The notes under the pieces were generated by a model. The model was not told the DNA's origin, searched no databases, and saw nothing but the letters and a program-made list of their open reading frames with translations. From positions 1 through 41,613 of the forward strand of contig JANLJK010000283.1 in the NCBI GenBank assembly GCA_029255525.1: a stretch of 41,613 nt of DNA, given 5' to 3'. The translations under genes were made by a program, and so were the position numbers. The DNA comes from Pseudolabrys sp. GTDB lineage: Bacteria > Pseudomonadota > Alphaproteobacteria > Rhizobiales > Xanthobacteraceae. Positions 1 through 41,613 of the stretch are shown piece after piece; position 1 is the stretch's first letter, and each line of letters starts with the position of its first letter.

Positions 1-2
1 TC

Positions 3-1586
3 TCGCTCTACCTGACCTTGGCGCCCTATGGCGGCAATCTCGAAGGCGTCCGGGCTGCCTCGCTGGCTTACTTTGCGAAGGAGCCGAAGCGGCTAACCCT
101 TTCAGAGTCCGCGCTTTTGGTGGCGCTGCCGCAGGCGCCCGAGAGCCGCCGGCCCGACCGTTTCCCGGTGGCCGCGCGCGCGGCGCGCGATGCCGTGCTC
201 GATCGGGTGGCGGCGCAGGGCCTTGTCTCGGCGGACGACGTCGCCCGCGCCAAGGCGCAGCCGGTGCCGACGGAGCGCAAGCAACTGCCGATGCTGGCGC
301 CGCACGCCGGCGATCAGGTCGTCGCCGCCGAGCCGGACCGCTTCGTGCACCGCCTGACCATCGACGCGATCCTGCAGCGCAAGCTGGAGGAGCTGGCCAG
401 TGAGCGCGCCCACGCGCTGGGTCCCGAGCTGTCGGTCGCGATCATCGCGGTCGACAACGCCACCGGCGAGGTGCTCGCGCGCGTGGCGTCGTCCGGTTAC
501 TTCGACCTGCGCCGCGCCGGCCAAGTCGACATGACGCAAGCGCTGCGGTCGCCCGGCTCGACGCTCAAGCCCTTCATCTACGGTCTCGGTTTCGAGGACG
601 GTCTGATCCATCCCGAAACGCTGATCGACGACCGGCCGACGCGCTACGGCGGCTACACGCCGGAGAATTTCGACCTGAGTTTCCAGGGCACGGTGACCAT
701 CCGCAAAGCCCTGCAATTGTCGCTCAACGTGCCGGCCATCGCCGTGCTCAGCAAAGTCGGCGTCAACCGGCTCGGCGCGCGGCTGACGCAGACCGGCGCG
801 GCCTTGGTGCTGCCGAAAGGCGAGGCGCCGGGACTGGCGATGGGCCTGGGCGGCGTCGGCGTGAAGCTCGCCGACCTGACCATGCTCTATGTCGGGCTGG
901 CGCGGCTCGGCGCGGCGGTGCCGCTCACCGAACGGTTCGGCGCGCCGCTGGCGAGCCCGCGGCGGCTGATGGATCCGGCGGCCGCTTGGTATGTCGGCAA
1001 CGTGTTGATCGGCGCGCCGCCGCCGGAGAATGCCCCGCATGGCCGTCTCGCCTTCAAGACGGGCACGTCCTACGGCTACCGCGACGCTTGGTCGGTCGGC
1101 TTCGATGGCCAGATGACCATCGGCGTCTGGGTCGGCCGGCCCGACGGCAATCCGGTGCCCGGCCTGGTCGGCCGCAGCACGGCCGCGCCTATTTTGTTCG
1201 ATGCCTTCGCCCGCTCGGGCCGCACGGCGGTGGCGCTGCCGAAGCCGCCGAAAGGTGTGATCTTCGCGCCGACCGCCAAGCTGCCGCCGCCGCTGCAGCG
1301 GTTCACTCCCGCCAACGAGATGGGCGGCCCGGTCGAGCCGCCGCGTATCATGTTCCCGCCCGATGGCGCGCGCCTGGAACTTTCCAGTACCGGCGCGCCC
1401 GATGCGGTCGCGCTCAAGATCAGCGGCGGCCGCGCCCCGCTGACGGTGATGGTCAATGGCGTGCCGCTGGGCCTCGCCGGGACCCGCCGGACGCTGTTTT
1501 TCCACCCCGATGGGCCGGGTTTTGTCCGCCTGACGGTCATGGATGCGCGTGGCGCCGCCGATAGTGTGACCGTAAGGTTGCAGTAG
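3..1586 (+). CDS. pbpC: Penicillin-binding protein 1C (peptidoglycan glycosyltransferase/transpeptidase), 5'-truncated by window edge
   Basis: Frame is open upstream of the listed start (SLYLTLAPYGGNLEGVRAASLAYFAKEP, end of transglycosylase domain); transpeptidase motifs SPGSTLKPFIYG and FKTGTSYGYRDAW; C-terminal PBP-C-like domain. Confidence 0.9.
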   Translation, partial: SLYLTLAPYGGNLEGVRAASLAYFAKEPKRLTLSESALLVALPQAPESRRPDRFPVAARAARDAVLDRVAAQGLVSADDVARAKAQPVPTERKQLPMLAPHAGDQVVAAEPDRFVHRLTIDAILQRKLEELASERAHALGPELSVAIIAVDNATGEVLARVASSGYFDLRRAGQVDMTQALRSPGSTLKPFIYGLGFEDGLIHPETLIDDRPTRYGGYTPENFDLSFQGTVTIRKALQLSLNVPAIAVLSKVGVNRLGARLTQTGAALVLPKGEAPGLAMGLGGVGVKLADLTMLYVGLARLGAAVPLTERFGAPLASPRRLMDPAAAWYVGNVLIGAPPPENAPHGRLAFKTGTSYGYRDAWSVGFDGQMTIGVWVGRPDGNPVPGLVGRSTAAPILFDAFARSGRTAVALPKPPKGVIFAPTAKLPPPLQRFTPANEMGGPVEPPRIMFPPDGARLELSSTGAPDAVALKISGGRAPLTVMVNGVPLGLAGTRRTLFFHPDGPGFVRLTVMDARGAADSVTVRLQ

Positions 1587-1661
1587 CCGCCGAATAACGG
1601 GGGCTATCCACGAAAGCTTATTGTCTGCGGGCAGTTAGTGGGCGAGAACCCGGTCAAGTCC

Positions 1662-3386
1662 ATGAGCACGACCATCAACGAAGAGCCGCAATCGCTGGCT
1701 CCCGCGCGGGGGCTCGCCGCCGCACTCGATTGGGCGGTGACGTCGCATCGGCGCGCCGCGGCGCTGCTGCTCGCCTTCGCGCTGCTCGCCTTCCTGCCGG
1801 GCTTCTTCCAGATTCCCGCCGTCGACCGCGACGAGGCCCGCTTCGCGCAGGCCACCAAGCAGATGCTGGAGAGCGGCGACTATATCGACATCCGCTTCCA
1901 GGACGAGGTCCGTTACAAGAAACCGGTCGGCATCTACTGGCTGCAGGCCGCCGCGGTGAAAGCCGGCGGCGCCATCGGCGTGTCCGAAGCGCGCACCACC
2001 ATCTGGCTCTATCGCCTGCCGTCGCTGTTCGGCGCGATCGGCGCCGTGCTCGCCACCTACTGGGCGGCATTGGCCTTCGTCTCCCGGCGGTCGGCGCTGC
2101 TCGCGGGGCTGATGATGGCGAGCGCGGTGCTGCTCGGCGTCGAGGCGCGGCTGGCCAAGACCGATGCCGCCTTGCTGTTTGCCTCCGTCGTCGCGATGGG
2201 CGCCATGGCGCGGGTCTATCTCAGCGCGCGCCGCGCGCCCGATAAGCCGATCGGCTGGCGAGATCCGATCGTGCTGTGGACGGCGCTGGCCTTCGGCGTG
2301 CTGCTGAAGGGGCCGGTGATCCTGATGTTCGTGGGATTGACGGCGCTGGCGCTGTCGATCCTCGATCGCTCGGGCCGCTGGATCTGGTCGTTGCGGCCCT
2401 TCGCTGGTCTGGCTTGGCTGATCCTCCTGGTGCTGCCCTGGTTCATCGCGATCATCGCCAAGTCGGGCGACAGCTTTTTCGTGCAGGCGCTCGGCCACGA
2501 CATGCTCGACAAGGTGACCAGCGGTCAGGAAGCCCATGGCGCGCCGCCGGGCTACTACTTCCTCTTGTTCTGGGTGACGTTCTGGCCGGGCTCGGTGCTG
2601 GCGGGGCTTGCCGCGCCGATGGTGTGGCGCGTGCGCAAGGAGCCCGGCGCGCAGTTCCTGCTGGCGTGGCTGATTCCGTCCTGGCTCGTGTTCGAGGCGG
2701 TGATGACCAAGCTGCCGCATTACGTGCTGCCGCTTTATCCCGCCATCGCCATCCTGATGGCCGGCATCATCGAGAAGGGCGGGCTCGCCAAGAAGCGCTG
2801 GATGGTGCGCGGCACGGTCGGCTGGTTCCTGTTTCCGGCGATCATCTCCATCGCGGTGGTGGTCATCTTCGTCATGTTCAGCCGCGATCTTGGGATCGCC
2901 GCCTGGCCCTCGGCGGGCGTCGCGGTGATCCTCGGTCTGTTTGCCTGGTGGCTTTACGAGGTCGACGGCGCGGAGCGCGCGCTGTTGCGCGGCATGATGG
3001 CCTCGGTATTCGTGGCGATCACGGTCTACGCCGTGACCTTTCCGCTGCTGCCGATGTTGTTCCCGAGCGCGCTGATCGCCAAGGAGATCCGCGCCTCCGG
3101 CTGCAAGGTGGCGCATGTGGCCTCGACCTTCGCCTATCAGGAGCCGAGCCTCGTCTTCATCGCCGGCACCGACACGCGTTTCACCGACGCGGCCGGCGCG
3201 GCCGAATTCCTCCGCCAGGGCTCCTGCCACTTCGCGCTGATCGACCCGCGCAGTGAGCGCAGCTTCGTCCAGCGCGCCGATGCCATCGGCCTGCGCTATG
3301 TGCTGAGCCAGCGCATCGAAGGCTTCAATATCAGCATCGGCAAGCCGGCGGTCCTGACGCTGTTCCGCTCGATGGAAACGCCATGA
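1662..3386 (+). CDS. Glycosyltransferase family 39 (ArnT/Rgt-like) integral membrane protein
   Basis: N-terminal DRDEARFAQATKQMLESGDY motif plus many TM segments; typical ArnT-like GT39; ATG at 1662 preferred over 1638. Confidence 0.85.
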   Translation: MSTTINEEPQSLAPARGLAAALDWAVTSHRRAAALLLAFALLAFLPGFFQIPAVDRDEARFAQATKQMLESGDYIDIRFQDEVRYKKPVGIYWLQAAAVKAGGAIGVSEARTTIWLYRLPSLFGAIGAVLATYWAALAFVSRRSALLAGLMMASAVLLGVEARLAKTDAALLFASVVAMGAMARVYLSARRAPDKPIGWRDPIVLWTALAFGVLLKGPVILMFVGLTALALSILDRSGRWIWSLRPFAGLAWLILLVLPWFIAIIAKSGDSFFVQALGHDMLDKVTSGQEAHGAPPGYYFLLFWVTFWPGSVLAGLAAPMVWRVRKEPGAQFLLAWLIPSWLVFEAVMTKLPHYVLPLYPAIAILMAGIIEKGGLAKKRWMVRGTVGWFLFPAIISIAVVVIFVMFSRDLGIAAWPSAGVAVILGLFAWWLYEVDGAERALLRGMMASVFVAITVYAVTFPLLPMLFPSALIAKEIRASGCKVAHVASTFAYQEPSLVFIAGTDTRFTDAAGAAEFLRQGSCHFALIDPRSERSFVQRADAIGLRYVLSQRIEGFNISIGKPAVLTLFRSMETP

Positions 3387-4237
3387 CGACGGCGAACGGC
3401 ATCGGCCACGGGCCGGGCAGCGCGATGCCCGCCTGGCGCCGCTGCGCCAACAACGTGGTGGCGGCACTGACCGTGCTGGTACGGCCGCCGCGCATCACGC
3501 CGGCGAAATCCTGGCTGATGCCGACACGGCAACTGATCGTCGCCGCGGTGGTGGCGATCGGCGTGTTCGTGTTCGTCATGATCCTGTTCGATTCCGGCAC
3601 CAGCACTGCCGCCACGCGCCTGCCGCGCTGGCTGATCAGCCTGTTCGACGACATCACCGACTTCGGCAAATCGGGCTGGTTCCTCTGGCCGCTCGGCCTG
3701 TTGTTTCTGGCGCTCGCCGCGTTGCCGCCGGTGCTACCGCGCTTCACGCAACTCGTGGTCGCGGCCGTCATGGTGCGTGTCGGCTTCCTGTTCCTGGCCA
3801 TCGCCGTGCCGGGCCTGTTCGTCACCGTCGTCAAGCGCCTGATCGGCCGCGCCCGTCCCATGGTGACCGGTCTCGCCGACCCTGACGTGTTCTCTCCCTG
3901 TAGCTGGCGCTCCGAGTACGCCAGCCTGCCGTCCGGCCATTCGACCACGGCCTTCGCAGTGCTGGTGGCCTTCGGCACGTTGTGGCCGCGCGCCCGTACC
4001 GTGCTGCTGATCTATGCCGTCCTGATCGCCATCAGCCGCGTGGTGGTGACCGCGCATTACCCAACGGACGTCGCCGCCGGCGCGGTGGTCGGCATTGTCG
4101 GCGCGCTCCTGGTGCGGCGCTATTTTGCGTTGCGCCGGCTCGGCTTCTCGATCGGTCCGGACGGGATGCCGCACCAGTATCCGGGGCCCTCCCGGCGGCG
4201 GATCAAAGCTGTTGCCCGCGCCCTCCTGGCCCCATAG
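3383..4237 (+). CDS. PAP2-family phosphatase (membrane lipid phosphatase)
   Basis: KRLIGRARP, SLPSGHSTTAF and SRVVVTAHYPTDVAAG are the three PAP2 motifs; start overlaps upstream stop by 4 bp. Confidence 0.9.
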   Translation: MTTANGIGHGPGSAMPAWRRCANNVVAALTVLVRPPRITPAKSWLMPTRQLIVAAVVAIGVFVFVMILFDSGTSTAATRLPRWLISLFDDITDFGKSGWFLWPLGLLFLALAALPPVLPRFTQLVVAAVMVRVGFLFLAIAVPGLFVTVVKRLIGRARPMVTGLADPDVFSPCSWRSEYASLPSGHSTTAFAVLVAFGTLWPRARTVLLIYAVLIAISRVVVTAHYPTDVAAGAVVGIVGALLVRRYFALRRLGFSIGPDGMPHQYPGPSRRRIKAVARALLAP

Positions 4238-4277
4238 AACGCGGCCTTGGGCTACCCCCGGCAGGACTGATTTGACC

Positions 4278-5009
4278 ATGAATACGACTGAACCGGCGGT
4301 TTCCGTCGTGGTGCCGGTGCGCAACGAAGCCGGCAATATCGCCCCGCTGGTGGCCGAGATCGCCAAGGCGCTCGAGGGCCAATGGCCGTTCGAGGTCGTC
4401 TACGTCAATGACGGCTCGACCGACGGCACCGAGGCCGAGCTACAGCGGCTGATGGCGCAACATCCGTGGCTGCGCCGCGTGCGTCACCGATCGTCCTGCG
4501 GCCAGTCGTCCGCCGTGCGCTCAGGCGTTGCCGTGGCGCGCGGGCCGATCGTGGTCACGATCGACGGCGACGGGCAGAACGACCCGGCTTTCATCCCGGC
4601 GATGATCCGCGCGCTGGAAGCGGGCGGCCCCATGATGGGCCTCATCGCCGGCCAGCGCGTGGGTCGCAAAGCCTCGGGCTTCAAGAAAATGCAGTCGCGT
4701 ATCGCCAATGCGGTGCGCGGCGCGGTGCTGCGCGACGGCACCCGCGACACCGGCTGTGGACTGAAGGCGTTCCGGCGCGATGTGTTCTTGGGCCTGCCGT
4801 ATTTCGAGGGCCTGCATCGCTTCCTGCCGGCGCTGGTCAAGCGCGACGGCCGGACCATCGGTTCTGTCGACGTCGTCGATCGCCCGCGCGGCAGCGGCGT
4901 GTCGAATTACGGGATGTGGGACCGGCTGTGGGTCGGCATCCTCGATCTCGCCGGCGTGTGGTGGCTGGTCCGCCGGCGCAAGCGCGTTCCGGACATCGTG
5001 GAGAACTAG
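4278..5009 (+). CDS. Glycosyltransferase family 2 (polyprenyl-phosphate sugar transferase-like)
   Basis: SVVVPVRNEAGNIAPLVAEI, VNDGSTDGTEAEL, TIDGDGQNDP; ATG at 4278. Confidence 0.9.
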   Translation: MNTTEPAVSVVVPVRNEAGNIAPLVAEIAKALEGQWPFEVVYVNDGSTDGTEAELQRLMAQHPWLRRVRHRSSCGQSSAVRSGVAVARGPIVVTIDGDGQNDPAFIPAMIRALEAGGPMMGLIAGQRVGRKASGFKKMQSRIANAVRGAVLRDGTRDTGCGLKAFRRDVFLGLPYFEGLHRFLPALVKRDGRTIGSVDVVDRPRGSGVSNYGMWDRLWVGILDLAGVWWLVRRRKRVPDIVEN

Positions 5010-5046
5010 CGCGGAAGCATTCGCGCATGCGTACTGAGGAAAGACA

Positions 5047-5376
5047 ATGCTGGTCGATATCACAAACGCCGTTGGCGGCTATCTGCACGACGTGTTCGTC
5101 GGCAACCTCGATTGGGGCATCCTGATCGGCTATATCGCGCAGGCTTTGTTCGCCATGCGTTTCGTGGTGCAGTGGATTGCTTCGGAGCGGGCGGGCAAGA
5201 GCGTCGTGCCGACCGCGTTCTGGGTGTTCTCCATCGGCGGCGGCCTGATGCTGCTCGGCTACGCGCTCTACCGCAAGGACCCGGTCTTCATCATCGGCCA
5301 GGCCTTCGGCGTGTTCGTTTATTTGCGCAATCTGCAGTTCGTCATGCGCAGCGGCGGGCAGGGTGCGCCGGCCTGA
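5047..5376 (+). CDS. Lipid A biosynthesis N-terminal (LABN) domain protein
   Basis: Small 3-TM protein with FAMRFVVQWIASERAGKSVVPTAFWVFSIGGGLMLLGYALYRKDPVFIIGQ, typical LABN. Confidence 0.85.
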   Translation: MLVDITNAVGGYLHDVFVGNLDWGILIGYIAQALFAMRFVVQWIASERAGKSVVPTAFWVFSIGGGLMLLGYALYRKDPVFIIGQAFGVFVYLRNLQFVMRSGGQGAPA

Positions 5377-6561
5377 TCACTTGGTGGCGTTGAACACCGC
5401 GAAACCGCGCTCCAGATCGGCGATCAAATCGGCTGGATCCTCCAGGCCGACATGGAAGCGCAACGTCGGCCCGCCCGGCGCCCATGTGGTCGCGGTGCGA
5501 TACTCGTCGCAGTCGAACGAGATCACTAAGCTCTCAAAGCCACCCCAGGAATATCCGATCCCAAAGAGCGCCAGTTCGTTCATGAAGGCGTAGACGGCCT
5601 GTTGCGACACGGGCTTGAGCACGATGCTGAACAGGCCGCAGGCGCCGGTGAAGTCGCGCTTCCAGATGGCGTGGCCGGGATCGCTTTCCAGCGCCGGATG
5701 CATCACCCGCAACACCTCCGGCCGCGCCTCCAGCCAGCGGGCGATGGCGAGCCCGGACTCGTGGTGCCGCCTGAGGCGCACACTGAGCGTGCGCAAGCCG
5801 CGCAGCGCCAGGAACATGTCGTCCGGGCCGACGCAGAGGCCGAGCGTGTAGACGAAGTCCTTCAACGCCGGCAGCGCCTTGGCGTTGGCGGCCACGCAGC
5901 CGAACATGATGTCGGAATGACCGCCGATATATTTGGTGCCGGCCTGGATCGACAGGTCGACGCCCTTCTCGAAGGCGCGGTAATAGAGCGGCGAGGCCCA
6001 GGTATTGTCGGTCAGCACCAGCGCGCCGCGGTCATGGGCGACCTTGGCGATGGCCGGGATGTCCTGCATCTCGAAGCTCTGCGATCCCGGTGACTCGGTG
6101 AACACCGCGCGGGTATTGGGTCTGAACAGCTTGGCGATGTCGGCCCCGATCAGCGGGTCGTAATAGGTGGTTTCCACCCCCATGCGCTTGAGGATGCCGT
6201 CGCAGAAGGTGCGGGTGGGGCGATAGACGCTGTCGGTGACGAGGATGTGATCGCCGGCACCGACGACCGCGAGCAGGGCCGTGGTGATCGCCGCCAGCCC
6301 CGACGGCAGCAGGGCCACCCCGGCGCAGCCTTCGCCCTCCAGCGCCGTCAGCGCATCTTCCAGGGCCTCGGTGGTCGGCGTGCCGCGCCGGCCGTATTGG
6401 TAGCGGGAACGGTGCGCGACCTGGTCTTCCGCCGAGGCAAATAGCAACGTGGACGCGTGATAGACGGGCGGGTTGATGAAGCCGTGTGACAGTTCTGAGT
6501 CACGGCCGGCATGCGCGAGCAGGGTGTCCGGCTTGATCGGCGTCTTCGGTTTCTTCGACAT
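5377..6561 (-). CDS. metC: Cystathionine beta-lyase (PLP-dependent Cys/Met metabolism family)
   Basis: MSKKPKTPIKPDTLLAHAGRDSE...; PLP-Lys motif SIQAGTKYIGGHSDIMFG. Confidence 0.9.
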   Translation of the reverse strand: MSKKPKTPIKPDTLLAHAGRDSELSHGFINPPVYHASTLLFASAEDQVAHRSRYQYGRRGTPTTEALEDALTALEGEGCAGVALLPSGLAAITTALLAVVGAGDHILVTDSVYRPTRTFCDGILKRMGVETTYYDPLIGADIAKLFRPNTRAVFTESPGSQSFEMQDIPAIAKVAHDRGALVLTDNTWASPLYYRAFEKGVDLSIQAGTKYIGGHSDIMFGCVAANAKALPALKDFVYTLGLCVGPDDMFLALRGLRTLSVRLRRHHESGLAIARWLEARPEVLRVMHPALESDPGHAIWKRDFTGACGLFSIVLKPVSQQAVYAFMNELALFGIGYSWGGFESLVISFDCDEYRTATTWAPGGPTLRFHVGLEDPADLIADLERGFAVFNATK

Positions 6562-6792
6562 GGTCGGGGGGCGTCTTCCGGCGAATAACGGTGCACGGCC
6601 ATATACCGACGGTTCAGCATGCAGCGTCAACCCCTTGACCTTGCAATCCGTTCGTTCTGAGATGCAAATGCCGAGGGGATCTCGGGGCTATGGCTCGAAC
6701 GAGCGTTTCCGTCGCGGCGCTGCGCGACAGAGACGTCATTCGGGCTGCCTGCGAGAGTGCCGTACCGCGTTTTGCGCCGAAGGGGTCATTCG

Positions 6793-7803
6793 ATGAAAAA
6801 GATTGCTGCATTGCTCGCGCTCGCCGTCCTTGTGGTGGCGCAAAGCGCATCCGCGCAAACGCTCAAGACGGTCAAGGACCGGGGTATTCTCAACTGCGGG
6901 TCGAACGGCACGTTGGCCGGCTTCGGCCTGCCCGACGCGCAGGGCAACTGGACCGGCCTCGACGTCGATCTCTGCCGCGCCATCGCCGCCGCGATCTTCA
7001 ACGATCCCAAGAAAGTGAAGTTCGTGCCGCTGTCGGCCAAAGACCGCTTCACGGCCTTGCAGTCCGGTGAGGTCGATGTGTTGGCGCGCAACACAACCTG
7101 GACGTCCTCGCGCGATACCTCGCTCGGCCTCAACTTCACCGGTGTGAACTACTATGACGGCCAGGGTTTCGTCGTCCGCAAAGCGCTGAAGGTGAACTCG
7201 GCGCTCGAGCTCAACGGCGCCTCGATCTGCGTGCAACAGGGCACCACGACCGAACTCAACCTCACCGACTACTTCCGCTCGCACAACATGCAGATGAAGT
7301 CGGTGACCTTCGCCACCGCCAACGAGGCGGTGAAGGCCTATGACGCCGGCCGCTGCGACGCCTACACCAGCGACGCCTCCGCGCTTTATGCCGAGCGGCT
7401 GCGGCTCGCCAATGCGAACGATCACATCATTCTGCCCGAGATCATCTCCAAGGAGCCGCTCGGCCCGATGGTGCGCCAGGGCGACGACCAGTGGTTCGAT
7501 ATCGTGAAGTGGACCTTGTTCGCGATGCTCAACGCCGAGGAGCTCAACGTCACGTCGAAGAACGTCGACGAGGCGGCTAAGTCCGACAATCCGGAGATCA
7601 AGCGTCTGCTCGGTACCGAGGGCAATTTCGGCGAGCAACTCGGCCTGACCAAGGATTGGGTCGTGCGCATCGTCAAGCTCGTCGGCAATTACGGCGAGAG
7701 CTTCGAGCGCAATGTCGGGCAGGGCTCGCCGCTCAAGATCGACCGCGGCCTGAACCGCCTGTGGAACAAGGGCGGCATCCAATACGCGCCGCCGGTCCGT
7801 TGA
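6793..7803 (+). CDS. aapJ: General L-amino acid ABC transporter substrate-binding protein
   Basis: Signal peptide; TLKTVKDRGILNCGSNGTLAGFGLPDAQGNWTGLDVDLCRAIAAAIF; first gene of a J-Q-M-P order. Confidence 0.88.
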   Translation: MKKIAALLALAVLVVAQSASAQTLKTVKDRGILNCGSNGTLAGFGLPDAQGNWTGLDVDLCRAIAAAIFNDPKKVKFVPLSAKDRFTALQSGEVDVLARNTTWTSSRDTSLGLNFTGVNYYDGQGFVVRKALKVNSALELNGASICVQQGTTTELNLTDYFRSHNMQMKSVTFATANEAVKAYDAGRCDAYTSDASALYAERLRLANANDHIILPEIISKEPLGPMVRQGDDQWFDIVKWTLFAMLNAEELNVTSKNVDEAAKSDNPEIKRLLGTEGNFGEQLGLTKDWVVRIVKLVGNYGESFERNVGQGSPLKIDRGLNRLWNKGGIQYAPPVR

Positions 7804-7895
7804 TCGGCGCGGATCCGACGAAGCCCAAAGGGCAAGGGAGATTGACGGGGGACGTTTGCTGAGACCGACGGCGTAAAGCGCGGCAAGAGGGGCAT

Positions 7896-9092
7896 ATGTC
7901 GACGACAGACCTGACGAGGGGCGATCCCCCCGCGCGCGTTCCGTTCTACAACAATCCGAAGGTCAGGAGCCTCGCCTATCAGTTCGCGTTGTGCGTCGTC
8001 ATCGTGTTGCTGGTGTGGGGCGCCGCCAGCAATGCGATCGATCACCTGCGGCGCGCGCATATCGCCTCCGGCTTCGGCTTCTGGAACACGACCGCCGGCT
8101 TCGACATCAGCCAGACGTTGATTTCGTATTCGGCACAGGCGTCGACCTATGGCCGCGCCTTCTGGGTCGGCCTGCTCAACACGTTGCTGGTGGCCGGGCT
8201 CGGCATCGTCTTCGCCACCATCATCGGCTTCGTTGTCGGCCTCTCGCGGCTGTCGAAGAACTGGCTCCTGGCCAAAGTCGCCGGCGGTTATGTCGAGACC
8301 ATCCGCAACCTGCCGCTGCTCCTGCAATTGCTGTTCTGGTACAACGCCGTGCTCAAGGCATTGCCGGAAATCCGTGACAGCCTCACCATCGGCGGTGCCG
8401 TCTATCTCAACAACCGTGGCCTGTTTCTGCCGAAGCCATCGGCGCTGAGCGGCTTCGGCTGGGTAGAGATCGCTTTCTTTGTCGGCCTCGTGCTGTCCAT
8501 CGTGTTCACCATATGGGCGCGCCGGCGTCAGGAGCGCAGCGGCGCGCAAACACCGGTGCTATGGGTGACGCTCGGTCTGGTGGTCGGCCTGCCGGTGATC
8601 GCGTTGCTGGCGACCGGCGTGCCGGTGCTGTTTGAATCGCCGCAGGCCGGCCGCTTCAACATTAGCGGTGGCATCGAGGTGCTGCCCGAATTCGCCGCGC
8701 TCTTGTTCGGCCTGTCGATCTATACCGCGGCCTTCATCGCCGAGGTGGTGCGCGCCGGCATCACGTCGGTGTCGCGCGGCCAGGTCGAGGCGGCCTATTC
8801 GCTGGGTCTGCGGCCGCGGCCGACCTTGCGGCTGATCGTGGTGCCGCAGGCGATGCGCGTGATCATTCCGCCGCTGACGAACCAGTATCTCAACCTCGTG
8901 AAAAATTCGACGCTGGCGGTGGCCATCGGCTATCCCGATTTGGTGCAGGTCTTCACCGGCACGGTGCTCAATCAGACGGGGCAGGCGGTGGAGGTCGTCG
9001 CCATCACCATGCTGGTTTATCTGACGATCAGTCTCGCCACATCCGTTGCGATGAACGTCTACAACAGCCGCATGACTTTGGTGGAGCGATGA
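7896..9092 (+). CDS. aapQ: Amino acid ABC transporter permease
   Basis: Membrane protein with FIAEVVRAGITSVSRGQVEAAYSLGLRPRPTLRLIVVPQAMRVIIPPLTNQYLNLVKNSTLA (EAA motif). Confidence 0.88.
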   Translation: MSTTDLTRGDPPARVPFYNNPKVRSLAYQFALCVVIVLLVWGAASNAIDHLRRAHIASGFGFWNTTAGFDISQTLISYSAQASTYGRAFWVGLLNTLLVAGLGIVFATIIGFVVGLSRLSKNWLLAKVAGGYVETIRNLPLLLQLLFWYNAVLKALPEIRDSLTIGGAVYLNNRGLFLPKPSALSGFGWVEIAFFVGLVLSIVFTIWARRRQERSGAQTPVLWVTLGLVVGLPVIALLATGVPVLFESPQAGRFNISGGIEVLPEFAALLFGLSIYTAAFIAEVVRAGITSVSRGQVEAAYSLGLRPRPTLRLIVVPQAMRVIIPPLTNQYLNLVKNSTLAVAIGYPDLVQVFTGTVLNQTGQAVEVVAITMLVYLTISLATSVAMNVYNSRMTLVER

Positions 9093-9102
9093 GGGCGCCA
9101 TC

Positions 9103-10272
9103 ATGAGCATGTCCGACGAGGGCGAACTGGCGATTGCCAATATGGGCTTCGTGCGCCGCGAGCAATTGCCGCCGCAGCCGCCGCCGCGGCGCATGACCGG
9201 GCCGATCGGCTGGGTGCGTGAGAACCTGCTGTCGACGCCACTCAACATCGTGCTGACGATCCTGGTGGCGCTGCTGCTCGCCTGGGTGATCCCGGAGATT
9301 GTGAACTTCCTGTTCATCGATGCGGTGTGGACGGGAATGGATCGCGATGCCTGCCGCGAGGTGGTGCAGCACCGCGAGATCGGCGCCTGCTGGCCCTTTG
9401 TCTGGGAGCGGCTGCCTTACTTCATCTACGGCTCCTATCCGGGGCCGGAGCGCTGGCGCGTGGATGTGTTCTTCGCGCTGCTGGCCGTCGCAGTCGTCTG
9501 GACCTTGTGGCTTGGCGCGCCGCGCCGCGACATCGGCATGGTCTACGCTTTCGTGCTGATGCCGGTCGCGTCCTTCATTCTGCTGCACGGCTTCGAGGTC
9601 ATCGGCCTGCCGGTCGTCGACACCGTGCTGTGGGGTGGCGTGCTGGTGACCATCGTGGTGGCATCGGTCGGTATCGTGGCGTCGCTGCCGCTCGGTATCC
9701 TGCTGGCGCTCGGACGCCGCTCGCACATGCCGGCGGTGCGGCTGTTCTCCACCATCTTCATCGAGTTCGTACGCGGCGTGCCGCTGGTGACGGTGCTGTT
9801 CATGGCAAGCGTCATGTTGCCTTTGTTCGTGCCGGACAATTTCGAACCCGACAAATTGCTGCGCGCATTGATCGGCATCGCTTTGTTCGCCTCGGCCTAC
9901 ATGGCGGAAGTCGTACGCGCCGGCCTGCAGGCCATTCCGAAGGGCCAGTTCGAAGGCGCGATGGCGGTCGGTCTGACCTATTGGCAGCGCATGCGTCTCA
10001 TCATTTTGCCGCAAGCGCTCAAGACGACGATCCCGAACATCGTCAACAACTACGTGGCGCTGTTCAAGGATACGACTTTGGTCTTCATCGTCGGCATCTT
10101 CGATTTGTTGCGCACCATCGAGGTGGCGCGCATCGATCCGAAATGGGCGGCGCCGGTGACCAGCACGACCGGCTATGCGGTCGCGGCCATCTTCTATCTC
10201 GTCTTCTGTTACGGCATGTCGCGCTATGCCCGCGCCGTCGAAACCCGCCTTGCCCAGAGCGATAGACGTTGA
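9103..10272 (+). CDS. aapM: Amino acid ABC transporter permease
   Basis: [61 protein letters not shown]. Confidence 0.88.
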
Positions 10273-10276
10273 GGTC

Positions 10277-11065
10277 ATGCCCATGAACACTGTCGCAAGC
10301 ACCGCACCGCAGAAACGCACCAGGCTGACCACACCGGTGGCGGTGGACATCATCAACATGAACAAGTGGTACGGCGACTTTCACGTGCTGCGCGACATCA
10401 ATCTCAAGGTGATGGGTGGCGAGCGCATCGTTATTTGCGGGCCTTCGGGCTCCGGCAAATCGACCATGATCCGCTGCGTCAACCAGCTCGAGGAGCACCA
10501 GAGCGGTCGCATCATCGTCGACGGTGTCGAGCTGACCAATGACCTCAAGAAGATCGACGAAGTCCGGCGCGATGTCGGTATGGTCTTCCAGCACTTCAAC
10601 CTGTTTCCGCATCTGACCGTGCTGGAGAACTGCACTTTGGCGCCGATCTGGGTGCGCAAGATGCCCAAGCGCGAAGCCGAGGAGCTGGCGTTGCGCTATC
10701 TCAAGCGTGTCAAGATCCCGGAGCAGGCCAACAAATATCCCGGTCAGCTATCGGGCGGTCAGCAGCAACGCGTGGCGATCGCGCGGGCTTTGTGCATGAA
10801 CCCGAAGATCATGCTGTTCGACGAGCCGACCTCGGCGCTCGATCCGGAAATGGTCAAGGAGGTGCTCGACACGATGGTCGGTCTCGCCGACGACGGCATG
10901 ACGATGTTGGTCGTGACGCATGAGATGGGTTTTGCGCGCCAGGTCGCAAACCGCATCGTCTTCATGGACGAGGGGCAGATCGTCGAAAGCAATGTGCCCG
11001 AGGAATTTTTCGCGCATCCGCAGCACGAGCGGACCAAGCTTTTCTTGAGCCAGATCCTGCGCTGA
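10277..11065 (+). CDS. aapP: Amino acid ABC transporter ATP-binding protein
   Basis: Walker A GPSGSGKS, signature [15 protein letters not shown], Walker [14 protein letters not shown]. Confidence 0.92.
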
Positions 11066-11415
11066 GGCGCATCCTTCGCGGCGATCAAGAAGCTGATACC
11101 GTCATGCGACGCAATTTCGCCGCCATCGCTCAGCATGTGTTGTGTCGTCACGCTGACGGCTTGCCCGGCGGCTGTGCATTGTAATTTATCTTATGAATGT
11201 AGTTTAAGCCGCTGCGTTTCGACGCCGCTAAATGCGGATGGGGCCGGGTCGCCAATGACCGGCGCATAATGACCCACCGTCATAAATAACAGTACCGTCA
11301 AGTTTAACAATGCCTTAAGCGGCGACGTCCTGACATGCTACCTCTCTCGGGCGATATCGGAAACCGTTCTTGCGTCGTATTTGTGCCGATCGGCGATGGC
11401 TTTGAGTAGCGAGCC

Positions 11416-11652
11416 ATGCCTGTGAATTCCCGCCGGGGTGCGGGCAGCAAGATATATTCGCTCACTGCGCGAGAGATGGAAGTGCTGACCTGGGTCGCTC
11501 GCGGCAAGTCTGCCTGGGAGATCGGCGAGATCCTCCACATCGCCAAGCGTACCGTGGACGAGCACGTCCAGACAGCCGTGCGCAAGATGGGTGCGGTCAA
11601 CCGGGCGCACGCGGTTGCGCTCGCAATCCGCGATCGCATCATCTCAATCTAA
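11416..11652 (+). CDS. Stand-alone LuxR-type HTH regulator (78 aa)
   Basis: LTAREMEVLTWVARGKSAWEIGEILHIAKRTVDEHVQTAVRKMGAVNRAHAVALAI. Confidence 0.85.
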   Translation: MPVNSRRGAGSKIYSLTAREMEVLTWVARGKSAWEIGEILHIAKRTVDEHVQTAVRKMGAVNRAHAVALAIRDRIISI

Positions 11653-11750
11653 GCGAGTGCGCCGTTATAAATCACAGTTACGCGCATGCTTGGCGGCTTT
11701 TTATAATTTTGAAAACAAAGCGAATCCAAAACGGATAGTGGGGAATCCTG

Positions 11751-11975
11751 ATGAAGTCGCTGATCGTGAAACGCTCCGTCACCATTGGGGGGCACAGAAC
11801 GAGCATCACTCTCGAGGACATGTTCTGGCATGCGCTGCGTGAGATAGCCGATTACCGTCGTGTCTCGATGTCGGCGCTGCTCAACGAGATCAATGTCGGC
11901 CGGCAGGCCACGAACCTCTCGTCGCATATCCGGCTGTTCGTGCTCGATCACTACCGGTCCCGCGTGGCGGTTTGA
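11751..11975 (+). CDS. Ribbon-helix-helix domain protein (74 aa)
   Basis: MKSLIVKRSVTIGGHRTSITLEDMFWHALREIADYRRVSMSALLNEI, RHH-like pattern. Confidence 0.8.
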   Translation: MKSLIVKRSVTIGGHRTSITLEDMFWHALREIADYRRVSMSALLNEINVGRQATNLSSHIRLFVLDHYRSRVAV

Positions 11976-12007
11976 TGAAAAGGCCGCTCGGCAGGCGGTC
12001 GCGGCGC

Positions 12008-12868
12008 TCAGCTTTTCTCGACCGGAAGGTCGGGGCGGGCGCCCCATTCCGACCATGAGCCGTCATAGATGCGCGCCGGCTTCTTGCCGAGGGCATCGAG
12101 GCCGAGCGCGAGGATGACGGCGGAAACGCCGGAGCCGCAGGTCGTGATGATCGGCTGGTCGACGTCCACGCCGGCCTTGGCAAAGGCGGCGGCGATGCGC
12201 TCCGCCGGGATCAGGCGGCCGTTCTCAACCAGCTCGGAAGAGGGCACGCTCAACGCGCCGGGCATGTGCCCGCCGCGCAGGCCGGGCCGCGGCTCCGGAT
12301 CGCGCCCGGCGAAGCGTCCGGCCGGCCGCGCATCGACGACCTGCGCGCTGCCGTCGTTGAGCGCCATCTGAACGTCGGGTTGCATCGCCACCGCGCGGGT
12401 GTCCATCTCGGCATTGAAGGCACGCGCGGGCCGCTCAACTGCACCGGCTTCGACCGCACGGCCTTCGGCTTTCCAGGCGGGCAGGCCACCGTCGAGAATG
12501 AACACGTTCTTGGCGCCGAAGATGCGGAAGGTCCACCACACGCGCGGCGATGAGAACAGGCCGAGCCCGTCATAGACGACGATGGTGTCCTTATCGCTGA
12601 TGCCGAGCCGGCCTGCGGCTTCGCCGAATTGCTTCGGCCCCGGCAGCATGTGCGGCAGGTCGGTCGAGTGATCGGCGACCGCGTCGATATCGAAGAACAC
12701 CGCGCCGGGGATGTGGCCTGCGTCATACTCCGCTTTGGCATTGCGGTTCTGCGTCGACAAATAGAACGAGCCGTCGACGACGACGACATTCGGCTTGCCG
12801 AGTTCGGCGGCGAGCCATTCGGTGGACTTCAGCCATTTGCTCGGCGGCGTCGGGCTCATTGATGTCAC
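12008..12868 (-). CDS. sseA: 3-mercaptopyruvate sulfurtransferase / rhodanese-family protein
   Basis: Tandem rhodanese domains; active-site loop [36 protein letters not shown]. Confidence 0.9.
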
Positions 12869-12954
12869 TTCATGGTTGCTTTGGGGCTGGCTGCGTCAAT
12901 GCGCAGCATCGGACAATCGTTCCGCGCAGGCAAATCGATGGAACGCCCGCGCGC

Positions 12955-13989
12955 TCAGACGATGGGTGGCTTGATGGTCGACTTGCGTTCGAGCCAAGCC
13001 GGTACCGGCAGGTTCTTCGATCGCAGGAAATCCGGATTGAACAGCTTGGATTGGTAGCGCGCGCCACCGTCGCACAGCACGGTGACGATGGTGTGGCCGG
13101 GGCCGAGATCCTTGGCGAGCCGGATCGCGCCGGCGATGTTGATGCCGGACGAGCCGCCGAGGCAGAGCCCTTCGTGTTCGAGCAGATCGAAGATGATCGG
13201 CACGGCCTCTTCGTCGGGAATGAGATAGGCCTTGTCGACCTTCATCTGCTCGACGATCGCGGTCACGCGGCCAAGCCCGATGCCTTCGGTGATCGAGCCG
13301 CCGTCGCTCGCCTTCACCTCGCCATGGGCGAAATAGTTGTACATCGCCGCGCCGCGCGGATCGGCGACGCCGATCGTGATGTTCGGATTCTTCTCTTTCA
13401 GAAAAGTCGAGATGCCGGCGAGGGTGCCGCCGGAGCCGACGGCGCAGATGAAGCCGTCGATGCGGCCGGCGCAGTCGTTCCAGATCTCCGGGCCGGTCGA
13501 GACGTAATGCGCCTTGCTGTTGTCGAGATTGTTCCACTGGTCGGCGAAGATGACGCCGTTCGTCTCGGTCTTCTTCAGCGCGTCGGCGAGCCGGCGGCCG
13601 ACATGCTGGTAGTTGTTCGGGTTGGAGAAGGCGAGCGCCGGCACTTCGACCAGCTCGGCGCCGCACAGGCGGAGAAAATCCTTCTTCTCCTGGCTCTGCG
13701 TTTCCGGGATGACGATGATGGTGCGATAGCCGCGCGCATTGGCGACGATGGCGAGCCCAATGCCGGTGTTGCCGGCGGTCGATTCTACCACCAGCCCGCC
13801 GGGCTTGAGTTCGCCGCGCGCCTCCGCCTCCAGGATCATCTGCTTACCAGCGCGGTCCTTGACCGAGCCGCCCGGGTTCATGAATTCCGCCTTGCCCAGA
13901 ATGGTACAGCCGGTCGCTTCCGAGGCTGCTTCGAGCTTAATGAGAGGCGTATGCCCAATGGCATCTACGAGGCCGTCGCGAATTGTCAT
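12955..13989 (-). CDS. cysK: Cysteine synthase A-like PLP enzyme
   Basis: MTIRDGLVDAIGHTPLIKLEAASEATGCTILGKAEFMNPGGSVKDRAGKQMI; ESTAGNTGIGLA; ATG at 13989. Confidence 0.9.
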   Translation of the reverse strand: MTIRDGLVDAIGHTPLIKLEAASEATGCTILGKAEFMNPGGSVKDRAGKQMILEAEARGELKPGGLVVESTAGNTGIGLAIVANARGYRTIIVIPETQSQEKKDFLRLCGAELVEVPALAFSNPNNYQHVGRRLADALKKTETNGVIFADQWNNLDNSKAHYVSTGPEIWNDCAGRIDGFICAVGSGGTLAGISTFLKEKNPNITIGVADPRGAAMYNYFAHGEVKASDGGSITEGIGLGRVTAIVEQMKVDKAYLIPDEEAVPIIFDLLEHEGLCLGGSSGINIAGAIRLAKDLGPGHTIVTVLCDGGARYQSKLFNPDFLRSKNLPVPAWLERKSTIKPPIV

Positions 13990-14293
13990 GCCCGATTCCG
14001 GCAGTTGGCAGGGTGGGAACTGAACGTAGTGGAGGCCGGCGAGGCTCACAAGGCCGGGTCTCCAGGGTGAAATCGGTTGAAATCCATGGATGTTCCACCC
14101 GGCCGGCGGGTTTTCGGCGCGAAACGCGCCGGAATCAATTGTCGGCAAGGCGGCAATACACTCGAAACCATACCCCCGCATTGGTTCCGCGGAGGCCGCG
14201 CCATTCACTACTTCTTTCCCCCGGGTCCCTATGAGTGAGCCGGGGACAATCACCAGCGTCAAAGGCCCCATTCGCAATGGGCGGTAGCGAGCA

Positions 14294-15538
14294 ATGAGTC
14301 TCGACGTCAACACCCTGTTCATGGTCACGATCTACGTCGAGGCCATACTCGGGCTGTTGCTGTTGTTCGCCTGGGCGCAGAACACGGCGATCACCGCCGT
14401 CTGCTGGTGGGGCTTCGCGCATCTCATTCGCGCCGCCTCCGTCATGCTGTTCGGCATGTATGGCGTCGCGCCCGACCTGATCACCATCGATCTTGCCAAC
14501 GCGCTGCTGTTCACCGCCTTCGCGGTGACCTGGACCGGCGCCCGCGTGTTCGACGGCCGTCCGGTCGAGCCGGTTTATCTGGTGACCGGCGCCGTGCTGT
14601 GGCTGCTGGTCTGCCGGTTGCCAGTGCTCGCCGACGCCTATGATATCCGCGCATTCATCGCCTCCGGCATCATTACCGCTTACACGTGGCTGACGGCCTA
14701 TGAGTTCTGGCGCGGACGCAGCGAGCAACTCGTGTCGCGCTGGCCGGCGATCTTCATGTTGTTCGCGCACGGCGCGCTGTTCCTGCTGCGCACGCCGCTG
14801 GTGTCGATGCTGCCTTGGTCGCCGAGCAACAAGGAGATGTTTGGCAGCGTGTGGCTGACCGTGCTGTCCTTCGAGGCGCTGCTGTTCACGATCTCAATCG
14901 CGTTCATTCTGCTCGCCATGGCGAAGGAGCGCACCGAATTGCGCCATCGTACGGCGGCGATGGTCGATCCCTTGACCGGCATCGCCAATCGCCGCGCTTT
15001 CCTCTACGAGGCGGGCCAACTCGCCAAGCGCCATCTCGCCAAGCCACAGCGGACTGCTGTGCTTCTGATCGATCTCGATCACTTCAAGTCGATCAATGAC
15101 CGCTTCGGCCATGCTCTCGGCGACCGGGTGCTGGAAGTCTTCACCGAGGCCGCGCGCCAGTCGCTACGCTCCTCCGATCTCATCGGCCGCCTCGGCGGTG
15201 AGGAGTTCGCCGCGATCATGCACGATGTCGATTCCGAGAAGGCCGTGGCGACCGCTGAGCGGATCCGCGAAAGCTTCGCCCAGGTGGCGCAGGAGGTCGA
15301 CGGGCGTCCGGTCTGCGCGACGGTCAGCATCGGCATCGTGATCTGCGAGGCGCCGGCGCTCGACATGCCGGAGCTGCTGGCGCAGGCCGACCAGGCGCTG
15401 TATTTCGCCAAGGAGCGCGGCCGCAACCGCGTCGAGGTGGCGTCGCTCGAGATGCTGCTCGACCGTAAGGAAGAGCAGGACGCCGCCGCGGCGCAGGCCG
15501 CGAGCCAGACCGCGGCCGCCAAATCGGCCGCCGCCTAA
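14294..15538 (+). CDS. Membrane-anchored GGDEF diguanylate cyclase
   Basis: N-terminal TM region; DPLTGIANRRAFL; RLGGEEFAAIMHD; RxxD (RSSD) five residues before GGEEF, consistent with an inhibitory I-site. Confidence 0.92.
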   Translation: MSLDVNTLFMVTIYVEAILGLLLLFAWAQNTAITAVCWWGFAHLIRAASVMLFGMYGVAPDLITIDLANALLFTAFAVTWTGARVFDGRPVEPVYLVTGAVLWLLVCRLPVLADAYDIRAFIASGIITAYTWLTAYEFWRGRSEQLVSRWPAIFMLFAHGALFLLRTPLVSMLPWSPSNKEMFGSVWLTVLSFEALLFTISIAFILLAMAKERTELRHRTAAMVDPLTGIANRRAFLYEAGQLAKRHLAKPQRTAVLLIDLDHFKSINDRFGHALGDRVLEVFTEAARQSLRSSDLIGRLGGEEFAAIMHDVDSEKAVATAERIRESFAQVAQEVDGRPVCATVSIGIVICEAPALDMPELLAQADQALYFAKERGRNRVEVASLEMLLDRKEEQDAAAAQAASQTAAAKSAAA

Positions 15539-15568
15539 ACCCGCGTCCGGCGTTCTCCGTCTTAAGCG

Positions 15569-16528
15569 TTATTGTTCGGCCACCGGTGGCGTGCCGTGGG
15601 TGTGAAAGCTCTCGATCGTCTTAAGCCCCCACGCTTGGCCCTTGCGCCGTTCGGCCTCGGTCCACACCACAGGCTCCCAGTCGGGTGCCAGGATCAGCCG
15701 CGCGCCGGCATTCGCCAGTTCGATGCGGTTGCCGGCAGGCTCCCAGACATAGAGGAAGAAGGTCTGCTGCACGGCGTGCTTGTGCGGCCCAGTCTCGATG
15801 TGCACGCCGTTCTCCAGAAAGATGTCGGAGGCCTGCAGGATGTGCTCGCGCTGGTCGACCGCGTAGGTCACGTGATGGAAGCGGCCATGGCCGTTGGCCA
15901 TGTCGCGCGTATAAGCCACATCGTAGGATTTGTTGTTGCAGGTAAACCAGCAGCCGCCGAGTGCGCCGTCGTCGAGCTGGATCATTTCGGTGACGCGGCT
16001 ACCAAGCGCCTGCGGCAGGAAGCGGCGGATGGCGTCGACGTCCTTGGCCAGCAGGTTGAGGTGATCGAGACGGCGCGGCGCGATCGCCCGGTTGGGTGTG
16101 CGGTGCGCCTGGTTCTTGAGCGCCGGCCGCGCGTCGGGCCCGGGCTGGTAGCGTCGCGTCTCGTAGTAGATCTCGAATTCGTGGCCGTCCGGATCGTGGA
16201 AACGATAAGCGGGGCCGTGCGCTTCGTCGGCGTCGCGCCAGCCGATGCCGGCGCCGAGCGCTTCGATCGCCTTGACCCGCCGCTCAAGCGCCTCGGGGCT
16301 CGCGGCGCGATAGGCGACATGACGGATGCCCGTCGTCTTCGCCGCGGTCAGCTTGAGCGAATGATATTCGTAGTCATCGAAGGCGCGCAGATAGACGCTG
16401 TCGTCCGTGCGGCCGCTCTCGATCAGACCGAAAACGCGGGTGAAGAAGTCGAGGCTGGCCTCGGGCTTGTTGGTCAGCATCTCGATGTGGCCGAGATGGG
16501 CGATGTCATAAATGGGTTCAGCCGGCAT
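15569..16528 (-). CDS. VOC-family / extradiol (catechol 2,3-)dioxygenase-like protein
   Basis: Two VOC modules: IAHLGHIEMLTNKPEASLDFFTRVFGL and RLDHLNLLAKDVDAIRRFLPQ; HHVTYAVDQ and NRIELA metal-ligand contexts; ATG at 16528. Confidence 0.85.
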   Translation of the reverse strand: MPAEPIYDIAHLGHIEMLTNKPEASLDFFTRVFGLIESGRTDDSVYLRAFDDYEYHSLKLTAAKTTGIRHVAYRAASPEALERRVKAIEALGAGIGWRDADEAHGPAYRFHDPDGHEFEIYYETRRYQPGPDARPALKNQAHRTPNRAIAPRRLDHLNLLAKDVDAIRRFLPQALGSRVTEMIQLDDGALGGCWFTCNNKSYDVAYTRDMANGHGRFHHVTYAVDQREHILQASDIFLENGVHIETGPHKHAVQQTFFLYVWEPAGNRIELANAGARLILAPDWEPVVWTEAERRKGQAWGLKTIESFHTHGTPPVAEQ

Positions 16529-16679
16529 GCCTGTTCCTTCCGCGCGGGCCGCGCAGGTCTGTCGTGACGAAGCGGGCGTGCATCCTTTCGAAAGAGCGCT
16601 TGCGCGACAAATGGGAGTTTTAGGCCTATTCATGAACTGAATGCATGTGAGCTTTTTTGCCGCGATTTGAGGGGGCACC

Positions 16680-17600
16680 GTGATGCGCATCGACTTTCTC
16701 GGGCTGGAGGCTTTTCTCAGCATCGCCGAGCGCGGCAGCTTTCAGCGCGCGGCGGCGCACCTGAACCTGTCGCAGACCGCCATCAGCCACCGGATGCGCA
16801 AGCTCGAGGAGGAACTGGGCTTGAAGCTGTTCGCGCGCACGACGCGCGAGGTGACGCTGACGCGGGCCGGCATTGATTTCATGCCCAAGGCGCAGAAGGC
16901 CATCGCCGAGCTGGAGCAGTCGTTCGACGAGCTCAAGCAACAGGGCGCCAAACGGCGCGAGCGGCTCGATATCGCCTGCCTGCCGGTCTTCGCCGTGAAC
17001 TATCTGCCGCCGATTCTTGCCAAGTTTCACAAGCTGCAGCCGCGCGTGCAGGTGCGCATCTTCGAAACGCCGTCCGCGGCTATCGCCGAACTGGTGCAGT
17101 CGGGCGAGGTCGAATTCGGCCTGAGTGTCGTCCAGACAAATCGCTGGGACCTTGAAGTGGAAGCGATCTCCGTCTCGCCGTTGGCGCTTACCTGTCCATC
17201 GCGCCATGCGCTGGCGAAGAAGCGGTCGGTCGGGTGGGGGGATCTGCGCAACCTGCCGCTGATCCGGGTCGGTTCGAAGACGGCCGTCCGGGCGATGATC
17301 GACGATGCGGTCAACGCCGCGCGCGTGACCTTGAGCTGGCAATACGAAGTCCAGCACGTCGAGACGGCGGTCAGCCTTGTCGAAGCCGGATTGGGTTTCG
17401 CGGTTGTGCCGAGCATCGATGTTGCGCTGCACGGTGGCCGCGGTCTGGCCGCCATACCACTTCGTGGGCCTAAGCTGACTTGCACCTATGGTCTGGTCAG
17501 TCGGCGCGGGATTCCGCTATCGCCGCCGGCCACCGCGCTGCGGGATCTGCTCGTCGAGGAATTGAAGGCTAAAGTCGGTCTTCATGCATCAAATACATGA
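16680..17600 (+). CDS. LysR-family transcriptional regulator
   Basis: IDFLGLEAFLSIAERGSFQRAAAHLNLSQTAISHRMRKLEEELGLKLFARTTREVTLTRAG. Confidence 0.93.
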   Translation: MMRIDFLGLEAFLSIAERGSFQRAAAHLNLSQTAISHRMRKLEEELGLKLFARTTREVTLTRAGIDFMPKAQKAIAELEQSFDELKQQGAKRRERLDIACLPVFAVNYLPPILAKFHKLQPRVQVRIFETPSAAIAELVQSGEVEFGLSVVQTNRWDLEVEAISVSPLALTCPSRHALAKKRSVGWGDLRNLPLIRVGSKTAVRAMIDDAVNAARVTLSWQYEVQHVETAVSLVEAGLGFAVVPSIDVALHGGRGLAAIPLRGPKLTCTYGLVSRRGIPLSPPATALRDLLVEELKAKVGLHASNT

Positions 17601-17936
17601 ATAGCCAGATTATATTCATTTGATTAGCCGCGATCCGCCCTGCATTTTCTCACCCGTTGCAAGTTACGATTGATCGAAGTTGGTGTTTGGAGGATCGGAT
17701 GGTTGCGATTGCCGATGCCGCGATGTCAACGTCCTGCGTGTCTAAATTCGCGGGTACAAGGCCAAGCGCGCCCGGCAGGCGATGCGCAAACAAGAGGCGG
17801 CAGGCGGTGCGCTGTGGCGACTTTGACGATTGACCTCGGGTGCCCAGTTAGTCCACTTTACCGGCGAACGAGCCGGACCACCGGCCCACGGATTAGTGGG
17901 ATTCCAAACTAATTCAATGCACTAAGGGAGGATGCG

Positions 17937-19145
17937 ATGAACCCATTTAAATGGCTTGGCGCTGCCGCGCTCGGCTTGGCGCTGAGCGCCGGGGCCCAGG
18001 CGGCGAATGTGAAGATCGGCATCATGCTGCCCTTCTCGGGCGTCAATGCCGATCTCGGCGACGCCAACATCAAGGGCATGGAGCTTTTTCTCAAGCTGCA
18101 CGCCAAGGACATCGCGCCGCACACGATCGAGATCGTGAAGCGTGACGAAGGTCCGCCGTCGGGCGCCAACGCCAAGACGGTGGCGACCGAGCTGATCACC
18201 AACGACAAGGTCAAGATGATCGTCGGCGTGGTGTTCTCGCCGTCGGCGATCGCGATGGCGCCGGTGGTCACGCAGGCCAAGGTGCCGCTCCTGATTTCCA
18301 ACGCCGGCACGGCGTGGATCACCCAGCTCTCGCCCTATATCGCGCGCGTGTCCTTCAGCATGTGGCACGACGGCTATCCGATGGGCACCTTCGCGGCCAA
18401 GGACCTGAAGTGCAAGACCGCCGCCATGGGCTACACCGACTTCCCTCCGGGCAAGGACTCCACCGAATCCTTCAAGACCGGCTTCGAGAAGGCCGGCGGC
18501 CAGGTGATCGACGCGATCCCAATGGGCAATCCGGCGCAGGTGCCGGACATGACGCCGTTCTTCCAGCGCGTGAAGGACAAGAAGCCGGATTGCTTCTACG
18601 TCTTCATTCCGTCGGGCAATCACGCTTCGGCGGTGGTGAAGGCCTATGGTGAAGTCGGCCTCAAGCAGGCCGGGATCAAGCTCATCGGCCCGAAGGACGT
18701 CGTGCCCGACACCAAGCTGCAGGACATGGGTGACGCCGCCATCGGCACCATCGTCATGAGCAACTACGCCGCCGACCTCGACAACGCGCAGAACAAGGAG
18801 TTCGTGAAGGCTTGGCATGACGCCTACGGCGCCAATTCCAACCCGGACTTCATGTCGGCGGCCGCCTGGGATGCCATGGCCGCGACCTTCGCCGTCATCA
18901 AGAAACTTGACGGCAACCTTGACGATCCGGAAAAGGTGATGGCCGCGCTCAAGGGCTGGTCCACCAACGGTCCGCGCGGCAAGGTTTCGATCGATCCGGA
19001 AACCCGCGACGTCGTCAACGACGAGTGGGCGCTGGAAGTGATCAAGAAGCCCGACGGCAAGCTTGGCACCAAGGTCCTCGGCAGCATCAAGGACGTCAAG
19101 GATGAGTGCAAGGCGCTGAAGGTCGGCCGCTGCGGCGGCAAGTAA
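17937..19145 (+). CDS. Branched-chain amino acid-type ABC transporter substrate-binding protein
   Basis: Signal peptide then VKIGIMLPFSGVNADLGDANIKGMELFL; periplasmic-binding type 1 fold; followed by HMGF genes. Confidence 0.92.
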   Translation: MNPFKWLGAAALGLALSAGAQAANVKIGIMLPFSGVNADLGDANIKGMELFLKLHAKDIAPHTIEIVKRDEGPPSGANAKTVATELITNDKVKMIVGVVFSPSAIAMAPVVTQAKVPLLISNAGTAWITQLSPYIARVSFSMWHDGYPMGTFAAKDLKCKTAAMGYTDFPPGKDSTESFKTGFEKAGGQVIDAIPMGNPAQVPDMTPFFQRVKDKKPDCFYVFIPSGNHASAVVKAYGEVGLKQAGIKLIGPKDVVPDTKLQDMGDAAIGTIVMSNYAADLDNAQNKEFVKAWHDAYGANSNPDFMSAAAWDAMAATFAVIKKLDGNLDDPEKVMAALKGWSTNGPRGKVSIDPETRDVVNDEWALEVIKKPDGKLGTKVLGSIKDVKDECKALKVGRCGGK

Positions 19146-19253
19146 GGGCCTTTCGGTCGGCGTCGATCGACGCCGGTCACTTGTGAGAAAACGGCGCCGC
19201 CGCGCTGACGAAGTGCGGCGGCGTCTCTTGTAGAAGACTTAAGAGAAGACGCC

Positions 19254-20120
19254 GTGTCCGCCAGCGCCATCGTCAGTATTCTTTTCGACGGGCTCGCCTA
19301 CGCGATGGTGTTGTTCATCATCTCGGTCGGCCTGTCGATCACCATGGGCCTCATGGGCTTCGTGAACCTCGCCCATGGCGCTTTCGCCATGGCGGGAGGC
19401 TATCTCGTCGTGTCGCTCACCAAAAGCCTCGGCGTGCCGTTCCTGCCGGCGCTGATCATCGCCGCGGTCGTCGTCGGCGCGGCCAGCATTCCCTTCGAGC
19501 GGCTGTTGTATTCGCGGCTCTACAAGGCGACCGAACTCGACCAGGTGCTGCTGACCATCGGCTTGGCCTTCATGGCGATCGCCAGCTATACCTATTTCTA
19601 CGGCCCGGCGCCGCTTACCGTGCCGCTGCCGAGCTTCCTCACCGGGCAGATCGATATCGGCGTGCGCACGGTGCCGGCCTATCGCGCCTTCACCATCGTC
19701 GTGGGCGCGGTGCTGATCGCGCTGCTCTGGTACGGCTTCGAGCGCACCAATATCGGCGCCAAGATCCGCGCCGCGGTCGACAACCGGCGCATGGCGCAGT
19801 CGGTCGGCATCAATGTCGACCGGCTGTTCACGCTCACCTTCGCGCTCGGCTCGGGGCTGGCCGCCTTCGGCGGCGGCCTCGCCATCCAGACCTTCGGCCT
19901 GACGCCGAGTTTCGCCGTGCTCTATCTCGTCTTCTTCCTGATCATCGTCTCGGTCGGCGGCCTCGGCAGCCTGAAGGGCACGCTCGTCGCTTCGGTGCTA
20001 CTCGGTGTTTTCGATATCGGCGGCAAGTATCTCTATTCCGATGCGGGCGGCTTCTTCATCTATGTGCTCACCGTGCTCGTCCTTCTGATCAAGCCGGCAG
20101 GTCTCTATGGCCGCGAATGA
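19254..20120 (+). CDS. Branched-chain amino acid-type ABC permease (LivH-like)
   Basis: GLSITMGLMGFVNLAHGAFAMAGGY; NNRRMAQSVGINVDR-type LivH motif. Confidence 0.92.
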   Translation: MSASAIVSILFDGLAYAMVLFIISVGLSITMGLMGFVNLAHGAFAMAGGYLVVSLTKSLGVPFLPALIIAAVVVGAASIPFERLLYSRLYKATELDQVLLTIGLAFMAIASYTYFYGPAPLTVPLPSFLTGQIDIGVRTVPAYRAFTIVVGAVLIALLWYGFERTNIGAKIRAAVDNRRMAQSVGINVDRLFTLTFALGSGLAAFGGGLAIQTFGLTPSFAVLYLVFFLIIVSVGGLGSLKGTLVASVLLGVFDIGGKYLYSDAGGFFIYVLTVLVLLIKPAGLYGRE

Positions 20121-21153
20121 GACCCCGACCGTGACCGCGCCCGTCACGTCCACCGCGGCGCCGTCGGCGCGTGCGCGCGCCATGGAATTCATCGTCAAGC
20201 GCCATTACCTGCGGCCGTGGGAAGCGCTGCCGTGGGTGCTGGTCATCGCGGCCTATTTCATCTTCCCGGACCGCATGACCTTCGGCACGCAGGTGCTGAT
20301 CGGCATCATGTTCGCGCTGTCGCTCGATCTGGTGCTCGGCTATGCCGGCATTGTCACGCTCGGCCATGCGCTGTTCTTCGGCATCGGCGCCTACACGGTC
20401 GCGTTGCTGACCGCGCGGTGGAACTGGGGCGAGCCGATATCGTCCATGCTGGTGGCGATCGTGTTGTCTGCCGCGGCCGGTTTCGCCTCGGGCTGGTTCC
20501 TGTTGCGCTACCGTAACCTGACGCTGCTGATGCTGACGCTCGCCGCCGCCATCCTGGTGCAGGAGGCGGGCAACTACCGCTCCGACATCACCGGCGGCTA
20601 TGACGGCGTGCCGGGCATGGAGATCTGGAAGCTGTTCGGCGTCTTCGAGAACGATCTCTACGGCCGCACTTATTACGTCTATGTCGGCGTGCTGCTGTTC
20701 GTCGTCTGGTTCGTGCTGCGGCGGATCGTCTATTCGCCGTTCGGCGCGGCGCTGACTGGCATCCGCGAGAACGTGCGGCGCATGCATGCGATCGGCTCGC
20801 CGGTGCATCTGCGGCTGGTGACCGCCTATACGATCGCCGCCGGCATCGCCGGCATGGCGGGCGCGCTGTTCGCGCAGTCGACCGCCTATACGACGCTCGG
20901 CGTGTTCGACTTCGACAACTCGGCCAAGGTGATGGTGATGCTGATCCTCGGCGGCACCGGGCGGCTCTATGGCGCCTTCATCGGCGCCACGGTCTATCTG
21001 GTGCTGGAGGACAATCTGTCGAAGATGAGCCCGACCTTCTGGCAGTTCGGCATCGGCCTTCTGCTGGTGCTCACCGTGCTGTTCGCCCGGCGCGGGCTGC
21101 TCGGGGTGATCGAGGATGCGCTCAAGCTGTTCGGCCGGAGGTCGAAGTCATGA
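20107..21153 (+). CDS. Branched-chain amino acid-type ABC permease (LivM-like)
   Basis: LDLVLGYAGIVTLGHALFFGIGAYTVALL; overlaps upstream gene. Confidence 0.92.
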   Translation: MAANETPTVTAPVTSTAAPSARARAMEFIVKRHYLRPWEALPWVLVIAAYFIFPDRMTFGTQVLIGIMFALSLDLVLGYAGIVTLGHALFFGIGAYTVALLTARWNWGEPISSMLVAIVLSAAAGFASGWFLLRYRNLTLLMLTLAAAILVQEAGNYRSDITGGYDGVPGMEIWKLFGVFENDLYGRTYYVYVGVLLFVVWFVLRRIVYSPFGAALTGIRENVRRMHAIGSPVHLRLVTAYTIAAGIAGMAGALFAQSTAYTTLGVFDFDNSAKVMVMLILGGTGRLYGAFIGATVYLVLEDNLSKMSPTFWQFGIGLLLVLTVLFARRGLLGVIEDALKLFGRRSKS

Positions 21154-21920
21154 CCGCCGCGCTGCAAGTCGAGAAGCTCAACCGCAGCTTCGGCGCGCTC
21201 GCCGTGACGCGCGACGTCGATCTGGTCCTGGAGCGGGGCGCGCGCCACGCGCTGATCGGGCCGAACGGCGCCGGCAAGACGACGCTCGTCAACCTGATCA
21301 CCGGCGTGCTGCGGCCGAATTCCGGCCGCGTGCTGCTCAACGGCGACGACATCACCACCGTGAACCAGGCCGAGCGGGCGCGGCGCGGTCTGGCGCGCAC
21401 GTTCCAGATCAACCAGTTGTTCCGCGGGCTGTCGGTCCTGGAGAACATCTGCATGGCCATCGGCGAGCGCGATGGCGAAAACAACAATCTCTGGCGCCCG
21501 GCCGGCGCCAAGCCGTCGGTCATCGAGGAGGCGCTCGACCAACTCGAGTCGCTCAAGCTGGTCGACGACGCGCTCAAGCTCGTCAAAGAGCTGCCTTATG
21601 GCCGCCAGCGCCTGGTCGAGATCGCCATCGCGCTGTCGCAGAAGCCGCGGGTGTTGCTGCTCGACGAGCCGGCGGCGGGCGTGCCGTCGTCGGAGAGCCA
21701 TCTCATCCTCGATGTCGTGGCGGCGCTCGATCCCGACATCGCCGTGCTGATCATCGAGCACGACATGGACGTGGTGTTCCGCTTCGCCAAGGAGATCACC
21801 GTGCTGGTGCAGGGCGCCGTGTTCACGCATGGCACGCCGCAGCAGATCATGGCGGACGAGCAGGTGCGCGCCGTCTATCTCGGCCAGGAAGGCCTCAGCG
21901 GGGGAGCGCACCATGGCTGA
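21150..21920 (+). CDS. Branched-chain amino acid-type ABC ATPase (LivG-like)
   Basis: Walker A GPNGAGKTT; Walker B VLLLDEPAAGV; ATGA overlap with upstream gene. Confidence 0.92.
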   Translation: MTAALQVEKLNRSFGALAVTRDVDLVLERGARHALIGPNGAGKTTLVNLITGVLRPNSGRVLLNGDDITTVNQAERARRGLARTFQINQLFRGLSVLENICMAIGERDGENNNLWRPAGAKPSVIEEALDQLESLKLVDDALKLVKELPYGRQRLVEIAIALSQKPRVLLLDEPAAGVPSSESHLILDVVAALDPDIAVLIIEHDMDVVFRFAKEITVLVQGAVFTHGTPQQIMADEQVRAVYLGQEGLSGGAHHG

Positions 21921-22623
21921 GCCCGCGCTCACGCTCGACAATGTCCGCGCCGGCTACGGCGAGACCGTCGTGCTGGAAGACATCCGTTTCACCGTGGCGC
22001 CCGGTGAGACGGTGTCCATCATCGGCCGCAACGGCGTCGGCAAGTCGACCTTGCTTGCCACCATCATGGGCCATACGACCTTGCATGGCGGCCGCATCGC
22101 GCTGCACGGCAAGGACATCTCCAAGCTCGCCGTCTACCGGCGCGTCAGCGCCGGCCTCGGCTACGTGCCGCAGGAGCGCGAGATCTTCCCCTCGCTCAGC
22201 CTGCGCGAAAATCTCGAGGTCGCGACCCGGCCGGGATCGTGGACCTTCAAAACCGTCTGCGACCTGTTCCCGCGGCTGGCTGAGCGCGCCAGCACCATGG
22301 GCAACCAGCTCTCCGGCGGCGAGCAGCAGATGCTCGCTCTCGGCCGCGCGCTGATCGGCAACCCCAGCGTGCTGCTGATGGACGAGCCGTCCGAAGGGTT
22401 GGCGCCGGTCATCGTCGAAGAACTGGCCCGCGCCATCAAGCGGCTGACTCAGGCCGGCAATCTGTCGATGGTCGTGGTCGAGCAGAACTCGCGCCTCGCG
22501 CTCGACATCGCGCAACGGGTGATCGTCATGGACCGCGGCCATATCGTCTATGACGGCCCGAGCGAGACTTTGCGCAACGATCCCGCCAAGCTCGAGCAGT
22601 TCATCGGCGTGATGAAGGCGTAG
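21913..22623 (+). CDS. Branched-chain amino acid-type ABC ATPase (LivF-like)
   Basis: GRNGVGKSTLLATIMG; LSGGEQQMLALGRALIGNPSVLLMDEPSEGLAP; ATG at 21913. Confidence 0.92.
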   Translation: MAEPALTLDNVRAGYGETVVLEDIRFTVAPGETVSIIGRNGVGKSTLLATIMGHTTLHGGRIALHGKDISKLAVYRRVSAGLGYVPQEREIFPSLSLRENLEVATRPGSWTFKTVCDLFPRLAERASTMGNQLSGGEQQMLALGRALIGNPSVLLMDEPSEGLAPVIVEELARAIKRLTQAGNLSMVVVEQNSRLALDIAQRVIVMDRGHIVYDGPSETLRNDPAKLEQFIGVMKA

Positions 22624-22730
22624 GGCCAAGGTGGCGTAGGCGCCCGCAGCGCTCCTTCGCGTTTTCGTGCATTGCCTTTGTCGGCCCGTGCGGGCATAGC
22701 GGTCGCGCGGAATGACAAAGGGCAGGAACA

Positions 22731-23900
22731 ATGAAGCACAGCACGGACCGCATCCTCACCACCCATGTGGGCAGCCTGATCCGACCGGATGATCTGCAGG
22801 TTTTCATCCGGGCAAAACAGTCCGGCAAACCCTATGACGAGCCCGGCTACAACAAGTGCCTGACCGACAGCGTCGCCGAGGTGGTGCGCGAGCAGGCCGA
22901 GGCCGGCATCGACGTGCCGAGCGACGGCGAATTCGGCAAGTCGATCTCCTGGGCGCAATATGCGCTGACGCGCCTGTCCGGCTTCGAGCGTCGCCCGATC
23001 CAGACCGACAAGGCCAACCCGTTCAAGCGCGGCGCCGACCGCACCAAGTTCGCCGCTTTCTACGACGAGCTGGATGCCAAGGAAGCCGTCTCCACGACGA
23101 TGGAAGCGATCTGCACCGGTCCGATCAAGTACACCGGGCACGCGGAGCTGCAGACCGACATCGACAACTTCAAAGCGGCGCTGAAGAAGGTGAAGGTGGA
23201 AGAGGCTTTCATGCCGGTCGCGGCGCCGGCCAGCGTCATTCCCGATCGCAAGAACGAATATTACAAGTCGGACGAAGAGCTGCAGACGGCCATCGCCGCC
23301 GCCATGCGCGACGAATACAAGCAGATCATCGATGCGGGCTTCCTGGTGCAACTCGACGATGCGCGGCTCGCGGTCACCTATGACCGTATGGTGCCGCCGG
23401 CGACGTTCGAGGATTATCGCAAGTGGCTGGCGCGGCAGGTCGACATCATCAACCACGCCATCGAAGGGCTGCCGGCGGACCGCATCCGCTATCACGTTTG
23501 CTGGGGCTCATGGCCCGGCCCGCATACGAGCGACGTGCCGCTCAAGGACGTGGTCGACCTCATTCTCAAGATCAAGGTCGGCGCTTATGTGATCGAGGGC
23601 GCCAATCCGCGCCACGAGCACGAATGGCAGGTGTGGAAGAACGCCAAGCTTGGGCCCGGTCAGGTGCTCATCCCCGGCGTCATCAGCCATGCCACCAACG
23701 TCGTCGAGCATCCGGAGCTGGTGGCCGAGCGTATCGTGCGCCTCGCCAAGCTTGTCGGCCGCGAGAACGTCATCGCCGGCACCGATTGCGGCTTCGCCCA
23801 AGGGCCGTTCTATCGTCGCGTCCATCCCTCGATCATGTGGGCGAAGCTGGAAGCCTTGAGCGAAGGCGCGCGGCTGGCGAGCAAGGAACTCTGGGCTTAA
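22731..23900 (+). CDS. Cobalamin-independent methionine synthase (MetE C-terminal)-family protein
   Basis: TTHVGSLIRPDDL; zinc-site-like YHVCWGSWPGPH and GTDCGFAQ; single barrel only, about 389 aa. Confidence 0.85.
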   Translation: MKHSTDRILTTHVGSLIRPDDLQVFIRAKQSGKPYDEPGYNKCLTDSVAEVVREQAEAGIDVPSDGEFGKSISWAQYALTRLSGFERRPIQTDKANPFKRGADRTKFAAFYDELDAKEAVSTTMEAICTGPIKYTGHAELQTDIDNFKAALKKVKVEEAFMPVAAPASVIPDRKNEYYKSDEELQTAIAAAMRDEYKQIIDAGFLVQLDDARLAVTYDRMVPPATFEDYRKWLARQVDIINHAIEGLPADRIRYHVCWGSWPGPHTSDVPLKDVVDLILKIKVGAYVIEGANPRHEHEWQVWKNAKLGPGQVLIPGVISHATNVVEHPELVAERIVRLAKLVGRENVIAGTDCGFAQGPFYRRVHPSIMWAKLEALSEGARLASKELWA

Positions 23901-23936
23901 GGCGGGGGCCTGACCGCTACGCGAACAAATCTCCGA

Positions 23937-24077
23937 CGTCACTCCGGACGCCGCGCAAGCGGCGATCCGGAATCCAGAAAATTGCCGATGGCCGATGTGG
24001 CTGGATTCCGGGTTCGCTCGCCATAGCGCGTCGAAGACGCGCGTAAACGCACTTATGGCTCGCGCCCCGGAATGACG
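23937..24077. repeat. Intergenic nested inverted-repeat element
   Basis: Outer arms CGTCACTCCGG (23937-23947) / CCGGAATGACG (24067-24077), one mismatch; inner arms TCCGGAATCCAG (23966-23977) / CTGGATTCCGGG (24001-24012), one mismatch. Confidence 0.75.
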
Positions 24078-24119
24078 GAGAAGATGTCCCGAGCATGACG
24101 CCGCGTGTGCTGCGAAATG

Positions 24120-25460
24120 CTAGCCCTTCGTATACCGATCCGCTTCCTTCGCCAGCGCCTTCAATGCCTCGGCGACCTGCACTGGATAAGTGACGCCTTG
24201 CTCGAGTTGCCGCAGCGGCTCGGGCAGCCTTGCAAGATCGCGCGCCGCGCGGGCGCGGATGTCATCGAACGACGGCGCGGGCGCCAAACGTTTGCCGCCG
24301 CGCATCACCGGCACGATGAGCTTTTCACCTGCCTGCGTGTCGGTCTCGATCGACAGAATGTCGCCGGCCATGCGGCCGTCCGTATCGTAGGTCCGCCACA
24401 CTTGCTTACGGCCCGGCCAGGTCGCCTTGCCTTCGGACAATTTGCGCTTCGGCCGGCCGCCGTAATCCTGCATCTTGTAGGCGCAGTCGAGCGACGGCGC
24501 ATCGATCGAGGCGTCGAGATTGACGCCGATGCCGAAACCGTCGATCGGCGCCTTCACCGCCATCATGCCTTGCAGGACATCCTCGTTGATGCCGCCGCTC
24601 ACCAGAATGATGGTGTCCTTCAGGCCGCCGGCGTCGAGGATGCCGCGCACCTTGCGCGCGCTTTCGATCAGGTCGCCTGAGTCGATGCGCACGCCGCGGA
24701 TGGCGATGCCGTCGGCCTTCAACTTGGGCGCCAGCGCCACGGCTTTGCGGGCGCCTTCCTCGGTGTCGTAGGTGTCGATCAGGAGGATCACGCCCTCGGG
24801 CCGCGAGCGCGCGAAGTTCTCGAAAGCCTGCGTCTCGTCGTCGTGCACCTGCACGAAGGAGTGCGCCATCGTGCCGACGATCGGAATGCCGTAGCGCTCG
24901 CCGGCGAGCACATTGGCGGCGCCGCCAAAGCCGGCGATGTAGCTGGCGCGCGCCGAATAAAGCCCGGCCTCGGCGCCATGCGCGGTGCGCAGACCGAAAT
25001 CGGAGAGGATCTTGCCAGGGGCGGCCAGCACCATGCGCGCCGCCTTTGAGGCGATCAGCGTCTGGAAATGCAGGATGTTGATCAGCCGGCTCTCGACCAA
25101 CTGCGCCTGCGGCAGCGGCGCGGTGATGCGGAGCAGCGGCTCGTTGGGAAAACACACGCTACCTTCGGGAATTGCGTGCACGTCGCCGGTGAAGCGGAAG
25201 GCTTCGAGGTAGTCGAGCAGGTTGTCGCGGAAGCGCCCGGTGCTTTTCAGCCAGGCAATCTCCTGGGCGGAGAAGCGCATCGTCTCCAGGTAGTCGAGCG
25301 CATCCTCCAGGCCGGCGGCCAGCAGGAACCCCCGCCGCGCCGGCAGGCGCCGCACGAAGAATTCGAATGCCGCTTCCTTGTCCTCGCCGCGGTCCAGATA
25401 GGCCTGGACCATGTTGAGTTCGTAAAGGTCGGTGAGGAGGGGGCTGGTCACGGACGTCAT
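24120..25460 (-). CDS. pncB: Nicotinate phosphoribosyltransferase
   Basis: SPLLTDLYELNMVQAYLDRGEDKEAAFEFFVRRLPARRGFLLAAGLEDAL; IRGVRIDSGDL. Confidence 0.92.
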   Translation of the reverse strand: MTSVTSPLLTDLYELNMVQAYLDRGEDKEAAFEFFVRRLPARRGFLLAAGLEDALDYLETMRFSAQEIAWLKSTGRFRDNLLDYLEAFRFTGDVHAIPEGSVCFPNEPLLRITAPLPQAQLVESRLINILHFQTLIASKAARMVLAAPGKILSDFGLRTAHGAEAGLYSARASYIAGFGGAANVLAGERYGIPIVGTMAHSFVQVHDDETQAFENFARSRPEGVILLIDTYDTEEGARKAVALAPKLKADGIAIRGVRIDSGDLIESARKVRGILDAGGLKDTIILVSGGINEDVLQGMMAVKAPIDGFGIGVNLDASIDAPSLDCAYKMQDYGGRPKRKLSEGKATWPGRKQVWRTYDTDGRMAGDILSIETDTQAGEKLIVPVMRGGKRLAPAPSFDDIRARAARDLARLPEPLRQLEQGVTYPVQVAEALKALAKEADRYTKG

Positions 25461-25613
25461 CGGTGTGGGCGTATCCCGCTGTGTTTGGGGTGGCGACTAT
25501 AGCCAATACCGCCCGCTGCCGCACAGGGATCAGCCGGCCATGACGCAGATCAAAAGTTGCCGGTTTCGCTGTGCAATGATGTGCGGGCCTTACAGTGGGA
25601 TCATTGCCGTATC

Positions 25614-26342
25614 GTGAACGACCTGCCGCCCTGCGTCCGAAACATAGGAACCGAGCATTCGCACATGGCGTGCGGGGGAGCCGCCTGTGCCGAAGGCGCG
25701 CAGCAACTGGGTTGCCAGCGCCGTAAGCTGCAGCCGCGCCAGCACCTGTTCCTGCAAGGCGATGCGCAGAGTCATATCTATCTGGTGCAGTCTGGCGCCG
25801 TCTGTCTGTACAAGCTCATGCGCAGCGGCCGGCGACAGATCGTCGGCTTCAAGCTTCCCGGCGAGTTCATTGGATTGGGGCATGAGGAGCGGCTGCGATT
25901 CTGCGCGCAGGCCATGGGCCCGACCGAATTGCGCTGCTTCGCGCTGCAGCCGTTTCTCGCGGCGGCGTCCGGCGATCCGCGTTTCCTGCTGAAGCTCTAC
26001 GAGTCGGTGTCGCACGATCTGTCGCGTGCCTATGAGCTGGTGCTCAGCGTCGGCCAGCGCGACGCCGGCAGCAGCGTGGCGGCCTTCCTGCTCGGCCTGG
26101 AGGCGCGCGCCCGCGCGCAGCGCGAGCCGACCGACTTGGTCGCCTTGCCGATGTCGCGTGGCGACATCGCCGATTATCTCAGCATCAGCTTCGAGACCGT
26201 GTCGCGCGTCTTCACCAGCTTCAAGAAGCGCGGCTACATTGCGCTGCTCGGCCGTCGCGGCGTGCGCCTCATCGATCGCGACAGTCTGCGCACCATCGCC
26301 ATGTCGGAAGACAGCGGCATGCGCCGGGCTGCGGTAAGCTGA
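25614..26342 (+). CDS. Crp/Fnr-family transcriptional regulator (FNR/FixK-like)
   Basis: Cyclic-nucleotide-binding-type beta roll (QHLFLQGDAQSHIYLVQSGAVCLYKLMRSGRRQIVGFKLPGEFIGLG) and HTH with ETVSR recognition helix; exact start uncertain (GTG 25614 or ATG 25665). Confidence 0.88.
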   Translation: MNDLPPCVRNIGTEHSHMACGGAACAEGAQQLGCQRRKLQPRQHLFLQGDAQSHIYLVQSGAVCLYKLMRSGRRQIVGFKLPGEFIGLGHEERLRFCAQAMGPTELRCFALQPFLAAASGDPRFLLKLYESVSHDLSRAYELVLSVGQRDAGSSVAAFLLGLEARARAQREPTDLVALPMSRGDIADYLSISFETVSRVFTSFKKRGYIALLGRRGVRLIDRDSLRTIAMSEDSGMRRAAVS

Positions 26343-26425
26343 TAGTGCCTTTTGTTGCGCTGGGGCAACAGGCCATCCTGAATCCATCCGCGAGGCTGTG
26401 GAGCACCGGGCTGTCCCGGCTCAAT

Positions 26426-26439
26426 TTGACCCGCGTCAA
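26426..26439. promoter_or_regulatory. FNR/FixK-type box TTGACCCGCGTCAA
   Basis: Exact TTGA-N6-TCAA dyad, about 90 bp upstream of the ompW start. Confidence 0.7.
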
Positions 26440-26529
26440 TTTTCGGCGCGGGAGGATCGCGTCCCCTGTCGGCAGGCTACGCAAAAGCTTGCGGGGCGTG
26501 AGAAAACTTCGACATGGGGCTGAACAATT

Positions 26530-27237
26530 ATGAACAGTGTGGTCAAGCTATTACCGTCGCTCGTCACCGCGGCGGCGTTGAGCGTCGTCGCTTTGGCGCC
26601 GGCATCGGCGGCTGACGTTGCGGCGCCGAAGCCGGTCTACAAGGCGCCGATCATCGAGCCGTGGAATCCCTGGATGATCCGCGTGCGCGCTCTCGGCGTG
26701 GTGACGCGCAATTCGGGGTCGGTGGATACCGTCGCGGGATCGGATCTGAGCACGGACGACAAGGTGATCCCCGAGCTCGACATCACCTATTTCTTCACCA
26801 AGAACATCGCGGCTGAGTTGATCCTCGGCACCACTAAGCATTCGATCACCGGCGCGGGCTCGATCAATGGCCTGCCGGTCGGTTCGGCCTGGCTGCTGCC
26901 ACCGACGCTCACCTTCCAGTATCACTTCACCGACTTCGGCGCGTTCAAGCCCTATGTCGGCGCCGGCGTGAACTACACCATCTTCTACAGCCAGTCGGCG
27001 GGCAATCAGACGGTCGGCGGTCTCACCGTCACCGACAGCCATCTGAAGAACTCGTTCGGCGCTGCGCTGCAGGTCGGTTTCGACTACATGCTCGATCGCC
27101 ACTGGGGCATCAACGTCGACGTCAAGAAGCTGTTCCTGCGTCCTGACTGGGATGGCACGATCAACGGCGCACCCTTCACCGGTAAGGTCAATCTCGACCC
27201 CTGGCTGATCGGCGCAGGCGTCACCTACAAGTTCTAA
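26530..27237 (+). CDS. ompW: OmpW-family outer membrane protein
   Basis: Signal peptide; WMIRVRALGVVTRNSG; HFTDFGAFKPYVGAGVNYTIFY; C-terminal GAGVTYKF. Confidence 0.92.
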   Translation: MNSVVKLLPSLVTAAALSVVALAPASAADVAAPKPVYKAPIIEPWNPWMIRVRALGVVTRNSGSVDTVAGSDLSTDDKVIPELDITYFFTKNIAAELILGTTKHSITGAGSINGLPVGSAWLLPPTLTFQYHFTDFGAFKPYVGAGVNYTIFYSQSAGNQTVGGLTVTDSHLKNSFGAALQVGFDYMLDRHWGINVDVKKLFLRPDWDGTINGAPFTGKVNLDPWLIGAGVTYKF

Positions 27238-27255
27238 GAGACCGGCGGGGGCCGA

Positions 27256-28610
27256 TCAGGACCGTTCCGGCGGACGTACCCGCGGCAGCGCAACGCGCAG
27301 CCGCAGGCCGCCGCCGGGGCGGTCTTCGATTTTGACCGTGCCACGATGGCTTTCCACGATCTGCCGCACGATCGTGAGGCCGAGCCCGGCGCCGCCGCGC
27401 TCGCGGTTGCGTGAAGCCTCTAGCCGGAAGAACGGCTCGAACACCTGACCGCGCTCGTTCGGCGGAATGCCGGGGCCGCGGTCCTCCACCCACAATTCGG
27501 CGTTGTCCTTGTCGGCGTGCAGGGAGACCTCGGCGACGCGCCCATAGGCGAGCGCATTATCGACGAGGTTCGCCGTGATGCGGGCGAGGCCTGCCGGCGA
27601 GCCTTGCACCATCAACGGCCCCTCGGTGCCCGTGCAGGTGATGGACAGGCCTTGTGCCGCGCGTGAGTCGCATTCGGCCTTGACGATACGGGCGAGGTCG
27701 ACGGCTTCCTCGCTGCCGCCGTTGAATGAGGCGCGGGCGAAAGCGAGCGCGTCGTCCATCAGCGCCTGCATGGCGTCGAGATCGGCCGTCACCTTCTGGC
27801 GCTGCTCGCTGTCCGGCATCAGTTCGAGCCGCAGGCGCAGTCGCGTGACGTAAGTGCGCAGATCGTGGCTGATCGCGCCGAGCACCAGAGTGCGGCCGCG
27901 GATCAATTCGGCGATACGCAGTTGCATGGCGTTGACGGCGCGGATCAGCGTGCGCACGTCGGGCGCGCCGCGCTCCGGCACCGGCCGCGCCTCGATCGCG
28001 GTGCCGAACCGGTCGACGGCGGCGGCGAGATCGGACAGCGGCTTGGTCTCGTGCCGCACCGCGATCAGCGCGGCGAGCGCGACGACGAAGCCTAAGATGC
28101 CGGCCAGCAAGCCGATCGGCACGCCGTAGAGACGCAAGGTCAGGCCGCCGCGCGCCTCGACATCCAGATAGCCGCCGGAGGTGAGGGCGATCACGCCATG
28201 GAGCTGCGCGCCGACGAGATCACGCAGCCGTCGGACCGGTTGGCCGCCGCGCTGCTCGTTGCTGATGATGGAGAGCGCCACGTAGCGGTCGGGCGCTTGC
28301 AGCGAGTTGCGCAGCCTTTGCTCGGCGCCGCGCAACATCGCAGTGTGCGCTTCGACCGGTTGTTCGCGGACGATGCGCGGCACGAAGCCGACGGCGGTCG
28401 CCGCGCGTAGCGCCAAAGGACGCTCGGCTTCCGGCAGGCGATCGAGCAGCAGCGCGAGCGCGGCCATCTGCTCGACCAGCGGCTCGATGCGCGGCATGCC
28501 GCTCGTGCCGCGATTGTCGATGAAGTAGGTCGCCGCCAGCAGCATCTGCACCAGGACGACGGCGCCGACGACGATGAGGGCAAGACGGCTGGCAATGCGG
28601 ATGCGGCCCA
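27256..28610 (-). CDS. Membrane sensor histidine kinase (EnvZ-like)
   Basis: LGAISHDLRTYVTRLRLRLE (HisKA), HATPase boxes WVEDRGPGIPP and GGAGLGLTIVRQIVE; GTG start at 28610 inferred. Confidence 0.9.
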
Positions 28611-28622
28611 CGCGCTGATGCC

Positions 28623-29333
28623 TCAGACTGAATGCACGTCGGCGACGAACAGATAACCGCCGTTGCGCACGGTCTTGATGCTGATGGCGGCCTGCGGATC
28701 GGCGGCCGCCAGCTTCTTGCGCAGGCGGCTGACGGATACGTCGATGGTGCGGTCGAAAGGATCGGCGGTGCGGCCGCGCGTCCAGTCGAGCAACTGATCG
28801 CGCGACAGCACGCGCTTGGGCCGTTGCAGGAAGCACGCCAGGAGATCGAATTCGGCCGAGGTGAGCTCGACCGCGCTGGCGTTGCCGCCGGCGAGGCTGC
28901 GCCCGTCGAGATCGGCGACCAGCGCGCCGAAGGCGAGGCGGCGGGAGGTCGACGACGTGCCGTTGCCGTCGGACCGGCGCAGCACGGCGCGGATGCGCGC
29001 CAGCAATTCGCGCGGATTGAACGGCTTGGGCAGATAGTCGTCGGCGCCGATTTCCAGGCCGACGATGCGGTCGACGTCGTCGGCCTTGGCCGTGAGCATC
29101 AGGATCGGCAGGCCGCCTTGCGCACGCAGTCGGCGGCAGATCGACAGGCCGTCCTCGCCGGGCAGCATCAGGTCGAGCACGATCAGGTCGGGGCGCGTGT
29201 TGATCAGCGCGCGATCCATTTCGGCGCCGTCTTCGGCGCAGACCGTGGCGTATCCCTCGCGCGTGAGAAAATCGGCGAGCAGGGAGCGAATCTCGCGATC
29301 GTCTTCGACGATCATGATGGTGCGTTCAGGCAT
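28623..29333 (-). CDS. OmpR/PhoB-family response regulator
   Basis: MPERTIMIVEDDREIRSLLADFL; LIVLDLMLPGEDGL; C-terminal winged helix (RTADPFDRTIDVSVSRLRKKL). Confidence 0.92.
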   Translation of the reverse strand: MPERTIMIVEDDREIRSLLADFLTREGYATVCAEDGAEMDRALINTRPDLIVLDLMLPGEDGLSICRRLRAQGGLPILMLTAKADDVDRIVGLEIGADDYLPKPFNPRELLARIRAVLRRSDGNGTSSTSRRLAFGALVADLDGRSLAGGNASAVELTSAEFDLLACFLQRPKRVLSRDQLLDWTRGRTADPFDRTIDVSVSRLRKKLAAADPQAAISIKTVRNGGYLFVADVHSV

Positions 29334-29395
29334 CGGCGGCACTCTAGGACGCCGCCGCGCGGTGGCAACCGCGACGTTTTCCAACGGGGCTTCCC

Positions 29396-29433
29396 GTAAC
29401 AAAACGTTACAAATCCTGGAAATCCTGAAATCC
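29396..29433. promoter_or_regulatory. Tandem direct-repeat array, candidate response-regulator binding site
   Basis: GTAACAAAAC|GTTACAAATC (8/10 identical), then AAATCCTGG|AAATCCTGA|AATCC. Confidence 0.45.
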
Positions 29434-29516
29434 GCGGGCAAAAGACGTGCGGCAAGGTCCTCTCATCCCGATGCAGCCGCGTCTCGAGCGGTTCGCATCC
29501 CACAATGGAGGCCCCG

Positions 29517-29825
29517 ATGAAACTCGCTCTGATCTCCGGCTCGCTCGCCGCGTTGCTCTGTGTCGCCACGCTGACACCGGCCAATGCCTGGACTCGCAAC
29601 GGCAGCGTCACGACCGCGCGCGGCACCTATACCGGTAGCGCGTCCGGCAGTTGCGCCGGCGGCACCTGTTCGCGCTCGGCGTCGGTCACCGGGCCTTACG
29701 GCGGCACGGCCTCGCGCTCGGGCAGCGTCACGCGCACCGGCACGAACGGCTACGCCTATTCGCGCACGACGACCGGGCCGAACGGCAACAGCGTGACGCG
29801 CAGCGGCTCGGTCACTCGCTACTAA
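29517..29825 (+). CDS. Small secreted Ser/Thr/Gly-rich repetitive protein
   Basis: Signal peptide MKLALISGSLAALLCVATLTPANA then degenerate SRSGSVT/TGPNG repeats. Confidence 0.75.
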   Translation: MKLALISGSLAALLCVATLTPANAWTRNGSVTTARGTYTGSASGSCAGGTCSRSASVTGPYGGTASRSGSVTRTGTNGYAYSRTTTGPNGNSVTRSGSVTRY

Positions 29826-29943
29826 GAGTCGGCCACCCATCGGTGCCGCTCCCGTGGCCGCCGGACTGGATATGTGTGCCCCCACCGTTCGGTCCGGCGC
29901 GCCGCCTTCGCTCATTGTTCAGCGAATGCGAAAGGTTCAAACC

Positions 29944-30231
29944 ATGCACAAGCTCGTTCTCGCGGCCGCGCTGGCGGTCGCCTCAGTGGCCGGCGTCTCG
30001 GCGGCGCAGGCCTTCCCCGCATCATCGTCGTTAGCGGCGTCGAAAGGCGACGTGATCCAGGTGCGCAACGGCTGCGGTGCCGGCTGGCATCGCGGCCCCT
30101 GGGGCGTCTGCCATCCGAACGGCGCGCCTTATGTCTACCGGCCTTATGCCGCCTATGCGCCGCCGCCTTATCCGGGCCGCTGCTGGTGGGTCGAAACCGC
30201 CTGGGGGCCACGCCGCGTCTGCGCGTGGTGA
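29944..30231 (+). CDS. Small secreted protein of the GCG...C-P-N type
   Basis: Signal peptide MHKLVLAAALAVASVAGVSAAQA; NGCGAGWHRGPWGVCHPNGAPY motif. Confidence 0.75.
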   Translation: MHKLVLAAALAVASVAGVSAAQAFPASSSLAASKGDVIQVRNGCGAGWHRGPWGVCHPNGAPYVYRPYAAYAPPPYPGRCWWVETAWGPRRVCAW

Positions 30232-30269
30232 CGACCCTTCTTCCATCCATCGCTTCGTGAGAGACACCC

Positions 30270-30572
30270 ATGCCATACGAACTTGCTCGACTGCCCACGA
30301 TCCGCGCCGGCCGCATCGTGCGCCGGACGCATCTGATGCTGCTCGGCGCGCTGATGGCGGCCGTCGTCAGCGGCGGTGGCGCGGCGGCTCAGGCCGCGTC
30401 CGGCCCGCGTGACGCCTTGAAGCAGGCCTGCGCCGCCGATGTCCGCACATTGTGCGCCGGCATTATGCCCGGCGGCGGCCGCATCAAGAAATGCGTGGTC
30501 GAAAAGCATGATCAGTTGTCCGACGGCTGCAAGAGCGCCATGAGCACGGCGCGTGCCACCGCGGGCAAATAA
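30270..30572 (+). CDS. Small exported cysteine-rich-repeat protein
   Basis: N-terminal hydrophobic segment; CAADVRTLCAGIMPGGGRIKKCVVEKHDQLSDGC spacing as in Cys-rich (Golgi protein 1-type) repeats. Confidence 0.75.
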   Translation: MPYELARLPTIRAGRIVRRTHLMLLGALMAAVVSGGGAAAQAASGPRDALKQACAADVRTLCAGIMPGGGRIKKCVVEKHDQLSDGCKSAMSTARATAGK

Positions 30573-30651
30573 CGACCGCCGCGCGGCCGCGCGATGATGG
30601 GTGTATTGCGTCATCGGCGCGCGGCCGCGCGTTCTACCTGAGGTCGGAGTC

Positions 30652-31485
30652 ATGTCGCCGCTGCTGTCCGCCCTGCATGAGGGCAGGGCGCTCATGCCGC
30701 TTGTCGCGGTTGGACTGATGCTGGTCGAATATCTGTTCCACCGGCTCAATCGCGACGACAGCTATGATCTGCGCGAGACCGCGACCTCGCTGGTCATCGC
30801 GGTCGGCAACAAGGTCATCGGTTTCCTCACCGCTGGCATCGTGGCGGTGCCGATGCTGTTCCTCTATCGGCACCGGCTGTTCGATATTCCGCTCGACAAT
30901 GCGTGGTCATGGCTGGGGCTCTTTCTCGGCGTCGAGTTCAGCTACTATGTCCACCACCTCGCCATGCATAAGGTCGCCTGGCTGTGGGCGAGCCACGCGG
31001 TGCATCATTCGCCGACCCGGCTGAATTTGAGCGCGGCGGTGCGGCTCGGCTGGGGCGGCAATATCACCGGCGGCTTTCTGTTCTACCTGCCGCTGATCGT
31101 TCTCGGCTTTCATCCGATGGCGGTCGTCGTGATGCTGGGCCTCGGGCTGCTGTATCAGTTCTTCCTGCACGTCGCCCATCCGCCGCATCTCGGTCCGTTG
31201 GAATGGGTGCTCAATACGCCGCGCCATCACCAGGTGCATCACGCCTCGAACGTGGCCTGTCTCGACCGGAATTTTGGCGCGGTGCTGATCGTCTTCGACC
31301 GGCTGTTCGGCACGTTCGCCACGGCGCCGAAAGATGAGACCATACGATTTGGCGTGGCCGGCATGCCGCCGACAGCCAATCCGTTGCGCGTGGTGTTCGG
31401 CGGCTGGCTGAAGCTGCTCGACGCGGTCTATCGTGCACCGGGCCTTGCCGCTAAAGCACGCGCGATGTTCGGCGCGCCGCAATAA
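30652..31485 (+). CDS. Sterol desaturase / fatty-acid hydroxylase superfamily protein
   Basis: Histidine boxes HHLAMH, HAVHHS, HHHQVHH-like (PRHHQVHHASN); multiple TMs; ATG at 30652. Confidence 0.88.
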   Translation: MSPLLSALHEGRALMPLVAVGLMLVEYLFHRLNRDDSYDLRETATSLVIAVGNKVIGFLTAGIVAVPMLFLYRHRLFDIPLDNAWSWLGLFLGVEFSYYVHHLAMHKVAWLWASHAVHHSPTRLNLSAAVRLGWGGNITGGFLFYLPLIVLGFHPMAVVVMLGLGLLYQFFLHVAHPPHLGPLEWVLNTPRHHQVHHASNVACLDRNFGAVLIVFDRLFGTFATAPKDETIRFGVAGMPPTANPLRVVFGGWLKLLDAVYRAPGLAAKARAMFGAPQ

Positions 31486-31510
31486 ACTTAAGTGATCGTC
31501 TTCGCCGCGC

Positions 31511-33628
31511 TCAGGTCTGGATATCTTCGAGGTCCGTGATTTCGTAATAGCCCTCGGGGACGGCGAAGCCGGTCGATTCCTGCGGGCGCGGACGCCGGCG
31601 GCGGGCCGGCGCACCGGTTTCGAGCGGATCAAAAGTGCGCAGCTTCTTGGCGTCGTCCTGGCCGCAGACGAAGGTCAGGCCGGTCAATCGCTCGATCTCG
31701 GCGATTTTCGTCTGGAAGGTCTTGTAGGCGCCGAACGGCACTTCCGTCACCTCGATGCCGAACTGGGCAATGACCTCTTCCTGGCCGGCGATATAGGCGG
31801 TGGCGAACAGCTTGCCATCCGCCTTCAGCGCGGCGACCACCTTCCAGAACTGCAATGGATACTGGATTTCCCGGTATTCCGGATCGCCCTCGTCGAGGAT
31901 CGGACCAGTGAAGATCTGCGTATTCACCTCGCCCTCGATGATCGACTTCTCCAGGACGTAACGCTCGATCCCCTGCCAGATCTCCTTGTTCTGATTGAAG
32001 CGCTCGTGTTGCGGCGTGCAATTGGACCAATGGCAGGTATCCGCCGCCGAGATGAGCGCGTCCTTGGGTTTCTTGCCGTATTCGAGATCCTCGCGTCGCG
32101 TCAGGTGGCCGCGGTCGAACTTGTTGCTCGCGTAGTACCAATTCTCGAGCTGATGGTCGGCGAGGATGCGGGGATCGCGGCGCCAGACGTCGGTCGGCCG
32201 GCTCAATTCGAAGCGATCGCCGAAGGAGATATTGGCCGCGCTGTAGATCGCCAAGCGCCGCTTGGCGTGCATGACCACGCTGTAGTTGTGATAGTGCAGC
32301 ACGTTTTTGTTGTTCGCCTGCGGTTCGATCAGCGGCGCGGCGACCGCTTTGAGCGCGGGGCTGAGATGCGGCAGCCCCACGCGCTTGTCGCCGGTGCCGA
32401 GGAAGTTGGCGTTGTAGCCTTTGCGGGCCGAATAATCCTCGTCAAAGGGTGCATCGAAGCGGGCTGTCGGCTTGGTTCTCTTCTCGAGAAATGAGATGGC
32501 GGGGCCGGTGCTTTCGATGGCGCCGCGCGTGTTGGCGATGACCGAACCGGGCCGGCCATCGGGCCCGATCTGGATGGAGAGTTCGAGCGGCACGGAGATC
32601 GTACGCGTGTCGGCCATGGGGCCCCCCTTCGGCGATAGAGCAATGGTGCTGATTTCCTTCGGCGGCGCAGTGATGCGGGCCGAGGCGGGCGTCGCCGCGT
32701 AGAGCGGCAACAGCAACGGATGTTGCGGGTGCGTCTGCTTGAGCGTTTCGAAAATACGGCTGGCGCGGGCGCCTTCGTTGGCGATCCAGTTGACTGTGCC
32801 GTCGGACCGCTTCTGGACCACGCCGTCGCGCTTCTCGGGAACGCCGGCGTGATGCAGTGCGACAACGTACCAGTCATTGTTGAAGACGGGCGAGCCGGAC
32901 GAGCCCGGCTTGGTGTCGGTCGTGTACCAGAGAAAATTGTCGTCGCGCTTGATGAACTGATTTTCGCGGACGCAGATCTGCTTGCGCAGGCCGTCCGGGT
33001 GTTGAATGGCCGTGAGCCATTCGCCTTCGGAGACTTTGCCGACAGTTTCGAGCAACGGCAGATAGCCGAATTGCGCGAGCGGCACGCCGTCGTGTGACGT
33101 CGGCTCGACCGCCACCACGGAGAAGTCGAGCTCGGGTGAAGTGAAGAACAGGTCGGACGGCCTGAATCCATAGACGACGGGGCCGACTTCGACGTCAGCA
33201 ATGTCGACCTCGAAGTGGAAGTTTGCGACGGCGCGGGCGGCGATGCCGCCGTCGGGCAGGACGTGATTGTTGGTGATCAGCACATGGGGCGCGATGAGAA
33301 AGCCGGTGCCGTAACCGCCACCGCGGAGGTCGACTCGCGCCACGGCGCGCGCGGCGATCGCGCCGCGCTCAAGGTAAGCGACGGGCTGTAGCTCGTCGCC
33401 GCCGATGATGCGCTCGAAAGCGTCCTTCGCCTCGGTGCCGCCGAGGCTCTCTTGCAGGAATTCCTGACGCGTCTTGAGCACCGATGTAGGTGCAACGTCG
33501 CTCGGGCCCTTGTTGCGCAGCGTGATGGCGAGGCGGATGAGCTCGGCGAGCACGGACGGGTCGAGCGAAGCGCTCGCTCGGTTCGGATCCTCGCGTCCCC
33601 CCAGGATCGTCATGCCGCCCCACGTCAT
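31511..33628 (-). CDS. Trypsin-like serine protease fused to DNA/RNA non-specific endonuclease
   Basis: Protease: GTGFLIAPHVLITNNHVL (His), SPELDFSVV (Asp), DTKPGSSGSPVF (Ser). Nuclease: NKFDRGHLTRREDLEYG (DRGH) and CHWSNCTPQHERFNQ (Asn metal ligand). No signal peptide or TM segment. Confidence 0.88.
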   Translation of the reverse strand: MTWGGMTILGGREDPNRASASLDPSVLAELIRLAITLRNKGPSDVAPTSVLKTRQEFLQESLGGTEAKDAFERIIGGDELQPVAYLERGAIAARAVARVDLRGGGYGTGFLIAPHVLITNNHVLPDGGIAARAVANFHFEVDIADVEVGPVVYGFRPSDLFFTSPELDFSVVAVEPTSHDGVPLAQFGYLPLLETVGKVSEGEWLTAIQHPDGLRKQICVRENQFIKRDDNFLWYTTDTKPGSSGSPVFNNDWYVVALHHAGVPEKRDGVVQKRSDGTVNWIANEGARASRIFETLKQTHPQHPLLLPLYAATPASARITAPPKEISTIALSPKGGPMADTRTISVPLELSIQIGPDGRPGSVIANTRGAIESTGPAISFLEKRTKPTARFDAPFDEDYSARKGYNANFLGTGDKRVGLPHLSPALKAVAAPLIEPQANNKNVLHYHNYSVVMHAKRRLAIYSAANISFGDRFELSRPTDVWRRDPRILADHQLENWYYASNKFDRGHLTRREDLEYGKKPKDALISAADTCHWSNCTPQHERFNQNKEIWQGIERYVLEKSIIEGEVNTQIFTGPILDEGDPEYREIQYPLQFWKVVAALKADGKLFATAYIAGQEEVIAQFGIEVTEVPFGAYKTFQTKIAEIERLTGLTFVCGQDDAKKLRTFDPLETGAPARRRRPRPQESTGFAVPEGYYEITDLEDIQT

Positions 33629-33670
33629 GGGCCGCCGTCCGCGCGTCGGCTTTCACCGCGCGCTTTTACC

Positions 33671-33714
33671 TATGCGTGCCCATTACGCATAAGACTAACA
33701 CCAGGTTGTGACAA
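33671..33714 (-). promoter_or_regulatory. Candidate sigma70-like promoter with overlapping inverted-repeat operator upstream of the protease-nuclease gene
   Basis: Minus strand TTGTCA (33714-33709), 17-bp spacer, TATGCG (33691-33686); TATGCGT-N7-ACGCATA at 33671-33691. Confidence 0.5.
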
Positions 33715-33788
33715 ATCAATGTAAGCGCGCAGGAAACAATGCCGCAGGGGGCTGATCGCGGTCGTTTTGGGTGCTGGCTGGAAAGGAT

Positions 33789-33863
33789 TGGCTCCCGAGG
33801 CTGGGATCGAACCAGCGACCATTCGATTAACAGTCGAATGCTCTACCGCTGAGCTACTCGGGA
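33789..33863 (-). tRNA. tRNA-Asn (GTT)
   Basis: Reverse complement TCCCGAGTAGCTCAGCGGTAGAGCATTCGACTGTTAATCGAATGGTCGCTGGTTCGATCCCAGCCTCGGGAGCCA; cloverleaf arms pair, encoded CCA. Confidence 0.95.
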
Positions 33864-33987
33864 ACAGGCCCGTGGGCCGGTGCGAGGGGCCTATAACAAA
33901 GCTCGTCCGCTTTGCAAAGCCCGGATGACGGTCTGCACCGGACGAAAATCGGGTCGTCCGCCGCCATCCAAAGGTGAAAAAGGTGAG

Positions 33988-34061
33988 TGGAGGCCACGCC
34001 CGGAATCGAACCGGGGTGCAAGGATTTGCAGTCCTCTGCGTAACCACTCCGCCACGTGGCC
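33988..34061 (-). tRNA. tRNA-Cys (GCA)
   Basis: Reverse complement GGCCACGTGGCGGAGTGGTTACGCAGAGGACTGCAAATCCTTGCACCCCGGTTCGATTCCGGGCGTGGCCTCCA. Confidence 0.95.
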
Positions 34062-34213
34062 TTGAAAAGGGGCGTCGCCGTACCGGGCGGCCGCTCCCTT
34101 TCGTCCCCAGCCTATATAGGAGAGAACGCCGGTCGACAACGCCGCTTCCCTTGCCTTTTCCAAAGCCTTGCCGCAGAAAAGCCGCGCATCCTTAACCGCC
34201 CCCGAGAATCGCG

Positions 34214-34873
34214 ATGACTGATTTCGCCACGGCGCGCCGCCATATGGTCGACGGCCAAGTCCGCACCGCCGATGTGACCGATCTGCGCATTCTGGGCGCG
34301 ATACAGGACGTGCCGCGCGAGCGTTTCGTGCCGGCGCAGGCGGCGGGGCTCGCTTACCTCGATCTCGATCTGGCGGTCGGAGCGGGGGCTTCTGTCGGAC
34401 GCCGGCTGCTGCGGCCGATGCTGCTGAGCAAGATGATGCAGGCCGCCGATATCGCGGCCACCGACCGCGTACTCGATATCGGCTGCGCCACCGGCTATGC
34501 GGCGGCCATCCTGGCCCGCTTCGCCGGCGAAGTCGTGGCGTTGGAAGAAGACGCGGGCCTGACCGAAACGGCGCGTTCGGTGCTGGCGTCGGAAAAGAAC
34601 GTGAAGGTCGTCAGCGGCGCGCTTGCGCAAGGCTGGGCCCAGGGCGGCCCCTACGACGTGATTCTGCTCGAAGGCTCGACCGAGGTACCGCCTCACTCGC
34701 TGTGCCGCCAGCTCAAGGACGGCGGGCGGCTGGTCTGCGTGCTCGGCTCCGGGCCCGATGCGAAGGCCGTGCTCTATCGCCGCAGCGGCGAGGACGTCGG
34801 CTACCGTGCGCTGTTCGATGCGGCCGCGCCTCTGCTGCCTGGGTTTGCGAAAGTGGCCGAGTTCGCCTTCTGA
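34214..34873 (+). CDS. pcm: Protein-L-isoaspartate O-methyltransferase-family protein
   Basis: MVDGQVRTADVTD; VLDIGCATGYAAAILA SAM-binding motif; EGSTEVPPHSLCRQLKDGGRLVCV. Confidence 0.88.
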   Translation: MTDFATARRHMVDGQVRTADVTDLRILGAIQDVPRERFVPAQAAGLAYLDLDLAVGAGASVGRRLLRPMLLSKMMQAADIAATDRVLDIGCATGYAAAILARFAGEVVALEEDAGLTETARSVLASEKNVKVVSGALAQGWAQGGPYDVILLEGSTEVPPHSLCRQLKDGGRLVCVLGSGPDAKAVLYRRSGEDVGYRALFDAAAPLLPGFAKVAEFAF

Positions 34874-34915
34874 ATGCAGCCGCGCCAAGCCGGGTTCCAA
34901 AACGTGACCGAAAAG

Positions 34916-34955
34916 TCCCAGGGGTCCGCTTTCTGTGGGCGGGAGGTCCCTGGGG
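34916..34955 (+). terminator. Possible stem-loop between pcm and the TolC-family gene
   Basis: CCCAGGG (34917-34923) pairs with CCCTGGG (34948-34954), extendable with wobble pairs; short TTTT downstream. Confidence 0.35.
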
Positions 34956-35050
34956 GGTTTTAAGCACCTGCAGGGCCGCTTATGTTTCCCGCTCAATGAT
35001 TTGACGCGGTGCACGCGTGAGTCTCGGTTGCGTGCAGGGTTGGGTGGTGA

Positions 35051-36487
35051 ATGCGGTCGGGTAATCGAAGCAAGTGGTTTCGCGGTGTTGCGGCCGGAGC
35101 GCTGATGTGCGCCGCCGGGGCGCTTACGGCGATGCCCGTATCGGCTGAAACCCTCGATTCCGCGCTCATCCAAGCCTACCAGAACAATCCGAGCCTGAAT
35201 TCGCAACGCGCCGCGGTGCGCGCCACCGACGAGAACGTGCCACAGGCGCTCGCCGGTTATCGGCCGAAAGTGACGGTCACGGCGTCGGGTGGCGAGCAGT
35301 CGGCGTCGTCGACGACGAAGACCAACTCGTCGATCTCGCCGAATTTGCCGGCCACGTATTCGACGCTCAGCGGCTATAATTCGCCGGCCTCCGCCGGTGC
35401 GACCATCACGCAGACGATCTTCAACGGCTTCCAGACCGCCAATCGTACGCGCCAAGCCGAGGCGCAGGTGCTGGCGGCGCGCGCCACTTTGTACAACACG
35501 ACGCAAACGATTTTGTTCAATGCGGTCGTTGCGTACATGAACGTGCTGCGTGACGGCGCGGTGCTCGATCTGCAGAAGCGCAACGTCGAAGTGTTGCAGG
35601 AGCAACTGCGGCAGACTCGCGATCGCTTCAATGTCGGCGAGGTCACACGCACCGACGTCGCGCAGGCGGAATCGAGCTTGGCCACCGGCCGCTCTCAGGT
35701 TCTGACCGCGCAGGCCAATTACACGTCGTCGGTGGCGACCTATCGCCAGGTGATCGGCACCCAGCCGGGCAAGCTGACGCCCGGCACGCCGGTCGACCGT
35801 TTCTCGCCGACCAATGTCGATCAAGCGGTGTCTGTCGGTACCGGCAGCCATCCCTCGATTGCCGCCGCGCAGTACAATGTCGATGTCGCTCTGCAACAGG
35901 TGAAGGTGGCGGAAGGCGCGCTCTATCCGACTTTGTCGGTGCAGGGCAGCTTCCAGAAGAACTGGCTGAGCACGTCGAGCCTTGCCTCCATGGAAAGCTA
36001 CAACGCTTCGGTGTTGGGCACCTTGAGCGTTCCGATCTATCAGGGTGGTTCTGAATATTCCTTGATCCGCCAAGCCAAGGAAACACTCGGCCAGCGCCGG
36101 CTCGATCTCGATACCGCGCGCGATTCGGTGCGCCAAGCCATCCTGGCCGCCTGGGGCCAGTTGGATGCGGCGAAGGCCAATATCGAGGCGACGACAGCCT
36201 CGGTGCAGGCCTCGGAGATCGCGCTCAACGGCGTGCGCGAAGAAGCCCGCGTCGGTCAGCGCACGACCTTCGACGTGTTGACCGCGCAGCAGACGCTGGT
36301 GAATGCCCGCGTGTCGCTGGTCACCGCGCAGCGTGACCGCGTGGTCGCGTCCTACAGCCTCTTGTCCGCGGTCGGCCGGTTGGTGCCGGAAGTGCTCGGC
36401 CTGCGCGTACCGGCCTATCAGGCGCAGGTGCACTACGAGCAGGTGCGCGACAGCTGGGCCGGCGTGCGCACGCCGGCTGGCCGCTGA
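35051..36487 (+). CDS. TolC-family outer membrane efflux protein
   Basis: Signal peptide; ETLDSALIQAYQNNPSLNSQRAAVRATDENVPQALAGYRPKV; GEVTRTDVAQAESSLA; VGQRTTFDVLTAQQTLVNARVSLVTAQRDRVVASYSLLSAVGRL. Confidence 0.93.
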   Translation: MRSGNRSKWFRGVAAGALMCAAGALTAMPVSAETLDSALIQAYQNNPSLNSQRAAVRATDENVPQALAGYRPKVTVTASGGEQSASSTTKTNSSISPNLPATYSTLSGYNSPASAGATITQTIFNGFQTANRTRQAEAQVLAARATLYNTTQTILFNAVVAYMNVLRDGAVLDLQKRNVEVLQEQLRQTRDRFNVGEVTRTDVAQAESSLATGRSQVLTAQANYTSSVATYRQVIGTQPGKLTPGTPVDRFSPTNVDQAVSVGTGSHPSIAAAQYNVDVALQQVKVAEGALYPTLSVQGSFQKNWLSTSSLASMESYNASVLGTLSVPIYQGGSEYSLIRQAKETLGQRRLDLDTARDSVRQAILAAWGQLDAAKANIEATTASVQASEIALNGVREEARVGQRTTFDVLTAQQTLVNARVSLVTAQRDRVVASYSLLSAVGRLVPEVLGLRVPAYQAQVHYEQVRDSWAGVRTPAGR

Positions 36488-36689
36488 GCCGCCGCGGCGG
36501 TTCTTTCTCCTCGTCCACAGTTCCTTGCATGTGATCACGGCTTGGCCTGCGCAAGCAGCGCAGGGCTGGCGTATAAAGGGTACGTGACGACGATTCGCTG
36601 CGTGGCCGAGGGGTTGTTCCCTGGGGCCCCGGCATCGTCCGCGGGGCGATCGCTATTACGTTCAGGGCTATGCGTTCGGGAAACAGGGA

Positions 36690-37439
36690 ATGACGCAACC
36701 GGCGAAGGCACAAGAGCCATCGATGGAGGAGATTCTTGCCTCCATCAGGCGCATTATTGCCGACGACGACGCGAGCAAGGCTCCAAAGCCGCCGGAGCCT
36801 GCGCCCAAGCCCGCGCCGCCGCCGATCGCGGCCGTGCCGAGCAAGCCGGCTCCGCCGCCGCCACCTCCGCCACCACCCCCGCGCGTCGTGGCGCCGCCGC
36901 CTCCACCGCCACCGCCACCGCCGCTGCCTGTGAACAAGCAGGAAGACATCGACGCGATGTTGGCGGATCTCGACGCGCCGCCGAAGATCGCGCCGAAGCC
37001 GATGCCGGTCCCGCCGCCCGCGCCGCCGATGGCGATGCCGGCGCCGGATGTGCTGGATCTGACCGAGGCGATGGCCGCGCCGCCGCCGCCGGCGAGCTTC
37101 CGCACCATCGACGGCGCTTCCGATGTCTTCTTCACCGACCGTGCGCCGGAGCCGCCGATGCGTCCGGCGCCGATGCCGATGCCGATGCCGGAGCCGCGCC
37201 CGATGGCGGCGCCGCCGGTCTATGACCGCAGCATCATCTCGAACACGACCGCGGCGGCCGTCGACAGCGCCTTCAATTCGCTGGCGCAGACGGTGCTCGG
37301 CAACAATGCCCGCACGCTCGAGGACCTGGTGAAGGAGATGCTGCGGCCGCTGTTGAAGTCGTGGCTCGACGACAACCTGCCGGGCCTCGTCGAGCGTATC
37401 GTGCGCGCCGAGATCGAACGCGTCTCGCGCGGGCGGTAA
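36690..37439 (+). CDS. popZ: PopZ/DUF2497-family polar organizing protein
   Basis: N-terminal EPSMEEILASIRRIIADDD; proline-rich middle; C-terminal LEDLVKEMLRPLLKSWLDDNLPGLVERIVRAEIERVSRGR. Confidence 0.9.
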   Translation: MTQPAKAQEPSMEEILASIRRIIADDDASKAPKPPEPAPKPAPPPIAAVPSKPAPPPPPPPPPPRVVAPPPPPPPPPPLPVNKQEDIDAMLADLDAPPKIAPKPMPVPPPAPPMAMPAPDVLDLTEAMAAPPPPASFRTIDGASDVFFTDRAPEPPMRPAPMPMPMPEPRPMAAPPVYDRSIISNTTAAAVDSAFNSLAQTVLGNNARTLEDLVKEMLRPLLKSWLDDNLPGLVERIVRAEIERVSRGR

Positions 37440-37504
37440 CGCCTCTCCCGTTCGTCCCCGCGAAAGCGGCGCGGGAATGAGCGGAGGATGCTGCAATGTC
37501 CGGC

Positions 37505-38713
37505 CTAAACCGGCGTTGCTTCATCCCCACGCCGCCTGAGCGCGCGCGCGAACCACAGGCCGAGCGCCAGCAGCAACACGCTCGTGATCAGGAAGACCGG
37601 TACGGCGCCGAAGCGGTCGAAGACCAGCCCGTAGACCGCGACACCCAAGGTTTGCCCGAGATACAGCGCGGATGAGAAAGCGCCCAACGCTGTGCCGCGC
37701 GCTTCCGGCGCCATCTGCGTGGCGTTGGTCTGCAACGTGTTGTGCAGCATGTAGAAGCCTAAGCCCACGCCGGTAATGGCGATCGGCGCCAGGTAAGCGT
37801 GCGGCTCGACGGCGAGCAGCAGGAAGGCCGCCGCCAGCACCACGCCGCCGGTGGTGGCAAGGCCGGTCTGCCCGAGACGGTTCACCAGCGGCCGCACCGA
37901 CAGGCTGTAGATCAAACCGCCGATGGCGAAGGTGCCGACGAACAGGCCGACCAGCGTGAAGCTCACGCCGAAGCGCAGATGCAGATCGGCGCCGACATAG
38001 GTGAAGGCGCCGAACATCAGCCCGGCTTCGATGGCGCCCATGGCGATGATCGCGCGCGCCCAGGACGAGCGCAGGACGGTGGCGTAATCGGTGAAGAAGC
38101 CGCGCGAACGTGTCGCGGTGGCGTGACCGGCGCGCGTGATCGGATTGCGCCAGAACTCGTAGAGCAAGGCCACGGTCGCGATGGCGAACAGACCTGAGAG
38201 AATGAAGAACACGTTTCGCCAGCCGAACAGATCGCCGAGGACGCCGCCGGCGGCCTGGCCGAAAAGCTGGCCGAGGATCTGTCCCGACAGGAACGTGCCC
38301 AACACCTGCTGGCGGCGTTCATAGGGGATGACGTCGCCGAGGAAGGCCATGGCGAGCGGGATGATCCAGCCGGCGGCCAGCCCGCAGGCCAAACGCGCCG
38401 CGACGAGTTGCGGCAGCGATTGCGCCAGACCGCACAGGAACACCAGGATCGTCGCCATGCCGGCGCCGGCGGTGACGCAGGCATATTTGCCGAAGCGGTC
38501 GCCGATCGGGCCGATGATGAGCTGCACCGAGCCGTGGGTCAGCGAATAGGCGGTGACCACGATCGAGGCGGCCCCGACGCTGACGCCGAGGTCGGTCGCG
38601 ATCTGCGGCAAGAGCGAATCCGAGACCCGCACCATCGACTGGCTGGCGAATCCGGCAAGGGCGAGGAGCGCGATGGCGCTGGTGGCGCTGCCGCGGGAGC
38701 GTGTTTCCGGCAC
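37505..38713 (-). CDS. MFS transporter
   Basis: 12-TM pattern; LIIGPIGDRFGKYACVTAGAGMATILVF motif. Confidence 0.9.
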   Translation of the reverse strand: MPETRSRGSATSAIALLALAGFASQSMVRVSDSLLPQIATDLGVSVGAASIVVTAYSLTHGSVQLIIGPIGDRFGKYACVTAGAGMATILVFLCGLAQSLPQLVAARLACGLAAGWIIPLAMAFLGDVIPYERRQQVLGTFLSGQILGQLFGQAAGGVLGDLFGWRNVFFILSGLFAIATVALLYEFWRNPITRAGHATATRSRGFFTDYATVLRSSWARAIIAMGAIEAGLMFGAFTYVGADLHLRFGVSFTLVGLFVGTFAIGGLIYSLSVRPLVNRLGQTGLATTGGVVLAAAFLLLAVEPHAYLAPIAITGVGLGFYMLHNTLQTNATQMAPEARGTALGAFSSALYLGQTLGVAVYGLVFDRFGAVPVFLITSVLLLALGLWFARALRRRGDEATPV

Positions 38714-38729
38714 AAGTTGACTCTCGGTG

Positions 38730-38757
38730 GCGTGGCGGGCTTTCTACCCCGCCACGC
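38730..38757. promoter_or_regulatory. Perfect 10-bp inverted repeat in the MFS/valS divergent intergenic region
   Basis: GCGTGGCGGG-CTTTCTAC-CCCGCCACGC. Confidence 0.6.
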
Positions 38758-38774
38758 AATCCAGACAAAGAACG

Positions 38775-41585
38775 ATGATCGAAAAGACCTACCAACCCTC
38801 GGAGGTCGAGGGCCGCATCTCACAGGCTTGGGAACAGGCGGGCGCCTTCAAGGCCGGTCGGCCCGAGCGCGCTCAGGCCGACGCTTACTCTATCGTCATC
38901 CCGCCGCCCAACGTCACCGGCTCGCTGCATATGGGCCATGCGCTCAACAACACGCTGCAGGACGTGCTGTGCCGGTTCGAGCGCATGCGCGGCAAGGACG
39001 TGCTCTGGCAGCCGGGCACCGATCACGCCGGCATCGCCACGCAGATGGTGGTCGAGCGGCAATTGATGGAGCAGCAGCAGCCGGGCCGCCGCGACATGGG
39101 GCGCGAGAAGTTCCTCGAGCGTGTGTGGGCCTGGAAGGCGGAATCGGGCGGCACCATCGTCAACCAGCTCAAGCGGCTGGGCGCGTCCTGCGACTGGTCG
39201 CGCGAGCGATTCACCATGGATGAGGGGCTGTCCAAGGCGGTTCTTAAAGTTTTTGTGGAGCTTTATCGGGAAGGGCTGATCTACAAGGACAAGCGACTGG
39301 TCAATTGGGACCCCAAGCTGCTCACGGCCATTTCCGACCTCGAAGTGATGCCGGTCGAGACCAAGGGCCACCTGTGGCACTTGCGCTATCCGATCGAGGG
39401 CAAGACCTTCAACGCCGAAGACCCGTCGACCTTCATCGTCGTCGCCACGACGCGGCCGGAGACGATGTTGGGCGACAGCGCGGTCGCGGTGCATCCGGAC
39501 GACGAGCGCTACAAGGCGCTGATCGGCAAGCACGTCATCCTGCCGCTGGTCGGCCGCAGGATCCCGATCATCGGCGATGAATATTCCGACCCCGAAAAGG
39601 GTTCGGGCGCGGTGAAGATCACGCCGGCGCACGACTTCAACGACTTTGAGGTCGGCAAGCGGCATGGGTTGCCGCAGATCAATGTGCTGACCATCGAGGC
39701 GAAGATCACGTTCGCGGAGAACGTCTTTCACCAACCGGACCAAGTGTCCGCCGACTTTGAAGAGACGAAGAAGCTTGAAGGCCTCGACCGCTTCGCCGCG
39801 CGCAAGGCCATCGTCGCGCGGCTGGAAGAGATGGGGCTGGTCGAGAAGATCGAGCCGCACACCAACGTCGTGCCGCATGGCGACCGCTCGAACGTCGTCA
39901 TCGAGCCGTTCCTCACCGACCAATGGTACGTCAACGCGGCCGAACTGGTGAAGCCCGCCATCGCCATGGTGCGCGAGGGCAAGACCAGTTTCGTGCCGAA
40001 GAACTGGGAAGCGACCTATTTCAACTGGATGGAAAACATCCAGCCGTGGTGCATCTCGCGCCAGCTTTGGTGGGGCCATCAGATCCCGGCGTGGTACGGG
40101 CCGGACGGCAAGGTGTTCGTCGCGCTGAGCGAGGCGGAAGCGCAGACGGAAGCCGACAAGCATTACGGCCAGACGACCGCGCTCAAGCGCGACGAGGACG
40201 TCCTCGACACCTGGTTCTCATCGGCGCTGTGGCCGTTCTCGACGCTCGGTTGGCCGGACAAGACCAAGGAGCTGGAGCGCTTCTATCCGACGTCGGTCTT
40301 GGTCACCGGCTTCGACATCATCTTCTTCTGGGTCGCCCGCATGATGATGATGGGCCTGCACTTCATGCCCAAGGAGCGTCCCGGCGCGCCGGCCGAACAG
40401 ATCGTGCCGTTCAAGGACATCTACATCCACCGTCTGGTGCGCGACGCCTCCGGCGCCAAGATGTCGAAGTCGAAAGGCAATGTCGTCGATCCGCTCGGCA
40501 TCATCGATGAATTCGGCGCCGACGCGCTGCGTTTCACCTTGATGCGGGCCGTCGCGCCGAGCCACGACATCCGGCTCGGTCCGCAGGACGTCGAGAACAA
40601 CCGTAACTTCGCGACCAAGCTCTGGAACGCGGCGCGCTTCGTCGAATTCAACGGCGCCGTGCGCGTCGAGGGCTTCGATCCGAAGTCCGCCAAGGAGACG
40701 CTCAACCGCTGGATCGCGCACGAGACCCAAAAGGCCGCTGCCGAGATCACCGCGGCGATCGAGACCTATCGCTTCAGCGATGCGGCGGGCGCGGCTTATC
40801 GCTTCGTCTGGAACGTCTATTGCGACTGGTATGTCGAACTGTCGAAGCCGGTGCTGACCGGCGCCGATGGTCCGGCCAAGGACGAGACGCGGGCCATGGC
40901 GGCCTGGGCGCTCGACGAGATCATCAAGTTGCTGCATCCCTTCATGCCCTTCATCACCGAAGAGCTGTGGGCGGTGACGGCCGAGCAGGGGCCCAAGCGC
41001 GGCGCCATGCTGGCGCTGAGCGACTGGCCCGCGCTTGCGGGGCTTAGTGACGACAAGGCTGAAGCCGAGATCGGCTGGGTCATCGACCTCATCACGGCGA
41101 TCCGCTCGATCCGCGCCGAGATGAATCTCAACGCCGTTATTCCAGTCGTGCTTGCGGGCGCATCCGCCACGACGCAGGATTTGGTGCAGCGCTGGGCCGA
41201 CGTTATCAAGCGTCTCGCGCGCGTGTCGGAGATTTCCTCGGCCGCGACCGCGCCGGCGGGCTCGGTGCAACTCGTCGTGCGCGGCGAGGTGGCGGCCTTG
41301 CCGCTCAAGGGCGTCGTCGATCTTTCCGCCGAGCGTGCGCGTCTGGCCAAGGAGATGCAGAAGGCGGAGGCCGACATCGTCCGCGTCGACGCAAAGCTCA
41401 ACAACCCGAACTTCATGGCGCGCGCCAAGGAGGAAGTTGTCGAGGAGGAAAAGGAAAAGCGCGAGGAAGCGGTCGGCCGGAAGGCCAAGATCGCCGAGGC
41501 TTTGGAGCGGCTGCAGGGGGGTGGAGTAACTTCTTTATCCCTCCCCCGCAACCGAACTCGGGTTTACCCGAGTTCGGCATTTTAA
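38775..41585 (+). CDS. valS: Valyl-tRNA synthetase
   Basis: PPPNVTGSLHMGHALNNTLQD (HIGH), GAKMSKSKGNVVDP (KMSKS), C-terminal coiled coil DLSAERARLAKEMQKAEADIVRVDAKLNNPNFMARAKEEVVEEEKEKREEA. Confidence 0.96.
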   Translation: MIEKTYQPSEVEGRISQAWEQAGAFKAGRPERAQADAYSIVIPPPNVTGSLHMGHALNNTLQDVLCRFERMRGKDVLWQPGTDHAGIATQMVVERQLMEQQQPGRRDMGREKFLERVWAWKAESGGTIVNQLKRLGASCDWSRERFTMDEGLSKAVLKVFVELYREGLIYKDKRLVNWDPKLLTAISDLEVMPVETKGHLWHLRYPIEGKTFNAEDPSTFIVVATTRPETMLGDSAVAVHPDDERYKALIGKHVILPLVGRRIPIIGDEYSDPEKGSGAVKITPAHDFNDFEVGKRHGLPQINVLTIEAKITFAENVFHQPDQVSADFEETKKLEGLDRFAARKAIVARLEEMGLVEKIEPHTNVVPHGDRSNVVIEPFLTDQWYVNAAELVKPAIAMVREGKTSFVPKNWEATYFNWMENIQPWCISRQLWWGHQIPAWYGPDGKVFVALSEAEAQTEADKHYGQTTALKRDEDVLDTWFSSALWPFSTLGWPDKTKELERFYPTSVLVTGFDIIFFWVARMMMMGLHFMPKERPGAPAEQIVPFKDIYIHRLVRDASGAKMSKSKGNVVDPLGIIDEFGADALRFTLMRAVAPSHDIRLGPQDVENNRNFATKLWNAARFVEFNGAVRVEGFDPKSAKETLNRWIAHETQKAAAEITAAIETYRFSDAAGAAYRFVWNVYCDWYVELSKPVLTGADGPAKDETRAMAAWALDEIIKLLHPFMPFITEELWAVTAEQGPKRGAMLALSDWPALAGLSDDKAEAEIGWVIDLITAIRSIRAEMNLNAVIPVVLAGASATTQDLVQRWADVIKRLARVSEISSAATAPAGSVQLVVRGEVAALPLKGVVDLSAERARLAKEMQKAEADIVRVDAKLNNPNFMARAKEEVVEEEKEKREEAVGRKAKIAEALERLQGGGVTSLSLPRNRTRVYPSSAF

Positions 41586-41613
41586 GTGACCGAAGTCGGA
41601 AACATCCGACTTC
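41552..41613. repeat. Two adjacent palindromic repeats at the 3' end of valS
   Basis: CCGAACTCGGG-TTTA-CCCGAGTTCGG (41552-41577) and GAAGTCGGA-AACA-TCCGACTTC (41592-41613, reaching window edge). Confidence 0.8.

Follow-up and report, generated by a model that had tools for sequence, protein, structure and literature searches.

Proteins that join a trypsin-like protease to a NucA-type nuclease have been described before. Kaur, Burroughs, Iyer and Aravind (2020; PMC7159879) described a NucA-trypsin 'System 3' that is mostly alphaproteobacterial and has its domains fused or encoded in one operon; a proteolytic cascade deploying NucA was proposed for it, and its partners (EAD1, a STAND NTPase and an S8 peptidase) are optional. 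A Tryp-Endonuclease_NS protein was listed as early as a 2008 survey. NucA-trypsin fusions are common, and in the sole relative studied experimentally, LypC of Caulobacter crescentus, the nuclease looked dispensable (PMC13236601). The MBL nuclease-trypsin pairs HamM/HamA (Hachiman) and Avs1 (AVAST) contain a trypsin-like protease that activates a pro-nuclease; forced oligomerisation raised activity in the HamA/Avs pairs, and the HamA protease cuts after Ile (PMC12799240), so that specificity varies among defence trypsins. In view of the systems of Kaur et al., the 2008 survey, LypC and the protease-activated MBL pro-nucleases, the fusion gene analysed here, which lies in a 41,613-nucleotide stretch of Pseudolabrys DNA (the window), is a solitary member of the known NucA-trypsin System 3, and its architecture is not new. 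The first-pass annotation had taken similar fusions to occur in other bacteria; its description of the function as undefined has to be withdrawn, as System 3 is already named and its function predicted. We tentatively read the protein, at somewhat less than an even chance, as a solitary cytoplasmic conflict effector of the NucA-trypsin kind that acts as a self-processing pro-nuclease.

The gene was located by its open reading frame and translation:

31511..33628, minus strand: whole fusion gene, 705 aa, ATG start

The first-pass annotation had these coordinates and this length correct and lacked only the strand; its numbering of H122, D168, S244, DRGH 505-508 and N536 is exact. Translation may in truth begin at Met6 (window 33613, minus strand), because homologs have their first Met at the position of residue 6. 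Pfam searches placed Trypsin_2 at residues 107-258 (E 2.5e-20) and, after a disordered linker, Endonuclease_NS/NucA at residues 438-659 (E 3.8e-37), both over the curated cut-offs. In the full-length AlphaFold2 model (mean pLDDT 79.9) the N terminus was weakly predicted and the linker disordered, and two domains, at about 95-320 and 395-670, were confident; the pTM of 0.48 means that the relative placement of the domains is not predicted. The best PDB fold matches were FAM111A, Spl/V8-type proteases, DegS, EndoG and Serratia nuclease. A viral fold library gave generic trypsin and nuclease matches only, NCBIfam and lenient Pfam searches of the N terminus and linker gave nothing useful, and PADLOC gave no whole-protein defence model, with a weak match of the protease domain to RT-Protease_XI (E 8e-6). 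Since KD hydropathy never exceeded 1.13 in any 19-residue window, the fusion protein has no predicted TM segment or signal peptide, as the first-pass annotation had claimed.

Like System 3, the fusion combines a NucA/Endonuclease_NS domain with an intact motif and a trypsin-like peptidase with an intact triad. Unlike System 3, the gene stands alone, without EAD1, STAND NTPase, second peptidase or TM segment; EAD1, STAND NTPase and S8 peptidase partners were not found near it in the window, and optional System 3 partners are present in the related loci L057/L059. The second of these (L059:9460-18999, minus strand) is a multi-gene version of the system, an operon of S8-trypsin, trypsin-AAA, AAA_16/nSTAND1 NTPase and standalone NucA genes. 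With LypC of the CARD-NLR-like LypABC, the fusion shares the layout of trypsin-like domain, flexible linker and endonuclease (662 aa in LypC versus 705 aa), but neither the CARD-protease nor the NLR encoded in the LypC operon (PMC13236601) occurs near the fusion gene. The LypC-like members of our alignment are about 25% identical to the fusion protein, the LypC sequence itself lying outside the comparison. LypA-like and LypB-like genes were absent from the window, and a LypB-like query (from L059) found no match in the 85% complete Pseudolabrys genome, with a match of 30% identity (E 1e-30) in the control L058; we therefore do not assign the gene to the CARD-NLR systems. The control locus (L058:6428-16244 (+), from a genome of the same order) encodes a LypC-like trypsin-NucA protein beside LypA-like and LypB-like genes. 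The pro-nuclease idea and a trypsin-like protease needing oligomerisation, as proposed here for the fusion, recall the MBL pairs, which differ in their MBL fold, separate genes and cleavage after Ile, the fusion having an Endonuclease_NS nuclease in the same chain and a predicted preference for Glu.

Two tRNA genes mark the site of the gene:

33789..33863, minus strand: tRNA-Asn, conserved neighbour; the fusion gene lies in a variable site past its 3' end
33988..34061, minus strand: tRNA-Cys, conserved neighbour

On this side the neighbours of the fusion gene are tRNA-Asn and tRNA-Cys, then PCMT and an outer-membrane efflux gene, and on the other a convergent fatty-acid hydroxylase. No inhibitor-like or partner gene is adjacent to it in the window, which upholds the earlier remark that an immunity or inhibitor gene is missing. 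Among the 44 genomes of the genus, the fusion gene was found in its own genome only (43 others searched), and PCMT in 41. Beside PCMT, nearly all of the 29 scanned loci have tRNA-Cys and usually tRNA-Asn, and the stretch after tRNA-Asn differs between congeners. The ORFs past it (window 33788 and below) encode a nicotinate phosphoribosyltransferase-like protein in some congeners, a methyltransferase in one and the hydroxylase in one; the congener G1102 has an empty site, with about 50 bp between the end of the hydroxylase gene and tRNA-Asn and no fusion gene. This variable site is a candidate insertion hotspot, at which no tRNA-derived att-like repeats of at least 10 bp were found. The GC content of the fusion gene (63.4%) fits that of the window (65%). 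The Undibacterium homolog likewise follows a tRNA (tRNA-His).

Identity to the fusion protein was 68% in Reyranella, 59% in an order-mate, 55% in Verrucomicrobia, 50% in Undibacterium, 48% in a Rhizobium plasmid homolog and 44% in Phycisphaeraceae. Because these closest homologs belong to other families and phyla, identity to full-length members of the gene's own family does not exceed about 41%, and the 43 congeners lack the gene, the sequence comparison points to horizontal transfer. With single-domain matches counted in, 40 of the 398 genomes of the order (E <= 1e-20) and 113 plasmid records contained matches; inheritance is patchy, extending over plasmids and several phyla. Phages gave no match, and neither did viral contigs in a scan by exact peptide patterns, which reaches close relatives only. 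Annotation of such fusions is limited to 'DNA/RNA non-specific endonuclease' or hypothetical protein. Several homologous loci depart from the simple fusion. On a Rhizobium leguminosarum plasmid (L124:2977-5110 (+)) it is annotated as two adjoining genes, protease then endonuclease, and in one genome of the order three neighbouring ORFs match NucA or protease domains (L051:5110-13379). In Undibacterium umbellatum (L006:7917-13579) the homolog is broken, its trypsin part and nuclease tail flanking about 4 kb in which a 917-aa ORF lies together with one resembling a glycosyltransferase; the gene appears dispensable there.

The genes around the homologs were surveyed for defence islands, and housekeeping surroundings had been named beforehand as refuting a conflict role. 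No enrichment was seen, with one strong PADLOC match (IetS, L044) in 111 neighbours of 14 fusion loci; no conserved neighbour or partner gene was found in the close clade, and the neighbours of close homologs include the housekeeping genes RF3, MraW and hydantoinase. Some plasmid copies lie near a restriction enzyme, and on a Rhizobium johnstonii plasmid (L128:2641-7833 (+)) a SIR2 family protein and an ATP-binding protein, possibly a defence pair, are encoded no more than about 1.3 kb past the homolog. The housekeeping context and the missing defence islands would suit a reversed order of action, in which a nuclease free to act is kept in check through degradation by the protease, or a pair of scavenging or stress hydrolases with no conflict role. 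We consider this improbable, since an ungated non-specific nuclease in the cytoplasm should poison the cell if no inhibitor restrains it, and the patchy inheritance over plasmids and several phyla is unlike that of housekeeping genes.

In two Cupriavidus plasmids (L064, L131) the fusion gene is part of a type II secretion operon, where gspF and gspG flank it. The staphylococcal Spl/V8 and Serratia nuclease relatives of the two domains are secreted. Both the operon and this kinship favour an enzyme that leaves the cell by a type II or IV secretion system and works extracellularly or against other bacteria; we hold such a role to be very unlikely, given that no signal peptide was seen in the fusion protein or in the inspected N termini across 35 fusions, and that the window contains neither secretion genes nor an immunity gene.

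The protease part comprises the following elements:

32729..33346, minus strand: trypsin/V8-like protease domain, residues 95-300 (Pfam, alignment, AlphaFold2, fold search)
33263-33265, 33125-33127 and 32897-32899, minus strand: codons of the triad residues H122, D168 and S244
32852..32914, minus strand: S1-pocket residues T239 (Thr190 position) and H259 (His213 position) (alignment to 1p3c and V8)
32567..32602, minus strand: recurrent beta-strand TISVPLELSIQI, end of the protease module (alignment, AlphaFold2)

The triad was kept in all 38 aligned proteins. In the alignment, T239 and H259 match Thr190 and His213 of the Glu-specific enzymes 1p3c and V8, and they are invariant in 45/45 aligned fusions and in 26/26 further ones. 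The same Thr190/His213 pair is present in related PLD-fused and LypA-like proteases, and it occurs too in viral 3C-type proteases, Gln-specific ones included. Mandatory elements of glutamyl endopeptidases (GEPases) are His213 together with Ser/Thr190, according to a review (PMC5508998). Having the triad and the Thr190 and His213 equivalents of the S1B enzymes, the fusion protease bears, by its sequence, the S1 signature of glutamyl endopeptidases, a new observation for the fusions, and we infer that its P1 residue would be Glu. It resembles V8 and the B. intermedius GEP (1p3c) in fold, triad and both pocket residues; those enzymes are secreted, whereas the fusion has no signal peptide and is joined to a nuclease. 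In a congener, a 972-aa protein (L082:6974-9889 (+)) has the same protease type fused to phospholipase D (PLD) and no nuclease, with a strand similar to TISVPLELSIQI, TIPLTVTVNVG, ahead of its linker; another congener encodes a 971-aa protein with this kind of protease, 75% identical to it (L081:6809-9724 (+)). From their sequences, these proteins give evidence of effector swapping between NucA and PLD on one protease type.

Ahead of the protease domain two segments were distinguished by alignment and AlphaFold2:

33419..33628, minus strand: N-terminal segment, residues 1-70, variable, helical, pLDDT mostly 30-75
33347..33415, minus strand: conserved protease entrance, E72 and ERIIGGDELQPVAYLERGAIAA, helix 83-93

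A helical N-terminal segment, perhaps a sensing or autoinhibitory part, had been proposed in the first-pass annotation. Residues 1-70, examined also as the place of a LypABC-type CARD, are indeed helical but weakly predicted, with poor conservation, low pLDDT and no Pfam match, and a sensing domain there is at most putative; DAFERIIGGDELQPVAYLERG, on the other hand, is no loose helix and forms the conserved entrance of the protease domain, with E72 invariant in the 35 aligned fusions. The serine protease domain of FAM111A, the best PDB fold match for the protease domain, is likewise preceded by a helix, and FAM111A requires dimerisation, through its N-terminal helix; unlike the fusion, it is eukaryotic, has chymotrypsin-like specificity and lacks a nuclease. 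By its position, as in FAM111A, the entrance segment is a candidate oligomerisation or activation element, FAM111A dimerisation and the forced oligomerisation of HamA being analogies only. The entrance also contains RIIGG, which resembles a trypsin activation site, and a cut between R73 and I74 of R73-I74-I-G-G would give an active N terminus as in chymotrypsinogen. We rejected this canonical zymogen route, the least probable of the readings considered, on the ground that R73 is not conserved (it is missing in LypC-like members, L062 and L066, E72 alone being invariant) and that Ser244 is preceded by Ser, Ala, Thr or Asn instead of Asp.

The nuclease and the C terminus comprise:

31628..32437, minus strand: NucA/EndoG-type endonuclease domain, residues 398-667 (Pfam, alignment, fold search, AlphaFold2)
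32105-32116 and 32021-32023, minus strand: DRGH (505-508) and N536
31514..31549, minus strand: conserved C-terminal tail YYEITDLEDIQT, candidate latch (alignment motif, AlphaFold2)

The domain has the beta-beta-alpha-metal fold, the DRGH motif and the metal-ligand Asn of the EndoG and Serratia NucA nucleases, from which it differs by its extra conserved tail and its attached protease. DRGH and the Asn are intact in most of the 38 aligned proteins; letters are altered in L042, L052, L055, L061 and L063, and the motif is lost in L050 and L051, which retain the protease triad. Both catalytic sites are thus complete in their residues, as the first reading of the gene had it. Pairwise distances of the two domains correlate at 0.49, a value that is uninformative because both lie in one chain. 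The tail motif [ILVM]x4D[ILVM], a pattern derived from the alignment before it was counted, was found in 29/35 fusions versus 3.7 expected, and it also terminates standalone NucA proteins, that of L059 among them. AlphaFold2 gave the tail a pLDDT of 75-84 with the protease domain present or absent; in the nuclease-alone model (pTM 0.89) the spacer before the tail is floppy (pLDDT about 52). From the pLDDT and secondary structure of these models, the tail is predicted to pack on the nuclease, where it may function as a latch.

Each of the two disordered segments that border the nuclease contains a Glu-Ser dipeptide that we propose as a target of the protease (a slash marks the predicted cut):

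32510..32515, minus strand: predicted self-cleavage site 1, E372/S373 (AIE/STG), in the disordered linker (inference)
31574..31579, minus strand: predicted self-cleavage site 2, E684/S685 (PQE/STG), in the C-terminal spacer (inference)

Among 39 non-redundant proteins, E[SA] was present in the C-terminal spacer of 28 (13.2 expected; maximum 23 in 5000 shuffles) and in the linker of 35 (23.9 expected; shuffle maximum 32), and D, K/R and Q control motifs showed no enrichment in the same test; the motif had been spotted in the alignment before being counted, and the shuffles ignore relatedness. Since it was first noticed in those data, it was retested on new sequences, a small validation set of eight non-redundant proteins drawn from one family, in which E[SA] occurred in the spacer of 7/8 (2.7 expected, p 0.001) and in the linker of 8/8 (5.4 expected, p 0.03). 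Restricted to the close clade, the linker test gave a weak signal (7/7 versus 5.2, p 0.13). Both disordered stretches next to the nuclease are therefore enriched in Glu-Ser/Ala dipeptides, a new observation for which the validation set gives weaker support. Cleavage is predicted after Glu at E372 and E684; the tail lies beyond site 2, so cutting at E684 would remove it. The consulted sections of Kaur et al. (2020; PMC7159879) contain no mention of the S1 signature, the Glu sites or the tail.

As a self-processing pro-nuclease, the protein would rest with its protease latent, the nuclease kept in the chain and the tail bent back over it. Phage infection, stress or a similar trigger would render the protease active, most likely by chains meeting through the conserved pre-protease segment; oligomerisation is suggested as the trigger by analogy, and an antiviral role is presumed. 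The protease, with its glutamyl-endopeptidase-type pocket, would then cut after Glu at E372/S373 in the linker and E684/S685 in the spacer, and the two cuts would free the nuclease and release the tail latch. The freed nuclease would degrade nucleic acid, and the cell would be killed or arrested. The proposal is supported by the intact catalytic residues of both domains, the invariant S1 signature, the E[SA] enrichment, the conserved tail and the patchy inheritance, as well as by the exchange of NucA for PLD on one protease type and by the precedent of the protease-cut HamM/Avs pro-nucleases. The earlier suggestion of a conflict or self-destruct effector whose protease activates its nuclease is a reasonable one that gains from the Glu-site and S1 evidence and loses from the missing defence islands, the housekeeping neighbours of close homologs and the LypC mutants.

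LypC is the main caution against a self-processing pro-nuclease. Its S296A substitution abolishes lysis, whereas the nuclease substitutions H471A and N505A do not; LypC becomes unstable when its nuclease domain is deleted, and no such domain is present in the homolog from C. endophyticus (PMC13236601). Together with the proteins that keep the triad and lose the nuclease motif (L050, L051), these results favour the main rival explanation, in which the protease is the output, cleaving a lytic effector that acts downstream, or other proteins of the cell, once triggered, and NucA is an accessory for stability or structure. We judge it unlikely, though a serious contender: nearly every fusion retains DRGH and N536, the swap of NucA for PLD fits an effector role, and the tail-bearing standalone NucA of L059 shares an operon with protease and NTPase genes.

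Fusions of this kind had previously come under suspicion as cell-suicide or antivirus proteins, and the addition made here is the suggested self-cleavage sites. That the fusion is in full a single-chain death enzyme, whose Glu-specific protease cuts itself at two Glu sites and frees a latch without a partner sensor gene, is possible but doubtful. If the proposal is true, the logic of a Glu-type protease, a cleavable linker and an exchangeable effector (NucA or PLD) would span the wider NucA-trypsin/LypC family.
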